64,000 bases of DNA from Ancylobacter rudongensis. Lineage in GTDB: Bacteria > Pseudomonadota > Alphaproteobacteria > Rhizobiales > Xanthobacteraceae. Below are positions 1 through 64,000 of the stretch, piece after piece. Positions within the stretch are counted from its first letter, which is position 1; each line of letters begins with the position of its first letter. A program made the position numbers and the translations under genes. The stretch covers positions 62,001 through 126,000 of the forward strand of contig NZ_FMTP01000003.1 in NCBI RefSeq assembly GCF_900100155.1, written 5' to 3'. Under the pieces are notes generated by a model. The model saw only the letters and a program-made list of their open reading frames with translations, did no database searches and was not told the DNA's origin.

Positions 1-561
1 CGAGAAATAGTCGTTGATCCGGCTCGCCTCGAAGCTGCCGGAGACGCCGTCATGGTTGCCGAGCGTCAGGCCATAGGGGATCTCGCCGTTGAGGATGCTG
101 AGCGCTTCCTTGGCATAGGCCCAATGGGTGGGGCTGTTCTCGGTGGTGATGTCACCGACATGGGTGACGAAGGAGATGTTGAGGCTGTCCTTGTTGTCGA
201 CCAGCCACTGGGTCATGCCCTTGAAGGTCTCGACCCCGGCCGCGTTGGTGTAGTCCTGCGTGTCCGGCAGCACGGCGATCGTGTAGGCGTTCTCGCCGGT
301 GACGCGCACCCGGACATTGTCGGTGACGCTGGAACCGCCGGCATCGGTGGCGGTGATCTTCAGGTCGGTGTGGCTCAGCGTCTCCAGGAAGTCGATGGTC
401 AGCTTGCCGTCGGCGATGGTCACATTCGCCACCGACGGATCGCTGCTCTCGATCGTGTAGGTCAGGCCTTCGCCGGAAAACACCTCGTTCAGATCAATCA
501 CGCGGTCTTCCGAGCCACGCTTGGTCATGAAGTCGAGAATGGGATTGGTGATCGTGACCAT
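1..561 (-). CDS. RTX-type calcineurin-like phosphoesterase, N-terminal part (cut by window start)
   Basis: Only the first 187 codons are inside the window; the reading frame is still open at base 1. The product begins MVTITNPILDF and is closely similar along its whole visible length to the large protein at 5102-11089. It shares the FMTKRGSEDRVIDL segment, an Ig-like N-terminal stretch of about 90 residues, then the start of a metallophosphoesterase domain with PDTQDY, HVGDIT and LGNHDG metal-site motifs. There is no Sec signal peptide, which fits type I export through the adjacent ABC/HlyD pair. The ATG is preceded by GAAGG at a good distance. The C-terminal RTX region is inferred from the paralog, not seen. 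Confidence 0.85.
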   Translation of the reverse strand, partial: MVTITNPILDFMTKRGSEDRVIDLNEVFSGEGLTYTIESSDPSVANVTIADGKLTIDFLETLSHTDLKITATDAGGSSVTDNVRVRVTGENAYTIAVLPDTQDYTNAAGVETFKGMTQWLVDNKDSLNISFVTHVGDITTENSPTHWAYAKEALSILNGEIPYGLTLGNHDGVSGSFEASRINDYFS

Positions 562-975
562 GAGCCTTCATTCCTGTTTTGCCGGCTAGCCTTCAGGCCG
601 GACGCCCGCGCCGCAACGCGGCACCCCATGCCGAAAGCCGCACCTCAGCGGATGGTCGGCAGCAGTAAGCGGCGCACATGACAGGTTCTTAAAACCGGAC
701 AGCCCCCATCCATCTCAAATAACAATGCCCTGTATGGAGATAACCGACACGCGCCTCGCCCCTCCCCTGGCACCTGCGCGAAGGTTAGGACGCCGCGGAC
801 TGTCGGTAACACGGCACCTGTCACAATTCGGAATCTCTTGCCGCGCTAAACTGTCCTTCATCATGTGTTCCCGCGCCCCCGATTCTCCCGTGCAGAAACG
901 TCCGCCGATCTTCAGGACTCCGCAGCTGCCGGCCGCTCGGGGCAGGTTCTCATCCGCAGAAGGCCGCTGAGAAAC
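562..975. other. Intergenic region between divergent phosphoesterase and LysR genes
   Basis: This 414-bp stretch separates two divergently transcribed genes and holds no convincing ORF. Its clearest content is a block (about 679-738) that is matched, at identical internal spacing, upstream of the paralogous RTX gene. The remainder is GC-rich, with only short weak dyads, and should contain the LysR gene promoter. Confidence 0.6.
679..738 (-). promoter_or_regulatory. Upstream block shared with the paralogous RTX phosphoesterase gene
   Basis: Read on the plus strand, TGACAGGTTCTTAA begins at 679 and AACAATGCCCTGTATGGA begins at 721. The region upstream of the second paralog has TGACAGCTTGTTGAA at 11161 and AACAATGGGCGGTATCGA at 11203. 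The spacing is 42 bases in both. In gene orientation the block includes one CTGTCAY element, which resembles half of a PhoB site, but no 11-bp repeat partner is convincing. A shared regulator binding site or promoter is inferred. Confidence 0.45.
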
Positions 976-1878
976 ATGTCGGTTACCCAGCTTCGCGCTT
1001 TCCATTTCGTCGCCGCCGCCGGCAGCTATTCGCAGGCCGCGCGCGGCATGGCGGTCAGCCAGTCGACGCTGTCCGGCCAGGTCCGCCAGCTGGAGGCGGC
1101 CTCCGGCATGGCGCTGTTCGAGCGCAAGGCGCGCGGCGTCACCCTCACCCCGGACGGGGAGGCACTCTACAAGGTCACGTCGCGCCTGTTCGCCGCGTTG
1201 GCGGAGGCGCGCACCCTGCTCAAGAGCCGCACCAATGAGGGCGGGCGCCTGCGCATCGCCGCCGATGGCGTGGTGCATTCGCTGCCGATCCTGCGGGCGC
1301 TGAAGCAGCAGCGCCCGCGGCTGGTGTTCTCGCTGATCGTGCAGAACTCCGACAGCGTGATCGAGCAATTGCTGGAATATCGCGCCGATATCGGCATCAC
1401 CGCGCAGCTGCCCACCGACCCGCGGCTGCATGTGCGCCCGCTCTCCTCGATGAAGATCGGCATCTTCCTGCCCGAGCGGCACCCCTGGACCGCGCGCACC
1501 GAACTGTGCCTCGCCGATCTCAGTGGCTGCCCCTTCGTGCTGCGCGAGCGCGGCTCGCGCACCCGCGAGGTGTTCGAGCAGAATCTCGCGCTTCAGGACA
1601 TTACGCTGGGGCCGATCCTGGAGGTCTCGACCCGCGAGGGCGTGCGCGAGGCGGTGGCGGCCGGCTTCGGCGCCGGCGTGGTGGCCGACCTTGAGTTCGG
1701 CTTTGACACGCGGCTGCGCTTTCTGCCGCTGCGCGACGCGCCGATCGCCATCGACGAATATCTCGTCTGCCTCGACGAGCGGCGGCGGCTGCCCATCGTC
1801 ACGGAATTCTTCGCCTGCGCCGCCGCGACCTTCACTCCTCCCGCATCGCCCGTGCGATCTGGTCCCGAAGCGGCTTGA
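976..1878 (+). CDS. LysR-family transcriptional regulator
   Basis: A 300-residue protein with an N-terminal winged helix-turn-helix (residues about 3-62, with the motif SYSQAARGMAVSQSTLSGQV) and a periplasmic-binding-like effector domain from about 90 to 290. The start at 976 places the HTH at the usual position; the frame stays open 37 codons further upstream, but that extension has no family resemblance. Its 3' end overlaps the convergent adaptor gene by 47 bp. It is divergent from the truncated phosphoesterase, so it could control that gene, but no clear T-N11-A box was identified and the effector is unknown. Confidence 0.9.
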   Translation: MSVTQLRAFHFVAAAGSYSQAARGMAVSQSTLSGQVRQLEAASGMALFERKARGVTLTPDGEALYKVTSRLFAALAEARTLLKSRTNEGGRLRIAADGVVHSLPILRALKQQRPRLVFSLIVQNSDSVIEQLLEYRADIGITAQLPTDPRLHVRPLSSMKIGIFLPERHPWTARTELCLADLSGCPFVLRERGSRTREVFEQNLALQDITLGPILEVSTREGVREAVAAGFGAGVVADLEFGFDTRLRFLPLRDAPIAIDEYLVCLDERRRLPIVTEFFACAAATFTPPASPVRSGPEAA

Positions 1879-3184
1879 CCAGATAGCTCAGCGCCGTGCG
1901 CTCGCCGGTCTGCAGATGCACCTCGGCCGGCATGCCGGGCATGAGTTGCAGCCCGTTCAGCCGGGCGATCTCTTGCGCCGGCAGGGCGACCTGCACGACA
2001 TAGAAGCTGGTGCCGGCCTTCTCGTCCTTGGTGAGGTCGGCGGCGATGCGCGCCACCGTGCCGGCGAGTTCCGGCGTGGTCTTCTGGCTGAAGGCGGAAA
2101 GCCGCACCATCGCCGGCTGGCCGATCGCCACCTGGTCGATATCGGCCGGGTTGACATGGATCTCGACCACCAGCCGGTCATGCTCGGGCACGATCAGCAT
2201 CGCCGTCTCGCCGGGCGCGATCACACCGCCCACCGTGTGGGTGGCGAGCTCGTGCACCACGCCGGAAATCGGCGCGATCAGCTCCACGCGGGTCAGCTTG
2301 TCCTGCGCGGCGATGCGGCGCTCCTGCAGCTCGGCCCATTTGGCCTCGATCTCGCGCAGCTCCTCGATCACCTCGGCGCGCATGTCCTGATCGATCTGAA
2401 TGATCTGCAGCTCGGTCTCGCTGGTGCGCCCGCGCGAGCGCGCCAGCTCGGCCTGGAGCTGCCCGCGCTCGCCCTCGATGCGCACCTGCTCGCGCTGAAG
2501 CGCCCGCAAACGCGTCAGCGGCGTCAGCCCCTTGGCGTGCAGCTGGGTGGCGCCGGCGATCTCCTCGGCGATATAGCCCAGCTCCGCGCTCTTGGCCGCG
2601 ATCTGGGCGGACAGTCCCTTGGCCTCGTCAACCAGCTGCTCGATGCGCGCGCGCATCTGCAGCACCTGGCCTTCCAGCGCGGCGCGGCGGGAAGTGAACA
2701 GGCTGATCTCGCCCTCGATCGCCCGGCCGGCATTCTCCTCCGCCCGGCGCGCCAGCAGCGCGGCGGGGTAGTCGATGCTGTCACGGGAATCGCGCTCGGC
2801 CTCCAGCCGGGCGCGGCGGGCGGCCAGCTCCACCAGCTGGGTGTCGACCACGGCGAGATTGGCGCGGGTGACGGTGTCGTCGAGCCGCAGCAGCACATCC
2901 GCCGCCTCCACCTTCTGGCCGTTGCGCACGCGGATTTCGCCGACTACGCCGCCCTCAGGATGCTGGATGCGCTTGGCGTGGCTCTCCACCACCACCGTGC
3001 CTACCGCCAGCACGGCGCCGTTGAGCGCGGCGGTGGCGGCCCAGCCGCCGCAGCCGACCACGAGGAAGAGCGCGACGATGAGCGCCAGCCACAAATGGCG
3101 GTTGACCCCGTCATCAGCCACGCTGGCCGCCGGGAAAAGGCGGGCGAGCCGCGCGCGCAGGCGGGTGAAGATGGTATCGGTCAT
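1832..3184 (-). CDS. Type I secretion periplasmic adaptor (HlyD/PrtE family)
   Basis: A 450-residue membrane fusion protein. A short cytoplasmic N-terminus is followed by one transmembrane segment (about 29-51, LWLALIVALFLVVGCGGWA), a lipoyl-like half (ESHAKRIQHPEGGVVGEI), a long coiled-coil hairpin (about 110-300), then the second lipoyl half and beta-barrel (ELIAPISGVVHELATHT; PGMPAEVHLQTGERT). The family bridges the ABC exporter to an outer-membrane TolC-type channel. The ATG overlaps the stop of the ATPase gene (ATGA), so the two are translationally coupled. No TolC-like gene is in the window; that partner must be encoded elsewhere. Confidence 0.95.
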   Translation of the reverse strand: MTDTIFTRLRARLARLFPAASVADDGVNRHLWLALIVALFLVVGCGGWAATAALNGAVLAVGTVVVESHAKRIQHPEGGVVGEIRVRNGQKVEAADVLLRLDDTVTRANLAVVDTQLVELAARRARLEAERDSRDSIDYPAALLARRAEENAGRAIEGEISLFTSRRAALEGQVLQMRARIEQLVDEAKGLSAQIAAKSAELGYIAEEIAGATQLHAKGLTPLTRLRALQREQVRIEGERGQLQAELARSRGRTSETELQIIQIDQDMRAEVIEELREIEAKWAELQERRIAAQDKLTRVELIAPISGVVHELATHTVGGVIAPGETAMLIVPEHDRLVVEIHVNPADIDQVAIGQPAMVRLSAFSQKTTPELAGTVARIAADLTKDEKAGTSFYVVQVALPAQEIARLNGLQLMPGMPAEVHLQTGERTALSYLVKPLRDQIARAMREE

Positions 3185-4887
3185 GCGGCCACCGGCGTCT
3201 TGAGAACCTTGCCCAGAACCTGTTCCTTCGGGCCGAAGGCCTGCTGCTGGCCGGCGCCCATCATCAGCACCAGATCGACCGCCGCCAGCGCGCTCGGCCG
3301 GTGGGCGATGACGACCACCACCCGCTTGGCCTCGCGCGCCCACATGATCGCCCGCGTCAGCGCCGCCTCGCCATCGGCGTCGAGATTGGAGTTTGGCTCG
3401 TCGAGCACGATGAGAAAGGGCTCGCCATAAAGCGCCCGGGCCAGCGCCACGCGCTGGCGCTCGCCGGCGGAAAGCGCGATGCCGCCCTCGCCGAGGCGCG
3501 TGTCATAGCCGTTCGGCAGCTTCAGGATCAGCTCGTGCACCCCGGCGCGCTCGGCGGCGGCGATGATGGCGGCGGGCGCGGCATCGGCGCGGAAGCGGGC
3601 GATGTTCTCCGCCACCGTGCCGTCGAACAGCTCGATATCCTGCGGGAGATAGCCGATATGGGCGCCGAGCGCGTCGCGGTCCCACTGCTCGATCGCCGCG
3701 CCGTCGAGCCGCACGCCGCCCTTGGAGGAGGGCCAGGCGCCGACCAGCCCTCGCGCCAGCGTCGACTTGCCCGAGCCGCTATGGCCGATGACGCCGACGG
3801 CGCTGCCCGCCTCCACGGCGAAGGACAGGCCGGCAATGGTCGCCTTCGACTGGCCCGGCGGCGCGACGGCGAGCCCGGCGACATCGAGCCGGGCCTTCGG
3901 GGCCGGCAGCGGCATGGTCTGCGGCGCCGGGGGAAACTCCGCCGACAGCGCCGACAGCCGTGCATGGGCCTGCCGCGCGGCGATGAAGCCGCGCCAGTTG
4001 GAGATCGCCAGTTCCACCGGCGCCAGCGCCCGCGACGACAGGATGGAGGAGGCGATCATCGCCCCCGACGAGGCTTCGCCCTCGATCACCAGCCAGGCGC
4101 CGGCCGCCAGCATCAGCGATTGCAGCAGGAAGCGGAACACCTTGCTCAGCGCCGAGAGGTCGCCCGCCACATTCACCGCCCGCTGATTGTCGCCGAGATA
4201 GGCGGCATGGGCGTCGAACCAGCGCGCCCGCATGGTCGCGGTTAGGCCCATGGCGGTGATGGTTTCGACATTGCGGCAATAGGTTTCCGCCAGCCCGTTG
4301 CGGGTGGAGGAGCGGCGCGCGGCGATGCGGGTCGGCGCCCGCGTGGCGAATTCGGTGATCAGCATGAAGGCGCAGAGCACGAGGACGCCGACGAGGCCGA
4401 CCAACCCGAACACCGGGTGGAACAGGAACAGCACGCCGAGATAGAGCGGCATCCAGGGCAGGTCGAAGATAGCGACCGGGCCCTGGCCGGAGAGGAACTG
4501 GCGGATCTGGTCGAGATCGCGCACCGGCTGCTGGCCGTTGCCGTCGCGCCCGCGCTTCAGCACCAGGGCGGACATGAGGTCGAAGGAGAGCGGACGCAGC
4601 TTGGCATCGAGCCGCATGCCGAGCCCTACCAGCACGCGGGCGCGCAGCAGATCGAGCACGCCCTGGAACGCGTAGAGCACCACTGCGAGGACCAGCAGCG
4701 CGACGAGGGTCGGCAGGCTCCGGCTCGCCAGCACCCGGTCATAGATCTGCAGCATGAAGAACGGGCCTGTCAGCATCAACAGGTTGATGACGCAGCTCAG
4801 GGCGCCGATGCCGACCAGAACGCTCCGGCAGGAGGCAAAGGCGGCAGCGACGGGTGAAGCCGATGATGGACCGCTCATTGCTTTCAT
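3181..4887 (-). CDS. Type I secretion ABC transporter (PrtD/HlyB-type permease-ATPase)
   Basis: A 568-residue half-transporter: transmembrane domain at about 15-300, then a nucleotide-binding domain with Walker A GHSGSGKST (about 368), signature LSAGERQR (about 470) and Walker B FLIVLDEPNSNLD (about 495). It lacks the C39 peptidase domain of bacteriocin exporters, which fits RTX cargo with an uncleaved C-terminal signal. It lies directly downstream of the giant RTX gene and is coupled to the adaptor gene. A second in-frame ATG lies three codons in (4878) and could be the real start. Expected to sit in the inner membrane as a dimer and drive one-step export. Confidence 0.95.
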   Translation of the reverse strand: MKAMSGPSSASPVAAAFASCRSVLVGIGALSCVINLLMLTGPFFMLQIYDRVLASRSLPTLVALLVLAVVLYAFQGVLDLLRARVLVGLGMRLDAKLRPLSFDLMSALVLKRGRDGNGQQPVRDLDQIRQFLSGQGPVAIFDLPWMPLYLGVLFLFHPVFGLVGLVGVLVLCAFMLITEFATRAPTRIAARRSSTRNGLAETYCRNVETITAMGLTATMRARWFDAHAAYLGDNQRAVNVAGDLSALSKVFRFLLQSLMLAAGAWLVIEGEASSGAMIASSILSSRALAPVELAISNWRGFIAARQAHARLSALSAEFPPAPQTMPLPAPKARLDVAGLAVAPPGQSKATIAGLSFAVEAGSAVGVIGHSGSGKSTLARGLVGAWPSSKGGVRLDGAAIEQWDRDALGAHIGYLPQDIELFDGTVAENIARFRADAAPAAIIAAAERAGVHELILKLPNGYDTRLGEGGIALSAGERQRVALARALYGEPFLIVLDEPNSNLDADGEAALTRAIMWAREAKRVVVVIAHRPSALAAVDLVLMMGAGQQQAFGPKEQVLGKVLKTPVAA

Positions 4888-5030
4888 GGACCTGGCACTC
4901 TTTGGTCAACCGTTCGGACCGGCCAGACGGCCGATCGCCCGCCGTCCTTAGTGCCCCGGGCTGACAGATGCGTGACGCACGCACCCTCAAGGCCGGCCGG
5001 CGACAGAAGACGGTACGTGGCGGGGGAAGA

Positions 5031-5063
5031 CCCCGCCGGCGGCGCTTCGTGCCGCCGGCGGGG
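5031..5063 (-). terminator. Hairpin terminator after the RTX gene
   Basis: Perfect 13-bp GC-only arms (5031-5043 and 5051-5063) enclose a 7-base loop. On the minus strand the hairpin is followed by TCTTCCCCC, a short pyrimidine run rather than a true U-tract. It lies between the RTX gene stop and the exporter gene, so it probably reduces but does not abolish read-through into the exporter genes. Confidence 0.6.
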
Positions 5064-5101
5064 CCGGGTTGGAACCGCTAGGTCGCGGTGGGAACCGGCG
5101 C

Positions 5102-8100
5102 TCAGACGAAGGAGAAGTCGTCGGCGCCGAACCCGCTGCGGGTGGCGTGCTCGATGAGCACAAAGGTCTCGCCGCTCGCGTCGAGCTGGAGAACCACGCC
5201 CTCATCGGTGTCGACCATGGCCGCCAGCACCTGATCGAAGGTCTCGAAATCGAGCCCCTGCAGCTCGATGCTGTCCTGGCCGGAACGGAAGTCGGTGATG
5301 ATATCCGCCCCGGAATTGGCGCCGAACACGAAGACATCGCGGCCGATGCCACCGGAGAGAACGTCGTCGCCCTCCCCGCCCTCGAGACGGTCGCGGCCGA
5401 GGCCGCCCTTCAGCTCGTCGTCGCCGCTGCCGCCGTCGAGAGCGTCATTGCCGATGCCGCCTTCGAGCACGTCGTCGCCGTCGCCCCCTTCCAGCGTGTC
5501 GCTGCCGATGCCGCCGCGAAGCTCGTCGTCGCCGTCGCCGCCTTCAAGCCGGTCATTGCCGACCCCGCCTTCGAGCACGTCGTCACCGGCACCACCGGCA
5601 AGCCGGTCATGCCCAATGCCGCCGCGCAGGAGGTCCGAGCCCTCGCCGCCATCGAGCTGGTCGTCGCGAAGGCCGCCGCGAATGATGTCGTCGCCGGCGT
5701 CGCCGAAGATACGGACGCTTTCCGTGGACGGACCGCCAAGCACGTCGTCGCCCGCCGTGCCGTGCTGCCAGCCCTCATGGCCCGGCTCTTCCACTTCAGC
5801 CGCCTCGACGGCCAGGGTGACGGTCGCGGTGGAGGTGCCGCCCTGCCCGTCGGCGACGGTGTAGGTGAAGGAGGCCTCGCCCTCATAGCCCGCCGCCGCC
5901 GTGAACACGACCTTGCCGTCGACCAGCGCCACCGTGCCATGGGTCGCGGCCTGCACCGAGACGATGCTGAGCGTATCGGCGTCGGCATCGGTGTCGTTCA
6001 CCAGCAGCGCCGCCGCCGCCAGCGAGAGGGCGAGGCCCGCCGTGACCGTGAAGCCGCCGTCATTCTGCGCCACCGGCGCGGCGTTCGGGCGCGGCTGGAC
6101 GTTGACCACCACCTTCGCCGTGTCCTGGCCGCCCTTGCCGTCGGAGACGGTGTAGGTGAACGAGGCAGCCCCGGTGAAGCCGTCGGCCGGGGTGAACACC
6201 ACCTTGCCGTCGACCAGCGCGACGGTGCCATGGGTCGCGCCCTGCACCGAGACAAGGGTGAGGGTGTCGCCATCGGCATCGGTGTCATTGGCCAGCAGGC
6301 TGGAAGCCGCCAGCGTCACCACCGCCTCTTCCAGGACATAGAGCCGGTCGTCGAGCGCGTCGGGGGTGCGGTTGGCCGCCGCCTCCACGTTCAGCGTGAC
6401 CGTGGCCTTGTCCGTGCCGCCCTTGCCGTCGGAAACGGTGTAGCTGAACGAGGCCGTGCCGGAGAAGCCGGGGGTCGCCTTGAACAGGACGTTGCCGGCA
6501 TCGTCGAGCGCCACCGTGCCGCCAATCGCCTCCTGCACCGAGACGAGGACGAGTTCATCGGCATCGGCATCGAGATCATTGGCGAGCAGCAGAGCCGCGG
6601 CCAGCATCAGCGAGGAACCCGACGCCAGCGAGAAGCCGTTATCGTTCGCCGCTTCCGGCGCGGTGTTGTCGCCGGGCTGCACCGGCGCATCCGCCAGCGA
6701 CACCACGCTCAAATCATCGAACGCGACGCCGGCGCTGCCCCAGGAATAGAGGCCGACCGTGCCGGCCTCGAGATTGTGGTCCTCGATGTCATAGGCGAAC
6801 ACCGGCTCGCCATTGACATAGGCCTGCATCTTGCCGTCGACCGTATCGACGCGCAGATGGATCGGCTCGCCGCTGACATAGCGGCCCGGCACCTGGGCGA
6901 GGGTCTTCTCATAGCCATCGACCATGCTGCGCAGCTGCCAGAGGCCGCCTTCGCGGTCGAGCTCCATCTTGTAGTAATTTTGCGGGTCCTGGTAGTGCAG
7001 CAGGATGCCCAGGCCGTCATCGTCCGGGGTAACGATGGTGACCTCGACCGAATAGTCGCTCCATTCGGCCGCTTCGGGCGCGTTGTACAGGGCGTAGGTG
7101 CCCTTGCGCAGCGCGTTGTAGCCATCGCCCAGCGGGCTCCAGCCACGGTTCCACGGGTCGGGATCGGAGGCATTGCCGTTGGAGATCAGCTGGCGGGAGT
7201 GAATGTCCGACATCTGGTACAGCTTGCCGTCCCGCAGCTGCCAGTCGGAGGCGCCGCCCAGCGTGCCTTCGTCCACGATCGTCCAGCCGGCGAGCGTGCC
7301 GCCCGCGAAGCCCTCGCTCACCAGCACCTTGTCGGCGCCGACGACATCGACCTTGACGTGGTCGCGGGAGGTCTTGCCGGCCGCGTCGGTGACTTCGAGC
7401 GTCACCCCCTTGGTGCCGACGGGGAGCGTGAGGACAGCCTCCTTGCCGGTGCCGATCTCCTCGCCATCGAGCAGCCAGCGATAGGACACGATGGCATCCG
7501 GCCCGAACGAGCCGGAGGCCGACAGCGCGACCGTGGCGAAGCCGTCGCCATCCCGGTCGATGCTGCGCATGTCGCCGGCGCCATGCGCGGCCAGCGCCAC
7601 CTCATTGACCGCGACATTGTCGAAGATCGCGCTCTTCTGGTTGCTGGAGAGCACGCCGATGGTGCCGCCGGCGAGCGGCGCGCTGTCGACCACCGGCCCG
7701 CCGAAGACGTTGACGTCGTCGAGCAGCACGGTGATCTCGCCATTCACCACGGCGACGCGCAGTTCCATCTCGTCATTGAAGCGGTAGCCGCCCGTGACCG
7801 AGGCGAGCACGGTCTCGACGCCGTCCTGCACCTTGATCAGCTGGCGGGAATAGCCCTCGCCGTCGAGTTCGAGCCGGTAATAATTGCTCTCGTCGGCGTA
7901 GTAGAACACCGTGCCGATCACATCGTCATCGGTGGAACGGATGGTGACGTCGAACACATAGTCTTTCCACGCCAGCGCGGCGGGGTCGTTCCACACCAGA
8001 ATCTTGTCGGGATTGTCCTGCGAGTAGTAGAGCGCGCCTTCCGGTGCGTCGATCGAAGCATCGTCATTCTTGCGCGAATGGACGCTGCCCTTCACCTTCC

Positions 8101-11089
8101 AGAAGCCGGTGTCGGATTCGTCCAGGAAGTCGAGCTGGGCATTGCCGAAGGTGGCGTCGAGCGTGCCGGAGAAGTCGAACTGCGTGGTGTTCGCGTCCGG
8201 CGCCTGGGTGAAGATGCCGCCGGCCTTGGCGCCGCCGAGCGCCGCGACCTGCTCGGCCGTGAGCACGCCCTCGGTGAACGACACGCTGTTCACATAGGCG
8301 TCGGACATTTCGCCGTCCTCGTCGGCGAACAGCAGGAAGCCCTTCTCGCCATCGAGCTGGAAACGCTCGGCATCCACCACCCGCGAGCCGATGAGGGTGC
8401 CGTTCAGATATTTGCTGAGGGTGACGGTGCCGTCCGGGCCCTGGTCCACCACCAGCGCGATGCGCTGCCACTCGCCATAGGCGAAGGCGCCGTCATAGCC
8501 GCCGCCGCCGAGCTCGGCCATGCCGGTGCCGTTGTTGCGGCGGATGAAGACGTCGCCGTCGCTGGTGTTGCTGGGGTCGGTCTGCAGCAGCGAGATGTAG
8601 CGGCCCTGGCCATCGGGAACCAGCACGTCCATGACGAGGCTGTATTCGGTGATGACGTCGTCATCGCCGGCCGGCGTCACCACGAAGCCCTGCTTTTCCT
8701 TCGGCGCGGGGAAGAACATCACCTGGTCGTCGCCGCCCGGCAGTTCGGGAATGCCGTAGGAGGCCGCCGTGCCGATGGTGGTCAGCGCTTCCAGCGCATC
8801 ACCCTTCTTGTCGACGATGGTGAGCGTGCCCGCGCCGAGGCTGGCGGCGATGTCGCCATTGAAGTCGAACTGCACGGTGCGCCCGTCGCTCACTGCGGCG
8901 AGCGGGCCGTCGGCCTTGGCGCCGCCCATATCGGCGATCTCGCTGGCGCTGAACACCCGGTCGGAGAACACGACGCTGTTGAGGTGCCCGTAGCCGCTTT
9001 CGCCATTGTCGTCGGCGAGCAGGTAGAAGCCGCCCTCGCCGTCGATCTTCAGCCGGTCCATCGCCACCACCTGCGAGCCGACGAAGGCGCCGTCGATATA
9101 TTTGCTCAGCGTTGCGGTGGCGTCGTCGATCTTCTCGACGGTCAGCGCGATGCGGTGCCACTGGCCATAGGTGATGGTGCCATGGGCGCCGCGCAGGATT
9201 TCCAGCGTGCCGGTGCCGTTGTTCTTGTTCTCGATGAAGATGACGCCGTCTTCGGTATTTTCGAGGTCGTTCTGGAACAGCGAGAAATAGGCGCCCTGGC
9301 CGTCATAGACCATCAGGTCCATCATCAGCGTGTAGGATTCGAAGTCCTCGCCGGCGGACGGTTCGAAGCCCGGCTGCACGTGGTAATACTGGGTGCCTTC
9401 GAGCGGCGGGAAAGAGAGCACGCCGGCATCGCCGCCCGCCAGCGCCGGAGCGCCGGCCTGCGAGGCGGTCTCAAGGACGGTCGTGTTCGCCAGCAGCGGC
9501 CGCACCGTGGTCCAGCCGCTAGCGTCGCCATCGTTGAAATTGTCGACCAGCAAGGTGCGATCGCCGCTGACGACGACGCGGATTTCGTCGCGCGTCACCA
9601 CGCCGGCGCGGTCCTCGACCTCAAGCGTCAGCTTGTGGCTGCCGACCTCGAAGGAGACGGTCGGCTTCTGGCCGGTGGCGACCACCTGGCCGTCCTTGTC
9701 GAGCCAGCGATATTCGACGATCGCGTCGTTCGGGTTGCGCGAGGCGCTCGCATCGAGCACCACCGCGCCCTCATCGGCGCCGGCCGTGGCGGTGGCGAAG
9801 ATGTCGTCGCCGGCATCGGCCAGCGCCTGCGGCGTCACCGGGCCGAGATCGAGCCCGTCGAGCACCTGTTCGTGCTCCTTGTAGTCGCCCTGCAGCTCGC
9901 CTTCGGTGCGCCCGCCGGTGAGATAGCTGTCGAATTCGGTGAAATAGGTTTCGGTCGAGATGGTGCCGGCTTCCGGGTCGACCACGACCAGGCGGATGGC
10001 GCCATTGCCGCCGCGCCCGCCATTGATCTCGTTGGCGACGCCGTTCTGGTAGTTCACCAGCATCTGGTGCACCGGCTGGCCATACTGGTTGTAGCTGGTC
10101 ACGGTCTCGGCGCCGTCGCCGAAGATGTGGCCCGAGAACGTCATCGCCACATTCGGGTACTTGCTGGCCAGCTCGCGCCAGATGGTCTCGCCATCATTGG
10201 GGTTTTCGAGCGTGTTGCCCATGCCGTAGTCGTAGCCGGTGCCCTCTTTGAACAGCGGCGAGCCGAGCGGGTCGTGGCGGCCGGCGAAGTTGGTCATCGA
10301 GTGGTTGGCGATGATGACACGGTGGTCGGCATGCGCCTCGATGACATCGCCGGCCCAGCGCAGCACGTCGTCGCGCACGCCGAATTCCATCGACATGACC
10401 AGCCACTTGGTGCCGTCAGGCGCGGTGAAGGTATGGTAGTTGTTCTTGGAGCTTTCCGGCTCCTGGTCATAGACGCCACCAAAGGTGGGGCTGGTGGCGG
10501 CCTGCTTCTCCGGCGAGAACAGGTCGTCGAGATAGACCGAGCTGTGGTCGTTGGCGCGGCCCTGGTCGCTCTGGTCGTGGTTTCCCGGCAGCAGCGAATA
10601 GGGGATCTTGCCGTCGAGCTTGCGCAGCGCCTCCTCGGCGATCGCCCAGTTTTCCGCCGTGTTGCGCTGGGTGATGTCGCCGACATGGATGGCGAACTCG
10701 ATGCCCAAGCTTTCCTGGTGATCGACCAGCCACTGGGTCATGTCGCCGAAGATGTGGTTGAGGTCCGCGTTGGACGTGTAGTCCTGCGTGTCGGGCATCA
10801 CCGCGATGGTGAAGGCGCTCTCGCTGGCCACGCGCAGACGCACATTCTCCACCGCCGTGGCGCCGTCGGCGTCGGTCGCGGTGATCTTGAGGTCGGTGTA
10901 GCCAAGCGTGTCGAGAAAATCGATGGTCAGCGCGCTGCCCTCGATCCGGACCGCGGCGACCGCGGGATCGCTGCTCTCGATCGTGTAGGTGAGGCCGTTG
11001 CCGCCGAACACGTCATCCAGATCGATGACGCGATCTTCCGAGCCGCGCTTCGCCATGAAGTCGAGGATGGGGCTGACAATGCTGGTCAT
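5102..11089 (-). CDS. Giant secreted RTX protein with calcineurin-like phosphoesterase domain
   Basis: A 1995-residue multidomain protein. In order: Ig-like N-terminus (1-90); metallophosphoesterase (about 95-390) with PDTQDY, HVGDIT, PGNHDQ, IIANHSM and FSGHIFGDG metal motifs; a PKD-like domain (about 425-510); several concanavalin/LamG-like modules (about 515-1470); three cadherin-like Ig repeats (about 1475-1760); a block of GGxGxDxLxGG calcium-binding nonapeptides; and a C-terminus ending DDFSFV, typical of type I secretion signals. There is no Sec signal peptide. A TTG three codons upstream keeps the frame open, but ATG 11089 matches the start of the paralog (MTSIVSPILDF against MVTITNPILDF). 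It is probably a secreted or surface-held phosphatase or phosphodiesterase; its substrate is unknown. The first motif carries Gln where the common family has His (DxQ, not DxH). Confidence 0.95.
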   Translation of the reverse strand: MTSIVSPILDFMAKRGSEDRVIDLDDVFGGNGLTYTIESSDPAVAAVRIEGSALTIDFLDTLGYTDLKITATDADGATAVENVRLRVASESAFTIAVMPDTQDYTSNADLNHIFGDMTQWLVDHQESLGIEFAIHVGDITQRNTAENWAIAEEALRKLDGKIPYSLLPGNHDQSDQGRANDHSSVYLDDLFSPEKQAATSPTFGGVYDQEPESSKNNYHTFTAPDGTKWLVMSMEFGVRDDVLRWAGDVIEAHADHRVIIANHSMTNFAGRHDPLGSPLFKEGTGYDYGMGNTLENPNDGETIWRELASKYPNVAMTFSGHIFGDGAETVTSYNQYGQPVHQMLVNYQNGVANEINGGRGGNGAIRLVVVDPEAGTISTETYFTEFDSYLTGGRTEGELQGDYKEHEQVLDGLDLGPVTPQALADAGDDIFATATAGADEGAVVLDASASRNPNDAIVEYRWLDKDGQVVATGQKPTVSFEVGSHKLTLEVEDRAGVVTRDEIRVVVSGDRTLLVDNFNDGDASGWTTVRPLLANTTVLETASQAGAPALAGGDAGVLSFPPLEGTQYYHVQPGFEPSAGEDFESYTLMMDLMVYDGQGAYFSLFQNDLENTEDGVIFIENKNNGTGTLEILRGAHGTITYGQWHRIALTVEKIDDATATLSKYIDGAFVGSQVVAMDRLKIDGEGGFYLLADDNGESGYGHLNSVVFSDRVFSASEIADMGGAKADGPLAAVSDGRTVQFDFNGDIAASLGAGTLTIVDKKGDALEALTTIGTAASYGIPELPGGDDQVMFFPAPKEKQGFVVTPAGDDDVITEYSLVMDVLVPDGQGRYISLLQTDPSNTSDGDVFIRRNNGTGMAELGGGGYDGAFAYGEWQRIALVVDQGPDGTVTLSKYLNGTLIGSRVVDAERFQLDGEKGFLLFADEDGEMSDAYVNSVSFTEGVLTAEQVAALGGAKAGGIFTQAPDANTTQFDFSGTLDATFGNAQLDFLDESDTGFWKVKGSVHSRKNDDASIDAPEGALYYSQDNPDKILVWNDPAALAWKDYVFDVTIRSTDDDVIGTVFYYADESNYYRLELDGEGYSRQLIKVQDGVETVLASVTGGYRFNDEMELRVAVVNGEITVLLDDVNVFGGPVVDSAPLAGGTIGVLSSNQKSAIFDNVAVNEVALAAHGAGDMRSIDRDGDGFATVALSASGSFGPDAIVSYRWLLDGEEIGTGKEAVLTLPVGTKGVTLEVTDAAGKTSRDHVKVDVVGADKVLVSEGFAGGTLAGWTIVDEGTLGGASDWQLRDGKLYQMSDIHSRQLISNGNASDPDPWNRGWSPLGDGYNALRKGTYALYNAPEAAEWSDYSVEVTIVTPDDDGLGILLHYQDPQNYYKMELDREGGLWQLRSMVDGYEKTLAQVPGRYVSGEPIHLRVDTVDGKMQAYVNGEPVFAYDIEDHNLEAGTVGLYSWGSAGVAFDDLSVVSLADAPVQPGDNTAPEAANDNGFSLASGSSLMLAAALLLANDLDADADELVLVSVQEAIGGTVALDDAGNVLFKATPGFSGTASFSYTVSDGKGGTDKATVTLNVEAAANRTPDALDDRLYVLEEAVVTLAASSLLANDTDADGDTLTLVSVQGATHGTVALVDGKVVFTPADGFTGAASFTYTVSDGKGGQDTAKVVVNVQPRPNAAPVAQNDGGFTVTAGLALSLAAAALLVNDTDADADTLSIVSVQAATHGTVALVDGKVVFTAAAGYEGEASFTYTVADGQGGTSTATVTLAVEAAEVEEPGHEGWQHGTAGDDVLGGPSTESVRIFGDAGDDIIRGGLRDDQLDGGEGSDLLRGGIGHDRLAGGAGDDVLEGGVGNDRLEGGDGDDELRGGIGSDTLEGGDGDDVLEGGIGNDALDGGSGDDELKGGLGRDRLEGGEGDDVLSGGIGRDVFVFGANSGADIITDFRSGQDSIELQGLDFETFDQVLAAMVDTDEGVVLQLDASGETFVLIEHATRSGFGADDFSFV
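5326..5762 (-). repeat. RTX calcium-binding nonapeptide repeat array (within CDS)
   Basis: The DNA encodes consecutive GGxGxDxLx units (for example GGAGDDVLEGG, GGDGDDELRGG, GGIGSDTLEGG). They form one array of paired nonapeptides just before the C-terminal export signal. In this protein family such arrays fold as a beta-roll on binding external calcium, which drives export and folding outside the cell. At DNA level the units are imperfect tandem repeats. Confidence 0.9.
5800..6670 (-). repeat. Three tandem cadherin-like Ig repeats (within CDS)
   Basis: Three consecutive modules of about 95 residues share the pattern NxAPxAxxD...LLANDxDADxDxLxLVSVQ...HGTVALVDGKVVFT...FTYTVSDGxGG. The two repeats nearest the RTX block carry almost the same DNA around 5905-5950 and 6190-6240 (the VALVDGKVVFT segment), which suggests recent duplication or gene conversion. 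Modules of this type usually act as stalks or adhesion spacers. Confidence 0.85.
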
Positions 11090-11160
11090 TGTTTTCAATT
11101 CCCATTGTATACGCGCCCGATAGTGCGCATTGCATGGGCATCGGAAGTAGTTTTCCTACG

Positions 11161-11220
11161 TGACAGCTTGTTGAATAACTTGGGTCCCGCGCCATTCCGA
11201 TAAACAATGGGCGGTATCGA
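11161..11220 (-). promoter_or_regulatory. Upstream block of the RTX gene matching the paralog's upstream region
   Basis: TGACAGCTTGTTGAA (11161) and AACAATGGGCGGTATCGA (11203) match the two elements found at 679 and 721 upstream of the truncated paralog, again 42 bases apart. It lies about 70-130 bases ahead of the ATG. I could not identify a confident -35/-10 pair in it. The rest of the 11090-11369 spacer shows no other clear feature. Confidence 0.45.
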
Positions 11221-11369
11221 CATTCTCGATAAGACCCGGATTCTGCCGTGTCTTCCGTTGGCCTCGCCAGATGGACTGACGGACGAGACCGCAACCCTCG
11301 GTTAGGCGAGAGGCGTTGGCCGATCGCGCGGGGTGGAAGGACAGCGCGGCCGGGGCTCCTGCCGAGGCC

Positions 11370-12263
11370 TCAGCGGCTGAGAACCGCGCCGGCCGCCGCA
11401 CAGACCGCCTCTGTCAGCTGGCGCAGCGCGCGGGTCTGGAGGCGGATCACCGTCCAGTAGAGCGGCACATCGACCCGTTGCGCCGGCACCAGTTCCACCA
11501 GCCGGCCGGCGGCGAGGTGGTCCTCCACCATCACGGTCGGGTGCATGCCCCAGCCCAGCCCGACCCGCGTCATGTCGAGGAAGCCGTGGGTCGAGGGCAC
11601 CCAATGCACCGGGCCGAGCGTCTCGGTGCCCAGGGCCGCCCGCGCCCAGCGCGCCTGCAGGAAATCCCGCCGGTCGAAGCGCAGGCAGGGCGCCGTCTCC
11701 AGCGCGGCGGCGGTGACGCCGGCAGGGAAATAGCGCGCGTCGAAATCCGGGCTGGCGCAGGCGGCATAGCGCAGCGCCCCGAGCGGGATCGTCCGGCAGC
11801 CCTGCACCGGCTCGCGCTCGGCGGTCACAGCGGCCAGCACCTCGCCGGCGCGCAGCCGGGTGGCGGTGTGGGCCTCATCGTCGAGGGCGAGATCCAGCGA
11901 CACCTGCGCCACCCGCCCGAAGGCGGCGGCAGCGGCGGGAAACCAGGTGGCGAGGCTGTCGGCATTCACCGCCAGGGGCAGCGTCAGCCGCTCGCCCGCG
12001 CCGGCGGCGATGCTGCCGAGCGTCGGCGCCAGATCGTGCTCAAGCAGGCGCACACGATCGAGATGGGCACAGAGGCTGCGGCCAAGCTCGGTCGCCTCGC
12101 AGGGCTGGCTGCGGATGATGAGGATCGCGCCGAGCCGCTCCTCAAGCCCGCGCACCCGCTGCGAGACGGCGGACGGGGTGATGGCGAGCGCGGCGGCGGC
12201 GCGCTCGAACGAGCCTTCCCGCACCACGGCGGCGACAGCGGCAAGGGCGGGGTAATCCAGCAT
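11370..12263 (-). CDS. argP: ArgP/LysG-type LysR regulator of a basic amino acid exporter
   Basis: A 297-residue LysR protein with an N-terminal HTH (GSFERAAAALAITPSAVSQRV, residues about 17-37) and an effector domain. The opening MLDYPALAAVAAVVREGSFERAA and the length match the ArgP (IciA)/LysG group. Members of that group sense arginine or lysine and activate a divergent LysE/ArgO exporter, which is exactly the neighbour here (73 bp away, opposite strand). Two near-identical 11-mers lie between the genes. Family and context agree well; the actual co-effector is inferred. Confidence 0.9.
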   Translation of the reverse strand: MLDYPALAAVAAVVREGSFERAAAALAITPSAVSQRVRGLEERLGAILIIRSQPCEATELGRSLCAHLDRVRLLEHDLAPTLGSIAAGAGERLTLPLAVNADSLATWFPAAAAAFGRVAQVSLDLALDDEAHTATRLRAGEVLAAVTAEREPVQGCRTIPLGALRYAACASPDFDARYFPAGVTAAALETAPCLRFDRRDFLQARWARAALGTETLGPVHWVPSTHGFLDMTRVGLGWGMHPTVMVEDHLAAGRLVELVPAQRVDVPLYWTVIRLQTRALRQLTEAVCAAAGAVLSR

Positions 12264-12265
12264 GA

Positions 12266-12308
12266 ATGAAGTTTTGCTTCATCAGCCTTAGAAGAACAAG
12301 TTTTACTT
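12266..12308. promoter_or_regulatory. Twin operator-like sites between argP-like and lysE-like genes
   Basis: AAGTTTTGCTT at 12269-12279 and AAGTTTTACTT at 12298-12308 differ at one base and are 29 bp apart. The first sits inside a perfect dyad, ATGAAG-N5-CTTCAT (12266-12282). They fill most of the short divergent spacer, as expected for binding of a LysR-type dimer of dimers. Autorepression is plausible because the first site touches the regulator's start codon region. Confidence 0.6.
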
Positions 12309-12336
12309 CGGTCTCGCCGCGCGCCATCACCCCGGC

Positions 12337-12966
12337 ATGACCACCCTGCTCCTGCCCTTCACCACCGGCTTCCTGCTCTCGGGCGCCCTCATTATCGCCA
12401 TCGGCGCGCAGAACCTGTTCGTGCTGCGGCAGGGGCTGCGGCGCGAACATGTCGGCGCCATCGTGCTGTTCTGCGGCACCGCCGATGCGCTGCTGATCGC
12501 TGCCGGCGTCGCCGGGGTGGGGGCCTTCCTCGCCGCCCTGCCCCAGCTCACCACGCTGCTCGCGCTCGGCGGTGCCGGCTTTCTCGGCTGGTATGGCGTG
12601 CAGGCGCTGCGGCGGATGGCGGCGCCCGAGGCGATGGCGGTCATGGCGGCGGGCGAGACGACGCTCGCCCGGGCGCTGATGGCGACCGCCGGCTTCACCC
12701 TGCTCAACCCGCATGTCTATCTCGACACCGTGCTGCTGATGGGGGCGGCGGGCTCCGCCCAGCCCGAAGCGGTGCGGCCTGTCTTCGTCGCCGGGGCGGC
12801 GCTGGCGAGCTTTTCCTGGTTTGCCGGGCTTGGCTATGGCGCAAGGCTGCTGCGGCCGCTCTTCGCCCGGCCGGCGGCCTGGCGGGTGCTCGACGCCGGC
12901 GTCGGCATCGTCATGCTCACCCTGGCCGCCTCGCTCGTGCTGCGCGCGCTGACCCTGCCGGGCTGA
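12337..12966 (+). CDS. lysE: LysE/ArgO family amino acid exporter
   Basis: A 209-residue inner-membrane protein with about six hydrophobic segments. The first (LLLPFTTGFLLSGALIIAIGAQN) carries the GAQN signature of LysE/ArgO, and TLLNPHVYLDTVLLMG is the conserved mid-protein NPxxxxD motif. It exports basic amino acids (lysine, arginine or toxic analogues) in characterised relatives. It is divergent from the ArgP-type regulator. Lysine versus arginine specificity cannot be told from sequence alone. Confidence 0.92.
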   Translation: MTTLLLPFTTGFLLSGALIIAIGAQNLFVLRQGLRREHVGAIVLFCGTADALLIAAGVAGVGAFLAALPQLTTLLALGGAGFLGWYGVQALRRMAAPEAMAVMAAGETTLARALMATAGFTLLNPHVYLDTVLLMGAAGSAQPEAVRPVFVAGAALASFSWFAGLGYGARLLRPLFARPAAWRVLDAGVGIVMLTLAASLVLRALTLPG

Positions 12967-12967
12967 G

Positions 12968-13012
12968 CCATCGGGCGCACATGGTTGCGGGCCGCCCGCA
13001 CTCCGGCGATGG
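12968..13012 (+). terminator. Hairpin after the exporter gene
   Basis: An inner perfect dyad, TGCGGGC-C-GCCCGCA (12986-13000), is framed by an outer CCATCG (12968-12973) and CGATGG (13007-13012). There is no U-tract. It lies between the exporter stop and the next gene and may act as a terminator or transcript end. Confidence 0.4.
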
Positions 13013-13049
13013 TGGCGCAACAAGAAACGTCACAATCCGGGAGAAGGCG

Positions 13050-14423
13050 GTGAAGCACCGCATATGCGCTCTGGCCCTCATCGGCCTGTGCCTGCTGATC
13101 GCGCAGGCGATGCCGGCCGCTGCCCGCCCGCTGCGGATCGTCACCTCGTTCCCGCCCTCGATGATCGAGCTCTACCGCAAGGCGTTTCAACAGGCGCGGC
13201 CGGATATCGAGGTCGAGTTCGTCCAGCGCAAGACCACCGCCGCCGTGGCGCTGATCACCGGCGGCGAGCGGCTGGAGGCCGACCTGTTCTGGGCCTCGGC
13301 GCCCGATGCGTTCGAGCTGCTGAAGCTGGAGGGCCGGCTCGCCCCGCTCGCCCCGCGCGACACCGGCACCCCGCCTATCGTGGCGGGCTATCCGGTGAAC
13401 GATCCGTCCGGCATGTATCTCGGCTTCGCCCTGTCCGGCTATGGCGTGGTGTGGAACGAGGCCTATCTGGCCCGCCATGGGCTCAGCGTGCCCCAGCGCT
13501 GGCGGGACCTGACCGCGCCGGTCTATCACGGCCATGTCGGCATTTCCTCGCCCTCGCGCTCCGGCACCACCCACCTCATGGTCGAGGCGCTGCTGCAATC
13601 GGAAGGGTGGGAAACCGGCTGGGCGGTGTGGCGGCAGGTGGGGGGCAATCTCGCCACCGTCACCGCCCGCAGCTTCGGGGTGGCGGCGGGCGTGTCGCGC
13701 GGGCGGTTCGGGGTGGGCATCACCATCGATTTCCTCGCCCAGCCGACGGAGCTGGATGCCGGGCCGGTGCGCTTCAGCTTTCCCGAACAGAAGGTGTTCA
13801 CTCCCGCCAGCATCGCCCTGCTCAAGGATGCGGTGAATGGGGAGGCCGCGAACGCCTTTGTCGATTTCCTGCTGTCGGTGCCCGGCCAGCTTCTGCTGCT
13901 GGACCCCAAAATCGACCGCCAGCCGATCCGCCCGGAATTCTATGCCGATGGCGCCACAGACGGCCCCAACCCCTTCGCGCTGGGCGACGAGGCGGCGACC
14001 TGGAGCTTCGACGCCGGCCGCTCCGCGCAACGCTATGAGCTGATCAACATCCTGTTTGACGAGATCATCACCTTCCCGCTCAGCGACGCCGCCGAGATCT
14101 GGCGCACCATCTACGAGGTCGAGGCGGCGCTGCTGGCCGCGCCCGACACCGACGCCGCCCGCGAGGTGACGCGGGCACGGGCGCTGCTGGCGCAGATGCC
14201 GTTCGGCGAGACCGAGGCCGCCCGCCTCGCCAGCGAGGTCAAGCTGGTGCGGGTGCCGCGCGGCCTGCCGGCCTCGGCGGAACAGACCGCGCTGACCGCG
14301 CGCATCCAGGCATGGACCGCGCAGAATCTGGGCGAGGCGCGCGCGGCCGCCGAGGCCGGACGGCGGCATCTGGTCGATCGCGGGCGGCTGCCGGCGCTGC
14401 GGTCGGGCAAGGCCGCGCCGTGA
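13050..14423 (+). CDS. pgtC: PgtC-like periplasmic binding protein of a signalling operon
   Basis: A 457-residue secreted solute-binding protein with a signal peptide (VKHRICALALIGLCLLIAQA, cleavage near AAA-RP). GTG 13050 is chosen because GGGAG sits just upstream and it places the signal peptide at the N-terminus. It is clearly paralogous to the transport binding protein at 17931: both have VTSF, DLFWASAPDAFE, a Y-P-x-NDP stretch, SGYG, SGTTHL and RSFGV. It precedes and overlaps a sensor kinase gene and a sigma-54 activator gene, the layout of Salmonella pgtC-pgtB-pgtA (phosphoglycerate sensing). The inferred role is ligand-loaded signalling to the kinase rather than transport. Confidence 0.85.
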   Translation: MKHRICALALIGLCLLIAQAMPAAARPLRIVTSFPPSMIELYRKAFQQARPDIEVEFVQRKTTAAVALITGGERLEADLFWASAPDAFELLKLEGRLAPLAPRDTGTPPIVAGYPVNDPSGMYLGFALSGYGVVWNEAYLARHGLSVPQRWRDLTAPVYHGHVGISSPSRSGTTHLMVEALLQSEGWETGWAVWRQVGGNLATVTARSFGVAAGVSRGRFGVGITIDFLAQPTELDAGPVRFSFPEQKVFTPASIALLKDAVNGEAANAFVDFLLSVPGQLLLLDPKIDRQPIRPEFYADGATDGPNPFALGDEAATWSFDAGRSAQRYELINILFDEIITFPLSDAAEIWRTIYEVEAALLAAPDTDAAREVTRARALLAQMPFGETEAARLASEVKLVRVPRGLPASAEQTALTARIQAWTAQNLGEARAAAEAGRRHLVDRGRLPALRSGKAAP

Positions 14424-16345
14424 GCGGGGAGAGAACGCGCTTCGGCATTGGCGGGCGGCTGCTGGTCGCCTTCATCGGCGTCGGCGCGCTGGCGGTGATC
14501 GCCTGCGGCGTCGGCTGGTTGTCCTATGCGCGGCTGTCGTCGGAACTCGATTCGATCGCGCGCGGCCATGTGCCGGCGCTGGTATTCGCCGCCCAGCTTT
14601 CGCAGGCCGGCGGACGGCTGACGGCGGCGGCAACCGAGCTGGCCACCGCCGAGCGCCGCGACGCCCATGATCTGGCGATGGAGCGCGCGCGGGTCCGGCT
14701 CGGCGACCTGCGCCGCCTGCTGGAGACCGCCCCGAGGGGCGAGGGCGCGCAGGGTTTCGGGGCGTTGCGCCGCCTGGTGGACGCGCTCGGCAGCACGCTC
14801 GACGCCGTGGACGAGGCCGCCCGCCGGCGCTTCGACATCGAGGCGCGCACCCGCGCCATCGTCGACGAACTGCGCTGGCTGCAGGCCGACCTGGTGGACG
14901 AGGTCGAGCCGCTGGTCGAGGACGCCCGCTTCAATATCAACGCCGCGCTGGAACAGGTGGGACAGGCGGGTGAGGTCGCGCGAGCGGCGCAGCGCATCCT
15001 GCGCGACGAAACCTCGAAGACCGAGGCCATCCTCGCCTTGAGCGCGCAGGCGCATCTGTCCATCGGCCTGCTCGGGCAGGTCGCCAGCGTGCGGGTGCCG
15101 GAGGATCTGCGCCAGACCGGGCATTTCCTCGGCGAGGCGGTGGACGAGCTGGTGGTCGAGGGCAGGCGGCTGCAGGGCTGGGCCGACAGCATCACCGTGC
15201 GCCAGATCGTCGGCCGCCTCGCGGCGCTGGCCGATGCGGAAAGCGGCCTGCCGGGCCTCCGCGTGGCGGAAATCGCGGCGTCCGAGGAAGGGCAGAAGCG
15301 GCTCGCCACCAGCCGCGACCTCGCCGCCGAGCTCGGCGGCAGCATCGGCACGGTGGCGCGGCAGATCGAAACCGATGCGCGCGCGGCCGCCGCCCGCGCG
15401 GCGGAGGCCATCGTCGTCGGCCGCAGCCTGCTGCTGGCCATCGCCCTGCTCTCGCTCGGCGTCGCCGTGCTGGTGGGCTGGTTCTATGTCAGGCGCAGCC
15501 TGATCGCCCGGCTGGAACGGCTCACCCTCGCCGCCGGCGCCATTGCCAGCGGCGGCCCGGTGGACCTGCCGGCGCCGCAGGCGCAGGGCTATTTCGGCGC
15601 CGACGAGCTGGACGAGCTGTCCCGCGCGCTCGCCATCTTCCGGCAGACGCGGGACGAGCTGGTGCAGTCCGCCAAGCTCGCCGCGCTCGGCCAGATGGCG
15701 GCCGGCATCGGCCATGAGCTCAACCAGCCCCTCGCCGCGCTGCGCTCCCATGCCCATAACGGCGCCGTGCTGCTGAAGCGCGGGCGCACCGAGGACGCGG
15801 CGGAAAGCCTCGCCCGCATCGAGGGGCTCACCGTCCGCATGGCGCGGAGCATCGCCCATCTCAAGCGTTTCGCCCGCCGCCCGGAGCCCGACATGGGCCC
15901 GGTCAGCCTCGATGCGGTGATCGAGGGCGCGCTGTCGCTGTTCGCCCAGCGCATTGCCGACGAGCATATCGAGATGATACGCGCCATCCCGCCGGGGCTG
16001 AACGTCCTTGCCGAGGAGGTGCGGCTGGAACAGGTGCTGGTCAATCTCATCGCCAATGCGATGGACGCGGTTCACAACGCCCCGCGGCGCCGGATCGAGA
16101 TCCGGGCGTCGCGCGGCGCCGAGCAGGTGAGAATCGAGATCAGCGATAGCGGCACGGGAATTGGAGACGGCATGCACACGGACATTTTCGACCCGTTCTT
16201 CACCACCAAGCCGCCGGGCTCGGGCCTCGGCCTCGGCCTGTCGCTGTCGTTCAACATCATCCGCGATTTCGGCGGCCGCCTGCTGCTGCGGGAAAGCTCG
16301 CCGGCGGGAAGCACCTTCGCCATCGAACTCAACGAGGCGGCATGA
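14420..16345 (+). CDS. pgtB: PgtB-like membrane sensor histidine kinase
   Basis: A 641-residue kinase. TM1 is at about 12-36; a long, mostly helical periplasmic domain (about 40-330) follows; TM2 at about 331-353; then HAMP-like linker, a HisKA domain with phospho-acceptor His in GIGHELNQPL (about residue 432), and HATPase_c with NLIANAMDA, DSGTGIG, FFTTKPPGSGLGLGL. GTG 14420 overlaps the stop of the binding-protein gene. The periplasmic domain probably docks the loaded PgtC-like protein, and the kinase phosphorylates the downstream response regulator. The ligand is inferred from the family (phosphoglycerate or another phosphorylated small molecule), not shown. Confidence 0.88.
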   Translation: MSGERTRFGIGGRLLVAFIGVGALAVIACGVGWLSYARLSSELDSIARGHVPALVFAAQLSQAGGRLTAAATELATAERRDAHDLAMERARVRLGDLRRLLETAPRGEGAQGFGALRRLVDALGSTLDAVDEAARRRFDIEARTRAIVDELRWLQADLVDEVEPLVEDARFNINAALEQVGQAGEVARAAQRILRDETSKTEAILALSAQAHLSIGLLGQVASVRVPEDLRQTGHFLGEAVDELVVEGRRLQGWADSITVRQIVGRLAALADAESGLPGLRVAEIAASEEGQKRLATSRDLAAELGGSIGTVARQIETDARAAAARAAEAIVVGRSLLLAIALLSLGVAVLVGWFYVRRSLIARLERLTLAAGAIASGGPVDLPAPQAQGYFGADELDELSRALAIFRQTRDELVQSAKLAALGQMAAGIGHELNQPLAALRSHAHNGAVLLKRGRTEDAAESLARIEGLTVRMARSIAHLKRFARRPEPDMGPVSLDAVIEGALSLFAQRIADEHIEMIRAIPPGLNVLAEEVRLEQVLVNLIANAMDAVHNAPRRRIEIRASRGAEQVRIEISDSGTGIGDGMHTDIFDPFFTTKPPGSGLGLGLSLSFNIIRDFGGRLLLRESSPAGSTFAIELNEAA

Positions 16346-17709
16346 CCAGCCCGCCCGACGTGCTGCTGGTGGATGACGACGCCGAGGTCCGCCACGCCTA
16401 TGGCCAGACGCTGGAGCTGGACGGGCTGGCCGTGGCCCCGGCCGCCGGCGCGACCGCGGCGCTCAAGGCGCTGTCGCCCGGCTTCGAGGGCGTGGTCGTC
16501 TCCGATGTGCGCATGCCCGGCATGGACGGGTTCGCGTTTCTGGACGAGGTGCGCCGGATCGATCCCGACATCCCCGTGCTGCTGATCACCGGCCATGGCG
16601 ACGTGCCGATGGCGCTGCGCGCGTTGCGGGCGGGGGCGTGGGATTTCATCGAGAAGCCGGCCGATCCGGTGCTGCTGGTGGAAGCCGTCCGCCGCGCGCT
16701 GGAACAGCGCCGGCTGGTGCTGGAGAACCGGGCCCTGCGCGAAGACGCCGCGCGCGACGACGACGCGGCGGACGATGTGTGGGCCGCCCGGCTCATCGGC
16801 CGCGCCGAGCCGATGCAGCGCCTGCGCCGCACGCTCGCCGTGCTCGCCGACACCCGCACCGATGTGCTGATCTTCGGCGAAACCGGCACCGGCAAGGAAA
16901 TGGCCGCGCGCGCCCTGCACGATTTCGGGCGGCGCCGGGCCGGGCGCTTCGTCGCGGTGAACTGCGCCGCCATCCCCGAGAACATGATCGAGAGCGAATT
17001 GTTCGGCCATGAGGCCGGCGCCTTCACCGGGGCGCGCGAGCGGCGCATCGGCAAGATCGAGCACGCGCACAAGGGCACGCTGTTCCTCGACGAGATCGAA
17101 TCCATGCCGCTGGCGGCGCAGACGCGCCTGCTGCGGGCCTTGCAGGAGCGCAGCATCGAGCGGCTTGGCTCGAATGCGGAGATCAAAGTCGACATCCGCG
17201 TGCTCGCCGCCACCAAGGTCGACCTGCTGGCGCAGGCGGGCGAGGGGCGGTTCCGCGAGGATCTGCTCTACCGGCTCAACACGGTGACGGTGCGCCTGCC
17301 GCCGCTGCGCGACCGGCGCGAGGACATCCCGGCCCTGTTCCGGCATTTCGTCGCCATGGTCGCCGCGCGCGACGGCGTGCCGGCCCGCCCGGTGGAGGCC
17401 GGAACGCTGAGCGAGCTGATGCGCCGGCCGTGGCCGGGCAATGTGCGCGAGCTGCGCAACGCCGCCGAGCGCCATGTGCTGGGGCTAGAGGACGAGGCGC
17501 AGCCGGTCTCGGCGTCGTCCCCGGCGCCGGCGGACGGACTGTCGCTGGAGGCGATGATGGACATCGCCGAACGCCACGCCATCGCCCAGGCGCTCGCGCG
17601 CCATGGGGGGCGGGTCGGGCAGAGCGCCGAGGCGCTCGGCATCTCGCGCAAGACGCTCTACCTGAAGATGCGCAAGCACGGGCTGGAGCGCGACGCGGTC
17701 GAGGACTGA
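16342..17709 (+). CDS. pgtA: PgtA-like sigma-54-dependent response regulator
   Basis: A 455-residue NtrC-class activator. The receiver domain has Asp55 in VVVSDVRMPGMDG; the AAA+ domain has Walker A GETGTGKE (about 178), the sigma-54 contact loop GAFTGA (about 226-231) and Walker B LFLDEIE; and a C-terminal FIS-type HTH follows (QSAEALGISRKTLYLKMRKHG). ATG 16342 overlaps the kinase stop. Directly downstream are two 21-bp repeats and a consensus -24/-12 promoter ahead of an importer gene, so the target can be read from the sequence. Confidence 0.95.
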   Translation: MTSPPDVLLVDDDAEVRHAYGQTLELDGLAVAPAAGATAALKALSPGFEGVVVSDVRMPGMDGFAFLDEVRRIDPDIPVLLITGHGDVPMALRALRAGAWDFIEKPADPVLLVEAVRRALEQRRLVLENRALREDAARDDDAADDVWAARLIGRAEPMQRLRRTLAVLADTRTDVLIFGETGTGKEMAARALHDFGRRRAGRFVAVNCAAIPENMIESELFGHEAGAFTGARERRIGKIEHAHKGTLFLDEIESMPLAAQTRLLRALQERSIERLGSNAEIKVDIRVLAATKVDLLAQAGEGRFREDLLYRLNTVTVRLPPLRDRREDIPALFRHFVAMVAARDGVPARPVEAGTLSELMRRPWPGNVRELRNAAERHVLGLEDEAQPVSASSPAPADGLSLEAMMDIAERHAIAQALARHGGRVGQSAEALGISRKTLYLKMRKHGLERDAVED

Positions 17710-17736
17710 GCGCCGAGGCTGAAACGCCGCCGCGAT

Positions 17737-17791
17737 GTTACCTTAATGACCCATGCGGGCGGCGCGCGCTGTTACCGCGCTGACCCATGCG
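17737..17791 (+). promoter_or_regulatory. Tandem upstream activating sites for the NtrC-type regulator
   Basis: Two direct repeats of GTTACC-N4-TGACCCATGCG lie at 17737-17757 and 17771-17791, 34 bp apart start to start. All 17 defined bases are identical. They sit about 100-150 bp upstream of the transcription start predicted from the -24/-12 element, the usual place for enhancer sites of NtrC-family proteins. Confidence 0.75.
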
Positions 17792-17859
17792 CGTCCGACC
17801 GCATCGACCCTCTCCGCATAAACGCTTGATAGGAATGGTCTTTATCCACCAAGCGCGCC

Positions 17860-17875
17860 TTGGCACGCGGGTTGC
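17860..17875 (+). promoter_or_regulatory. Sigma-54 (-24/-12) promoter
   Basis: TTGGCACG-N4-TTGC matches the RpoN consensus TTGGCACG-N4-TTGC in every conserved position, with the GG at 17862-17863 and the GC at 17874-17875 (12-base register). The predicted transcription start is near 17887, about 44 bases ahead of the binding-protein ATG. It lies immediately downstream of the gene for a GAFTGA-containing activator. Confidence 0.88.
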
Positions 17876-17930
17876 GGAGAGGCACGCGCAGCCCTCGGGC
17901 CGCCAAAGCAGACTTTTGGGAGAAAACGCC

Positions 17931-19256
17931 ATGATCCGTTCCGCCGCCCTCGCGGCCACCCTTGCGCTTGCCTCGTTCGCCGCCGCCCCGGCCGCGCTGG
18001 CGCAGTCCGGCAAGGTCACCGTCGTCACCTCCTTTTCCAAGGACGTCACCGACCCGATCAAGGCCGCGTTCGAGAAGGCCAATCCCGGCATCTCGCTCGA
18101 CGTGCAGAACCGCAACACCAATGCGGGCGTGAAATATCTCGACGAGACCCGCTCCAACCCGCAGACGGACCTGTTCTGGGCCTCGGCGCCTGATGCCTTC
18201 GAGGTGCTGAAGTCCAAGCAGCTGCTGCAGAAGTTCACCCCCACCGCCGAGGGCATACCCGACAAGATCGGCGCCTACCCGATCAACGACCCCGACGGCT
18301 ATTATTTCGGCTTCGCGGCGTCGGGCTACGGCATCATGTGGAACACCCGCTATGTCGGCGCCAATGAGCTGCCCGAGCCGAAGGAGTGGAACGACCTCGC
18401 CGCCGCGCCCTATTACGACCATGTCGCCATCGCCTCGCCCGCCCGCTCCGGCACCACCCACCTGACGATCGAGACGATCCTGCAGGGCGAGGGCTGGGAC
18501 AAGGGCTGGCAGACCATCAAGGACATGGCAGGCAACTTCCAGACCATCACCGACCGCTCCTTCGGCGTGCCGGAAGCGGTCAATTCCGGCCAGGTCGGCT
18601 ACGGCATTGTCATCGACTTCTTCGCCTTCTCCGCCCAGGGCTCGGGCTTCCCGGTGAAGTTCGTCTATCCCACCGTCACCACGGTGGTGCCGGCCAATGT
18701 CGGCATCGTCGCCAATGCCCCGAACACCGAGAACGCGCAGAAATTCGTCAACTTCCTGCTCTCGCCCGCCGGCCAGGAAGTGCTGCTGGAGCCCAGCATC
18801 CGCCGCCTGCCGGTCAACCCCGCCGTCTACGCCAAGGCGCCCGAGGGCTACCCGAACCCCTTCACCGATCCGCGCTTCAAGTCGATGACGATGTTCGACG
18901 TCGAGAAGTCGGGCAAGCGCACGGCGGTGGTCGACACGCTGTTCGACCAGCTCATCTCCTTCCAGCTGGATGACCTGAAGTCGGTCACCAAGTCGATCCA
19001 TGAGGTGGAGGGCAAGCTCAAGGCCAAGGACAACCCGCAGGCCCGCGCCCTCATCAAGGAAGCGCGCGCGCTGATCGGCGCCGTCCCCGTCACCGAGGAG
19101 CAGGCCTCGAGCGCGGAAGTGCGCGCCGCCTTCAGCGGCGGCAAGGAAAAGGGCGCCCGCCAGGCCGAGATCGAGCAGCAATGGGCCTCCTTCGCCAAGG
19201 ACAACTACGCCAAGGCGAAGGCCAAGGTCGCGGAAGCCGCCGCGCTCGCCAACTGA
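17931..19256 (+). CDS. ABC importer periplasmic binding protein (AfuA/FbpA-like)
   Basis: A 441-residue protein with a signal peptide ending ALAQS. It belongs to the iron/phosphorylated-solute binding superfamily (AfuA, PgtC, PhnS-like) and shares DLFWASAPDAFEVLK, SGYGIMWN, SPARSGTTHL and RSFGVPEAV with the sensor-side paralog at 13050. The ATG follows GGGAGA. It is the first gene of an importer operon with a fused permease and an ATPase. Family plus PgtCBA context suggests a phosphorylated substrate (phosphoglycerate, sugar phosphate or phosphonate); ferric iron is a less likely alternative. Confidence 0.9.
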   Translation: MIRSAALAATLALASFAAAPAALAQSGKVTVVTSFSKDVTDPIKAAFEKANPGISLDVQNRNTNAGVKYLDETRSNPQTDLFWASAPDAFEVLKSKQLLQKFTPTAEGIPDKIGAYPINDPDGYYFGFAASGYGIMWNTRYVGANELPEPKEWNDLAAAPYYDHVAIASPARSGTTHLTIETILQGEGWDKGWQTIKDMAGNFQTITDRSFGVPEAVNSGQVGYGIVIDFFAFSAQGSGFPVKFVYPTVTTVVPANVGIVANAPNTENAQKFVNFLLSPAGQEVLLEPSIRRLPVNPAVYAKAPEGYPNPFTDPRFKSMTMFDVEKSGKRTAVVDTLFDQLISFQLDDLKSVTKSIHEVEGKLKAKDNPQARALIKEARALIGAVPVTEEQASSAEVRAAFSGGKEKGARQAEIEQQWASFAKDNYAKAKAKVAEAAALAN

Positions 19257-19286
19257 GCCGCGCGCGGGCCTGACCTTCCCCGAATA

Positions 19287-19310
19287 GGACGCGGCGCCGG
19301 CGCCGCGTCC
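19287..19310 (+). terminator. Perfect 24-bp palindrome between binding-protein and permease genes
   Basis: The 24 bases 19287-19310 form a perfect GC-rich palindrome and would fold into a strong hairpin in RNA. There is no U-tract after it (CCTCCTCCC). It probably acts as a 3' stabiliser or partial terminator that keeps binding-protein mRNA above permease mRNA. Confidence 0.6.
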
Positions 19311-19342
19311 CCTCCTCCCACGCCATAGCTGGAGCGTGTTGC

Positions 19343-21061
19343 ATGTCGCTCGCCTTCACCCAGGCCCCGGCGCGCCGCTGGCGCGTGCCTGGAACCACCG
19401 GCCAGATCGCCCTGGCGCTCGGGCTCGCCGCCTTCCTGCTGGCCTTCCTGCTGGTGCCGGTCGGCTCCGTCATCTATGTCGCCTTCACCGAGAAGGGCAG
19501 CGGCAGCTTTACCCTGATCAATTTTGCCGACTTCTTCCGCACCGACCTGTTCATGCGGTCGTTCTGGAACTCGGCCTATGTCTCGGCGATGACCGTGGTG
19601 CTGGCCTCGCTGTTCGCGCTGCCGCTGGCCTACATCACCACCCGCTTCGAGTTTCGCGGCGCGCTGATCATCCAGACGCTCGGCTTCGTGCCGCTGATCA
19701 TGCCGCCCTTTGTCGGCGCGGTGGCGATGCAGCTGCTGTTCGGCCGCAATGGCAGCGTCAACCTGCTGCTGAACGAGTATTTCGGCTTCCGCATTCCTTT
19801 CATGGAAGGGCTGAACGGCGTCATCTTCGTCCAGGCCATCCATTATTTCCCCTTCATCCTGATCAACCTTTCCGCCGCCCTGCGCAATATCGACCGCTCG
19901 ATGGAAGAGGCGGCGCAGAATCTCGGCTCCTCCGGCATGCGGATGTTCCGGCGCATCGTGCTGCCGCTCGCCATGCCGGGCTATGTCGCCGGCGCCTCGC
20001 TGGTCTTCGTCAAGGTGTTCGACGATCTCGCCACGCCCTTGCTGCTGAATGTGAAGGACATGCTGGCGCCGCAGGCCTATCTGCGCGTCACCTCGATCGG
20101 CCTCACCGATCCGATGGGCTACGTCATCGCGGTGGTGCTGATCGTGGTGTCGGTGCTCGCCATGTGGGTGTCGGCGCTGGCGCTGCGCGGGCGGGACTAC
20201 GCCACCACCCAGCGCGGCGGCGGCGGGCTCGCCAAGCGCACGATGCGGCCCTGGGAGCAGGTGGTCGCCTATGGCGTCGTCGGCCTCATCCTGGCGCTGG
20301 TGCTGGCGCCGCATCTGGGCCTGCTGCTGCTGTCTTTCGCCACCATCTGGTCGTTCAGCCCGCTGCCGGACGGCTTCACCGTGGCCCATTACGCCAGGGT
20401 GTTCGGCGAGAGCTCGGTCTATATCAAGAACACGCTGATCTACGCCTCGATCGCCGGCCTGATCGACGTCGTGGTCGGCACCGCCATCGCCTATCTGGTG
20501 CTGCGCACCAAGCTGATCGGCCGCCATTGGCTGGACTGGGCCGCCACCGCCGCGCTGGCCGTGCCGGGCGTGGTGCTGGGCATCGGCTATCTTCGCACCT
20601 TCTACGATATCCGCCTGCCGGACGGCACGCCGCTGGCGACGATGTGGATCGTGCTGGTCATCGCGCTGGCAATCCGCCGCCTGCCCTATGCGCTGCGCGC
20701 CTGCTACGCCGCGCTCCAGCAGATTTCCGTCTCGCTGGAAGAGGCGGCGGAAAATCTCGGCGCCACCAAGCCGCGCACCGTGCGGCGCATCGTGGTGCCG
20801 CTGATGATGGGCGGCATCCTCGCCGGCTTCGTCACCAGCTTCGCCACGGCGGCGGTGGAACTCTCCGCCACGCTCATGCTGGTGCAGTCCAACGCCGACG
20901 CGCCGCTGGCCTATGGCCTGTATGTCTTCATGCAGTCCGCCGCCGGTCGCGGGCCCGGCGCGGCGCTCGGCGTCATCGCCGTGGTGCTGGTCGCCGCCTG
21001 CACCCTGCTCTCGCAATACATCATTGATCGCAACCAGAAGACCACGGGGGCCGCCCGATGA
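19343..21061 (+). CDS. ABC importer permease, two fused permease domains (AfuB/FbpB-like)
   Basis: A 572-residue inner-membrane protein in which two homologous permease units are fused. Each has an EAA loop that docks the ATPase: EEAAQNLGSSGMRMFRRIVLP in the first half and EEAAENLGATKPRTVRRIVVP in the second. About twelve hydrophobic segments are visible. This double-permease layout is normal for the FbpB/AfuB group. The ATG follows the palindrome by about 30 bases, and the stop overlaps the ATPase gene start (ATGA). Confidence 0.93.
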   Translation: MSLAFTQAPARRWRVPGTTGQIALALGLAAFLLAFLLVPVGSVIYVAFTEKGSGSFTLINFADFFRTDLFMRSFWNSAYVSAMTVVLASLFALPLAYITTRFEFRGALIIQTLGFVPLIMPPFVGAVAMQLLFGRNGSVNLLLNEYFGFRIPFMEGLNGVIFVQAIHYFPFILINLSAALRNIDRSMEEAAQNLGSSGMRMFRRIVLPLAMPGYVAGASLVFVKVFDDLATPLLLNVKDMLAPQAYLRVTSIGLTDPMGYVIAVVLIVVSVLAMWVSALALRGRDYATTQRGGGGLAKRTMRPWEQVVAYGVVGLILALVLAPHLGLLLLSFATIWSFSPLPDGFTVAHYARVFGESSVYIKNTLIYASIAGLIDVVVGTAIAYLVLRTKLIGRHWLDWAATAALAVPGVVLGIGYLRTFYDIRLPDGTPLATMWIVLVIALAIRRLPYALRACYAALQQISVSLEEAAENLGATKPRTVRRIVVPLMMGGILAGFVTSFATAAVELSATLMLVQSNADAPLAYGLYVFMQSAAGRGPGAALGVIAVVLVAACTLLSQYIIDRNQKTTGAAR

Positions 21062-22179
21062 ACGCTCACGCCATCACCGACGACGCTGCGGCCGTCCTGC
21101 ACACGGCGGCGGTCGATCTGCACATTGAGGGGGTGAACCTCTCCTATGGCAGCAACCATGTGCTGAAGAACGTCTCCCTCGACATCAAACCCGGCGAGTT
21201 CTTCGCCTTTCTCGGGCCCTCCGGCTGCGGCAAGACCACGCTGCTGCGCCTGATCGCTGGCTTCAACACCGCCGATAGCGGCCGCGTCGTCGTCGGCGGG
21301 CGCGACATCAGCGACCTGCCGCCCTGGAAGCGCGATGTCGGGCTGGTGTTCCAGAGCTATGCGCTGTGGCCGCATATGAGCGTCGCCCGCAATGTCGCCT
21401 TCGGGCTGGAGGAGCGCGGGGTCAAGCGCGCCGAGATCCAGCGCCGGGTGGCGGCGGCGCTGGAGATCGTCGGGCTCGGCCATCTCGCCGAGCGCCGGCC
21501 CTCCCAGCTCTCCGGCGGCCAGCAGCAGCGCGTGGCGCTGGCGCGAACCGTCGTCATCGAGCCCAAGGTGCTGCTGCTCGACGAGCCGCTCTCCAACCTC
21601 GACGCCAAGATGCGGGTGCAGGTGCGCCGCGAACTGCGCGATTTGCAGCAGCGGCTCGGCCTCACCACCATCTTCGTCACCCACGACCAGGAAGAGGCCA
21701 ACACGGTCTGCGACCGCATCGCTGTGATGAATGACGGCGTGGTGCAGCAGGTCGGCACGCCGGTGGAGCTCTATGAGCGCCCCGCCAACCTGTTCGTCGC
21801 CACCTTCCTCGGCACCGCGAATGTGCTGGAGGGCAAGGTGGTGACATCAGGCAGCGACCGCCATTTCGAGAGCCTGGGCGGCCTGCGCATCGACATCGCG
21901 CGCGATGCGGTGCTGCCGGCGGAGGCACGCCTCGTGTTCCGCCCGCAGGTGGCGAAGCTGTCGAAGGAGAAGCCCGCCAGCGCCAGCGCCTTCGAGGGCG
22001 AGATCATGCGCCGGGAATTCCTCGGCAGCGTCATCCGCTTCGGCATCCTCATCGCCGGGCAGGAGATCACCGTCGACGAGGTGTTCCACCCCGGCGCGCG
22101 CGAACCGCATGCGATCGGCGATCGCGTCTGGGTGGAAATCCCGGCCTCCTCCGCCCTCTGGCTCGGGCCCGGCACCTAG
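21058..22179 (+). CDS. ABC importer ATP-binding protein (AfuC/PotA-like)
   Basis: A 373-residue ATPase with Walker A GPSGCGKTT, Q-loop, signature LSGGQQQRVALART, Walker B VLLLDEPLSNLDAKM and the H-loop THDQEE. A C-terminal TOBE-type domain (from about 240) follows. It energises the permease at 19343 and forms the last gene of the sigma-54-controlled operon. Confidence 0.94.
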   Translation: MNAHAITDDAAAVLHTAAVDLHIEGVNLSYGSNHVLKNVSLDIKPGEFFAFLGPSGCGKTTLLRLIAGFNTADSGRVVVGGRDISDLPPWKRDVGLVFQSYALWPHMSVARNVAFGLEERGVKRAEIQRRVAAALEIVGLGHLAERRPSQLSGGQQQRVALARTVVIEPKVLLLDEPLSNLDAKMRVQVRRELRDLQQRLGLTTIFVTHDQEEANTVCDRIAVMNDGVVQQVGTPVELYERPANLFVATFLGTANVLEGKVVTSGSDRHFESLGGLRIDIARDAVLPAEARLVFRPQVAKLSKEKPASASAFEGEIMRREFLGSVIRFGILIAGQEITVDEVFHPGAREPHAIGDRVWVEIPASSALWLGPGT

Positions 22180-22250
22180 GCCCCCGCCTTTGCGCCGCCC
22201 GCCAGCGCGCCGGCCACCTCGCAACCTTTCCACACGTCAAATGCGGCTCC

Positions 22251-22270
22251 CCGCCTCTCCCCGGAGGCGG
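22251..22270 (+). terminator. Possible weak terminator hairpin
   Basis: CCGCCTC (22251-22257) pairs with GAGGCGG (22264-22270) around a 6-base loop, about 70 bases after the ATPase gene stop. There is no U-tract, so termination is only suggested by position. Confidence 0.3.
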
Positions 22271-22310
22271 AAGGCCGGCGCCTGCGCGGCGCTGTTCGGG
22301 GGTGTGGAAT

Positions 22311-22357
22311 TGGTATGCAGGACAGGTTGACGATCAGTCTATCAACCTGTCATACCA
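22311..22357. promoter_or_regulatory. Large dyad upstream of the tetronate operon, likely GntR operator
   Basis: GACAGGTTGA (22321-22330) is perfectly inverted as TCAACCTGTC (22342-22351), and the arms continue outward as TGGTATG (22311) and CATACCA (ending 22357), with four extra bases in the left arm. TGGTATG/CATACCA half-sites are typical of FCD-type GntR regulators, and such a regulator is the second gene of the operon that starts 108 bp downstream. Autoregulation by that protein is inferred. Confidence 0.65.
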
Positions 22358-22464
22358 GATCAGATGATCATGCGGCGGCACGAATGTTCGCGCGCGCTCC
22401 CCGCTAGGGGGCGATCCGGACAAGGGACCGGCCGTCGCGGCGAACCGTTAAAGGGCTGTGAGAC

Positions 22465-23367
22465 ATGAAGATTGCGATCGTCGGCTGTGGCGTGGTGGGC
22501 TCGTCCTGGTCTCTGGTCTTCGCCCGTGCCGGGCATGATCTGGCGATTTATGACCGCACCCCGGCGGCGGCCGAGGCGGCGCTCGCCTTTGTCAGCGCGG
22601 CCGACGCCGCCCTTGCCGCCCGCTGCCGGATCGCCACCAGCCTCGCTGACGCGCTGGATGGCGCCGACTATGTGCAGGAAAGCGCGCCGGAGCGGCTGCC
22701 GATCAAGCAGGCGCTCTACCGCGAGATGGACGCGCTGCTGGCGCCGACCACCATTGTCGGCAGCTCCACCTCGGGCTTTCCCGCCTCGGTCTTCACCGAA
22801 GGCCTCGCCAACGCCGCCCGCTGCCTGGTGGCGCACCCGATCAACCCGCCGCACCTCATCCCGCTGGTCGAGCTGATCCCGGCGCCCTGGACCGCCACCG
22901 AGACGCTCGACTTTACCCGCGACCTCATGCGCGCCGTCGGCCAGAGCCCGATCACCCTCACCCGCGAGATCAACGGCTTCGTGGTCAACCGCCTGCAGAG
23001 CGCGCTGCTGGGCGAAGCGTTCCGCCTAGTCGAGGACGGCATCTGCACCCCGGCCGAGGTTGACGCTGCGGTCGCCGACGGGCTGGGCCTGCGCTGGTGC
23101 TTCATGGGCCCCTTCGCCACCATTGACCTCAACGCCGCCAAGGGCGTCGCCGAATACTGCGCCAATCTCGGCCCGATGTATTACGGCCTCGCCAAGGAGC
23201 AGGCCGACCCGCGCGAATGGACGCCGGAGCTGGTCGCCGCCATCGAGGCGAAGATGCGCGCCGATGTGCCGGCCGAAGACCTCGCCGCCCGCCGCAAATG
23301 GCGTGACGGCTTCCTCGCCGCGATCGTCGAGGCCAAGCGCGAGATCACCGGGAAACTCGGCGCATGA
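22465..23367 (+). CDS. CRYL1-like 3-hydroxyacid dehydrogenase, proposed tetronate 3-dehydrogenase
   Basis: A 300-residue NAD-dependent enzyme of the 3-hydroxyacyl-CoA dehydrogenase superfamily. It has a Rossmann motif VGCGVVGSS (residues 6-14), a catalytic stretch AHPINPPHLIPLVELI (His124, Glu136) and INGFVVNRLQ. The HPxNPPxxxPLVEL motif is that of lambda-crystallin/L-gulonate 3-dehydrogenase and L-carnitine dehydrogenase, which oxidise a C3 hydroxyl. Next to otnK and otnC it is well placed to turn a four-carbon sugar acid directly into 3-oxo-tetronate. Family is certain; the substrate is inferred from context. Confidence 0.85.
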   Translation: MKIAIVGCGVVGSSWSLVFARAGHDLAIYDRTPAAAEAALAFVSAADAALAARCRIATSLADALDGADYVQESAPERLPIKQALYREMDALLAPTTIVGSSTSGFPASVFTEGLANAARCLVAHPINPPHLIPLVELIPAPWTATETLDFTRDLMRAVGQSPITLTREINGFVVNRLQSALLGEAFRLVEDGICTPAEVDAAVADGLGLRWCFMGPFATIDLNAAKGVAEYCANLGPMYYGLAKEQADPREWTPELVAAIEAKMRADVPAEDLAARRKWRDGFLAAIVEAKREITGKLGA

Positions 23368-24098
23368 GCGGATTCGGCACCCCGGCCCATCTGCGCCGCG
23401 ACCGGCTGTCCGACCAGATCGCCAAGGACATCGAGGCGCGGGTGCTGTCGGGCGAGCTCAGCGTGGGCGACCAGCTGCCTTCCGAGCGCGAGCTGATGGC
23501 GCATTACGGCGTCGGCCGTCCGGCGGTGCGCGAGGCGCTGCTCTGGCTCAGCAAGACCGGCATGCTCTCGGTGGCGAATGGCGACCGCACCCGGGTGACG
23601 GAGCCTGACCCGCGCGAACTGCTGCAGCTGCTGTCGGGGGCGGCCAGGATGTTGGTCGCCCGCCCGGAAGGCATCCGCCAGTTCCAGAAGACCCGCATCT
23701 TCGTCGAGGTGGCGCTGGTCCGCGAGGCGGTGCGGCTGGCCACCGATGGCGATATCGCCGATCTCGAAAAGCTGCTGGTGACGAATGAGAGCAGCGCCGG
23801 CGACATTCCGGCTTTCTCCGCCAGCGACGACGCCTTCCACCACCGCATCGCCAGCATCGCGCAGGATCCGCTGCTCGATACGCTCTACCACGTCGTGCTG
23901 GAATTGCTGGAGGAGCAGCGCCGCTTCTCGCTCAGCCATCCCGACGGGCTGGGCAAGGCGATGGCCGCCCATCGCCACATCTTCGAGGCCATTCGCGACC
24001 GCGATGCGGACCGCGCCGAGGCGGCGATGCGCGCGCACCTCGAAACGGTGATCCAGACCTATTGGGACATGCGCGCGCAAACCCAAGACGCCCGCTGA
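23364..24098 (+). CDS. GntR-family regulator, FCD type (NanR-like)
   Basis: A 244-residue repressor-type protein with an N-terminal winged HTH (DQIAKDIEARVLSGELSVG ... PSERELMAHYGVGRPAVREAL, residues about 15-80) and an all-helical FCD ligand domain (about 100-230) with metal-site residues in DDAFHHRIA and AHRHIFEAI. The ATG overlaps the dehydrogenase stop (ATGA). Such proteins sense the sugar acid or a pathway intermediate. The large dyad at 22311-22357 is the likely operator. Confidence 0.92.
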   Translation: MSGFGTPAHLRRDRLSDQIAKDIEARVLSGELSVGDQLPSERELMAHYGVGRPAVREALLWLSKTGMLSVANGDRTRVTEPDPRELLQLLSGAARMLVARPEGIRQFQKTRIFVEVALVREAVRLATDGDIADLEKLLVTNESSAGDIPAFSASDDAFHHRIASIAQDPLLDTLYHVVLELLEEQRRFSLSHPDGLGKAMAAHRHIFEAIRDRDADRAEAAMRAHLETVIQTYWDMRAQTQDAR

Positions 24099-24156
24099 AC
24101 GGGACGCCCCCTGAGCGGGCGCCCCTCCGGACCGAACATCTGCAAAGGCTCTGACC

Positions 24157-25419
24157 ATGCTTCTCGGCTGCATTGGCGACGACTTCACCGGCTCCAGCGA
24201 TCTGGCCAACACCCTGTCGAAGCAGGGCATGCGCGTCACCCAATATTCCGGCGTGCCGACCGCGCCGGCCGATCCGTCGGTCGAGGCCGGCGTGGTGGCG
24301 CTCAAATCGCGCAGCATTCCGGCAGGCGAGGCTATCGCCCAGTCGCTGGCGGCGCTGGACTGGCTGAAGGCGCAGGGCTGCACCCAGTTCCTGTTCAAAT
24401 ATTGCTCGACCTTCGACAGCACCCCCGAAGGCAATATCGGCCCGGTGGCGGCGGCGCTTGCCGAGGCGCTGGAGGCGCGCAAGGTCGTGGTCTGCCCGGT
24501 CTTCCCCGGCGCCGGCCGCACCCTCTATCAGGGCCACCTGTTCGTCCATGACCGGCTGCTGAGCGAAAGCGGCATGGAGCACCACCCGCTGAACCCGATG
24601 ACGGATGCCGATATCCGCCGCTGGCTGGCGCGCCAGACCGACATGAGCGTCGGCCATGTCGGCTTTACCGAGGTGCGCAAGGGCGCCGCCGCCATTGCCG
24701 AGGCGCTCACCCGCGCGGATGCGGAAGGGGCGCGGCTGATCGTGGTCGACGCGCTGTCCGACGCAGACCTGATGGAAATCGGCGCGGCTCTGGACGGTGC
24801 CCCGCTCGTCACCGGCGGTTCGGGCATCGCCATGGGGCTGCCGGAGAACTTCCGCCGCAAGGGCCTGTTGTCGGGCGAAGGCAGCGCCTGGCAGGGGGTC
24901 GAGGGGCCGTGCGTCGTGCTCTCCGGCTCGTGTTCCACCGCCACCCGAGGCCAGGTCGCCCGCCACCGCGAGGCCGGCCTGCCGGTGTTCGAGATTGCCG
25001 CCGATGACGCCGTGGCCGGGAGGCTCGACCCGCAGGCAATCGCCGACTGGGCGCTGGCGCAGGACGCGCGCCCGCTCGTCTTCTCTTCCGCCGACCCGGA
25101 AGAAGTGCGGCGCGCCCAGCAGACCCATGGCCGCGAGACCGTGGCGGCGGCGATCGAGACGCTGTTTTCCGCCATCGCTCGGGCGCTGGTCGCCGGTGGT
25201 GTCGGACGCCTCGTCGTCGCCGGCGGCGAGACCTCGGGAGCCGTGGTCGAGGGGCTGGACCTCACCTCGCTGGAGATCGGCCCGGAAATCGCGCCCGGCG
25301 CCCCCGCGCTGCGCGCCGTTCCGGCCGGGGGCCGCCCGGTGGCGCTGGCCCTGAAGTCAGGAAATTTCGGCGGCGTGAATTTCTTCGCCGAGGCCGACGC
25401 CGTTCTGCGCGGCCACTGA
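24157..25419 (+). CDS. otnK: 3-oxo-tetronate kinase OtnK (DUF1537 family)
   Basis: A 420-residue member of the four-carbon acid sugar kinase family. From memory of E. coli YgbK/OtnK, several signature segments match: IGDDFTGSSDLANTL near the N-terminus, FKYCSTFDSTPEGNIGPV (about 90), YQGHLFVHDRLL ... HHPLNPMTD, LVTGGSGIAMGL, and near the C-terminus VAGGETSG and LALKSGNFG (nucleotide-binding half). It phosphorylates 3-oxo-tetronate at O4 using ATP. With the otnC homologue in the same operon the assignment is strong. Confidence 0.92.
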   Translation: MLLGCIGDDFTGSSDLANTLSKQGMRVTQYSGVPTAPADPSVEAGVVALKSRSIPAGEAIAQSLAALDWLKAQGCTQFLFKYCSTFDSTPEGNIGPVAAALAEALEARKVVVCPVFPGAGRTLYQGHLFVHDRLLSESGMEHHPLNPMTDADIRRWLARQTDMSVGHVGFTEVRKGAAAIAEALTRADAEGARLIVVDALSDADLMEIGAALDGAPLVTGGSGIAMGLPENFRRKGLLSGEGSAWQGVEGPCVVLSGSCSTATRGQVARHREAGLPVFEIAADDAVAGRLDPQAIADWALAQDARPLVFSSADPEEVRRAQQTHGRETVAAAIETLFSAIARALVAGGVGRLVVAGGETSGAVVEGLDLTSLEIGPEIAPGAPALRAVPAGGRPVALALKSGNFGGVNFFAEADAVLRGH

Positions 25420-25477
25420 AGCCGCGGCCCCGAGCTGATGCGGGCCGCAAATCATAAGATCAAAAGGAGGACGTGAC

Positions 25478-26482
25478 GTGTTGAACACCACCATGAAGAT
25501 GCTGAAGCTGGCGGTCTTCTCCGCCGTTTCGGCGGTCGCCCTCGCGGCGGCCCCGACGCCCAGCCTCGCCCAGGACGTGCTGAACCTCAAGCTCGGCCAC
25601 ATCCAGTCCGAGCAGGACCTTTGGCATCTCGGCGCCCAGAAGTTCAAGGACGAGCTGGAGAAGCGCTCCAACGGCGCCATCACCCTGACCATCTATCCCA
25701 ACTCGACGCTCGGCGGCGACCGCGACCTGGTCGAGGGCATGCAGATGGGCACGGTCGATTTCGGCCTCATCGCCGGCGTGCTCGGCAATTTCGCCCCGTC
25801 GATCCAGCTGCTGGAACTGCCCTATCTGTTCAAGTCGCAGGATGAGTTCAACAAGGTGGTGAAGGGCAAGATCGGCGAGGAGATCGCCGGCAACGTGGTG
25901 GAAACCGCCAATGTCCGCATTCTGGACTGGTGGGAGCGCGGCTCGCGCCAGGTGACGTCGAACAAGCCGATCAACGGCATTGACGACCTCAAGGGCCTGA
26001 AGATCCGCGTGCCCGAGATTCCCGCCATGGTGACGACCTGGCGCGCCATCGGCGCCAACCCGACCCCGATGGCCTGGAGCGAGGTCTATACCGGCCTTGA
26101 GCAGGGCGTCATCGAGGCGCAGGAGAACCCGATCCCGTTCATCTTTGGCGGCCGGATCAACGAAGTGCAGTCGAACCTGTCCTTCACCAACCACAAGTAC
26201 GAGTACGTGACGCTGGCGATCAGCGAAATGCGCTGGAAGCAGCTGACCCCCGAGCAGCAGAAGATCGTCGTCGAGGCGGCCAATGCCGCCACGGCGTTCG
26301 AAAACGAGCAGGTCCGCACCAAGACCGACGAGATGCTGAAGAAGATGGAGGCCGCCGGCCTCAAGGTCAGCCATCCCGACACCGCGCCGATCGCCGCCGC
26401 GGCCCAGTCCGCCCATGACGCCTTCGGCGCCAAGGTCGACCCGGACCTCTACAACCGCATCAAGCAGGAACTCGGGCGGTAG
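25478..26482 (+). CDS. TRAP transporter substrate-binding protein (DctP family)
   Basis: A 334-residue periplasmic protein with a signal peptide ending SLAQD. The core has the DctP features: LGHIQSEQDLWHLGAQKFKD, IYPNSTLGGDRDLVEGMQMG, the arginine-bearing LKGLKIRVPE that clamps the substrate carboxylate, and NPTPMAWSEVYTGLEQGVIEAQENP. GTG 25478 is chosen because AGGAGG lies 7 bases upstream; an internal ATG at 25493 is the alternative. In this operon the cargo is presumably a tetronate such as threonate or erythronate. Confidence 0.92.
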   Translation: MLNTTMKMLKLAVFSAVSAVALAAAPTPSLAQDVLNLKLGHIQSEQDLWHLGAQKFKDELEKRSNGAITLTIYPNSTLGGDRDLVEGMQMGTVDFGLIAGVLGNFAPSIQLLELPYLFKSQDEFNKVVKGKIGEEIAGNVVETANVRILDWWERGSRQVTSNKPINGIDDLKGLKIRVPEIPAMVTTWRAIGANPTPMAWSEVYTGLEQGVIEAQENPIPFIFGGRINEVQSNLSFTNHKYEYVTLAISEMRWKQLTPEQQKIVVEAANAATAFENEQVRTKTDEMLKKMEAAGLKVSHPDTAPIAAAAQSAHDAFGAKVDPDLYNRIKQELGR

Positions 26483-26508
26483 CACACCGGCCCGCGCGGC
26501 CCGCGCCC

Positions 26509-26550
26509 GCCATGCCCGCAACGCAGGTTCGCCTCCGTTGCGGGCATGGC
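26509..26550 (+). terminator. 15-bp perfect hairpin between DctP and DctQ genes
   Basis: GCCATGCCCGCAACG (26509-26523) is perfectly inverted at 26536-26550 around a 12-base loop. The stem covers an ATG at 26546 that is in frame with the next gene, so that ATG is an unlikely start. There is no U-tract. It probably protects or partly terminates the binding-protein transcript. Confidence 0.65.
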
Positions 26551-26581
26551 CCTCGGCGTGCCGCCTGAGGGAGAGACGAGC

Positions 26582-27061
26582 TTGGACAAGCTGGATCGGC
26601 TGATACACATATTTCTTCTCTGGGCCATCGGCGCGCTGATGTTCGCCATGATGGGCGTGACCTTCGCGCAGGTGATCTCGCGCTACGTGTTCGAGAACTC
26701 ACTGAGCTGGTCCGAGGAACTGGGCCGGTACATCTTTGTCTGGATCACCTTCCTCGGCATGGCCGCCGCCTTCCAGTCGAAGGCGCATATCGCGCTGGAC
26801 TTCCTGGTCTCGCTGCTGCCGGCCCGGCCCTCGCGCGGGCTCGCCACGCTGAACACGCTGCTGGTCGCCGTGGTCGGCCTGGCACTGGTGGTCGGTGGCC
26901 TGTCGCTGATCCAGTTCGGCCTGCACCAGCGCAGCGCCGCGCTCGGCCTGCCCATGTACTATGTCTACACGGTCATCCCGTTCAGCGGGGCGGCGCTGCT
27001 GTACTTTGCCCTGCGCGCGACCTGGAAGAACATGACCTCCGGCGGAAAGGTCGCCTCATGA
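26582..27061 (+). CDS. TRAP transporter small permease (DctQ family)
   Basis: A 159-residue inner-membrane protein with four hydrophobic segments and the DctQ signatures LSWSEELGRYIFVWITFLG and FQSKAHIALDFL. The TTG at 26582 (LDKLDRLIHIFLLW) is preferred because GAGGGAGAGA lies just upstream and the in-frame ATG at 26546 falls inside the preceding hairpin. Its stop overlaps the large permease start. It pairs with the DctM protein to form the sodium-driven importer. Confidence 0.88.
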   Translation: MDKLDRLIHIFLLWAIGALMFAMMGVTFAQVISRYVFENSLSWSEELGRYIFVWITFLGMAAAFQSKAHIALDFLVSLLPARPSRGLATLNTLLVAVVGLALVVGGLSLIQFGLHQRSAALGLPMYYVYTVIPFSGAALLYFALRATWKNMTSGGKVAS

Positions 27062-28326
27062 TCGCCCTTCTCCTCTTTGGCGGCTTCGCGCTGTTCCTCA
27101 TCCTCGGCGTTCCCGTCGCTTTCGGCATCGCCCTCGCCGCGCTCGGCGCGATCCTCTATCAGGGCTACCCGATGGCCCTGTTCGGCCAGCGGCTGTTCAC
27201 CTCGGTCGACTCCTTCCCGCTGATGGCGATCCCGCTGTTCATGCTGGCCGGCTCGCTGATGGGCCATGGCGGCATCACACGGCGCATCATCAATCTGGCG
27301 CTGGCGCTGGTCGGCAACATCCGCGGCAGCCTCGCCCATGTCGTCACCACAAGCGGCGTCATCATGGGCGGCGTCTCCGGCTCGGGCGTGGCAGATGTCG
27401 CGGCGCTGGGCTCGGTGATGATCCCGGAGATGAAGAAGCGCAATTACGATACCGGCTTCTCCGCCGCGCTCGTCGCCTCCTCCGGCAGCCTGGCGCTGAT
27501 CCTGCCGCCGAGCATCGCCATCATCATCTATGGCGTGTCCAACCAGGCCTCGATCGGCGACCTGTTCCTCGCCGCCATCGCCCCGGGCATCGTCATCGGC
27601 CTCGGCTTCGCGCTCTACTCCTATTTCTACGCCGTCCGGCACGGCTATCCCACGGAAGGCCGGGTAAGCGGCGCGGAGAAGTGGAAGCGCTTCAAGGAGG
27701 CGAGCTGGGCGCTGATGATGCCGGTCATCATCATCGGCGGCATCCGCATGGGCGTGTTCACCCCCACCGAGGGCGGCGCCGTGGTCGCGGTCTATGCCTT
27801 CCTGGTCGGGCTTTTCGTCTACAAGGAATTCACCCTCGCCGACATCCCGAAGATCTGCATGGAAGCGGCGATCGCCACGGCGGTGATCGCCGCCATCATC
27901 GCCGCGACCTCGCTGTTCGGCTGGCTGCTGACCAATGCCCGGCTGCCGCAGACCATCGCCGGGGCCATTCTCGGCCTAACCGAGAACAAGATCCTGCTGC
28001 TGCTGCTGATCAACGTCATGCTGCTGGTGGTCGGCATGTTCCTCGACAGCGGCCCGGCGATCCTGTTGATGACGCCGATCCTCGGCCCGGTCGCCGCGCA
28101 TCTGGGCGTCGACCCGGTGCAGTTCGGCCTCGTCATGGTGATCAACCTCACCATCGGCCTGCTGACGCCCCCTGTGGGAACCGCATTGTACCTCGCCAGC
28201 AGCATTTCCGGCGTGCCTGTGATGCGGCTGTCGACGGCGATGCTGCCCTTCATCGGTATCATGCTGGCGGTGCTGGGCCTCGTCACCTATGTCCCCGGCT
28301 TCACCAGCTGGGCGCTGTCGAACTAG
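27058..28326 (+). CDS. TRAP transporter large permease (DctM family)
   Basis: A 422-residue protein with about twelve hydrophobic segments. Conserved DctM stretches are visible: FPLMAIPLFMLAGSLMGHGGITRRI, SGVIMGGVSGSGVADVAALGSVMIPEM, LILPPSIAIIIYGV, GVFTPTEGGAVVAVYA, DSGPAILLMTPILGPVA and NLTIGLLTPPVGTALYL. It is the transport channel of the tetronate operon importer. Confidence 0.95.
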   Translation: MIALLLFGGFALFLILGVPVAFGIALAALGAILYQGYPMALFGQRLFTSVDSFPLMAIPLFMLAGSLMGHGGITRRIINLALALVGNIRGSLAHVVTTSGVIMGGVSGSGVADVAALGSVMIPEMKKRNYDTGFSAALVASSGSLALILPPSIAIIIYGVSNQASIGDLFLAAIAPGIVIGLGFALYSYFYAVRHGYPTEGRVSGAEKWKRFKEASWALMMPVIIIGGIRMGVFTPTEGGAVVAVYAFLVGLFVYKEFTLADIPKICMEAAIATAVIAAIIAATSLFGWLLTNARLPQTIAGAILGLTENKILLLLLINVMLLVVGMFLDSGPAILLMTPILGPVAAHLGVDPVQFGLVMVINLTIGLLTPPVGTALYLASSISGVPVMRLSTAMLPFIGIMLAVLGLVTYVPGFTSWALSN

Positions 28327-28346
28327 AGCCTATTCGAGAGAATGCG

Positions 28347-28377
28347 GGGGGCCGGCGCGGCGGACGCGCCGGCCCCC
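28347..28377 (+). terminator. 13-bp perfect GC hairpin before otnC
   Basis: Arms 28347-28359 and 28365-28377 are perfectly complementary around the loop GCGGA. There is no U-tract. It separates the transporter genes from otnC (starting 23 bases later) and may set the relative amounts of the two transcript parts. Confidence 0.55.
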
Positions 28378-28399
28378 ATCCATCGCGTGGAGGAAGAAG

Positions 28400-29038
28400 A
28401 TGAGCCGGAACTCCAAGGCCGAACAGCTGTGCGCCCTGTGCAAGAGCCTGTTCGATCGCGGCTATTCCGTCGGCGGCGCCGGCAATGTGTCGGTGCGGCT
28501 GGAGGAAGGCGGCTTTCTCGTCACGCCGACCGGCGGCAGCCTCGGGCGGCTGACGCCGGACAGCCTCGCCCAGATCGACGCGGCGGGCACCCCGGTGCCG
28601 GGGCCCAAGCCCTCGAAGGAATTCGCCTTCCACCTCGCTTTGTTCGAGGCCCGGCCGGAGGCGGGGGCGATCGTGCACCTGCACTCGACCTATCTCACCG
28701 CCCTGTCCTGCCTGGAAGACCTGCCGACCGACAATGCCCTGCGCCCCTTCACGCCCTATTACGTGATGCGCGCCGGCTATATGCCGGTCATTCCCTATTA
28801 CCGGCCCGGCGCGCCGGAAATCGCCCGCGACCTCGCGGTGGCGGCGAAGGCGCACCCGGTCAACGCCTTCCTGCTCGCCTCGCATGGCGTCGTCGTGCTG
28901 GGCAAGGACCTCGAAGACGCGGTCAACAATGCCGAGGAACTGGAAGAGACCGCCCGGCTCGCCTTCCTGCTGCGCGGCGAGAAGATTCGTTACCTCACGG
29001 AAGCCGAGATCGCCGACCTGCGCGCCATGGCCCGCTGA
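28400..29038 (+). CDS. otnC: 3-oxo-tetronate 4-phosphate decarboxylase OtnC (class II aldolase fold)
   Basis: A 212-residue enzyme. From memory of E. coli YgbL/OtnC, the match covers GYSVGGAGNVSVRL, VTPTGGSLG, KPSKEFAFHLALF, VHLHSTYLTALSCL, IPYYRPG, SHGVV and NNAEELEETARL. Metal ligands and catalytic residues expected for the fold are present: Glu74, His93, His95, His162. It splits 3-oxo-tetronate 4-phosphate into dihydroxyacetone phosphate and CO2. The ATG 28400 follows GGAGGAAG; longer starts upstream would run through the hairpin. Confidence 0.92.
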   Translation: MSRNSKAEQLCALCKSLFDRGYSVGGAGNVSVRLEEGGFLVTPTGGSLGRLTPDSLAQIDAAGTPVPGPKPSKEFAFHLALFEARPEAGAIVHLHSTYLTALSCLEDLPTDNALRPFTPYYVMRAGYMPVIPYYRPGAPEIARDLAVAAKAHPVNAFLLASHGVVVLGKDLEDAVNNAEELEETARLAFLLRGEKIRYLTEAEIADLRAMAR

Positions 29039-29062
29039 GCCGGTCGCTCACTAAGCCGGCAA

Positions 29063-29090
29063 AAGACCGGCGCCGTGTGGCGCCGGTCTT
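29063..29090. terminator. Bidirectional intrinsic terminator
   Basis: AAGACCGGCGCC (29063-29074) is perfectly inverted at 29079-29090 around GTGT. On the plus strand it is followed by CTCATTT. On the minus strand the hairpin ends in CTTTTGCC. It lies between two converging operons (otnC and the racemase-like gene). Confidence 0.8.
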
Positions 29091-29115
29091 CTCATTTCTG
29101 GAACCGTCGTGAGTG

Positions 29116-30129
29116 TCAGGCGACCAGGAAGCCGGCGCCGACCGGGTCCTTGCGGTCGATCAGCCAGCGCGCGGTGCCGAGCAGGCCGGCGGTGCCCTTC
29201 ACCGTCGGGCGCACGGCGCGCACATCGTTGAGGCGGGTTTCCCCGATCAGCTCGCCCTCGAACGTGCCGGTGCCGAGCAGGCCCTCGGAGGTGATCGGCT
29301 GGTTGAGCCCGATCACGCCGCGCGCCTCGAACATCGCCATCATCGCGCTGGTGCCGGTGCCGCCGGGGGAGCGGTCGAGCTGGCCGGCGCTGAACACATG
29401 CACGTTCTTGTAGAGCGCGCCGGCAATGGTGGGCTCGTGCCAGAAGGTGACGAAGTTGAAATTGTTGATGTGGCCGGCGGTGGGGTGCTGGATCTTCACC
29501 TTCTCGCGGATCGCCTCGCGGGCGAGAATGCCGAGACGCGAGAGTTCCGAGCCGTTCTCCGGGCCGATCTTCAGCGCCGTGCCGCGCAGATCGATGATGC
29601 CGAAATAATTGCCGCCCCAGACGATGTCGGCCTTCAGCGCGCCGACGCCCGGCAGGTCGAAGGCGATGTCCTGCGCCGCGACATAGGCCGGCACGTTCTC
29701 GAAGCGCGTCCACAACACCTCCTCGCCCTGCGTGGCCACTTCCGCCTGCACGAGGCCGGCGGTGGTCTCGAAGCGGATCTTGGTGATGCCGTCTTCCGAG
29801 CGGCGCACAAAGCCGTTCGCCACCATCGCCATGGCCACCGCGATCGTGCCGTGGCCGCACATGTGGGAATATTGCGTGCCGTCGATATAGATCAGGCCAG
29901 CATCATAGTCGGGCGAGGAGGGCGGGGTGAGGAACACGCCGAACATGTCGCGATGGCCGCGCGGCTCGCGCATCAGCGCGGTGCGCACCCAGTCGTAATT
30001 GGCCTCCAGGAAGGCGCGCTTCTCCAGGATGGACGAGCCGGCGGGATAGGGAATGCCGCTATGGATGATGCAGAGCGGCTCGCCCTCGGTGTGCGTGTAA
30101 ATAACGTCGAAACTATCCTGCTTGCGCAT
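29116..30129 (-). CDS. Proline racemase/hydroxyproline epimerase-family enzyme with altered active site
   Basis: A 337-residue member of the proline racemase superfamily. The first catalytic Cys is present in SHMCGHGTIA (Cys91), with supporting FETTAGLV, WGGNYFGI and AGHINNFNF. The second catalytic position, normally Cys (racemase/epimerase) or Thr (trans-3-hydroxyproline dehydratase) in DRSPxGTGTSA, is Gly256 here. It is the last gene of a Pot-type importer operon, 19 bp after the permease. It likely acts on an imported cyclic imino acid such as a hydroxyproline derivative, but the Gly makes the reaction uncertain. Confidence 0.85.
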   Translation of the reverse strand: MRKQDSFDVIYTHTEGEPLCIIHSGIPYPAGSSILEKRAFLEANYDWVRTALMREPRGHRDMFGVFLTPPSSPDYDAGLIYIDGTQYSHMCGHGTIAVAMAMVANGFVRRSEDGITKIRFETTAGLVQAEVATQGEEVLWTRFENVPAYVAAQDIAFDLPGVGALKADIVWGGNYFGIIDLRGTALKIGPENGSELSRLGILAREAIREKVKIQHPTAGHINNFNFVTFWHEPTIAGALYKNVHVFSAGQLDRSPGGTGTSAMMAMFEARGVIGLNQPITSEGLLGTGTFEGELIGETRLNDVRAVRPTVKGTAGLLGTARWLIDRKDPVGAGFLVA

Positions 30130-30148
30130 CGCGAAGGCTCCGTTGGAC

Positions 30149-30943
30149 TTAGGGCTGTTGGCGCTCGGACAGCATGTCGAGGCCGATCAGCAGATCGAGA
30201 AGGATGATGACGAGCGCAGCCGCGACGATGGTGATCGCGGACACCGCCGCGATCGTCGGGTCGATCGTGTACTGCACGTAGTTGAACATCTTCACCGGGA
30301 TGGTGTTGAGCGCCGACGTCGTGTTGAAGATCGACAGCTCGACATTGATCCAGGAGGAGATGAAGGCGAGAAGCGCGCCGGAGACGATGCCGCCGCGGAT
30401 CTGCGGCAGCACGACGAGGAAGAAGGTGGTGAGCGGCCGGCCGCCAAGGTCCGCCGATGCCTCTTCCAGCGCCCGCTGCTCCGGGGTCAGCAGCGGCAGC
30501 ACCGAGCGCAGCACGAAGGGCATGACGATGACGACATGGCCGACCAGCAGCGCCTCGAAGGAGCGCGCCAGGCCGAAATCATTGCCGAACTGCAGCAGCG
30601 CCGCGCCCAGCACCACATAGGGCAGCACGAGGGGCGACATCAGCAGCGAGGACACCGCCGCCCGCCCGGCGAAGACATAGCGCGCCAAAGCCAGGCTCGC
30701 CGGCACCGCCAGCAGCACGGCCACCCCGGTCGCCGCCAGCGCCAGCAGGGTTGAGGTGATGAAGGCCGAGACATAGGAGGGGTCGTCGAACAGCACGCCG
30801 AACCATTTCAGCGTCAGCCCCTGCGGGGGAAAGGCGAGGTAGCTGGTCTCCGTCAGCGACGCGCCGATGATCACCACCAGCGGCAGCACCAGATAGGCCA
30901 GGGCGGCGAGCGCGACGATGCGGATGAGAAGGCGCGCGATCAT
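30149..30943 (-). CDS. ABC importer permease (PotC-like)
   Basis: A 264-residue permease with about six hydrophobic segments and an EAA loop (EEASADLGGRPLTTFFLVVLPQI). The ATG at 30943 overlaps the stop of the partner permease gene (ATGA). The same frame runs open into that gene, but only as an antisense-free coincidence of the overlap. It belongs to the spermidine/putrescine-type importer family, which also carries betaines and amino acid derivatives. Confidence 0.93.
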   Translation of the reverse strand: MIARLLIRIVALAALAYLVLPLVVIIGASLTETSYLAFPPQGLTLKWFGVLFDDPSYVSAFITSTLLALAATGVAVLLAVPASLALARYVFAGRAAVSSLLMSPLVLPYVVLGAALLQFGNDFGLARSFEALLVGHVVIVMPFVLRSVLPLLTPEQRALEEASADLGGRPLTTFFLVVLPQIRGGIVSGALLAFISSWINVELSIFNTTSALNTIPVKMFNYVQYTIDPTIAAVSAITIVAAALVIILLDLLIGLDMLSERQQP

Positions 30944-31788
30944 GCCGCCCTCCGTCCGCGCTCGCCGATCCGTCCGGCGAGGGTGACGAGGATCAGCGTC
31001 AGCACCAGCAGCGTCACGCTCAGCGCGCCGCCATAATGGAAATCGAACACCGAGGAATATTGCTGGAAGATCAGCATGGAGAAGACGGTGATCTGCCCGC
31101 CCGAGAGCAAAGCAGGCGTCACATAGGCGCTCACCGCCAAAGCGAACACCATGATGGCGCCGGAGACCGCGCCCGGCAGGCACAGCGGCAGGGTGACGAA
31201 CCAGAAGGTGCGCGCCGGCCCGACGCCGAGATCGGCCGAGGCATCCTCCAGCGCGGTGTCGATCTTGGCCAGCGCATTGCCGACCGAGAGCACGACGAAG
31301 GGCATCAAAATGTAGACCATGCCGATCAAAATGCCGGTCTCGGTGCCGAGGAAGCGGATCGGCCGCTCTGTCAGCCCCATCCCCATCAGCCCCTGATTGA
31401 CCAGGCCCGTGCGTCCCAGCAGCACCATCCAGCCGAAGGAGCGGACGATGTTGGAGGTGAACAGCGGCACGACGATGAGAATGACACAGGCCCGCCGCCA
31501 GCTGCGCCAGCGCACGATCCGCACCAGATACCAGGCGAGCGGAAAACCGATCAGCAGGCACAGCGCCGTGGTGGCGAGCGCGATGCGGAACGTCACCCAC
31601 AGCACGTCCCAATGGTACTGGTCGAACAGGATGCGGGCATAATGGGCGAAGGTCGGGCCGCCCTCGTCGGTGGTGAGGCTGGACAGCGCCACCACCGCCA
31701 TCGGCGCCAGGAAGAAGGCGGCGAAGAAGGCGAGCGGCGCGAACAGCAGCAGAGCCAATGTCGTGCGCGGCGCGGTCACGGCACTCAC
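30940..31788 (-). CDS. ABC importer permease (PotB-like)
   Basis: A 282-residue permease with six predicted membrane segments, the family motif VVPLFTSNIVRSFGWMVLLG and the EAA loop EDASADLGVGPARTFWFVTLP. Its ATG overlaps the ATPase gene stop and its own stop overlaps the next permease start, so the three are translationally coupled. Confidence 0.93.
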   Translation of the reverse strand: MSAVTAPRTTLALLLFAPLAFFAAFFLAPMAVVALSSLTTDEGGPTFAHYARILFDQYHWDVLWVTFRIALATTALCLLIGFPLAWYLVRIVRWRSWRRACVILIVVPLFTSNIVRSFGWMVLLGRTGLVNQGLMGMGLTERPIRFLGTETGILIGMVYILMPFVVLSVGNALAKIDTALEDASADLGVGPARTFWFVTLPLCLPGAVSGAIMVFALAVSAYVTPALLSGGQITVFSMLIFQQYSSVFDFHYGGALSVTLLVLTLILVTLAGRIGERGRRAA

Positions 31789-32828
31789 TCCGCGATCAGG
31801 TGCAGCGCGGCGGGGCGCAGGCCGAGCGTCACCGTGCTACCGGGCGCGAGTTCCGCCCCGGACATGCCGAGCCGCGCCACTTTCAGCACCGCGGCGCCGC
31901 AGCGCACGAACAGCGTGGTCAGCGGGCCGATGGCCAGCACCTCCTCGACGGTGCCGGGAAAGGTCGCGACATCGTCCGGCACCGACCCGTCGATAAGGAC
32001 GATGTCCTCCGGCCGGGCCATGGCGAAGCGCATGCCGGACGCGGCGGGCAGTTCCGCCCCGCCAAGGGCGAGCCGCGCCCGCCCCGGCCCGGCCGGTTCC
32101 AGCGGAATGAGGTTCGGCTCGCCGACGAATTCGGCGACGAAGCGGGTCGCGGGCGCGCGGTAGATCGCCTCCGGCGTGCCGGTCTGCTCGATGCGCCCGG
32201 CATTCATCACCACGATCCGGTCCGCCATCGCCATCGCCTCCTCCTGGTCGTGGGTGACGAAGATGAAGGCGATGCCGAGCTTTTCCTGAATGTGCTTGAG
32301 CTCGATCTGCATGCGTCGGCGCAGCTTGAGGTCGAGCGCGGAGAGCGGCTCATCGAGCAGCAGCAGCTTGGGCCGGTTGACGATGGCGCGCGCCAGCGCC
32401 ACGCGCTGCTGCTGGCCGCCGGAGAGCGCGCTCGGCAGCCGCGTGCCCATCTCCTCCAGCCCGACCAGCGCCAGGGCCTCGTTCGCCCGTTCCTGCGCCT
32501 CGCGGCGGCCCGCCCCGGCGCGGCGCGGGCCATAGCCGACATTGTCGGCGACGCTCATATGCGGAAACAGCGCGTAGCTCTGGAACACCGTGTTCAGCGG
32601 TCGGCGATAGGGCGGCGCGTGGGTGATGTCGTCGTCCTCGATGCGGATGCGGCCGGCATCGGGGGTGAGGAAACCGGCGATGCAGCGCAGCAGCGTGGTC
32701 TTGCCGCAGCCGCTCGGCCCGAGCAGGGCGATGAACTCGCCGGCCTCGACCGCGAGGTCGACCTCGGCCAGCGCCCTGTGCGCGGCAAAGCTCTTGGAGA
32801 CGGCGTCGATCGACAGAAGTGGCGGCAC
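31785..32828 (-). CDS. ABC importer ATP-binding protein (PotA-like)
   Basis: A 347-residue ATPase with Walker A GPSGCGKTT, signature LSGGQQQRVALARA, Walker B LLLLDEPLSALDLKL, H-loop THDQEEAM and a C-terminal TOBE-type domain. GTG 32828 (VPPLLSIDAVSKSF) is preferred because GAGGA lies 8 bases ahead and the family N-terminus starts here. The frame stays open 33 codons further upstream with no family similarity. Confidence 0.93.
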   Translation of the reverse strand: MPPLLSIDAVSKSFAAHRALAEVDLAVEAGEFIALLGPSGCGKTTLLRCIAGFLTPDAGRIRIEDDDITHAPPYRRPLNTVFQSYALFPHMSVADNVGYGPRRAGAGRREAQERANEALALVGLEEMGTRLPSALSGGQQQRVALARAIVNRPKLLLLDEPLSALDLKLRRRMQIELKHIQEKLGIAFIFVTHDQEEAMAMADRIVVMNAGRIEQTGTPEAIYRAPATRFVAEFVGEPNLIPLEPAGPGRARLALGGAELPAASGMRFAMARPEDIVLIDGSVPDDVATFPGTVEEVLAIGPLTTLFVRCGAAVLKVARLGMSGAELAPGSTVTLGLRPAALHLIAE

Positions 32829-32965
32829 GGTTCGTGTCCTCGCGGGAGAGCGGACGGCGCGGAAAAGGGCGCCGTCCGGTGTCGGCGAAGCCAGACTACG
32901 CCAGAGCCGGCGCGCGCGGGCCATCACGGCCGCGGGTGCGGATAAGCTCGGCAGGTCGAGGGAGA

Positions 32966-33009
32966 GGCCCGCCCGGAAGCCTCGCTTGAAAGCTTCGCCC
33001 GGGCGGGCC
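32966..33009 (-). terminator. GC-rich hairpin between binding-protein and ATPase genes
   Basis: GGCCCGCCCGG (from 32966) pairs with CCGGGCGGGCC (ending 33009), and inner GAAGC/GCTTC extends the stem with three unpaired bases on one side. It starts just after the binding-protein stop on the minus strand. As in the other importers of the window, it probably limits read-through or protects the upstream mRNA. Confidence 0.6.
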
Positions 33010-33018
33010 CGCGCCCTG

Positions 33019-34056
33019 TTAGCGGGCGATCTCGCGGTTCCAGGTGTCGACCAGCTCGGCGCGCTTGGCGTTCACCTCGGTCCAGTTCAGCAGATAGAGG
33101 TTCTCAACCGAGCCCTTCGCGCCCCAGGGCAGCTTGGCGGCGGTCTCGGGCGAGACGGTCACACCCTTCACCGACGGGCCGAGGAACAGCTTCTCGGCCA
33201 GGCACTGCGAGGCGGCGGGCGTCAGCGCGGTGTCGATGAACTTCTGCGCCATCTCCGGGCGCGGCGCGTTCTTCACCAGGTGCAGGCGGGCATCGGTGGC
33301 CCACACGCCTTCCTTCGGCACGGTGAAGCCGATCGGCAGGCCCTTGGCGATCAGATCGAAGGCACCGACATTGAAATGCGCGCCGATGATCGCCTCGCTG
33401 CTCTGGAAAGCGTTGGAGGCCGCGCCCGAGGAATCGAAGAACAGCGCCGGCTTCAGTTCCTTGATCTTGGCGAACACCGGGGCGAAGTCGCCGGCCGGGG
33501 CGTTCCAGATCTTGTGCAGGAAGAACAGGAACGGCACGCCGGAGGAATTGGCCGGCGAGGGAATGGTCACCGCATCGGCATATTCCGGCTTCCAGAGGTC
33601 GTTCCAGGAGGTCGGCGCCTGCGGAATTTCCTTGGTGTTGTAGGTAAGGCCGAGCGAGTAATAGCCGGTGCCGACGGCATAGGTGCCGTTGGCGTTGGTG
33701 TAGACCGCCTGGGGCAGGGCGTCCTTCAGGTTGGGCACGCCTTTCTCGGTGATCGGCGCCAGCACGCCGGCGGCCTCCGCCAGCTCGCTCACGCCGCCAT
33801 CCATCCAGGCGACGTCGATGGTCGGGGCGTCCTTCTGCTGCTGCAGCTTGGCGAGGGTGACGGTGGAGGTGCCGACTTCAGGCACCACCGCGACGCCCGT
33901 CGCCTTGGTGAAGGGATCGGCGACGCAGGCTTTGAACGCGTCGCCCCAATTGCCGCCATACCAGGCGACATGGAGAGCCTCCTGCGCCGAGGCCGGCGCG
34001 ATGGCGGCGGCCAGCGCGAGCGCCGATGCCGTAACAAGACCGGATAAGCGTGCCAT
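33019..34056 (-). CDS. ABC importer periplasmic binding protein (PotD-like)
   Basis: A 345-residue protein with a signal peptide (ALALAAAIAPASAQE). The mature part shows PotD-family features: VAWYGGNWGDAFKACVADPFTKATG, VAWMDGGVSELAE, LGLTYNTKEIPQAPTSWNDLWKPEY and PSPANSSGVPFLFFLHK. ATG 34056 is preceded by AGGGGAGA. It is the first gene of the operon and is divergent from a GlxA-type regulator. The ligand is unknown; the racemase-family gene in the operon suggests an imino acid or betaine. Confidence 0.92.
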   Translation of the reverse strand: MARLSGLVTASALALAAAIAPASAQEALHVAWYGGNWGDAFKACVADPFTKATGVAVVPEVGTSTVTLAKLQQQKDAPTIDVAWMDGGVSELAEAAGVLAPITEKGVPNLKDALPQAVYTNANGTYAVGTGYYSLGLTYNTKEIPQAPTSWNDLWKPEYADAVTIPSPANSSGVPFLFFLHKIWNAPAGDFAPVFAKIKELKPALFFDSSGAASNAFQSSEAIIGAHFNVGAFDLIAKGLPIGFTVPKEGVWATDARLHLVKNAPRPEMAQKFIDTALTPAASQCLAEKLFLGPSVKGVTVSPETAAKLPWGAKGSVENLYLLNWTEVNAKRAELVDTWNREIAR

Positions 34057-34143
34057 GTTGTTGTCTCCCCTCATGTGCAGGCAAGGGCCAGTGTCGTCGC
34101 CTGACGCAGCGTTGGCTTGCAGGATCGGGCCAGAAACTTTGAT
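34057..34143. promoter_or_regulatory. Divergent control region of the Pot-type operon and its regulator
   Basis: This 87-bp spacer must hold both promoters. An imperfect dyad, GCAAGGGCCA (34081-34090) against TTGGCTTGC (34112-34120), is the best candidate for binding of the AraC-type protein encoded to the right. No confident -35/-10 pair is visible. Confidence 0.35.
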
Positions 34144-35199
34144 ATGAGCGACATGAATTCTGCGCCATCCCTCGCCCCGCGCCCCGACGACGAGCCCCCG
34201 GCGGTGCCCGGCCGGCTGTCGCCGCTGCGCGTCGGCTTCGTGCTGCTCGACCAGTTCACCCTCGCAGCGTTTGGCGGGCTGATCGACGCGCTGCGGCTCG
34301 CCGCCGACCATGGCGGGCGCAGCCGGCAGATCCACGCCTCCTGGACGGTGATGAGCCTCGACGGCACGCCGCGCCGCGCCAGCTGCGGCGTCGTGGTCTC
34401 CGACAGCGCGCCGCTGCTCGATCCCGCCCAGTTCGACTACATCGCCGTGTGCGGCGGCAATGACTATCTCAACGAGCACCCGCCGGCGGCGCTGCTGGAC
34501 TATCTGCGCCGCGCCGCCGCCTGCCGGGCGCGGCTGATCGGGGTGTGCACCGGCACCTTCGCCATCGCCCAGGCCGGGCTGGCGGCGCGGCGCACCGTCT
34601 GCATCCACTGGAACGTGCTGGAGGCGTTCCAGGCGCAGTTTCCCACGCTCAGCGCCGTGACCGACAAGCTGTTCGTCGACGAGGGCGATTTGCTCTCCTG
34701 CGCCGGCTCCACCGCGGCGATCGATCTCGGCCTCTATCTCGTCACCCGCCATTGCGGGGCGGCCAAGGCCAACCAGGCGGTGCGGCACATGATGCTGCAG
34801 GGCATGCGCCCGCCCTCGCTGCCGCAGCCGCATTTCGTCGCCGATCTCGCTAAAGTCACCGATGCGCGGGTGCATCAGGCGGTGCATTTCATGGAGCAGC
34901 GGCTGGACGATCCGCCGTCGATGGACGCGGTCGCCCGCTATGTCGGCTGTTCCACCCGCCAGCTGGAACGCGCCTTCGCCGCGGCGCTCGGCATCGCGCC
35001 GGCCGCCTTCCAGCGGCAGCTGCGCACGCATTATGCCTGCTGGATGCTGGAGAACAGCCCGCGCAGCATCACCGAGATCGCCTTCGACTGCGGCTTCTCC
35101 GATGCGGCGCATTTCTCGCGCGAGTTCCGCAATGCCTTCGCCGCCTCGCCCCGGCAGTACCGCAGCGCCCGGCTGGCGGCGCGCAAGGCCACGACCTGA
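34144..35199 (+). CDS. GlxA-type AraC-family regulator (DJ-1/PfpI plus HTH)
   Basis: A 351-residue regulator. The N-terminal half (about 20-200) is a class I amidotransferase-like DJ-1/PfpI domain with the nucleophile-elbow stretch [15 protein letters not shown]. The C-terminal part (about 235-340) is a double AraC HTH ending [33 protein letters not shown]. Relatives (CdhR, GbdR, SouR) activate uptake and breakdown of carnitine, betaine or sarcosine. It is divergent from the Pot-type operon and probably activates it. Confidence 0.9.
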
Positions 35200-35345
35200 A
35201 GAAGCACGGAACCCTTCGCCGCCGGCCGAGTTTAACCCTTTGGCGCTATTACCGGCGGCGCTCCCGGCAGCGCCGTTGCGCCCGCCGGTGGGGCATCGCA
35301 CAGTGCGGGCCGGAACGAAAAATGGGCCGACGATCAGAGGGCGGC

Positions 35346-37259
35346 ATGGCGCTTGTAAAATCCACCAAATTGACCCCAGCCTCCGGCAAGGACGGGGAGC
35401 CGCCCGCACGCCGGGTGGCACGGCCCGCACCGGCCCGCCGTGCCGGCGCGGCGCCGATGGACAAGGTGTCCGAGCGCCTGGCGGCGGCCACCGAGGAACT
35501 GGCCAGCGGACTGATGGAGGCCTCGGCGGCCGCCGAGGAACTGCGCCGCTCGATGGAACTGATCGCGGCGGGCGCGGACGAGGCCGCCGGCGGTTCGCAG
35601 GAGCAGCTCGCCGGCATCAAGGCGGTGGCGGCGACCCTGATCGAGGCCCGCGCCCAGGTGGATGCCGGGCGCCGGCGCACCGAGGCGGTGCAGCTCGTGG
35701 TGGCCGAGACCGCGATCCAGATCACCGCCTCCATCCGCTCCATCGAGCGCAATGGCGAGCGCCAGCACGCCTCGGTGGCGCGGATGGAGGAGCTGGAGCG
35801 CCGGGCGCGCGACATCGGCGCGATCACCGAGACGGTGGGCCGGATCTCCGACCAGACCAACCTTCTCGCCCTTAATGCCGCCATCGAGGCGGCGCGGGCC
35901 GGCGACAAGGGGCGCGGCTTCGCCGTGGTGGCGGAAGAGGTGCGGGCGCTGGCGGAAGTCTCCGAGACGAGCGCCGGCGAGGTGCAGGGCCTGGCCGAGA
36001 CCATCCAGATCCAGGTCCGCTCCGTCGCCGACGGCGTCAAGGAGGGGGCGGAGGCGGCGCGGGCGCAGGCCCGGCTGGGGGCTACCATCCTCGCCGCGCT
36101 GGAGGCGCTGCGCGCCGATATGGGGCACCTGACCAACGGCAGCGACCAGATCGCCACCGCCGCGCTGGAGGCCGAGCGCGCGGCGGCGGAGGCCCAGCGC
36201 GGCGCCGCGCAGATCGCCAGCGTGGCGGAAACACAGGCAGCGGCGGCGACGCAGGCCCAGACCGCCATCCAGCAGCAGGCGCTGTCGCTCGAACAGGGCC
36301 AGGTCGCCGCCCAGGCGCTGGCCCGCGTGACCGACGGCCTGCGCGCCGGCACGGCGGCGGGGGCGCAGGTCGAGCAGATCGCCACCACCGCCGAGGAACT
36401 GTCCGCCACCATCCAGGAACTCTCCAGCGCCGCCGCGCAGATCATGGCGGCGATCGACCAGATCGACCGCGGCTTCCAGCAGCAGGCCGGCGCCACCCAG
36501 CAGACCTCCGCCGCCCTGGCGCAGATCGAGGCCGGCGCCCGCCTCGCCCGGGACAATGTGACGGCGGCGACCCAGCGGGTCGCGGCGATGGAGGCGGGGC
36601 TCAGCGAGAGCCGCGCCGCGCTGGAGCGGCTGATGGCCGGGGTCGAGGCGGCGCTTGCCGGCACCCGCGCCGGCCTCGCCACCCTGCTGAACCTCGAAGA
36701 GCTGGGGCGGCGGATCGAGACGATCGTCGATGCCACCGCGCTCATCGCGGTGCAGATCACCATGCTCGCCGTCAGCGGCTCGGTGGAGGCCGCCCGCACC
36801 GGCGAGGCCGGGCGCGGCTTCGCCCTCGTCTCCGCCGACATACGCAGCCTTGCCCGCGACGCCTCCGAGAGCGTTGGCGGCATCAAGGCCCGGGTGCGCG
36901 CCATTCTCGATCAGGTCGGCTCACTGCGGCGCGACAGCGAGCAGGCCATTCTCGCCGCCGAGGCCGAGATCCAGGCCAATCGCGGCCTGTTCGGCGCGCT
37001 GTCAAAGCTCGATGGCGACGTCGCGGCGCTGAGTGCCGCCAACCGGGCGATCCTGCTCGGCGCGCAGGACATCCTCACCGCCGCCGGCCAATGCGCGCAG
37101 GCGGCGCGCGAGATCGCGGCGACAGCGGAAGAAGCGAGCGCCGCCTCCCGGCAGGCGGCGACGGCTTCCTCGCAGCAGGCGGAAGGGGCGGACGACCTTG
37201 CCGCCGCCATCGAGGAGATCGCCTCGCTCGCCGACGAGCTGCAGCAGCCCGATGTCTGA
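35346..37259 (+). CDS. Soluble chemoreceptor with two signalling hairpin tips
   Basis: About 637 residues, almost wholly helical, with no transmembrane segment and no recognisable ligand domain. The first MCP tip is canonical ([21 protein letters not shown] ... [16 protein letters not shown], about 165-205). A second, degenerate tip follows about 300 residues later ([37 protein letters not shown]). ATG 35346 is preceded by GAGGG; an upstream in-frame ATG at 35322 is possible. First gene of the chemosensory operon; its stop overlaps the triple-CheW gene. Expected to sit in a cytoplasmic array and feed the CheA at 41797. Confidence 0.88.
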
Positions 37260-38817
37260 GCCACGCCCCGCCGCCGGCCGCGCGCCGCTGCGCTTCCTCA
37301 CCTTCCGGGTCGAGGCGGCCCATTATGCGCTGCCGGCCGACGAGGTGGCGGAGGTGGTGCGGGTGCCCGCGCTCGCCCGCCTGCCACAGGCGCCGGCCGG
37401 CCTTCTCGGCATCGGCAATCTGCGCGGCGCCGCCCTGCCGGTCGCCAGCGCCCGCGCCTTGCTCGGCCAGGGCGAGGCGCCCGCCCCGCTCGCCACCGCC
37501 CGCGCCATCGTGCTGCGCGGGCAGAGCCCGGTGGCGCTGGCGGTGGATGCCGTCGGCGAACTGGTGGCAATCGACCCTGACCGGCTGGAGGAGGCGCAGG
37601 CCAGCGCGCTGGTGCGGCCCGGCGAGGCGTTCACCGGCGCCTTCCGCTTCCATGGCGAGCGCGACGTCGCCCGCATTCTCGACATCCTGCCCCTGCTGGC
37701 GACCGCCTTCGCCCCGCGCGCCCGGCCCGCACGCCCCCCTGCGGCGGGCCCCGCGAGCGCGCCGGCGACGCCGGCCACAGCGGCGAGCGCCGGCAAGCTG
37801 ATCAGCTTCGAGGCCGATGGCCAGGAATACGCCCTGCCGATCGAGCAGGTGCGCGAGGTGGTGCCGCTGCCCGACGCCGTGACCACGCTGCCGCTCGGCG
37901 AGGCGCGCGCCTCTGCCACTGAGGCGGTGGCGCGCGGCGTCATGGTCTATCGCGACCGGCTGCTGCCGCTGTTCGCGCTGCGGGCGCTGCTCGCCCTGCC
38001 CCCGGCGTCCGCCACACGCTCGGCCAAGGTGGTGGTGGTGAAGCGCGGCGCGCTCTGGCTCGGGCTGGTGGTCGACCGCATCAATGCCGTGCTGCCGCTC
38101 GATCCCGCGCGGGTCGAGCCGATCCCGCCGGCGCTGGCGGCGCGGGTGGGCGGCGAGGCGCGGCTGAAGGCGATCTTCCGCGCCGGCGATGGCAGCCGGC
38201 TGGTGTCGATCCTCGATGCCCACACTCTGTTCCGGGAGGAGGTCATGCAGCGCCTCGACACGCACGACGCGACCGAGGCCGCCACCGCCGCGAGCGAGGG
38301 CGAGGACGAGGCCTCCTTCCTAGTCTTCCGGCTCGGCGGCGACGAATATGGCCTGCCGATCGCGGCGGTGGACGAGGTGATGAAGGTGCCGGATACCCTC
38401 ACCCGCGTGCCGAAGACCCCGGCCTTTCTGGAAGGCGTGATCAATCTGCGCGGCGCGGTGCTGCCGGTCATCGACCAGCGCCGCCGCTTCGACATGCCGC
38501 CGCTGGCCGAGGCGACGCGCCGCCGGCTGATCGTGCTGCGCAGCGCCCACCACCGCGCCGGCATCCTGGTCGACAGCGTGAGCGAAATCCTGCGCCGCCC
38601 GAAGGATTCCATTGCGCCGGCGCCCGACCTCGCCGGCGAGCCGACGCGGCTGGTTTCGGGCATCCTCAATCTCGACCAGGCCGGGCGGATCATCCTCCTC
38701 CTCGACCCCGACGAGCTGCTGACCCGCACCGAGCGCGGCCTGCTCGACGCCTTCGCCAAGGCAGGGGCGAAAACCGCGACCCGGCCGGCGGGCAAAGCCG
38801 GGCCGAAAAAGGCGTGA
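37252..38817 (+). CDS. cheW: Triple CheW-domain coupling protein
   Basis: A 521-residue protein made of three consecutive CheW domains (about 13-150, 180-330 and 353-490) joined by Ala/Pro-rich linkers. Each has the CheW pattern: [45 protein letters not shown] and [22 protein letters not shown]. The third also has the full [18 protein letters not shown] motif. Ordinary CheW has one domain and about 160 residues. It overlaps the receptor gene before it and the cheB gene after it. It probably bridges several receptor tips or CheA P5 domains at once. Confidence 0.92.
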
Positions 38818-39908
38818 TCAAGCTTCTGGTCGTCGACGACTCGGCGCTGCTGCGCAAACTGCTCGGCGAGGTGTTCACCCAGGCCGGCGGCTTCGAGCTG
38901 CGCTTCGCCCGCGACGGGGTCGAGGCGCTGGAGCAGAACCGCGCCTTCGCGCCCGATGTCATCACCCTCGATCTCAACATGCCGCGCCTCGACGGCCTCG
39001 CCTGCCTCGACCAGCTCATGGTCGAGCGGCCCTGTCCGGTGGTGATGGTGTCCTCGCACACGGAAGCGGGGGCGGAGGCGACGCTGAAGGGGCTGCAGCT
39101 CGGCGCGGTGGATTTCGTGCCCAAGCCCGCCGGCGCGGTGTCGCTGCACCTTCGCGAATGGGCGCCGGCCCTGGTGGAGGCGGTGCGCGGCGCCGCCCGC
39201 GCCCGGGTGCGGCCGAGCCTGCGCCTGCGCGAGAGGGTGCGCCACCGCATCGGCCGTGCCGCTTCCTCCCGTCCCGACGCCATGCCCGCGCCCGGCAGCG
39301 GCGAGGCGCATTTCCCCAACGAGGCGCCTCTGCCCGGCGAAGGGCTGGTGCTGGTCGGCACCTCCACCGGCGGCCCGCCGGCGCTGGAGGCGCTGCTGGT
39401 GCCGCTGCCGGCCGATTTTCCCTGGCCGATCCTCGTGGCGCAGCACATGCCGGGCAGCTTCACCGGCCCGCTGGCGCGCCGGCTCGACACGCTGTGTGCG
39501 CTCAGCATCGTCGAGGTGCGCCGGCCGGTGCCGCTCCAGCCCGGCACGGTCTATATCGGCGCGGGCGATGCCGACCTCATCGTCTCGCGCCGCGCCGGCG
39601 GGCTGGTGGCGATGGCCGCCCCGGCGCAGGCGGATTACCTCTGGCACCCCTCCGCCGACCGGCTGGTGCGCAGCGCGATGGAGCATCTGCCGCCTCGCCA
39701 GCTGGTCGGGGTGCTGATGACCGGCATGGGCAATGACGGCGCCCAGGCGATGGCGATGCTGCGGGCGCAGGGCGGGCACACCATTGCCGAAGCCGAGGAA
39801 ACCGCCATTGTATGGGGCATGCCCGGCGAGCTGGTGAAGGCCGGCGGCGCCGAATTCGTGGTGCCCCTGCCGGACATTGCCGCGCGCCTCGAAAAGATGG
39901 TGCCGTGA
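38814..39908 (+). CDS. cheB: Chemotaxis protein-glutamate methylesterase CheB
   Basis: A 364-residue protein with a receiver domain (VVDDSALLRKLL; phospho-acceptor in LDLNMPRLDG, about residue 53) and a CheB methylesterase domain. The catalytic triad is intact: Ser in GTSTGGPPAL (about 184), His in AQHMPGSFTG (about 211) and Asp in TGMGNDGA (about 307). It removes methyl groups from receptor glutamates, countering the CheR at 40573. GTG 38814 overlaps the CheW gene stop. Confidence 0.94.
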   Translation: MIKLLVVDDSALLRKLLGEVFTQAGGFELRFARDGVEALEQNRAFAPDVITLDLNMPRLDGLACLDQLMVERPCPVVMVSSHTEAGAEATLKGLQLGAVDFVPKPAGAVSLHLREWAPALVEAVRGAARARVRPSLRLRERVRHRIGRAASSRPDAMPAPGSGEAHFPNEAPLPGEGLVLVGTSTGGPPALEALLVPLPADFPWPILVAQHMPGSFTGPLARRLDTLCALSIVEVRRPVPLQPGTVYIGAGDADLIVSRRAGGLVAMAAPAQADYLWHPSADRLVRSAMEHLPPRQLVGVLMTGMGNDGAQAMAMLRAQGGHTIAEAEETAIVWGMPGELVKAGGAEFVVPLPDIAARLEKMVP

Positions 39909-40576
39909 AAGATGGTGCCCCTGAACGCTGGTGCCGTGACATGCCGCTGATCCGCGCCACAGCCGGCGAGGCCGCCGCGCCGCCCTCCGATCGCGCCGCC
40001 GATCGCGCCACCCTCGTCGCCGCGCTCCAAAGCGGCAGCGCCGGCGAACGGCTGCACGCCGCCCGCGCTCTGGCCGCCCTGCCCGGTGCGGAGGCGCCGC
40101 TGAACGCCGCGCTGCAAGTGGAGGCCGACCCGGCGGTGCGCGAGGTGATCTTCACCGCCTTCGCCCGCCGCGCCTCGGAGGAGGCCGCCGACGCCCTGCT
40201 GCCGCTGCTGCGCGCTCGGGAAGCGAGCCTGCGCAATGGTGCGCTCGCCGCGCTTGCCGCCATGCCGGCCCGGCTTTCCGCCCGGCTGCCGGCGCTGCTC
40301 GCCGACCCCGACCCCGACATCAGGCTGCTGGCCTGCGAACTGGCACGCGTCCTGCACTCGCCCGAGGCGACCGCCCTGATGTGCGACGTGGTGGAACGCG
40401 AGAGCGAGCCGAACGTTTGCGCAGCAGCGCTCGACGTTCTCGCCGAGATTGGCGGGCCGCAGGCGCTGCCGGTGCTGGCGCGCCGGGCCGGGCGCTTCGC
40501 CGACACGCCGTTCCTGCGTTTCGCCTTCGAGGTCGCCATCGGGCGGATCGAGGCTTCCTCCGACATAGACCCGTGA
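39905..40576 (+). CDS. HEAT-repeat protein of the chemosensory operon
   Basis: A protein of about 223 residues made of helical repeats of roughly 30 residues, with phrases typical of HEAT/PBS-lyase-like repeats (ERLHAARALAALPGAEAPLNAAL; VREVIFTAFARRASEEAADALLPLL; RNGALAALAAMP; IRLLACELARVL). There are no catalytic motifs. GTG 39905 overlaps the cheB stop; ATG 39941 is an alternative. It is coupled on both sides to cheB and cheR, so it may be a scaffold for the adaptation enzymes. No standard chemotaxis system needs such a protein. Confidence 0.8.
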   Translation: MKDGAPERWCRDMPLIRATAGEAAAPPSDRAADRATLVAALQSGSAGERLHAARALAALPGAEAPLNAALQVEADPAVREVIFTAFARRASEEAADALLPLLRAREASLRNGALAALAAMPARLSARLPALLADPDPDIRLLACELARVLHSPEATALMCDVVERESEPNVCAAALDVLAEIGGPQALPVLARRAGRFADTPFLRFAFEVAIGRIEASSDIDP

Positions 40577-41418
40577 GCGCGCGCGTGACCGACGAGGATT
40601 TCCGGCGCCTGTGCGAGTTTCTCTACCGGCGCAGCGGCATGGTGTTCACCGAGGCCCGCCGCTACTATGTCGAGCGCCGCCTTTCGGAGCGCATGCGCGC
40701 CACCGGCACCCCCTCCTTCGCCAGCTATTTCGCCCGCCTGCGCAGCGACCAGTCGGGGGAGGTCGAGCCGTTCATCAACGCCTTCACCGTCAACGAGACC
40801 TATTTCTTCCGCGAGGAGCACCAGCTCCAGTGCCTGAGCACCGATCTCCTCTCCGCGCGCCTCAAGGAGCGCCCGGCGGGGCGGCCGATCCGCATCTGGT
40901 CGGTGCCCTGCTCGACCGGCGAGGAGCCCTATTCCATCGCCATCTGGCTGCTCGAACACTGGCCGCAGGTCGACGCCTTTGAGATCGAGATCATCGGCTC
41001 GGACATCGACACACGGGCGCTGGAGGCGGCGCGGGCCGGCCTGTTCGGCCGCCGGGCGCTGATGCGGCTGCCGGAGGCGCTGGTCGCCAAGTATTTCGAG
41101 CCGGTGGATGATGAGCACTGGCGGCTGATCGCCGATCTGCGCCAGTCGATCGGCTTTTCCACCGTCAATCTGGTGGATCTGGCCCAGACCCGCGCCCATG
41201 GCCGCTTCGATGTCATTTTCTGCCGCAACGTGCTCATCTATTTCGACGAGGCCTCGCGGCGCATGGCGGCGGAGAACCTGTATGAGAACCTGCTGCCGGG
41301 CGGCTTCATCTGCCTGGGCCACAGTGAATCGATGAGCCGGATCTCGCCCCTGTTCGAGGTGCGCCGCTTTGCCGACGCCATCATCTACCAGCGGCCGGGG
41401 GAGCGCGGGGATGGCTGA
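40573..41418 (+). CDS. cheR: Chemotaxis protein methyltransferase CheR
   Basis: A 281-residue methyltransferase. An N-terminal helical domain (FRRLCEFLYRRSGMVF, FTVNETYFFREEHQL) is followed by the SAM-binding domain (RIWSVPCSTGEEPYSIAIWLLE, IIGSDIDTRALEAAR, FDVIFCRNVLIYF, HSESM). It methylates receptor glutamates using SAM. The GTG start overlaps the HEAT gene stop, and its own stop overlaps the cheY start. Confidence 0.95.
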   Translation: MSARVTDEDFRRLCEFLYRRSGMVFTEARRYYVERRLSERMRATGTPSFASYFARLRSDQSGEVEPFINAFTVNETYFFREEHQLQCLSTDLLSARLKERPAGRPIRIWSVPCSTGEEPYSIAIWLLEHWPQVDAFEIEIIGSDIDTRALEAARAGLFGRRALMRLPEALVAKYFEPVDDEHWRLIADLRQSIGFSTVNLVDLAQTRAHGRFDVIFCRNVLIYFDEASRRMAAENLYENLLPGGFICLGHSESMSRISPLFEVRRFADAIIYQRPGERGDG

Positions 41419-41800
41419 GCCGGCACGCGCGCGCATTCTGGTGGTCGACGATGCCAGCCTCGTCAGGCTGTATTACCGGCAGGCGCTGGAGGCCGCCGGC
41501 TTTGTCGTCGAGGAGGCGCTGAACGGGGTCGAGGCGCTGGAGAAGCTGCTGCAGGCGCCGGCCGATCTCGTCATTGTCGACGTCAACATGCCGCTGATGG
41601 ACGGCATCACCTTCCTGCGGGCGCTGCGCCGTCAGCCGCTGCCGCTCGCCGCGCTGCCGGCGCTCGTCACCAGCACCGAGGCCGGCCCTGCGGATATCGA
41701 GGCCGCCCGGGTGGCCGGGGCCAATCTCTATCTGGTCAAGCCGCTGGAGCCGGCGGCGCTGGTGCTCTACGCCCGGCTGCTGTGCGGGGTGCCGGGGTGA
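41411..41800 (+). CDS. cheY: Single-domain response regulator, CheY-like
   Basis: A 129-residue receiver with the acidic pair VVDDASLVR, phospho-acceptor Asp57 in VIVDVNMPLMDG, Thr/Ser switch in LVTSTE and Lys in LVKPLEP. ATG 41411 lies inside the cheR end (8-bp overlap). It may be the output of the CheA encoded next, or a phosphate sink, since a second receiver occurs in the same operon. Confidence 0.92.
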   Translation: MAEPARARILVVDDASLVRLYYRQALEAAGFVVEEALNGVEALEKLLQAPADLVIVDVNMPLMDGITFLRALRRQPLPLAALPALVTSTEAGPADIEAARVAGANLYLVKPLEPAALVLYARLLCGVPG

Positions 41801-44007
41801 ACGAGTTCATCGAGCAGTTCCTCATCGAGGCGCGCGAGCTGGTCGAGCAGGGCACCGCCGACCTGCTGGCGGCGGAGGAGCGCCCGCGCGACGCGGCGGC
41901 GATCGACGGCGCGTTTCGCGCCTTCCACACGCTGAAGGGCTCGGCCGGCATCATCGATTTCGCCGCCATGGCCCGCGCCCTGCACGCGGCGGAGGACGCG
42001 CTGTCGCAGGTGCGCGCCGGCGCGGTGCCGATCACCGGCGCCCTGATCGGCCAGTGCCTCACCTGCCTCGACCAGGTGGTGCACTGGCTCGACGCCATCG
42101 AGGCCACCGGCGAGCCGCCCGACGCGGCCGAGCGCGACGCCGACGCGGTGATCGCGCTGTTTGGTGCGGCAGAGGCCGCCGCGCCGCCTGCCGCCACCGG
42201 CCCGGCCGCGCTCGATGCCTGGCTGGCGACGCTTCCGGCGGCCGAGCCCGCAGGCGGGGCCCGCTGCGCCTTCGCCTATACCCCCGCCGAGGACGCGTTT
42301 TTTCGCGGCGAGGACCCGCTCGCCACCGTGCAGGCGCTTCCCGGCCTGCTGGCCCTCGACCTCGTCCTTGACGGGGCGACGGTGGACCCGGCCGAGATCG
42401 ACCCGTTCCATTGCCGGCTCACCCTCTTCATCCTCTGTTCGGAGCCCCGCGCCCGGCTGGAGTTGGCCTTTGCCGGCCTGTCGGGCACGGTCGACTGGCG
42501 CGATCTCGCCCCGCCGGCGGCGCCCGGCGCGGGGACGCCCGTCGCCGCCGGCCAGCTGATCGCGGCGCAGATCGCGCTGCTGCGCGGGCCGGAGGACGAG
42601 GGTTCTGCCGGCCGGCGGGCAAGCGCCCTGCGCGCCGCATTGCAGGTGCTGCGGGCCAGCGGCCGCGACGTTGAGGCCGCCGCGCTGGAGCGTCTCGCTG
42701 ACGCCGGCGCGACGCCACAAAGGCTCGCCGACGCGCTGGACGAAGCGCGGGCCGATACGCACGCGGCGCCCTCCCCGTTCGTCCCCGGGACGGAGCCGGT
42801 GATCGCCGATGTCGGGGCGCGCTCGCTGCGGGTCGATGTCGAGCGCATCGACGCGCTGGTCCGCCTCACCGGCGAATTCACCGTGCTGAAGACGCAGGCC
42901 GCCCATCATGCCCGGCTGGCGGCCGAGACCACCAGCACGGGCGAGGCCAGGGAACTGGCCGCCAAGGAACTGGCGACGCAGCTGAAATCCCATCACGAGA
43001 CGCTGGAGCGGCTGGTCGGCGCGCTCCAGCATGCCGTGCTCGGCATCCGCGTGCTGCCGCTGCGCCATGTCTTCCAGCGCCTGCCGCGGCTGGTGCGCGA
43101 CATGTCGGACGCGCTGGGCAAGCCGATCCGCCTCGTCATCGAGGGCGAGGAAACCGAGGCGGACAAGGCCATCGTCGAGGCGCTGTTCGAGCCGCTGCTG
43201 CACATTCTGCGCAACGCCGCCGATCACGGCATCGAGCCGGCGGGCGCCCGTGCCGCCGCCGGCAAGCCGGAAACCGGCATCGTCGCGGTGCGGGCCCGCC
43301 GCGTCGAGGACCGCCTCACCATCGAGGTCGAGGATGACGGCGCCGGCATCGACACAGCCCGCCTGCGCGCCCGCGCCGGGGAGCGCGGGCTGGCCAGCCC
43401 CGCCGTGCTGGCGGCGATGAGCGAGGAAGAGGCGCTGGACCTGATCTTCGCCCCCGGCTTCTCCACCCGCGACGAGGTGACAGGCTATTCCGGGCGCGGG
43501 GTCGGCATGGACGCGGTGCGCGTCGCCCTGGCCCGGCTCGGTGGCCGGGTCCGAGTTCACAGCCGGCCGGGCGAGGGCACGCGCCTGGCGCTGAGCCTCC
43601 CGGTCAGCGTGATGAAGACCGATGTCCTCTCGGTGGAATCGGGCGGGCAGGTGCTGGGCATTCCGCTGGAGGCGGTAGTGGAGACGGCGCGCCTCCCGCG
43701 CAGCGCCATCTCCCGCATCGGTGCGGCCAGCGTCTTCGTCTGGCGCGAGCGCACCCTGCCGCTGATCGACCTCGCTCAAGCCATGGGCCTTGCCCCCGCG
43801 CCGGCCGGCGGCGGCGACGCGCGTATCGTCATCACCCGCCTCAATGGCGAACTTGGCGGGCTGGAGGTGGAGCGGCTGGGCGCCCGCATGGAGGTGATGC
43901 TGCGGCCGCTGGAAGGGCTGCTCGCCGGCCTGCCCTGCCACGGCACCACCCTGCTCGGTGATGGCCGCGTGCTGATCGTCCTCGATCTCGAGGCGTTGCA
44001 GCCATGA
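41797..44007 (+). CDS. cheA: Chemotaxis histidine kinase CheA
   Basis: A 736-residue kinase with an Hpt (P1) domain at the N-terminus, His44 in FHTLKGSAG, a non-standard middle region (about 130-330) in place of a clear P2, dimerisation P3, ATPase P4 with HILRNAADHGIE, VEDDGAGID and GYSGRGVGMDAV, and a CheW-like P5 (from about 605, DVLSVESGGQVLGIPLEAV). GTG 41797 overlaps the cheY stop. It should phosphorylate the two receivers and CheB of the operon. Confidence 0.95.
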   Translation: MNEFIEQFLIEARELVEQGTADLLAAEERPRDAAAIDGAFRAFHTLKGSAGIIDFAAMARALHAAEDALSQVRAGAVPITGALIGQCLTCLDQVVHWLDAIEATGEPPDAAERDADAVIALFGAAEAAAPPAATGPAALDAWLATLPAAEPAGGARCAFAYTPAEDAFFRGEDPLATVQALPGLLALDLVLDGATVDPAEIDPFHCRLTLFILCSEPRARLELAFAGLSGTVDWRDLAPPAAPGAGTPVAAGQLIAAQIALLRGPEDEGSAGRRASALRAALQVLRASGRDVEAAALERLADAGATPQRLADALDEARADTHAAPSPFVPGTEPVIADVGARSLRVDVERIDALVRLTGEFTVLKTQAAHHARLAAETTSTGEARELAAKELATQLKSHHETLERLVGALQHAVLGIRVLPLRHVFQRLPRLVRDMSDALGKPIRLVIEGEETEADKAIVEALFEPLLHILRNAADHGIEPAGARAAAGKPETGIVAVRARRVEDRLTIEVEDDGAGIDTARLRARAGERGLASPAVLAAMSEEEALDLIFAPGFSTRDEVTGYSGRGVGMDAVRVALARLGGRVRVHSRPGEGTRLALSLPVSVMKTDVLSVESGGQVLGIPLEAVVETARLPRSAISRIGAASVFVWRERTLPLIDLAQAMGLAPAPAGGGDARIVITRLNGELGGLEVERLGARMEVMLRPLEGLLAGLPCHGTTLLGDGRVLIVLDLEALQP

Positions 44008-44017
44008 GGGAGAAGAC

Positions 44018-44290
44018 ATGACGGTACGGTTTGCCGCCGACGGCACGATCCATCTCGAAGGCCTCTGCGGCAGCGAGGAGGCGGAGGCGCTGCTGGCTCA
44101 GCTCATCGCCACGCCCGGCGCCGTCGTCGACTGGCAGGGCTGCGAACAGGCGCACACGGCGGTGGTGCAGGTGCTGCTCGCTCTGCGCCCACGGCTTCGC
44201 GGCGTGCCGGCCAGCGCCTTTCTCGCCCGCCATGTAGCGCCGGTGCTGAACCGCCCGCCCGCTGGCGGCGTGGCCCGGCTTGAGGCATAG
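44018..44290 (+). CDS. Small STAS-like domain protein
   Basis: A 90-residue protein with the predicted beta-alpha layout of a STAS domain: a beta strand pair at the N-terminus, then VVDWQGCEQAHTAVVQVLLALRP, which matches the central 'strand, D-x-S/T loop, helix' of anti-sigma-factor antagonists. The ATG follows GGGAG. It sits 10 bp after cheA, and its stop touches the next ATG. If the domain call is right, it could link the array to a partner-switching output. The assignment rests on pattern and length only. Confidence 0.6.
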   Translation: MTVRFAADGTIHLEGLCGSEEAEALLAQLIATPGAVVDWQGCEQAHTAVVQVLLALRPRLRGVPASAFLARHVAPVLNRPPAGGVARLEA

Positions 44291-44341
44291 ATGCTCACTC
44301 GTGACCCACAGCGCGACAATGTCCGCCGGAGCCGTCTCCCC

Positions 44342-44719
44342 ATGCCGTTCCAAGTTCTCATCGTCGACGACAGCAAGCTCGCCCGGATGGCGATCGCCAA
44401 GGCCATGAACAAGCTCCATCCCGACTGGGCGCGCAGCGAGGCCAGCAATGCCGACGACGCCCTCGCCCTCGCCGGCCAGCAGCCCTTCGATATCGCCCTT
44501 TTGGACTTCAACATGCCCGGCCGCGACGGGCTGCAGCTGGCGTCCGAGCTGCGCGATTTGATGCCCGGCATCGCCATGGCCATCATCTCGGCCAATCATC
44601 AGAAGGAAATTATCGCCCAGGCGCATGATGTCGGCGCGATATTTCTCTCCAAGCCCTTGACGGAAGACGAGTTGGGCCAATTTCTCGCTCAGGTGCAGCT
44701 GTCCAAGGGAAGCATGTGA
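44342..44719 (+). CDS. Second single-domain response regulator
   Basis: A 125-residue receiver with LIVDDSKLARM, phospho-acceptor Asp55 in ALLDFNMPGRDG, ISANHQ and FLSKPLTEDE. ATG 44342 starts right at the domain. ATG 44291, directly after the STAS gene stop and behind GAGG, would add 17 residues and cannot be excluded. It is coupled to the cheC gene (GTGA), which suggests that CheC dephosphorylates this receiver. Confidence 0.9.
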   Translation: MPFQVLIVDDSKLARMAIAKAMNKLHPDWARSEASNADDALALAGQQPFDIALLDFNMPGRDGLQLASELRDLMPGIAMAIISANHQKEIIAQAHDVGAIFLSKPLTEDELGQFLAQVQLSKGSM

Positions 44720-45378
44720 GCAACCAGAGCCCCCTTGCCCTCAGCGAGCTGCAGATCGACGCGCTGACCGAGCTGGTCAATCTCGGCGTCAGCCGGGCGG
44801 CCGTGAGCCTGCGCGAGCTGGTCGGCCGGCAGGTGCTGCTCTCCGTGCCGCGGGTGACGCTGCTCAGCCGCGACGACGCGATCGAGATCGTCGGCGCCAC
44901 CGAGGAGAAGCAGCTGGTCGCCGTCCACCAGCTGTTCGAGGGCGACATCACCGGCCGCGCCTTGCTGATCTTCCCGGAGATCAACAGCCTGGAACTGGTC
45001 CGTGCCGTCACCGGCGGCGGGCTGCCGCTGGAAGACATCATCGAGCTGGAACAGGAAGCGCTGGCGGAAACCGGCAACATCATCCTCAATGGCTGCCTGG
45101 CGACCATCGCCAACATGCTGCACCGCAGCCTCAAAATGTCGTTGCCGGAAATCCTGCGCGGCGACAGCCACGACCTGTTCGAGCTGGCGCCGGCGCCCGA
45201 ATCTGGCGATGTGGTGCTGTTCCTCTACATCAACTTCGCCGTGCGCGAGCGCGACATTCGCGGCTACATCGCGATGCTGATGGACATGCCCTCGCTGGCC
45301 GCGCTGGAAGGGCTGCTCGACGAGTTCATCGAGCGCACAGCGGGCGGAATGGCGCCTGAGGCCAATGCCCCTGTCTGA
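44716..45378 (+). CDS. cheC: CheC-type phosphatase
   Basis: A 220-residue protein with the CheC/FliY pattern of two internally repeated active-site helices, each with E-x-x-N: LTELVNLGVSRAAVSLREL near residue 18 and LAETGNIILNGCLATIANML near residue 117. Family members dephosphorylate CheY-P. GTG 44716 overlaps the stop of the preceding receiver gene. CheC is mostly known from Bacillus, Thermotoga and archaea; it is not part of the standard alphaproteobacterial set. Confidence 0.85.
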   Translation: MSNQSPLALSELQIDALTELVNLGVSRAAVSLRELVGRQVLLSVPRVTLLSRDDAIEIVGATEEKQLVAVHQLFEGDITGRALLIFPEINSLELVRAVTGGGLPLEDIIELEQEALAETGNIILNGCLATIANMLHRSLKMSLPEILRGDSHDLFELAPAPESGDVVLFLYINFAVRERDIRGYIAMLMDMPSLAALEGLLDEFIERTAGGMAPEANAPV

Positions 45379-47704
45379 CGATCATCTGGCCCACGCCATT
45401 GTCGACGGGCTGGATGGCGGCGTCATCGTCGTCGACCGCGCCGGGCGCGTGGTGGTGTGGAACGCGTGGATCGCCGCCGCCACTCGCCGCCCCGCCGCCG
45501 AATGTGTCGGCCAGACGCTGCCGGCGCTGTTTCCCGCCTTGCCGGCGCGCTTTCATTCCGCGCTGGCGGAAAGCTTCGCCTCCGGCGCCGCCAGCCTGCT
45601 CACCCATTCGCTGCATCCCGCCGTGTTGCCGCTGCGCACCCGCGCCGGCCTTCCCATGGTGCACAACACCTCGATCCGGGCGCTGGGGCCAAAACCGCAC
45701 GACTTCTGCCTGGTGCAGGTGGTCGATGTCACCGCCAGCGCCAATCGCGAGCGGGTGCTGCGCGAGCGGCAGAATGCCCGCTACCACGCGGTGGTCGACA
45801 GCGCCCATGACGCCATATTGACGCTCGACGCCGACGGGGTGATCCAGCTCGCCAACCCGTCCGCCGCCCGCCAGTTCGGCACCGCGCCCCAGGCACTGGT
45901 TGGCGCCACCCTGTCGACGCTGCTGGAGGAGCAGGAGGCCTGGCGCGCCGCCTGGGACAGCGTGCGCGCCGGCACGCCGCTCACCCGCCCGGTGGAAGTC
46001 ACCGCCCGCCGGCCGGACGGGGCGCCGAGCCATCTGGAACTCACCGCCTCGCGCTGGTCGAGCGATGGGCGCTTCTTCGTCACCGCCATCCTGCGCGATG
46101 TCAGCGAGCGCAAGGCGGCCGAGGCCGAGCTGCGCGGCCTCAACCTGACGCTGGAGCGGCGCGTGGCCGAGCGCACCGCCGACCGCGACCGCATGTGGCG
46201 CCTGTCCACCGACATCATGGTGGTCGGCCGGCTCGACGGCGTGGTCAACGCCACCAACCCGGCCTGGACCCGCATCCTCGGCTGGGAAGCCGAGCATCTC
46301 ACCGGCGCCAATCTTCTCGATTTCGTCCTGCCGACCGACCGGCCGCGCCTGCGCGAGATTCTGGCGGCGCTGAGCCAGGAGACCGCGCCGCAGCTCTTCG
46401 CGCTGCAGCTGCGCGCCCGCGATGGCGGTGTGCGCTGCATCGAATGGAGCGCGGTGGCCGCCGACGACCTGCTGCAGGCGGTGGGCCGCGACATCACCGC
46501 CGAGCGCGAGGCCGAGGAAGCGCTGCGCCGCACCGAGGAAGCACTGCGGCAGGCGCAGAAGATGGAGGCGGTCGGCCAGCTCACCGGCGGCATCGCGCAC
46601 GACTTCAACAACATGCTCACCGGCGTCATCGGCGCCGTCGACATCATGAAGCGGCGCCTCGCCTCCGGGCGCTTCGACGATCTCGACCGCTTCCTGGAGG
46701 TCGCCTCGGTCTCGGCCCAGCGCGCGGCGGCGCTGACCCAGCGCCTGCTTGCCTTCTCCCGCCGGCAGTCGCTGGATTCGCGGCCCGTGCACATCAATGC
46801 GCTGGTCGGCTCGCTGCACGACCTGCTGAGCCGGACGCTGGGTGAATCGATCGCGCTCGACATCGCCTGCGACGAGCGGGTGGGCTGGGGCACCGCCGAT
46901 GCCAACCAGCTGGAAAGCGCCATCCTCAACCTCGTCATCAATGCCCGCGACGCCATGCCCAATGGCGGGCGCCTCACCGTCAGCACGCGCCAGGCCGTGC
47001 TGGAAGCGCGCGAGGTGGCCGGCACGCCGGAGGCCAGGCCCGGCCGCTACGTCGTGATCGCCGTCACCGATACCGGCACCGGCATGACGCCCGACGTGCT
47101 GAGCAAGGTGTTCGAGCCGTTCTTCACCACCAAGCCGGTCGGGCTGGGCACCGGCCTCGGCCTGTCCATGGTCTATGGCTTCGCCCGCCAGAGCGAGGGC
47201 CATGTCGCGATCAGCAGCAGCCCGGGCAAGGGCACCACGGTGGAGCTTTTCCTCCCCGCCGCCGAACCGCCGGGCGAGACGGATGCCGACCTGCCGGCGG
47301 CGCTGGCCGAGGGCGACGGCCAGAGCGTGCTGCTGGTCGAGGACGACGCCTCGGTGCGGGTGCTGGTGGCCGACATTCTCGCCGAGCTCGGCTATGCCGC
47401 CATCGAGACCTCGGACGCGCCGGGCGCCATCGTCGAGCTCGCCTCCGGCCGCGACATCCAGCTGATGATCTCCGATGTCGGCCTGCCCGGCATGAATGGC
47501 CGCGAATTGGCCGAGGTGGCGCGCCGCCACCGCCCGGACCTGCCGATCCTGTTCCTCACCGGCTATGCCGGCGACACGGTGGCGCGCTCGCAGGTGCTCG
47601 GCACCCACATGGAAATGCTGACCAAGCCCTTCGCCATCGAGACGCTCGCCGCCAAGATCGAGGAAATGATGGCCGCCGCCGCCTTCCGGGCCGGCCAGCG
47701 CTAG
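45365..47704 (+). CDS. PAS-containing hybrid histidine kinase
   Basis: A 779-residue cytoplasmic protein without transmembrane segments. Three PAS-like domains are visible (about 8-125; 138-255 with HDAILTLDADGVIQLANPSA; 280-385 with VNATNPAWTRILGWEAEHLTG), joined by coiled coil. A HisKA domain (GGIAHDFNNMLTG), HATPase_c (NLVINARDAMPNGG, DTGTGMT, FFTTKPVGLGTGLGLS) and a C-terminal receiver (LMISDVGLPGMNG) follow. ATG 45365 overlaps the cheC end by 14 bp. Last gene of the chemosensory operon; it may cross-talk with CheA or be its downstream output. Confidence 0.93.
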   Translation: MPLSDDHLAHAIVDGLDGGVIVVDRAGRVVVWNAWIAAATRRPAAECVGQTLPALFPALPARFHSALAESFASGAASLLTHSLHPAVLPLRTRAGLPMVHNTSIRALGPKPHDFCLVQVVDVTASANRERVLRERQNARYHAVVDSAHDAILTLDADGVIQLANPSAARQFGTAPQALVGATLSTLLEEQEAWRAAWDSVRAGTPLTRPVEVTARRPDGAPSHLELTASRWSSDGRFFVTAILRDVSERKAAEAELRGLNLTLERRVAERTADRDRMWRLSTDIMVVGRLDGVVNATNPAWTRILGWEAEHLTGANLLDFVLPTDRPRLREILAALSQETAPQLFALQLRARDGGVRCIEWSAVAADDLLQAVGRDITAEREAEEALRRTEEALRQAQKMEAVGQLTGGIAHDFNNMLTGVIGAVDIMKRRLASGRFDDLDRFLEVASVSAQRAAALTQRLLAFSRRQSLDSRPVHINALVGSLHDLLSRTLGESIALDIACDERVGWGTADANQLESAILNLVINARDAMPNGGRLTVSTRQAVLEAREVAGTPEARPGRYVVIAVTDTGTGMTPDVLSKVFEPFFTTKPVGLGTGLGLSMVYGFARQSEGHVAISSSPGKGTTVELFLPAAEPPGETDADLPAALAEGDGQSVLLVEDDASVRVLVADILAELGYAAIETSDAPGAIVELASGRDIQLMISDVGLPGMNGRELAEVARRHRPDLPILFLTGYAGDTVARSQVLGTHMEMLTKPFAIETLAAKIEEMMAAAAFRAGQR

Positions 47705-47715
47705 GGGCAGGCGCG

Positions 47716-48612
47716 ATGGACACCCGCCATCTCGAAGCCTTCCGCGCCGTCTATGAAAACGGCTCGATGAGCGCTGCGGCCGTGCTGCTCGGCAAGTCGC
47801 AGCCGGCGATCAGCAATCTCATCGCCCGGCTGGAGGACGAGATCGGGCTGAAGCTGTTCCACCGCGCCCATGGCAGGCTGGAGGCGACGCCGGAGGCCGA
47901 GACCTTCTTCGCCGCCATCGTGCGCACGCTCGACGCGATGGAGCGCACGCTGGCGGTCTCGCGCAATCTCAAGGGCCTGTCCTCGGCGACGCTGCTGATC
48001 GCCAGCCCGCCGGGCCTCGCCACCTATCTGCTGCCCCCCATCATCGCCGATGTGCTGAAGGAGAATGCCGGCGCCACCGCCCGCTTCATCACCCGCTCCT
48101 CCTATGCGGTGCGCGATCTCGGCACCATCGGCGCCTTCGATGTGGGGTTCGCGGAACTGCCGATCGACATCCATGTCGCCTCGCTGGAGCTGTTCGAGGT
48201 GGCGTGCATGTGCGTGATGCGGGCCGACCATCCCCTTGCCGGGGAGCGCTGCGTCGGGCCGGAGCAGCTCGATTCCCAGCCCTTCGTCACGCTGTTTCCC
48301 GAGCACATCACCCATATCGCGGCGGCGGAAGCCTTCTTCGAAGCGCAGGCGCACTGGAACGTGGTGGCGGAGGTGGAGTTCTTCGGCACCGCCTGCGTGC
48401 TGGTGCAGCAGCTTGGCGCGGTGACGCTGGTCGATCCCGCCACCGCCCGCTTCTTCCAGGCGATGGGGCTGGTGGCGATCCCGTTCCGCCCGCTCGTGCC
48501 CTATCGCTTCGGCATGTTCCGCCCGAGCACCCGCCCGCCCTCGCGCATCTCGGTCGCCTTCATGGAGCGCTTCCGCCGCACCGTGGCGCCTGACCTCGCC
48601 GCGCCGCGCTGA
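47716..48612 (+). CDS. LysR-family regulator (OccR/NocR-like group)
   Basis: A 298-residue LysR protein with HTH GSMSAAAVLLGKSQPAISNLI (about 17-37) and an effector domain. The opening MDTRHLEAFRAVYENGSMSAAA resembles regulators of opine and amino acid catabolism. It is 11 bp after the hybrid kinase gene, but its role is more likely with the catabolic genes to the right, because a LysR-type dyad (48677-48695) lies upstream of the first of them. The effector is unknown. Confidence 0.9.
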   Translation: MDTRHLEAFRAVYENGSMSAAAVLLGKSQPAISNLIARLEDEIGLKLFHRAHGRLEATPEAETFFAAIVRTLDAMERTLAVSRNLKGLSSATLLIASPPGLATYLLPPIIADVLKENAGATARFITRSSYAVRDLGTIGAFDVGFAELPIDIHVASLELFEVACMCVMRADHPLAGERCVGPEQLDSQPFVTLFPEHITHIAAAEAFFEAQAHWNVVAEVEFFGTACVLVQQLGAVTLVDPATARFFQAMGLVAIPFRPLVPYRFGMFRPSTRPPSRISVAFMERFRRTVAPDLAAPR

Positions 48613-48676
48613 AAGCGGCGGCACCTCGCCACTCGCCCGCTCAATCCTGAGGCAGCGGCCGCCGCCGGGGCCGACT

Positions 48677-48695
48677 CCATAACTTTGCTTTATGG
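48677..48695. promoter_or_regulatory. LysR-type dyad upstream of the Rid gene
   Basis: CCATAA (48677-48682) and TTATGG (48690-48695) are perfectly inverted around 7 bases, giving ATAA-N7-TTAT, very close to the LysR recognition pattern ATAC-N7-GTAT. It lies about 65-85 bp downstream of the LysR gene and about 85-100 bp ahead of the Rid ATG. The rest of the 166-bp spacer shows nothing clear. Confidence 0.6.
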
Positions 48696-48778
48696 ATTCC
48701 CCGCTATTTCCTGTTTGACGCCGGCGCCAAATAGAACGGAGATCAGCGGGTGAAAACGGCCTGCTTGAGGGAGCCCGC

Positions 48779-49273
48779 ATGACCCACTCGGCGACACGGC
48801 GTGTGGCGGAACTCGGCCTCGTCCTGCCCAGCGCGGGCGGCGGCGCGGACTATTACGGCACGCTCTACGGCAAGATGAAGCCGCATTATCTCAGCGACAA
48901 GCTGCTCTTCCTCTCCGGCCAGACGGCGGGCGTCGACGCGGATGGCAAGGTGCTGTTTCCCGGCCGGCTCGGGCGCGATCTCACCGTCGAGCAAGGCTAT
49001 GAGGCCGCGCGCCTCACCGCGCTCAACTGCCTGGGCTGCATCAAGGACGCGGTCGGCGACCTCGACCGGGTGAAGGGGCTGGTGCGCTCGCTCAACTTCA
49101 TCGCCTGCGACCCCTCTTTCACCCAGCCGCACCTCGTGGCGAGCGGGCTTTCCGACCTGTTCGAGCAGGTGTTCGGCCCGGAGATCGGGGTGGGCGGGCG
49201 CGCCTCGATCGGCGTGATGTCGCTGGCCGACGATTACTGTTTTGAGACCTGGGTGACGGTGGAGCTCCACTGA
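48779..49273 (+). CDS. Rid family protein (YjgF/RidA-like)
   Basis: A 164-residue protein with the Rid fold signatures: a conserved SGQ (LLFLSGQTAGVD), the mid helix GYEAARLTALNCLGCIKDAVGDLDRV, LVRSLNFIACDP, and the active-site Arg in GGRASIGVMSLA. RidA hydrolyses reactive enamine/imine intermediates; this longer subgroup is often found beside amino-compound degradation genes, as here. The ATG follows GAGGGAG. Confidence 0.88.
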   Translation: MTHSATRRVAELGLVLPSAGGGADYYGTLYGKMKPHYLSDKLLFLSGQTAGVDADGKVLFPGRLGRDLTVEQGYEAARLTALNCLGCIKDAVGDLDRVKGLVRSLNFIACDPSFTQPHLVASGLSDLFEQVFGPEIGVGGRASIGVMSLADDYCFETWVTVELH

Positions 49274-49364
49274 CCCCGACACCAACCGAACCAACCACAC
49301 GGCCAGAAGGCCGGGACCTTCCGCAGCGTGCCGAACGCACCGTCTCTTCCAGAGGAGAACACGC

Positions 49365-50486
49365 ATGACGATCACTCGCATTGCTGCTGCCATGCTCGGC
49401 ATCGGCCTTCTCGCCTCCCCCGGCATGGCGCGGGCGGAGGAGATCACCATCGGCTTCACCGCCGCGCTCTCCGGCGACTTCGCCGCCTTCGGCCTCAACA
49501 TGCGCAAGGGCCTCGACCTCGCGGTGGAGGCGCTGAACAAGAAGGGCGGCAACACTTACAAGATCGACGCGGTGGATGATCGCGGCGAGGCCCGCGAGGG
49601 TGTGCTGATCGCCCAGCGCTTCTGCTCCGACAAGAATGTCGACGTGGTGATGGGCTATTCCTTCTCCTCCATCGCGCTCGCCGCCATCCCGGTGTTCAAC
49701 GAGTGCAAGCTCCCCGTCCTGGCCTCCGCCGTCACCAGCCCGGCGCTGTCCAATGTCAGCCCCTATTTCCGCCGCAACGTGCTCACCGACGCGGTGCAGG
49801 GCGCGATGATGGGCGACTATGCCGCCAAGACGCTGGGGCTGAAGCAGATCTATGTGCTGAACCAGCAGGATGATTACGGCATCGGCGTCGCCAAGGCGTT
49901 CTCCGAGGCGGCCGAAAAGGACGGCGCCACCATCGTCGGCACCGAATCCTACCTGCTCGGCTCGAAGGATTTCCGCACCCTGCTGACCAAGGTGCGCGCC
50001 GCCAAGCCCGACGCCATCTTCATCGGCGGCTTCTACACCGAAGCGGCGAAGATCGCCGAGCAGGCCCGCGCCCTCGGCATCAAGGCGCAGCTTCTCTCCA
50101 CCGACGGCGCGCTCAATGTCGAGCTGATGAAGCTCGGCCGCGGCGCGGTGGAAGGCATGATCGTCTACGGCATGTTCGATCCGGCGGTGGCCACCCCGGC
50201 GACGGAGGGTTTCCTCACCGCCTACAAGGCGACCTTCAAGGAAGACCCGAGCGCCTGGGCGGCGCTGGGCTATGATGCCGGCATGGCGCTCGGCGCGGCG
50301 GTGGAACTCGCGGCCAAGGACGGCCCCGTCACCCGCGAGAGCCTGAACACCGCCTTCGGCAAGCTGAAAGACGTGCCCGGCGTCACCGGCCCCACCACCT
50401 TCGACGCCTCGGGCGACCGCGCCGGCGCGCTGTATTTCCTCGAAGTGAAGGACGGCACCTTCGGCCTCGCCCCCAAGCAGCCGTGA
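49365..50486 (+). CDS. Liv-type ABC importer periplasmic binding protein
   Basis: A 373-residue type I binding protein with signal peptide MTITRIAAAMLGIGLLAS ending ARAEE. Family marks are IGFTAALSGDFAAFGLNMRKGLDLAVE, DRGEAREGVLIAQRFCSDKNVDVVMG and QQDDYGIGVAKAF. The ATG follows AGAGGAGA. Members bind branched-chain amino acids, amides, urea or aromatic acids, so the ligand cannot be read from the family alone. It is the first transport gene of a long catabolic operon. Confidence 0.92.
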   Translation: MTITRIAAAMLGIGLLASPGMARAEEITIGFTAALSGDFAAFGLNMRKGLDLAVEALNKKGGNTYKIDAVDDRGEAREGVLIAQRFCSDKNVDVVMGYSFSSIALAAIPVFNECKLPVLASAVTSPALSNVSPYFRRNVLTDAVQGAMMGDYAAKTLGLKQIYVLNQQDDYGIGVAKAFSEAAEKDGATIVGTESYLLGSKDFRTLLTKVRAAKPDAIFIGGFYTEAAKIAEQARALGIKAQLLSTDGALNVELMKLGRGAVEGMIVYGMFDPAVATPATEGFLTAYKATFKEDPSAWAALGYDAGMALGAAVELAAKDGPVTRESLNTAFGKLKDVPGVTGPTTFDASGDRAGALYFLEVKDGTFGLAPKQP

Positions 50487-50498
50487 GGCCGAACGTCT

Positions 50499-50605
50499 CC
50501 CTCTCCCCGTCGGGGAGAGGGCTGGGGTGAGGGGACAGCCCGGCTACCGACCCGCCCCCTCACCGACCCGCTGACGCGGGCCACCTCTCCCCACCGGGGA
50601 GAGGG
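50499..50605. repeat. Composite palindromic intergenic element
   Basis: Two hairpins, CCCTCTCCCCG/CGGGGAGAGGG (50499-50521) and CCTCTCCCC/GGGGAGAGG (50584-50604), frame an inner inverted pair GGTGAGGGG and CCCCTCACC. The same kind of element (CTCTCCCC...GGGGAGAGG with GGGTGAGGGG) is common between genes in Hyphomicrobiales. It fills most of the 203-bp gap between the binding-protein and permease genes and would fold strongly in RNA. Confidence 0.75.
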
Positions 50606-50689
50606 AAGCCCCGCTCCGCGCAGAACCACCCCCGTTCGCGACCGCGCTGGCCTCGAACGGGAAGCCCCGAAAGGCAACGCAGGCACGCG

Positions 50690-52729
50690 ATGGACTATCT
50701 CGGACAGCTGCTGGCGAACGGACTGGTGCTCGGGGCGATCTACGCCCTCGCCGCCGTGGCGTTCACCCTGGTGTACGGCGTGGTGCGCCTGGTGAACTTC
50801 GCCTTTGGCGAACTGTTCATGCTCGGCGCCTTCCTCACCGCGTCGCTGATGCTGCCCGAGGTGCGCCTGCTCGGCACCATCGTGCCGATGCCGGGTTTCT
50901 CGCTGCCGGTCGCGGCGATGGGCGCCATCACCCTCACCGCCGCGCTCGGCGTGCTGGTCGACCGCATCGCCTATCGCCCGCTGCGCAACGCCCCGCGCCT
51001 TGCCCCGCTCATCACCTCCATCGCCGTCTCGGTGGTGCTGCAAAGCCTCGCCCAGACCATCTGGGGCGCGGAGGAGCTGCGCTTCCCCGAATTCTACCTC
51101 GCCACCCTGCCCCCGGTGGTGCTGTTCGATTCGATCTATCTCTCGGTGATGGACCTCGTGGTCATGGCGACCGCGCTGGCCGCCATGCTCGGGCTTTCCG
51201 CCTTCATCGCCCGCTCCTCGCTCGGCCGGGCGATGCGGGCGAGCGCCGAGGACCAGATGGCGGCGACGCTGGTCGGCATCCCGGTCAACCGGGTGGTGGC
51301 CGCCGCCTTCGCCATCGGCTCGGGCTTTGCCGCGCTGGCCGGGCTGCTCTACGCCCAGACCTATGGCTTCGCCCATTCCAGCATGGGCTTCCTGCCCGGG
51401 CTGAAGGCGCTCACCGCCGCCGTGCTCGGCGGCATCGGCTCGATTCCCGGCGCGGCGCTGGGCGGGCTGATCCTCGGCCTCGTCGAGGCGCTGGGGTCCG
51501 GCTATCTGCCCAACGGCACCGCCTGGAAGGACGCGATCAGCTTCGTGCTGCTGGTCGGGCTGCTGTATCTGCGCCCGCAGGGCCTGCTGGGCAAGCCGGA
51601 GCTGAATTCCGCCGGGCGCGGCAGCCTGCTGGGCGGCGCCTCGGAATTTGGAGCGGCGTGGTTGCGCACCTCGTTCGCGAAGGTGGACGGGGCGCTGGCC
51701 CGCGCCGCCGCTGGCGGCCCGCGCGCGGCCCTCGCTTTGCTGGCGCTCGCCATCCTGGTCGGGGCGCTGGTGCCGTCCGACTACTGGCTGCGCATCCTCA
51801 CCATGGTGGTGATCTACGGCATGCTGGCGAGCGGGCTCAATGTCATCGTCGGCTTTGCCGGCCTGCTGGATCTCGGCTTCGTCGCCTTCTGGGCGGTGGG
51901 GTCCTACCTCACCTCGATCCTGTTCGTGCTGGTGCTGAAGGACCAGTTCGGCGTCGCCCCGGCCGATATCTGGTGGCTGCTTTATCTCAACCTGCCACTG
52001 GCCGGCCTGCTCGCCGCCGGCTTCGCCGTGCTGCTCGGCACCCCGACGTTGCGGCTGCGCGGCGACTATCTCGCCATCATGACGCTCGGCTTCGGCGAGA
52101 TCGTGCGCGTGGTCGCCATCAACTGGATGGACCTGACCAACGGGCCGATGGGCATTCGCGGCATTCCGGCGCCGAACCTGTTCGGCATCGCGCTCGGCTC
52201 GCCGCGCGCGCAGTTCTTCTTCGCGCTGGCGCTGGCGGTGCTTGTCGTGTTCGCCATCGCCCGGCTGGTGCGCTCCTATGTCGGGCGCGCCTGGGTGGCG
52301 ATCCGCGAGGATGAGGAGGCGGCGGAGGCGATGGGCGTGCCCACCGCCCGCTACAAGCTCTACGCCTATGCCGCGAGCGGCTTTGTCGGCGGCTTCGTCG
52401 GCGTGTTCTACGCCCATAGCCAGCAATATATCAGCCCGCTGAACTTCTCGCTGTTCGAGAACATCCTGCTCCTGATGCTGGTGGTGCTCGGCGGGCTCGG
52501 CACCTTTGTCGGCCCCTTTGTCGGCGCGCTGATCTGGATCGTGTTCCTGCAGCTGGCGCTCGACCTGCCCTTCGTGCAGGCCTATCCCGAAACCCGCTTC
52601 GCCCTGCTCGGCGTGGTGCTGATCGTGCTGATGGTGTTCCGCCCGCAGGGGCTGGCCGCCAGCGCCCGCGTCGCTCTCACCATGCCGGGCGCCCGGCCCG
52701 GCGCCCGGCGCGTGAAGGAGGTCGCATGA
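50690..52729 (+). CDS. Fused LivH-LivM permease of a Liv-type ABC importer
   Basis: A 679-residue protein in which the two permeases of a branched-chain-type importer are joined. The LivH-like part (about 1-295) has GAIYALAAVAFTLVYGVVRLVNFAFGE and the late loop GLKALTAAVLGGIGSIPGAALGGL. A linker of about 50 residues follows. The LivM-like part (about 350-670) has YGMLASGLNVIVGFAGLLDLGFVAFWAVG and RGDYLAIMTLGFGEIVR. Usually these are two genes. Its stop overlaps the LivG start (ATGA). Confidence 0.93.
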   Translation: MDYLGQLLANGLVLGAIYALAAVAFTLVYGVVRLVNFAFGELFMLGAFLTASLMLPEVRLLGTIVPMPGFSLPVAAMGAITLTAALGVLVDRIAYRPLRNAPRLAPLITSIAVSVVLQSLAQTIWGAEELRFPEFYLATLPPVVLFDSIYLSVMDLVVMATALAAMLGLSAFIARSSLGRAMRASAEDQMAATLVGIPVNRVVAAAFAIGSGFAALAGLLYAQTYGFAHSSMGFLPGLKALTAAVLGGIGSIPGAALGGLILGLVEALGSGYLPNGTAWKDAISFVLLVGLLYLRPQGLLGKPELNSAGRGSLLGGASEFGAAWLRTSFAKVDGALARAAAGGPRAALALLALAILVGALVPSDYWLRILTMVVIYGMLASGLNVIVGFAGLLDLGFVAFWAVGSYLTSILFVLVLKDQFGVAPADIWWLLYLNLPLAGLLAAGFAVLLGTPTLRLRGDYLAIMTLGFGEIVRVVAINWMDLTNGPMGIRGIPAPNLFGIALGSPRAQFFFALALAVLVVFAIARLVRSYVGRAWVAIREDEEAAEAMGVPTARYKLYAYAASGFVGGFVGVFYAHSQQYISPLNFSLFENILLLMLVVLGGLGTFVGPFVGALIWIVFLQLALDLPFVQAYPETRFALLGVVLIVLMVFRPQGLAASARVALTMPGARPGARRVKEVA

Positions 52730-53508
52730 GAGCGCCCTCCCCCACGCCGCTGCTGCAAGCCCGCGCCATCACCGTGCGCTTTGGCGGGCTGGAGGCGGTC
52801 GGCAATCTCGACATGGCCATTGGCCGCAACGCCATTCACGGGCTGATCGGCCCCAATGGCGCCGGCAAGACCACGGTGCTGAACGTGCTGACCGGCTTTG
52901 TCCGCCCCACCGAGGGCGAACTCGTCTTCGACGGCGCGGAGATCGGCGGGATCGGGGTCAACGGTTTCGCCCGGCGGGGCCTTGCCCGCACCTTCCAGAA
53001 CATCCGCCTGTTCGGCGCCATGACGGTGCTGGAGAGCGTGCTGGTCGGCGCCCATCAGCGCTTTTCCGCCAATGCGCTCTCCCTCGTCTTCGGCCGGCGC
53101 GCCGCGCGCGATGCGGAAGCGGCGATGATCGCCCGCGCCTATGAGCTGCTCGCCTTTGTCGGGCTGGGGGCAGAGGTGGCCGACCGCGTCGCCACCACCC
53201 TGTCCTACGGCCACCAGCGCCGGGTCGAGATCGCCCGCGCGCTGATCTCCTCGCCCAAGCTGCTGCTGCTCGACGAGCCGCTGGCCGGGATGAACGCGGT
53301 GGAGAAGGCCGAGATCGCCGATCTGGTCCGGCAAGTGCGGGCGCAGGGCATCGCCGTGCTGCTGATCGAGCACGACATGCAGGTGGTGCGCCGGCTGTGC
53401 GACCACCTCACGGTACTGGAATACGGCCGCAAGCTGGCCGACGGCCCGCCGGAAGAGGTGCTGGCCGACCCGGCGGTGCAGGCCGCCTATCTCGGCCGGG
53501 CGAGGTGA
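52726..53508 (+). CDS. livG: Liv-type ABC importer ATPase LivG
   Basis: A 260-residue ATPase with Walker A GPNGAGKTT, the LivG-type RTFQNIRLFGAMTVLESVLVGAH segment, signature-loop equivalent LSYGHQRRVEIARAL, Walker B LLLLDEPLAGM and H-loop IEHDM. The start overlaps the permease stop. Confidence 0.94.
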   Translation: MRAPSPTPLLQARAITVRFGGLEAVGNLDMAIGRNAIHGLIGPNGAGKTTVLNVLTGFVRPTEGELVFDGAEIGGIGVNGFARRGLARTFQNIRLFGAMTVLESVLVGAHQRFSANALSLVFGRRAARDAEAAMIARAYELLAFVGLGAEVADRVATTLSYGHQRRVEIARALISSPKLLLLDEPLAGMNAVEKAEIADLVRQVRAQGIAVLLIEHDMQVVRRLCDHLTVLEYGRKLADGPPEEVLADPAVQAAYLGRAR

Positions 53509-53513
53509 TCCAG

Positions 53514-54281
53514 ATGAGCCCCATCGCACCGATCGTCCACCCCATCGAACCAACACTGCACCCCACCGAACCCCTACTTCAGGTTGCGGGACTGGCGGTT
53601 TCCTATGGCCGCATCCGCGCCGTCGACGGGATCGACCTCGCCGTGGAGCCCGGCCGGATCGTGTCGCTGGTCGGCTCCAACGGCGCCGGCAAGACCACGA
53701 CGCTGATGGCGCTGTCCGGCCTGCTGCCGCTCGCCTCCGGGCGAATTCGCTTTGCCGGAGAAGACATTACCGCGCTGGCGCCGGAGCTGCGGGTGGCGCG
53801 CGGCATCGCCCATGTGCCGGAGCGCCGCCGCGTCTTCGCCGGCATGAGCGTGCGCGAGAATCTGGTGCTCGGCGCCTATGCGCGCGGCGATGCCGTTGAT
53901 ATCGCAAGCGATCTCGATCGGATGGTGGCGCTGTTCCCGCGCCTCGGCGAGCGCATGGCACAGCTGGCCGGCACCCTGTCCGGCGGCGAGCAGCAGATGC
54001 TGGCGATCGCGCGCGGGCTGATGTCGCGCCCGTCTTTGCTCATCATGGACGAGCCCACCATGGGCCTCGCCCCGCAGATGATCGACCTGATCCTCGACAC
54101 CGTGCTGGAAATCCGCAAGCAGGGGATGACGGTTCTTCTGGTCGAGCAGAACGCGGTCGAGGCGATGCGCCTGTCCGACCATGTCTACATCATGCGCCTG
54201 GGCCGTATCGTCCATGAGGATAGCGGCGCGAATATTGATCCGGAGCGCGTGAAGTCTTTCTATCTTGGAGCCGATTCATGA
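53514..54281 (+). CDS. livF: Liv-type ABC importer ATPase LivF
   Basis: A 255-residue ATPase with Walker A GSNGAGKTT, VPERRRVFAGMSVRENL, signature LSGGEQQMLAIARGL and Walker B LLIMDEPTMGLAPQ, the usual LivF marks. Its first 20 residues are unusual: a Pro-rich run with the echoed units HPIEPTLHPTEP ahead of the normal start LLQVAGLAVSYG. GAGGTG lies upstream of ATG 53514. The stop overlaps the ureohydrolase gene start. Confidence 0.92.
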   Translation: MSPIAPIVHPIEPTLHPTEPLLQVAGLAVSYGRIRAVDGIDLAVEPGRIVSLVGSNGAGKTTTLMALSGLLPLASGRIRFAGEDITALAPELRVARGIAHVPERRRVFAGMSVRENLVLGAYARGDAVDIASDLDRMVALFPRLGERMAQLAGTLSGGEQQMLAIARGLMSRPSLLIMDEPTMGLAPQMIDLILDTVLEIRKQGMTVLLVEQNAVEAMRLSDHVYIMRLGRIVHEDSGANIDPERVKSFYLGADS

Positions 54282-55228
54282 CGGAATACCCTGGCGCTGC
54301 GCCCCGGATGCGGCTCGGAACCTTTCTCGGCGTGCCACAGGCGACGTCCGCCAGCGCCGGGCAGATCGCCGTCATCGGCCTGCCCTTCGATTGCGGCACC
54401 AACGCCACCCGCATCGGCTCGCGCCAGGGGCCGGCCTCGTTCCGCGCCATGTCGAGCGAGGTGCGCCCGTTCTATCCCCCACTGGCGGATAGCGACCCGC
54501 GCGAAGGCGGGCGGGTGGTGGATCTCGGCGATGTCGATGTCGTCGCCTCCGATATCGGCCCGTCCATGGCGGCGATGGAAGCCGTGGTGCAAGAGGTGGT
54601 GACGGCGGACGCGGTGCCGCTCTGCGTCGGCGGCGACGGCACGGTGACATTGCCGGTTCTGCGAGCACTGGCAAAGCGTTATCCCGAGCTGGTGCTGATC
54701 CATATCGACGCCCATACCGACGCCTATCCCGGCGAGGAGCTCAACACCGGCACCACCTTCACCCTGGCGGCGCAGGAAGGGCTGGTCGACACCAAGCGTT
54801 CCTTCCACATCGGCGCGCGCGGCACCATGCTGGTCGGCGGCGCCTATGACCACACGCGCGCGCTCGGCTACCGGCTGATCCCCGGCGAGGACGTGCGCAA
54901 GCGTGGGCCGGAGGCGATCGCCGCCGAGGTGCGCGAGGTGGTCGGCACGCGCCCCGTTCACCTGTCCTTCGACATGGATTATTTCGACCCCTCCGCCGCG
55001 CCGGGTGTCGCCACCCCCACCTGGGGCGGGCCGCCGGTGGCGGAGGTGTTCGATCTCCTGCACGGGCTGAAGGGGCTGGATCTGGTCGGTGTCGACATCA
55101 ACACGCTGAGCCCGCCCCATGACGTGCAGGGCATGTCGGCCATGCTGGCCGGCCATGTCGCCGTCATCGCCCTTCATCTCGTCCAGCTCGGCCAGGCGGA
55201 ACACCGCCTGAATGCCGGGCATCGCTGA
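54278..55228 (+). CDS. Agmatinase/arginase-family ureohydrolase missing one metal ligand
   Basis: A 316-residue ureohydrolase-fold protein. The second and third Mn motifs are intact: DAHTDAY (Asp144, His146, Asp148) and SFDMDYFDP (Asp232, Asp234) with TPTWGG after it. The first motif, normally GGDHS/T, reads GGDGT, so the His that binds Mn-A is Gly121. Relatives hydrolyse guanidino compounds (agmatine, guanidinobutyrate, guanidinopropionate) to urea plus an amine. It is coupled to livF, suggesting that the importer brings in its substrate. Activity with one ligand missing is uncertain. Confidence 0.85.
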   Translation: MTEYPGAAPRMRLGTFLGVPQATSASAGQIAVIGLPFDCGTNATRIGSRQGPASFRAMSSEVRPFYPPLADSDPREGGRVVDLGDVDVVASDIGPSMAAMEAVVQEVVTADAVPLCVGGDGTVTLPVLRALAKRYPELVLIHIDAHTDAYPGEELNTGTTFTLAAQEGLVDTKRSFHIGARGTMLVGGAYDHTRALGYRLIPGEDVRKRGPEAIAAEVREVVGTRPVHLSFDMDYFDPSAAPGVATPTWGGPPVAEVFDLLHGLKGLDLVGVDINTLSPPHDVQGMSAMLAGHVAVIALHLVQLGQAEHRLNAGHR

Positions 55229-55240
55229 ACGGAGGCCGTC

Positions 55241-56398
55241 ATGAGCCTGGAAACGACGCTGGTTCCCGAACCCTATGTCTGGTCCGAGCCGCCGCTCGGC
55301 GATGCCAAGAGCGCGCCGACCCGCTTCTACACCGACCCCGCCGTGTTCAAGGCCGAGATGGCGCACATCCACATGAAGAGCTGGTTCTTCGCCGGCCGGG
55401 TGGACGAGGTGGCGAACCCCGGCGACTTCAAGGCGCTCGACAGCGTCGGCGGCCCGGCGCTGCTGGTACGCGGCGAGGACGGCGTGCTGCGCGCCTTCGC
55501 CAATGTGTGCCGCCACCGCGCCTCCATCCTCATGGAAGGCTGCGGCAACGCCAGGAACCTCACCTGCCCCTACCACGCCTGGAACTACCGGCTCGACGGC
55601 ACGCTGGCCGGCGCGCCCGGCATGCGCGAAGTGCCGAAATTCGAGAAGCCGCCGCACGGCCTCATCCCCATCCGCATGGAAGTGTGGGAAGGCTCGGTCT
55701 TCCTCAACTATGACGACAATGCCCCCGGCCTGATGGCCCATCTCGGCAACATGCCGGAGCTGGTCGGCAGCCATAAGCTCGGCGAGATGGTCAAGACCTG
55801 GCACATGGAGATCGAGACGAGGTGCAACTGGAAGCTCCTGCTCGAAAACGCCATGGAGACCTACCACACCGGCATCGTCCACGCCGCCACCGTCGGCGCC
55901 CAGCGCTCGGTCAGCTTCCCCACCCAGGGCAATTGGCACGTCATCCAGGTGCAGGCCAACCGCTCCATCGCCGTGCTCGGCCAGGAGCCGCCCTTCCCGC
56001 CGATCGAGGGCCTGTCCGAGCAGGCGCGCAAGGGCACGTTCTTCACCGTCATCGAGCCGACCGTGCAGTTCGTCTACGCACAGGACTGCATGTGGTGGCT
56101 GGCGGTGCGGCCGATCGCGGTCGACCGCTCCGTGCTCTCCGTCGGCGGCTGCTTCCCCAAGGCCTATACCGAGCTGCCCGATTTCGAGGAGCGCGCGGCG
56201 CCCTATTACAAGCGCTGGGAAGCGGTGGCGATGGAGGATGTCGACATCCTGCAGAAGCAGCAGATCGGCCTCTCCTCCTGCCTCGCCCGCCCCGGCCCGC
56301 TCTCCTGGCGCGACGACATGGTGCTGGCGATGAACCGCTGGGTGATGGCGCAGCTGCCCGCCGACATCGTCGCCGGCATGGCTGAGGGAACCGAGTGA
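55241..56398 (+). CDS. Rieske non-haem iron oxygenase, alpha subunit
   Basis: A 385-residue ring-hydroxylating/demethylating oxygenase subunit. The Rieske [2Fe-2S] site is intact (NVCRHR ... LTCPYHAW, C-x-H ... C-x2-H, about 88-110). The mononuclear iron site follows in LENAMETYHTGIVHA (two His in H-x4-H, with the Asp/Glu ligand later). Relatives include carnitine oxygenase CntA and betaine or stachydrine demethylases. The ATG follows GGAGG. No ferredoxin or reductase gene is in the window, so the electron donor must come from elsewhere. Confidence 0.92.
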   Translation: MSLETTLVPEPYVWSEPPLGDAKSAPTRFYTDPAVFKAEMAHIHMKSWFFAGRVDEVANPGDFKALDSVGGPALLVRGEDGVLRAFANVCRHRASILMEGCGNARNLTCPYHAWNYRLDGTLAGAPGMREVPKFEKPPHGLIPIRMEVWEGSVFLNYDDNAPGLMAHLGNMPELVGSHKLGEMVKTWHMEIETRCNWKLLLENAMETYHTGIVHAATVGAQRSVSFPTQGNWHVIQVQANRSIAVLGQEPPFPPIEGLSEQARKGTFFTVIEPTVQFVYAQDCMWWLAVRPIAVDRSVLSVGGCFPKAYTELPDFEERAAPYYKRWEAVAMEDVDILQKQQIGLSSCLARPGPLSWRDDMVLAMNRWVMAQLPADIVAGMAEGTE

Positions 56399-57393
56399 AA
56401 CCTATGCGTGTGCTGCTCACCCATAACCGCGACCTGCTCAAGCATTTCTACGGCTACAGGGCCGTCGACGCCCTGAAGGCACTGCCGATCGAGCTGGTGA
56501 TGAACGACAGTAATGAGCCCCTGTCGGGAGACACCCTCGTGAAGGCAGCGGAGGGCTGCGAGGTGGTCATCTCCGACCGCCTCGCAGCCGGCCCGCGCGA
56601 GGTGATGCAGCGGCTGAAGGATGTGAAGCTGTTCACCCGCTGCGCCGTCGACATGCGCAATATCGACGTCGACGCCGCCTCCGAGGCCGGCATCCTCGTC
56701 TGCAACTGCTCCTCCGGCTATGCCGACGCGGTGGCCGAGCACGCCCTCGCCCTCATGCTCGACCTCGCCCGCAACATCACGCGGGATGCCGAGCGCTACC
56801 ATGCCGGCGACGCCTCGCATGCGATGGTGTTCGGCCGGCAGCTGGCCGGCGCCCATGTCGGCGTCATCGGCTATGGCTCGATTGGCCGGCGCATCGTCGA
56901 GCTGGCTTTGGCCTTCAAGATGAAGGTGACGGTGCATGACCCCTATGCGCGCTTCGACAATGGCGCCGTCATCCCCGTGGGGCTGGACGAGGTGCTAGCC
57001 AAGCCCGATTTCGTGGTCTGCGCCGCCTATGCGACGCCGGAAACCGAGCGGATGATGAATGCGGGCGCCTTCGCCCGGATGCGCCGCGGTGCTTTCTTCA
57101 TCAACGTTTCGCGCGGCATACTGGTCGACGAGGATGCGCTGGAGGCGGCGCTCACATCAGGCACCATCGCCGGGGCCGGGCTTGATGTCGGCGACGGGCC
57201 GGACCAGCAGCCCTCGCTGCGGCTCGCCCGCCTGCCCAACGTCGTCGCCACCCCGCATTCGGCGGCGCTGATGATCGAGCCGTCGGAGTTCCAGGCGATG
57301 GAAACGGTGGAGCAGGTGAAGGCGATGCTGGAGGGGCGGTTGCCGATCCATGCCAGGAACCCGCATCGCATTCCCAACTGGCTGTCGCGATGA
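56395..57393 (+). CDS. D-2-hydroxyacid dehydrogenase-family protein, catalytic Glu not conserved
   Basis: A 332-residue NAD-binding enzyme of the D-isomer 2-hydroxyacid dehydrogenase family: VGVIGYGSIGRRI (dinucleotide site), catalytic Arg in NVSRGILVDE and His in VATPHSA. The usual DVFExEP segment reads DVGDGPDQQP, so the catalytic Glu is absent in an ungapped alignment; a neighbouring Asp could substitute. The GTG overlaps the oxygenase stop, and an ATG at 56404 is also possible. It probably oxidises or reduces a 2-hydroxyacid intermediate of the pathway. Confidence 0.88.
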   Translation: MKPMRVLLTHNRDLLKHFYGYRAVDALKALPIELVMNDSNEPLSGDTLVKAAEGCEVVISDRLAAGPREVMQRLKDVKLFTRCAVDMRNIDVDAASEAGILVCNCSSGYADAVAEHALALMLDLARNITRDAERYHAGDASHAMVFGRQLAGAHVGVIGYGSIGRRIVELALAFKMKVTVHDPYARFDNGAVIPVGLDEVLAKPDFVVCAAYATPETERMMNAGAFARMRRGAFFINVSRGILVDEDALEAALTSGTIAGAGLDVGDGPDQQPSLRLARLPNVVATPHSAALMIEPSEFQAMETVEQVKAMLEGRLPIHARNPHRIPNWLSR

Positions 57394-58274
57394 GCGCGCT
57401 TGTCCCGGTACGGGCGCCGGCGTTCACGCCGCCTCCGGGCGCGTGCGACTGCCACATGCACATCTATGGCCCGGCGGAGATCTATCCGCCGGCGCCCGCC
57501 TCGCCTTTCCCCCCCGTCGCGGGCGGCGACATCGCGGCCTATCTGAAGGTCCGTGCCATGCTCGGCCTCACGCGCGCTGTGGTTGTGCAGCCCTCGGTCT
57601 ATGGCTTCGACAACCGCGCCACGCTCGACGCCATGGCGGTGCTGGGCGACGATGCGCGCGGCGTCGCGGTGGTGCCGCCTGAGGTGAGCGAACAGGAGCT
57701 GGAGCGGCTGACCGGCCTCGGCATACTCGGCATCCGCTTCTTCATGATCGGCGGCGGCGCGCTGGGCTGGGGCGATCTGGAGAGGCTCGCCGCCAAGACC
57801 GCCGCCTATGGCTGGCATGTGCAGATGCAGATGGATGGCCGCCTGCTGCACGACGAAGCCGATCGCCTGTCGCGCCTGCCGGGCCGGCTGGTGATCGACC
57901 ACAATGGCAAATTCCTGGAGCCGGTCGGGCTCGACCATGCCGGCTTCCGGGCGCTGCAACGCCTGCTGGACGGCGGGCGCACTTTTGTGAAAACGTCGGG
58001 CGTCTACGAGACCTCGCGCAGCGGTCCGCCCGATTACGCCGATGTCGCGGCGCTGGCCCGCGCACTGATCGCCCATGCCCCGGAGCGCTGCCTGTTCGCC
58101 ACCAACTGGCCGCACCCGTCCAAGCCCGGCAACCCGCCGGACGACGCAGCGCTGGTCGACCTGTTCCGCGCGCTCTGCGGCAGCGATCCCATTGCGGCGA
58201 AAATCATGACAGACAATGCGGCGGAGCTGTATGGCTTCGACCGTCCAACAGGTGAGCAGGAACGCCTCCCGTGA
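57390..58274 (+). CDS. Amidohydrolase-fold lactonase (LigI-like)
   Basis: A 294-residue TIM-barrel hydrolase of the 2-pyrone-4,6-dicarboxylate lactonase/COG3618 group. It has an early HxH (ACDCHMHIYGP), VQPSVYGFDNRAT, a mid-barrel DHNGKF, KTSGVYETS, and a late FATNWPHPSKPG stretch with the catalytic-type Asp region after it. Members open lactone or cyclic rings. ATG 57390 overlaps the dehydrogenase stop. The substrate is probably a cyclic product made after the Rieske step, which is inference. Confidence 0.85.
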   Translation: MSALVPVRAPAFTPPPGACDCHMHIYGPAEIYPPAPASPFPPVAGGDIAAYLKVRAMLGLTRAVVVQPSVYGFDNRATLDAMAVLGDDARGVAVVPPEVSEQELERLTGLGILGIRFFMIGGGALGWGDLERLAAKTAAYGWHVQMQMDGRLLHDEADRLSRLPGRLVIDHNGKFLEPVGLDHAGFRALQRLLDGGRTFVKTSGVYETSRSGPPDYADVAALARALIAHAPERCLFATNWPHPSKPGNPPDDAALVDLFRALCGSDPIAAKIMTDNAAELYGFDRPTGEQERLP

Positions 58275-59875
58275 TCACGACCCAACGCACCGACTTCTTC
58301 GGCCCGGCCCGCCCGACCCTGTTCGCCCGCGATGCGGCGATCGCCACCTCGCACCCGCTGGCAACGGCGGCCGGGCTGGAGGTGCTGCAGGCCGGCGGCA
58401 ACGCGATGGACGCGGCGCTGGCGGCGGTGGCGGCGCAATGCGTGGTCGAGCCGGCAATGACCGGCATTGGCGGCGACTGCTTCGTGCTCTACGCGCCCAA
58501 GGGTCAGCCGACCGTGGCGCTGAACGGCAGCGGCCGCGCGCCGATGGCCGCCAGCGTCGAGGCGCTGAAGGCCGCCGGGCTCACCACCGAGATTCCCCGC
58601 ACCAGCCCGCATGCCGTCACCGTGCCGGGGGCGATTTCCGCCTGGACGCGGCTGCACGCGGACTATGCCAGCCTGCCGCTCGACCGGCTGTTCGCCCGCG
58701 CCATCGACTATGCCGAGAACGGCTACCCCATCACCCAGCGCGTCGCCTTCGACTGGGCCGACGATGCGCCGCTGCTGGCGCAGGACGAAAACGCCAGCGC
58801 CTTCTTCCTGAAGGCCGGCAAGCCGCTGCTGGCCGGCGACCGCCACGCCCAGCCGCTGCTCGGCCAGCGCATGCGCGACATCGCCGCCCGGGGCGCGGCG
58901 GCCTTCTATGAGGGCGAGACCGCTCAGTCCGTGGTGCGCTATCTCAACAGCCTCGGCGGGCTGCACACGCTGGACGACTTCGCGGCGATGACGAACGGCG
59001 CCTTCTACACCACGCCGATCTCCAGCGACTACCGGGGCTATACGGTGGAGGAATGCCCGCCCAACGGGCAGGGCCTGGCGGCGCTGATGATCCTCAACAT
59101 CCTGCGCGAGTTCGACCTCGGCGAGGGAATGTCGCTGTCCGACCGGGTGCATCTCCACGCCGAGGCCGGCAAGCTCGCCTATTACAACCGCGACGCCCTG
59201 CTCGCCGACCCCGCCGCGATGACGGCGCCGGTGGAAGAGCTGCTCTCGCGCGAGACAGCCCGCCGCCTGGCCGCGCGGATCGACATGGGCCGCGCTTTGC
59301 CGCCGGCGCTGTGGGACGAGCCGGAGCACAAGGACACGGTTTATATCAGCGTCGTCGACCGCGACGGCAACATGGTGTCGTTCATCAACTCACTGTTCCA
59401 CGGCTATGGCTCGACCCGTATCGATCCGGCCACCGGCGTGCTGCTGCATTCGCGCGGCGCCTCGTTCCGGCTGATCGAGGGCCACCCCAACGCCATCGCC
59501 GGTGGCAAGCGGCCGATGCACACCATCATCCCCGGCCTGCTGCGCAAGGACGGGGAAGCCGTCGGCGTGTTCGGCGTCATGGGCGGGCAGTACCAGGCCT
59601 CCGGCCAGGCGGCGCTGCTCTCGGGCCTGTTGGATCGCGGGCTCGACCTGCAGAACGCGGTGGATGCGCCGCGCTCCTTCGCCCATGACGGCGTGCTGGA
59701 GATCGAGCGCACCTATCCCGAAAGCCTGCCGGCCGAGCTGGAGGCGCGCGGCCACAAGGTCACCTCAGCCGTCGAGCCCTTCGGCGGCGCGCAGATCATC
59801 CTGCGCGATCCCGCCAGCGGCTTCCTGCTGGCCGGTTCCGACCCGCGCAAGGATGGCTGCGCGATGGGTTTCTAA
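58271..59875 (+). CDS. ggt: Gamma-glutamyltransferase-family Ntn hydrolase, cytoplasmic
   Basis: A 534-residue protein of the GGT family. It has ATSHPLATAAGLEVLQAGGNAMDAALA near the N-terminus, GIGGDCF, and the self-cleavage site with the new N-terminal Thr in KDTVYISVVDRDGNMVS (about 357), then GGKRPMHTIIPGL and VMGGQYQASGQ. There is no signal peptide, unlike classical periplasmic GGT, so it should act in the cytoplasm on a pathway intermediate. GTG 58271 overlaps the lactonase stop. Its substrate may be a gamma-glutamyl amide or another amide or cephalosporin-like acyl compound. Confidence 0.9.
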   Translation: MITTQRTDFFGPARPTLFARDAAIATSHPLATAAGLEVLQAGGNAMDAALAAVAAQCVVEPAMTGIGGDCFVLYAPKGQPTVALNGSGRAPMAASVEALKAAGLTTEIPRTSPHAVTVPGAISAWTRLHADYASLPLDRLFARAIDYAENGYPITQRVAFDWADDAPLLAQDENASAFFLKAGKPLLAGDRHAQPLLGQRMRDIAARGAAAFYEGETAQSVVRYLNSLGGLHTLDDFAAMTNGAFYTTPISSDYRGYTVEECPPNGQGLAALMILNILREFDLGEGMSLSDRVHLHAEAGKLAYYNRDALLADPAAMTAPVEELLSRETARRLAARIDMGRALPPALWDEPEHKDTVYISVVDRDGNMVSFINSLFHGYGSTRIDPATGVLLHSRGASFRLIEGHPNAIAGGKRPMHTIIPGLLRKDGEAVGVFGVMGGQYQASGQAALLSGLLDRGLDLQNAVDAPRSFAHDGVLEIERTYPESLPAELEARGHKVTSAVEPFGGAQIILRDPASGFLLAGSDPRKDGCAMGF

Positions 59876-59901
59876 GGCCCGGAGACTGCAAGGCCTGCTT
59901 G

Positions 59902-59924
59902 GTGGAGCGCCTCAGGCGCTCCAC
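59902..59924. terminator. Bidirectional hairpin between converging operons
   Basis: GTGGAGCGCC (59902-59911) is perfectly inverted at 59915-59924 around TCA, which is the stop codon of the minus-strand GAF gene. It ends both the ggt operon and the converging Opp/amidohydrolase operon. There is no clear U-tract. Confidence 0.6.
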
Positions 59925-60502
59925 GGTCCGAGGCTCTCCGCCACCTCGGCCACACGCTGCGGGCCGCCGAGCCCCATCCAGACGGCGGCAGCGCAGGCGG
60001 CGAACAGCTTCTGCACCCGCAGGTCGGTCTCGTCATAGATGTAGCGGGCCTGCGAGGCGGTGTTGAACATGCCGATCACCTCGCCCTTCCACATGACAGG
60101 CACATAGATCGAGCAGCCGACCCGCCCGGTCTTGATGATCTGCCGGAAGATCGGGTCGACATCGGTGTTCGGCACCACCGCCGCCTGCTTCGTCTGCACC
60201 GTGTGGCCGGGCCGGCTGTCGGTGACGGAGATGCGGGCCCGTCCGAGGCCGAAATTATCGGCAAAGACGATCATGTGGTCGCGGCTCGGCGCGATGAAGA
60301 AGCAGGCGGAGACGACGAACTGCGTCTCGCCCGGCTTCAGCGCGCCGGGCTGGTTCACCGCGTCGGGATCGCCGAGCAGCCCGCGCGTGGCGTTGGTGAA
60401 GTGGCGCACGCCCTCTTCCGGGTCGCTCTCGCGCCAGGCGGCCTCATTGGCGTCGTGCAGCACCTCGATGGCGCGGGCGTGGAAATCGGCGGGGCGGGTC
60501 AT
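59912..60502 (-). CDS. GAF-domain protein
   Basis: A 196-residue protein that is essentially one GAF domain: FFIAPSRDHMIVFADNFG, VVPNTDVDPIFRQIIKTGRVGCSIYVPVMWKGEVIGMFNTASQ, RYIYDETDLRVQKLFAACAAAVW. There is no output domain or membrane segment. ATG 60502 is 8 bp after the amidohydrolase stop. The frame is open much further upstream, but only as a shadow of that gene. It may sense a small molecule or act as an accessory enzyme domain; the function is unknown. Confidence 0.82.
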   Translation of the reverse strand: MTRPADFHARAIEVLHDANEAAWRESDPEEGVRHFTNATRGLLGDPDAVNQPGALKPGETQFVVSACFFIAPSRDHMIVFADNFGLGRARISVTDSRPGHTVQTKQAAVVPNTDVDPIFRQIIKTGRVGCSIYVPVMWKGEVIGMFNTASQARYIYDETDLRVQKLFAACAAAVWMGLGGPQRVAEVAESLGPWSA

Positions 60503-60510
60503 GATCTCAC

Positions 60511-62013
60511 TCAGTGGCTGAGGCGGGCGGGATAGGTGTCGGCGGCGATCTCCATGCACTGGCAGCGCCGATAGATGCGCTCGTAATGCGGGGAGATGCG
60601 CTCCACATCGGTCTCCGAGGCGGCGAGCTGCGGCGCGATGCGTGTGTGCGCCTCGCGGATCTCGTCGATGATCGCCGCCTCGTCGATGCGCGTGAGCTTG
60701 CCGTCGCGCTCGATCACCTCGCCATCGACCATGACGAGGTCGACCTCGGCCCGGCTCGCCGCATAGACCAGCTGGTTCACCGCATTGTTGAGCGGAGTGA
60801 AGGGGATACGGTCGAGCCGGTAGCCGACGAGATCGGCGACGCGCCCCGCCTCCACCGCCCCCAGCTCCTTGCCGCGGCCCAGCGCCCGCGCCCCGCCCAT
60901 GGTGGCGGCATGGAACGCCTCCTCGGCGCCGACCCACTCCGTGTAATCGCCGCGCAGCTTCTGCAGCAGCGCGGCGAGATAGAGCGCGTTCTGCATGTCG
61001 GTGCCCTCGATCGAGCCGCAGCCATCGGTGCCGAGACTCACATTCACCCCGGCCTTCAGCAGTTCGCGCACCGGTGCGAGGCCGGAGCCGACCTTTAGAT
61101 TGGAGGGCGGGTTGTGCTGGATCGACACGCCCGTCTTCGCCAGCAGCTCGATCTCGCGCGGGTTGAGCCAAATGCCGTGGATGAAGGCGGTCTTCGGCTT
61201 CATGAAGCCGATGCGGTGCAGATATTCGATCATGGTCGAGCCGTAGAACAGATGGCCCGTCACCACCTGCATCCGCGTCTCCTGCACATGGATCATCAAC
61301 GGCAGGTCGAAATCGTCCGCCATGCGGCGCACATCGAGCAGAAACTCCTGCGTGCAGCGCTGCGGCGCCGAGGGCGCGGCCATGTAGGCGACGCGGTTGG
61401 TCGAGGGATGGTGGTCGCGTGCCAGCCCGCGCACGAAGTCGAGCAGCTCGGCGCCGCTATACATGCGCGTGCCGTCGAACTCGGCGAGCAGGTCCTTGGG
61501 GAATTCCTCGTCGACAAAGGGCACGGCGCGGAAGAATGGCTTGTCGAACAGGGTGATGCCGACATTGGCGCGGATGCCGATGTCCTCATAGGCCTGGAAC
61601 ACCTGCTCGACATGGTCGGGGCGGATGCGCGGGCTCTGGTTGGTGTCGTCGCACAGCGTGGTGGTGCCGCTGCGCACCGCCTCGATCGCCCCGATCATGG
61701 TGCGCAGATAGACGTCGCGCGGGGTCAGCTCGATCGGCTTCAGCGGCCGGACATAGTTCATCCAGAGCTCAAGCGGCAGATTGTCCTTGCGGCCCTTGTA
61801 GAAGCCCTCATGGCTGTGATGATGGCCATTGATCAGGCCGGCCGCGATCAGCAATTCGCGCCCGTCGATCACCGCTCCCTCGGCCGGCTCGCGCGCGCCG
61901 GCGGGGCGGATCTCGGTGATGAGGCGGCCGTCGATCTCGATATCGACCGGGCCTGGCGACGGGGTGGCAGCCTCGCCGAGAAGGGCGTGGCAGTTCAGAA
62001 TCGTGGTCTTCAC
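60511..62013 (-). CDS. Metal-dependent amidohydrolase/deaminase (SsnA/AtzA-like)
   Basis: A 500-residue TIM-barrel hydrolase with all metal positions of the subtype III group: HxH in LINGHHHSHEG (His64, His66), His in MIHVQETR with the catalytic Glu, His in FIHGIWL, and Asp in LGTDGCGS. Relatives deaminate or dechlorinate heterocycles (guanine, S-adenosylhomocysteine, triazines). Here it is coupled by ATGA overlap to an Opp-type ATPase gene, so it probably processes an imported N-heterocycle or peptide-like compound. Confidence 0.88.
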   Translation of the reverse strand: MKTTILNCHALLGEAATPSPGPVDIEIDGRLITEIRPAGAREPAEGAVIDGRELLIAAGLINGHHHSHEGFYKGRKDNLPLELWMNYVRPLKPIELTPRDVYLRTMIGAIEAVRSGTTTLCDDTNQSPRIRPDHVEQVFQAYEDIGIRANVGITLFDKPFFRAVPFVDEEFPKDLLAEFDGTRMYSGAELLDFVRGLARDHHPSTNRVAYMAAPSAPQRCTQEFLLDVRRMADDFDLPLMIHVQETRMQVVTGHLFYGSTMIEYLHRIGFMKPKTAFIHGIWLNPREIELLAKTGVSIQHNPPSNLKVGSGLAPVRELLKAGVNVSLGTDGCGSIEGTDMQNALYLAALLQKLRGDYTEWVGAEEAFHAATMGGARALGRGKELGAVEAGRVADLVGYRLDRIPFTPLNNAVNQLVYAASRAEVDLVMVDGEVIERDGKLTRIDEAAIIDEIREAHTRIAPQLAASETDVERISPHYERIYRRCQCMEIAADTYPARLSH

Positions 62014-63068
62014 GCGGCGTCTCCCGATGTGGCGAGGCAGTTCTCATTGGCGGACGGGCGGGATGGCAGCCGCCCCTCCTCCACGGCATGGCAGGCGACG
62101 AGCGCCGCCCCGACGCGGAGCGGCAGCGGCCGCTCGCGGGCGCAGCGCGCATTGGCCAGCGGGCAGCGCGGGTGGAAGGCGCAGCCCGTCGGCGGGGCGA
62201 GCGGGCTCGGCACCTCGCCGGACAGACGTGCACGGTCGCGTTTCGGCGCGCGCGGATCGGGCACGGTGTCGAGCAGCAGCCGCGTATAGGGGTGCAGCGG
62301 CCGGGCGAGGATCTGGCCCGCATCGCCCTGCTCGACCAGCCGGCCGAGATACATCACGCCCATGGCGTCGGCCATGTGGGCGACGACGGCGAGATTGTGC
62401 GAGATCAGCAGATAGGTCAGCCCACGTTCGCGCTGCAGGCGCTTCATCAAATTGAGAATCTGCGCCTGCACCGACACATCGAGCGCCGAGGTCGGCTCGT
62501 CGCAGACGATGAAGGCCGGGTTCGCCGCCAGCGCCCGGGCGATGGAGATGCGCTGGCGCTGGCCGCCGGAGAACTGGTGCGGAAACTTGGCGGCATCTCC
62601 GGGCGCAAGGCCGACGGTTTCCAGCAGTTCCGCCACCCGCGCGTCGAGCGCCGAGCCACGCTGCATCAGCCGATGGGTGAGGATCGGCTCGGCAATGATG
62701 CGCCCGACCCGCCAGCGCGGGTTCAGGCTCGCATAGGGATCCTGGAAGATCATCTGCAGATTGCGGCGGTAGGGCATGGCGGCGTGGCGGGTGCGGAAGC
62801 CGGCGATATCGACGCCCATGAAGGAGACGCTGCCACCGCTCGGCGGCTGGATGCCGGCGATCGTGCGGGCGATTGTCGACTTGCCGCATCCGGATTCACC
62901 GACCAGCGCGAAGGTGGAGCCGCGCGTCACCTCAAAATCCACCTCCTCCACCGCATGCACGGTGCGCCGGCCGGCGCCGGTGACGATCCGCTTGATGAGC
63001 GAGGGCGACGCGTCGAAGCGCACGGTGAGCCGGTCGACGGAGAGGATCGTGTCCTTGTGCCCGCTCAT
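62010..63068 (-). CDS. oppF: Oligopeptide/dipeptide-type ABC importer ATPase (OppF/DppF-like)
   Basis: A 352-residue ATPase with Walker A GESGCGKST, QMIFQDPYASLNPR (typical of OppF), signature FSGGQRQRISIARAL, Walker B FIVCDEPTSALDVSVQ and a C-terminal [15 protein letters not shown] cluster typical of the Opp/Dpp group. ATG 63068 overlaps the OppD stop, and the stop overlaps the amidohydrolase ATG. Confidence 0.94.
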   Translation of the reverse strand: MSGHKDTILSVDRLTVRFDASPSLIKRIVTGAGRRTVHAVEEVDFEVTRGSTFALVGESGCGKSTIARTIAGIQPPSGGSVSFMGVDIAGFRTRHAAMPYRRNLQMIFQDPYASLNPRWRVGRIIAEPILTHRLMQRGSALDARVAELLETVGLAPGDAAKFPHQFSGGQRQRISIARALAANPAFIVCDEPTSALDVSVQAQILNLMKRLQRERGLTYLLISHNLAVVAHMADAMGVMYLGRLVEQGDAGQILARPLHPYTRLLLDTVPDPRAPKRDRARLSGEVPSPLAPPTGCAFHPRCPLANARCARERPLPLRVGAALVACHAVEEGRLPSRPSANENCLATSGDAA

Positions 63069-64000
63069 GCCGCGCTCCTCGCCACTGGGTCGGCCAGCCA
63101 GCAGGCGACCTGCGAGGCGCCCACCGCGAAGGTCGGCGGGCGTTCGCTGGCGCAGCGCACCAGCGCGCGCGGGCAGCGGGGATGAAAGGCGCAGCCCGGC
63201 ACCGGCGCGTCCGGGCGTGGCATTGAGCCGGGAATCTGCGCCAGCTCCGCGTCCCGCCGGTGCATGTCGGGGATCGAGGCCATCAGCCCGCGCGTATAGG
63301 GATGGACGGCCTCGCCGAGCAGGCCGGCCGTCGGGCCGAGCTCGACCAGCCGGCCGGCATACATGACAGCGACCCGGTCGGCGACCTCGGCGATCACCCC
63401 CATATCGTGCGTCACCAGCATCACCGTGGTGCCGCGCTCCCGGCACATGGCGCGCAGCAGGTCGAGAATCTGCGCCTGGATCGACACATCAAGCGCCGTG
63501 GTCGGCTCATCGGCGATGATGAGACGCGGCTCGCAGCTGAAGGCGAGCGCCAGCACCACGCGCTGGCGCATGCCGCCGGACATTTCATGCGGGTAGCTCG
63601 CCAGCCGTTCGCGCGGGGCGGGAATGCCGACCTCGGCCAGCAGCCGCGCGGCGCGCTCCACCGCCTCGGCCGGGGTCAGGTCCAGATGGGTGCGGATGGT
63701 CTCGATCAGCTGGTCGCCAATGGTCATCAGCGGGTCGAGGCTGGTCAGCGGGTCCTGGAAGACGGCGGCGATCTCCTTGCCGCGCAATGTGCGCATCGCA
63801 TCGTCGTCCAGCGTGTCGATCCGCCGCCCATCGAACAGGATGCGCCCGCCGGCCTGATAGGCCGGTCGCTCCAGCAGGCCGAGCACGGCGGTGCCGGTAA
63901 CGGACTTGCCGGCGCCGGATTCGCCGACGACGCCGAGAATCTCGCCGGCGGCGATCTCGAACGACACGTCGTCGATCGCGGTCATCGCCCGGCCGCGCCG
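63065..64000 (-). CDS. oppD: Oligopeptide/dipeptide-type ABC importer ATPase (OppD/DppD-like), start outside window
   Basis: At least 312 codons; the frame is open at base 64000 with codons reading RRGRA ahead of an internal ATG. OppD proteins normally begin some 20-30 residues before AIDDVSFEI, so the true start lies beyond the window. It has Walker [10 protein letters not shown], signature [15 protein letters not shown], Walker [17 protein letters not shown] and the [15 protein letters not shown] cluster. Its permeases and binding protein are expected further along the minus-strand operon, outside the window. Confidence 0.92.

Follow-up and report, generated by a model that had tools for sequence, protein, structure and literature searches.

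The DNA analysed was a window of 64,000 nt from Ancylobacter rudongensis (GCF_900100155.1, contig NZ_FMTP01000003.1, positions 62,001–126,000 of the forward strand), in which open reading frames (ORFs) were delimited stop to stop in the scripts. Eleven genes lie on the + strand at 35346–47704 and, by ORF coordinates, overlap at 8 of the 10 junctions, in agreement with an earlier note on this DNA that had read the single-strand, mostly overlapping genes as one chemosensory unit. A LysR gene begins 11 bp downstream of the operon. The features were as follows.

35346..37259, +, DosM-type soluble chemoreceptor, two signalling tips near residues 174 and 474 (Pfam MCPsignal, two stretches)
37252..38817, +, CheW3, three concatenated CheW domains (PF01584, three stretches, 300 bits)
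38814..39908, +, CheB, receiver and methylesterase (Pfam, NCBIfam, motifs)
39905..40576, +, HEAT-repeat protein, normal F9 member (HEAT_2, 59.7 bits)
40573..41418, +, CheR methyltransferase (Pfam)
41411..41800, +, CheY1, F9-type receiver preceding CheA (Response_reg, 87.7 bits)
41797..44007, +, CheA, complete, with P1 His44, HATPase boxes and CheW domain (Pfam, motifs, tree)
44018..44290, +, STAS-fold protein, normal F9 member
44291..44341, +, 51 bp spacer between F9 core and docked cassette (ORF coordinates)
44342..44719, +, cassette receiver REC2, SANHQ at residue 83 counted from ATG 44342 (84 in the sequence used; motif, tree)
44716..45378, +, CheC, two intact phosphatase motifs at residues 15 and 114 (Pfam, motif)
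45365..47704, +, hybrid kinase PAS1-PAS-PAS-HisKA-HATPase-receiver (Pfam; H-box AHDFNN, receiver Asp)
45383..45781, +, PAS1, common to kinases and cyclases behind CheC (profile comparison)

Judged from sequence, genes 1–8 are almost certainly the core of chemosensory class F9. The signature of this class is given as DosM with tandem signalling domains plus a concatenated triple CheW, the latter described as unique to F9 (PMC9321776). The window operon has a tandem-signalling DosM in which no sensory domain was found with Pfam, a triple CheW and the full gene set including cheA and cheY. Among 55 F9 loci with triple CheW, the HEAT gene was present in 54 and the STAS gene in 50, and the core gene order was kept in several phyla. 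The composition had been called unusual, with HEAT and STAS proteins as additions; both are normal in F9, and the order of genes 1–8 is that of this described class. For these eight genes the note's own refuting case therefore holds, with the reservation that the role of F9 is not settled; the tail differs. In the CheA tree, which was unrooted and held few outsiders, the window CheA grouped with those of F9 operons. A CheA search by short patterns, which may overlook kin, gave Ancylobacter aquaticus DSM 101 as its best match, at 63% identity.

No clear membrane segment was found in DosM; one borderline hydrophobic stretch of 19 residues (mean hydropathy 1.73) starts at residue 459, just ahead of the second tip. 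The AF2 model (pLDDT 88.6) consists of helices 37–184, 186–333 and 338–633, and its arms of about 148 residues correspond, by count from the model, to some 42 heptads per hairpin, for comparison with the 44H length class. DosM tips across F9 loci read EVR in 50 (14 unread), and the other receptors of F9 loci carried EVR in 23 of 27 (2 EVK, 2 unread). All five other receptors of this genome, considered as candidates for a cognate partner, have EVK tips, a weak hint that none of them joins the F9 array.

A second che system and flagella usually accompany F9, a trend (PMC9321776) that this genome follows: its second che cluster lies on contig C12 together with FliM/FliN matches. The window unit is distinct from that cluster, and its output is probably not motor switching, in line with the earlier suggestion of an output other than swimming. 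GGDEF matches numbered only two in the genome, both on other contigs.

An F9 operon usually ends in a CheY-like receiver and a receptor. In the window and 14 other operons the tail is instead receiver-CheC-histidine kinase, an arrangement termed docked. Loci with a STAS gene numbered 83: 15 docked, 60 undocked with room for a tail, and 8 too short. L098, with its cassette on the opposite strand, was tallied among the 60; L011 is docked and stands outside the 83, having no recognisable STAS gene. A tail receptor was present in 51/60 undocked and 0/15 docked loci. By this comparison of sequences, the F9 tail has very probably been replaced by a receiver-CheC-PAS1-effector cassette. The hybrid kinase, once regarded as a lone addition, is the third gene of a cassette with the second receiver and CheC. 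CheY1 and HEAT were absent from 7 of 17 CheC-bearing F9 loci, which kept receiver-CheC-kinase; since CheY1 is lost there, the cassette receiver is the sole stand-alone receiver of those operons. For the downstream LysR gene, the best other match in the loci examined scored 64 bits and belongs to L074, which is undocked.

The motif [ST]ANxQ was carried by 27/27 cassette receivers, 0/50 F9-tail receivers and 0/67 receivers at the CheY1 position, and all 27 cassette receivers formed one group in the tree (SH-aLRT 97). Motif and tree together rule out REC2 as an F9 CheY. The docked receiver of L141 has the motif as well. For 42 of 56 CheC entries a receiver was found, with [ST]ANxQ in 39 and TADIQ in three (L166, L167, L168); several of the other 14 entries are second CheC copies or were missed through the distance cut. 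The CheC active-site consensus, which we take to be D/E-x3-E-x2-N-x22-P, occurs at both sites of the window CheC, and across 14 CheC proteins the residues D, E, N and P at the first site, and E, N and P at the second, were invariant (14/14). The window CheC matched the CheC chain 1xkr (E 2e-19), which like 2f9z comes from Thermotoga maritima, where CheC is part of a flagellar system with CheD. It belongs to the same CheC family, with both active-site stretches aligning; unlike the T. maritima protein, it has a receiver and a PAS effector as its partners. Away from F9, where the cassette receiver-CheC-PAS1-effector also occurs, CheA lay within 4 kb of 10/32 CheC loci, and GGDEF within 5 kb of 14/32, a figure that stands without a base rate.

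Docked operons were found, with identical gene order, in three alphaproteobacterial orders, and docking also outside that class, in at least one genome (L149). A single origin of docking was not borne out by the CheC tree, where four changes, at least three of them forced by starred branches, were needed for the F9-linked rows; the changes arise in part because Azospirillaceae cassettes with no adjoining F9 genes (L099, L100) nest among the docked ones and because the second CheC by dosM in L098 belongs to another CheC lineage. The docked rows were not one clade in the unrooted CheA tree either, where the docked label wrongly took in L136, a non-F9 CheA. The tail could be operon traffic, in which a phosphatase and the two-component kinase next to it share a promoter with an otherwise ordinary F9 system and have no joint mechanism. 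F9 clusters are reported to have been transferred many times (PMC9321776), and docked copies were present on plasmids (in a plasmid-only collection, hence with no measure of frequency); the identical docked order in three orders and the full exchange of both receiver and receptor make this account improbable.

The third cassette gene often has the same type of PAS domain ahead of a HisKA kinase, a HisKA_2 kinase or a GGDEF cyclase. With the PAS1 profile, 385 alphaproteobacterial genomes gave 12 strong matches, 11 of them directly after CheC; the profile was partly built from members in those genomes, so that only the absence of other matches is informative. Among non-seed genes adjoining CheC, PAS1 scored at least 75 bits in 25/34, 33–44 bits in three and nothing in six, against 0/73 at 75 bits or more in genes not adjoining CheC (best 16 bits). 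The three weak matches at 33–44 bits belong to non-F9 cassettes. PAS1 is not required for docking, since no match to it was obtained in six docked loci with a kinase (L096, L097, L102, L128, L144, L150); L103 gave none either. A kinase is the third gene in most of the cassettes examined, which would suit the hybrid kinase being the native kinase of REC2, with CheC resetting the receiver and CheA and the hybrid kinase converging on it. R. centenum offers a parallel, in that CheY3 is described as phosphorylated only by CheS3-P and CheA3 as acting on a receiver of CheS3 (PMC3868531). We consider this unlikely, though worth keeping in view, as receiver, CheC and PAS1 are retained in four cassettes whose third gene encodes a GGDEF cyclase instead of a kinase.

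A partner switch had also been proposed. In such a switch the STAS protein, once phosphorylated, would free either an RsbW-type kinase or a sigma factor, the precedent described being CrsA/CrsR of the S. oneidensis Che1 (F7) locus. The window protein has the SpoIIAA fold (no significant relative was returned when PDB sequences were searched with the STAS profile), and Thr47 sits at a helix start, the place of phosphorylation in SpoIIAA, the site being assigned by helix position and not by residue-level structure alignment. Across 82 F9 STAS proteins, the equivalent position is Thr or Ser in only 30 and Ala or Pro in 48, and no conserved phosphorylatable residue was thus found. The eleven genes include no partner-switch-type kinase or PP2C, and the one SpoIIE-type match of the genome, a receiver-PP2C protein, is on another contig, where the F9 STAS profile (not a general STAS profile) found no match in the surrounding 14 kb. 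The partner switch is therefore highly improbable.

Known systems were compared largely through their published descriptions. V. cholerae cluster I (F9; DosM VC1403, triple CheW VC1402, CheA VC1397) shares the double-signalling-domain receptor, triple CheW, CheB, CheR, CheY and CheA, and like the window system coexists with a separate flagellar system; in place of the terminal F9 receiver and receptor the window has receiver-CheC-hybrid kinase. Deletion of the V. cholerae F9 cheA is described as giving no detectable phenotype under standard conditions. The published A. brasilense Che2 (F9) operon includes CheC. Its relative A. argentinense differs from the window: the CheC-kinase genes diverge from the core, the receiver adjoining them lacks [ST]ANxQ and a second receiver-CheC pair lies near dosM. 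R. centenum Che2 (F9) has a triple CheW and two small proteins of no given function and, unlike the window, a CheA fused to a receiver; the account mentions neither CheC nor a companion kinase. It governs biosynthesis of lateral flagella and not taxis, the mutants being hyper- or non-flagellated and still chemotactic (PMC2890560). R. centenum Che3 with CheS3 resembles the window in having, beside the Che cascade, both a companion hybrid kinase and just one receiver; no CheC is mentioned in the abstract (PMC3868531). It differs in being of class ACF. The background drew further on PMC7534058, PMC11940527, PMC6943060, PMC8561660, PMC9855816, PMC11481889, PMC7666153, PMC4618731 and PMC9109919. 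Among the matches listed, from open-licence papers, none described the cassette or the tail swap.

We read the operon, with a probability of roughly 0.5, as an F9 core carrying a portable receiver-CheC-PAS1-effector cassette in place of the usual tail and controlling the hybrid kinase. DosM and CheW3 would form a two-layer cytoplasmic array governing CheA, which would phosphorylate REC2 as well as CheB and CheY1; CheC would dephosphorylate REC2, the REC2/CheC state, read through PAS1, would set hybrid-kinase activity, and a phosphorelay may carry the signal from the kinase to a regulator encoded elsewhere. The path from CheA through REC2, reset by CheC, to the PAS1 kinase is put forward tentatively. 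In its favour are R. centenum Che2, whose mutants are altered in flagellation, and CheA3 of Che3, which acts on the companion kinase. Points against it are the docked loci with no PAS1 match, the divergent CheC-kinase pair of A. argentinense and the small number of GGDEF matches in this genome. Most likely the process under control is an appendage or lifestyle programme, either flagellum biosynthesis, the R. centenum Che2 case, or c-di-GMP, and not a motor switch. Second-messenger control is possible and would fit the relatives whose predicted third gene is a diguanylate cyclase.

The F9 core is already known; the special part is the cassette tail. Receiver-CheC-PAS1-effector may be an undescribed portable cassette, a suggestion we advance with some reserve, in which PAS1 would read the receiver/CheC switch and the attached enzyme would be controlled; plugged into F9, it would let the array act on a second-messenger enzyme or a kinase and not on a motor. 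The docked variant gives a handle on what F9 arrays do, because the operon itself contains the output arm, which occurs elsewhere together with an enzyme that can be recognised. It also represents a chemosensory class that has very probably swapped its entire output arm. If receiver and CheC control the enzyme behind PAS1, CheC would be part of a general adaptor, beyond a reset phosphatase.

By its sequence, the operon at 35346..47704 (+ strand) is a complete operon of a described chemosensory class, its core being F9. Loci were collected with a CheA query restricted to one genome per species (76 loci), and gene order was then read with local profiles as double-tip receptor (DosM), W-W-W, CheB, HEAT, CheR, CheY, CheA, STAS and receiver. 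All seven core features (double-tip receptor, triple CheW, CheB, HEAT, CheR, CheA and STAS) were present in 48/76 loci. The triple CheW stood in a single frame in 55 loci; of the remaining 21, many ran into a contig end, and no fewer than three (L078, L083 and L084) were non-F9. Hosts, as judged from record titles and tree labels, were several Pseudomonadota classes, Nitrospirota, Thermodesulfobacteriota, Myxococcota and one Fibrobacterota MAG. PMC9321776 gives two features as unique to F9, a DosM whose signalling domains stand in tandem and a CheW of three concatenated domains, and places the full system in 64 of 2781 species. The earlier note had regarded the gene composition as unusual, with HEAT and STAS among the members not typical of alphaproteobacterial che operons; the neighbourhood comparison placed the core order in F9, with the tail alone differing, and HEAT and STAS were normal members (54/55 and 50/55 triple-CheW loci, respectively). 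In the predicted DosM model, arms of ~148 residues flank each tip, as expected for a two-tip rod, arm length alone being read from the model. In L145, a locus on contig C24 of genome G446, the F9 set was incomplete: the receptor, triple CheW, CheA and STAS were seen, and the intervening sequence gave neither CheB nor CheR.

Published accounts describe Vibrio cholerae cluster I as a purely cytoplasmic, two-layered F9 system, Azospirillum brasilense Che2 as an F9 system containing CheC, and Rhodospirillum centenum Che2 as having a tripartite CheW. We infer that the two small proteins of R. centenum Che2 are HEAT and STAS. In Azospirillum argentinense (L098, 27215-28376), a second receiver-CheC pair lies immediately upstream of dosM; its CheC is of a different lineage and its receiver carries [ST]ANxQ.

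The tail was surveyed in 83 loci with a STAS gene, room being defined as at least 2.5 kb downstream of STAS. Receiver-CheC-kinase followed STAS in 15 loci (docked, the cassette replacing the F9 receiver and receptor), 60 were undocked with room and 8 were too short. A downstream receptor was present in 51/60 undocked and 0/15 docked loci, and a receiver with the F9 motif used by the script (TTE) in 49/60 and 0/15, while all 15 docked loci had an [ST]ANxQ receiver. Over a partly different locus set, this motif occurred in 27/27 cassette receivers, 0/50 F9-tail receivers and 0/67 CheY1 proteins (the receiver before CheA); three cassette receivers among later-added loci had TADIQ instead. The 27 cassette receivers formed one group with support 97, in a tree from a short alignment with many open forks. 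Because of this motif distribution and separate grouping, receiver 2 of the window is, on sequence grounds, a non-F9 receiver that arrived with CheC and the kinase. Such an output-arm exchange of an F9 operon is not described among the open-licence papers listed by the searches.

Neighbourhoods were fetched for all 13 other CheC-bearing genomes of the class (Alphaproteobacteria) and for 20/54 further genomes of the phylum with a match. Receiver-CheC was found repeatedly apart from F9, and in many neighbourhoods the gene after CheC began with the PAS type of the window kinase (PAS1). Enzymes behind PAS1 were HisKA kinases (AHDFNN or SHEIRTP), HisKA_2 kinases and GGDEF proteins (L101, L155, L158 and L161). 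A PAS1 profile built from ten members (eight docked, L098 and L099) scored at least 75 bits in 25/34 other CheC-adjacent genes versus 0/73 other kinases or cyclases in the loci, three placements being hand-corrected. A PAS1 profile run over 385 class genomes matched 13 times, with 12 scores exceeding 100 bits; 11 of these 12 directly followed a CheC match on the same strand (exception, G313). PAS1 is not universal, however, as six docked loci with a script-found kinase gave no match. Among 32 non-F9 CheC loci, CheA lay within 4 kb in 10 and GGDEF within 5 kb in 14, as counts without a base-rate control. A Phytobacter plasmid (L101, 8618-10571) carries a compact three-gene receiver-CheC-PAS1-diguanylate cyclase unit, with no further che gene annotated in that stretch. 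In phylum loci L152-L154, L156, L160 and L162-L165 the cassette adjoins a CheA gene and the F9 core is absent; a receiver-GGDEF gene also lies beside it in L154, L156, L160, L163, L164 and L165.

Across cassettes, receiver, CheC and PAS1 were the recurring part, with the enzyme varying. On the simplest reading, receiver and CheC would act as regulator and PAS1 as reader, and docking to F9 would let CheA supply the phosphate. CheY1 and HEAT were both lost and the cassette kept in 7/17 CheC-bearing F9 loci, and this loss of CheY1 would fit a CheA-fed cassette receiver. By analogy, the hybrid kinase may instead phosphorylate the cassette receiver, and this rival holds the precedent, because R. 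centenum Che3 pairs CheA with a companion hybrid kinase wired in that way (PMC3868531).

In the STAS protein, His46, Ala48 and Gln51 (window numbering) were invariant in a 42-row alignment and present in 80/82, 80/82 and 82/82 of a larger set. The helix-start position, which we take to be equivalent to the SpoIIAA phosphoserine, was Thr in 28, Ser in 2, Ala in 25 and Pro in 23 (n = 82). Since this residue varies, a conserved phospho-switch in F9 appears unlikely, and the partner switch suggested earlier lost its footing, the phosphorylatable residue not being conserved; a structural or binding role is more likely. On contig C7 of the same genome (L170, 6246-9734), a receiver-PP2C protein precedes a PAS hybrid kinase that carries two receivers, and the F9 STAS profile gave no match around the receiver-PP2C gene.

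One gene follows the hybrid kinase closely:
47716-48612, + strand (that of the hybrid kinase), LysR-type regulator gene, start 11 bp past the kinase stop
It is probably unrelated to the operon, because its best other match among the fetched loci was 64 bits, in an undocked locus.

Docked operons were found in Ancylobacter, Sphingobium, Novosphingobium, Agrobacterium vitis and Rhizobium sp. L51/94, and in Bradyrhizobiaceae, Phenylobacterium and Hyphomicrobiales MAGs. A further docked operon, L149, belongs to genome G935, which falls in a different class of the phylum; this operon includes HEAT, CheY1 and a PAS1-bearing kinase. Triple CheW was matched in 6/297 genomes of the window's order, with docked tails in three (window, G432 and G480), receptor tails in two (G283 and G662) and a partial set in G446. 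At 1e-40 the triple-CheW profile matched 8/385 class genomes, three at 140-147 bits with partial profile coverage and five above 400 bits, four of them docked (window, G014, G246 and G348) and G283 undocked. Cassette CheC was found in 14/385 class and 57/398 phylum genomes. No triple-CheW match was obtained in the single further genome of this genus or in nine other listed family members, and the F9 system is therefore, by this sequence comparison, accessory in this lineage. In Agrobacterium vitis, the docked cluster (L097) lies on pAvCG78b, a conjugative-typed plasmid, flanked on both sides by IS6-family transposases.

The sole F9 phenotype found in the literature searched is flagellum biosynthesis: R. 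centenum Che2 mutants were hyper-flagellated or without flagella and retained chemotaxis (account in PMC2890560). The window's own genome has one FliM/FliN match pair and two GGDEF matches, all on contigs other than that of the window. Its other che cluster, on contig C12 (L085, 8858-16299), encodes a CheA carrying a receiver and two CheW domains, and the FliM/FliN matches lie ~14 kb beyond it. By analogy, the cyclase-type cassettes suggest control of c-di-GMP, and the cassette itself may be a more interesting object than the operon.
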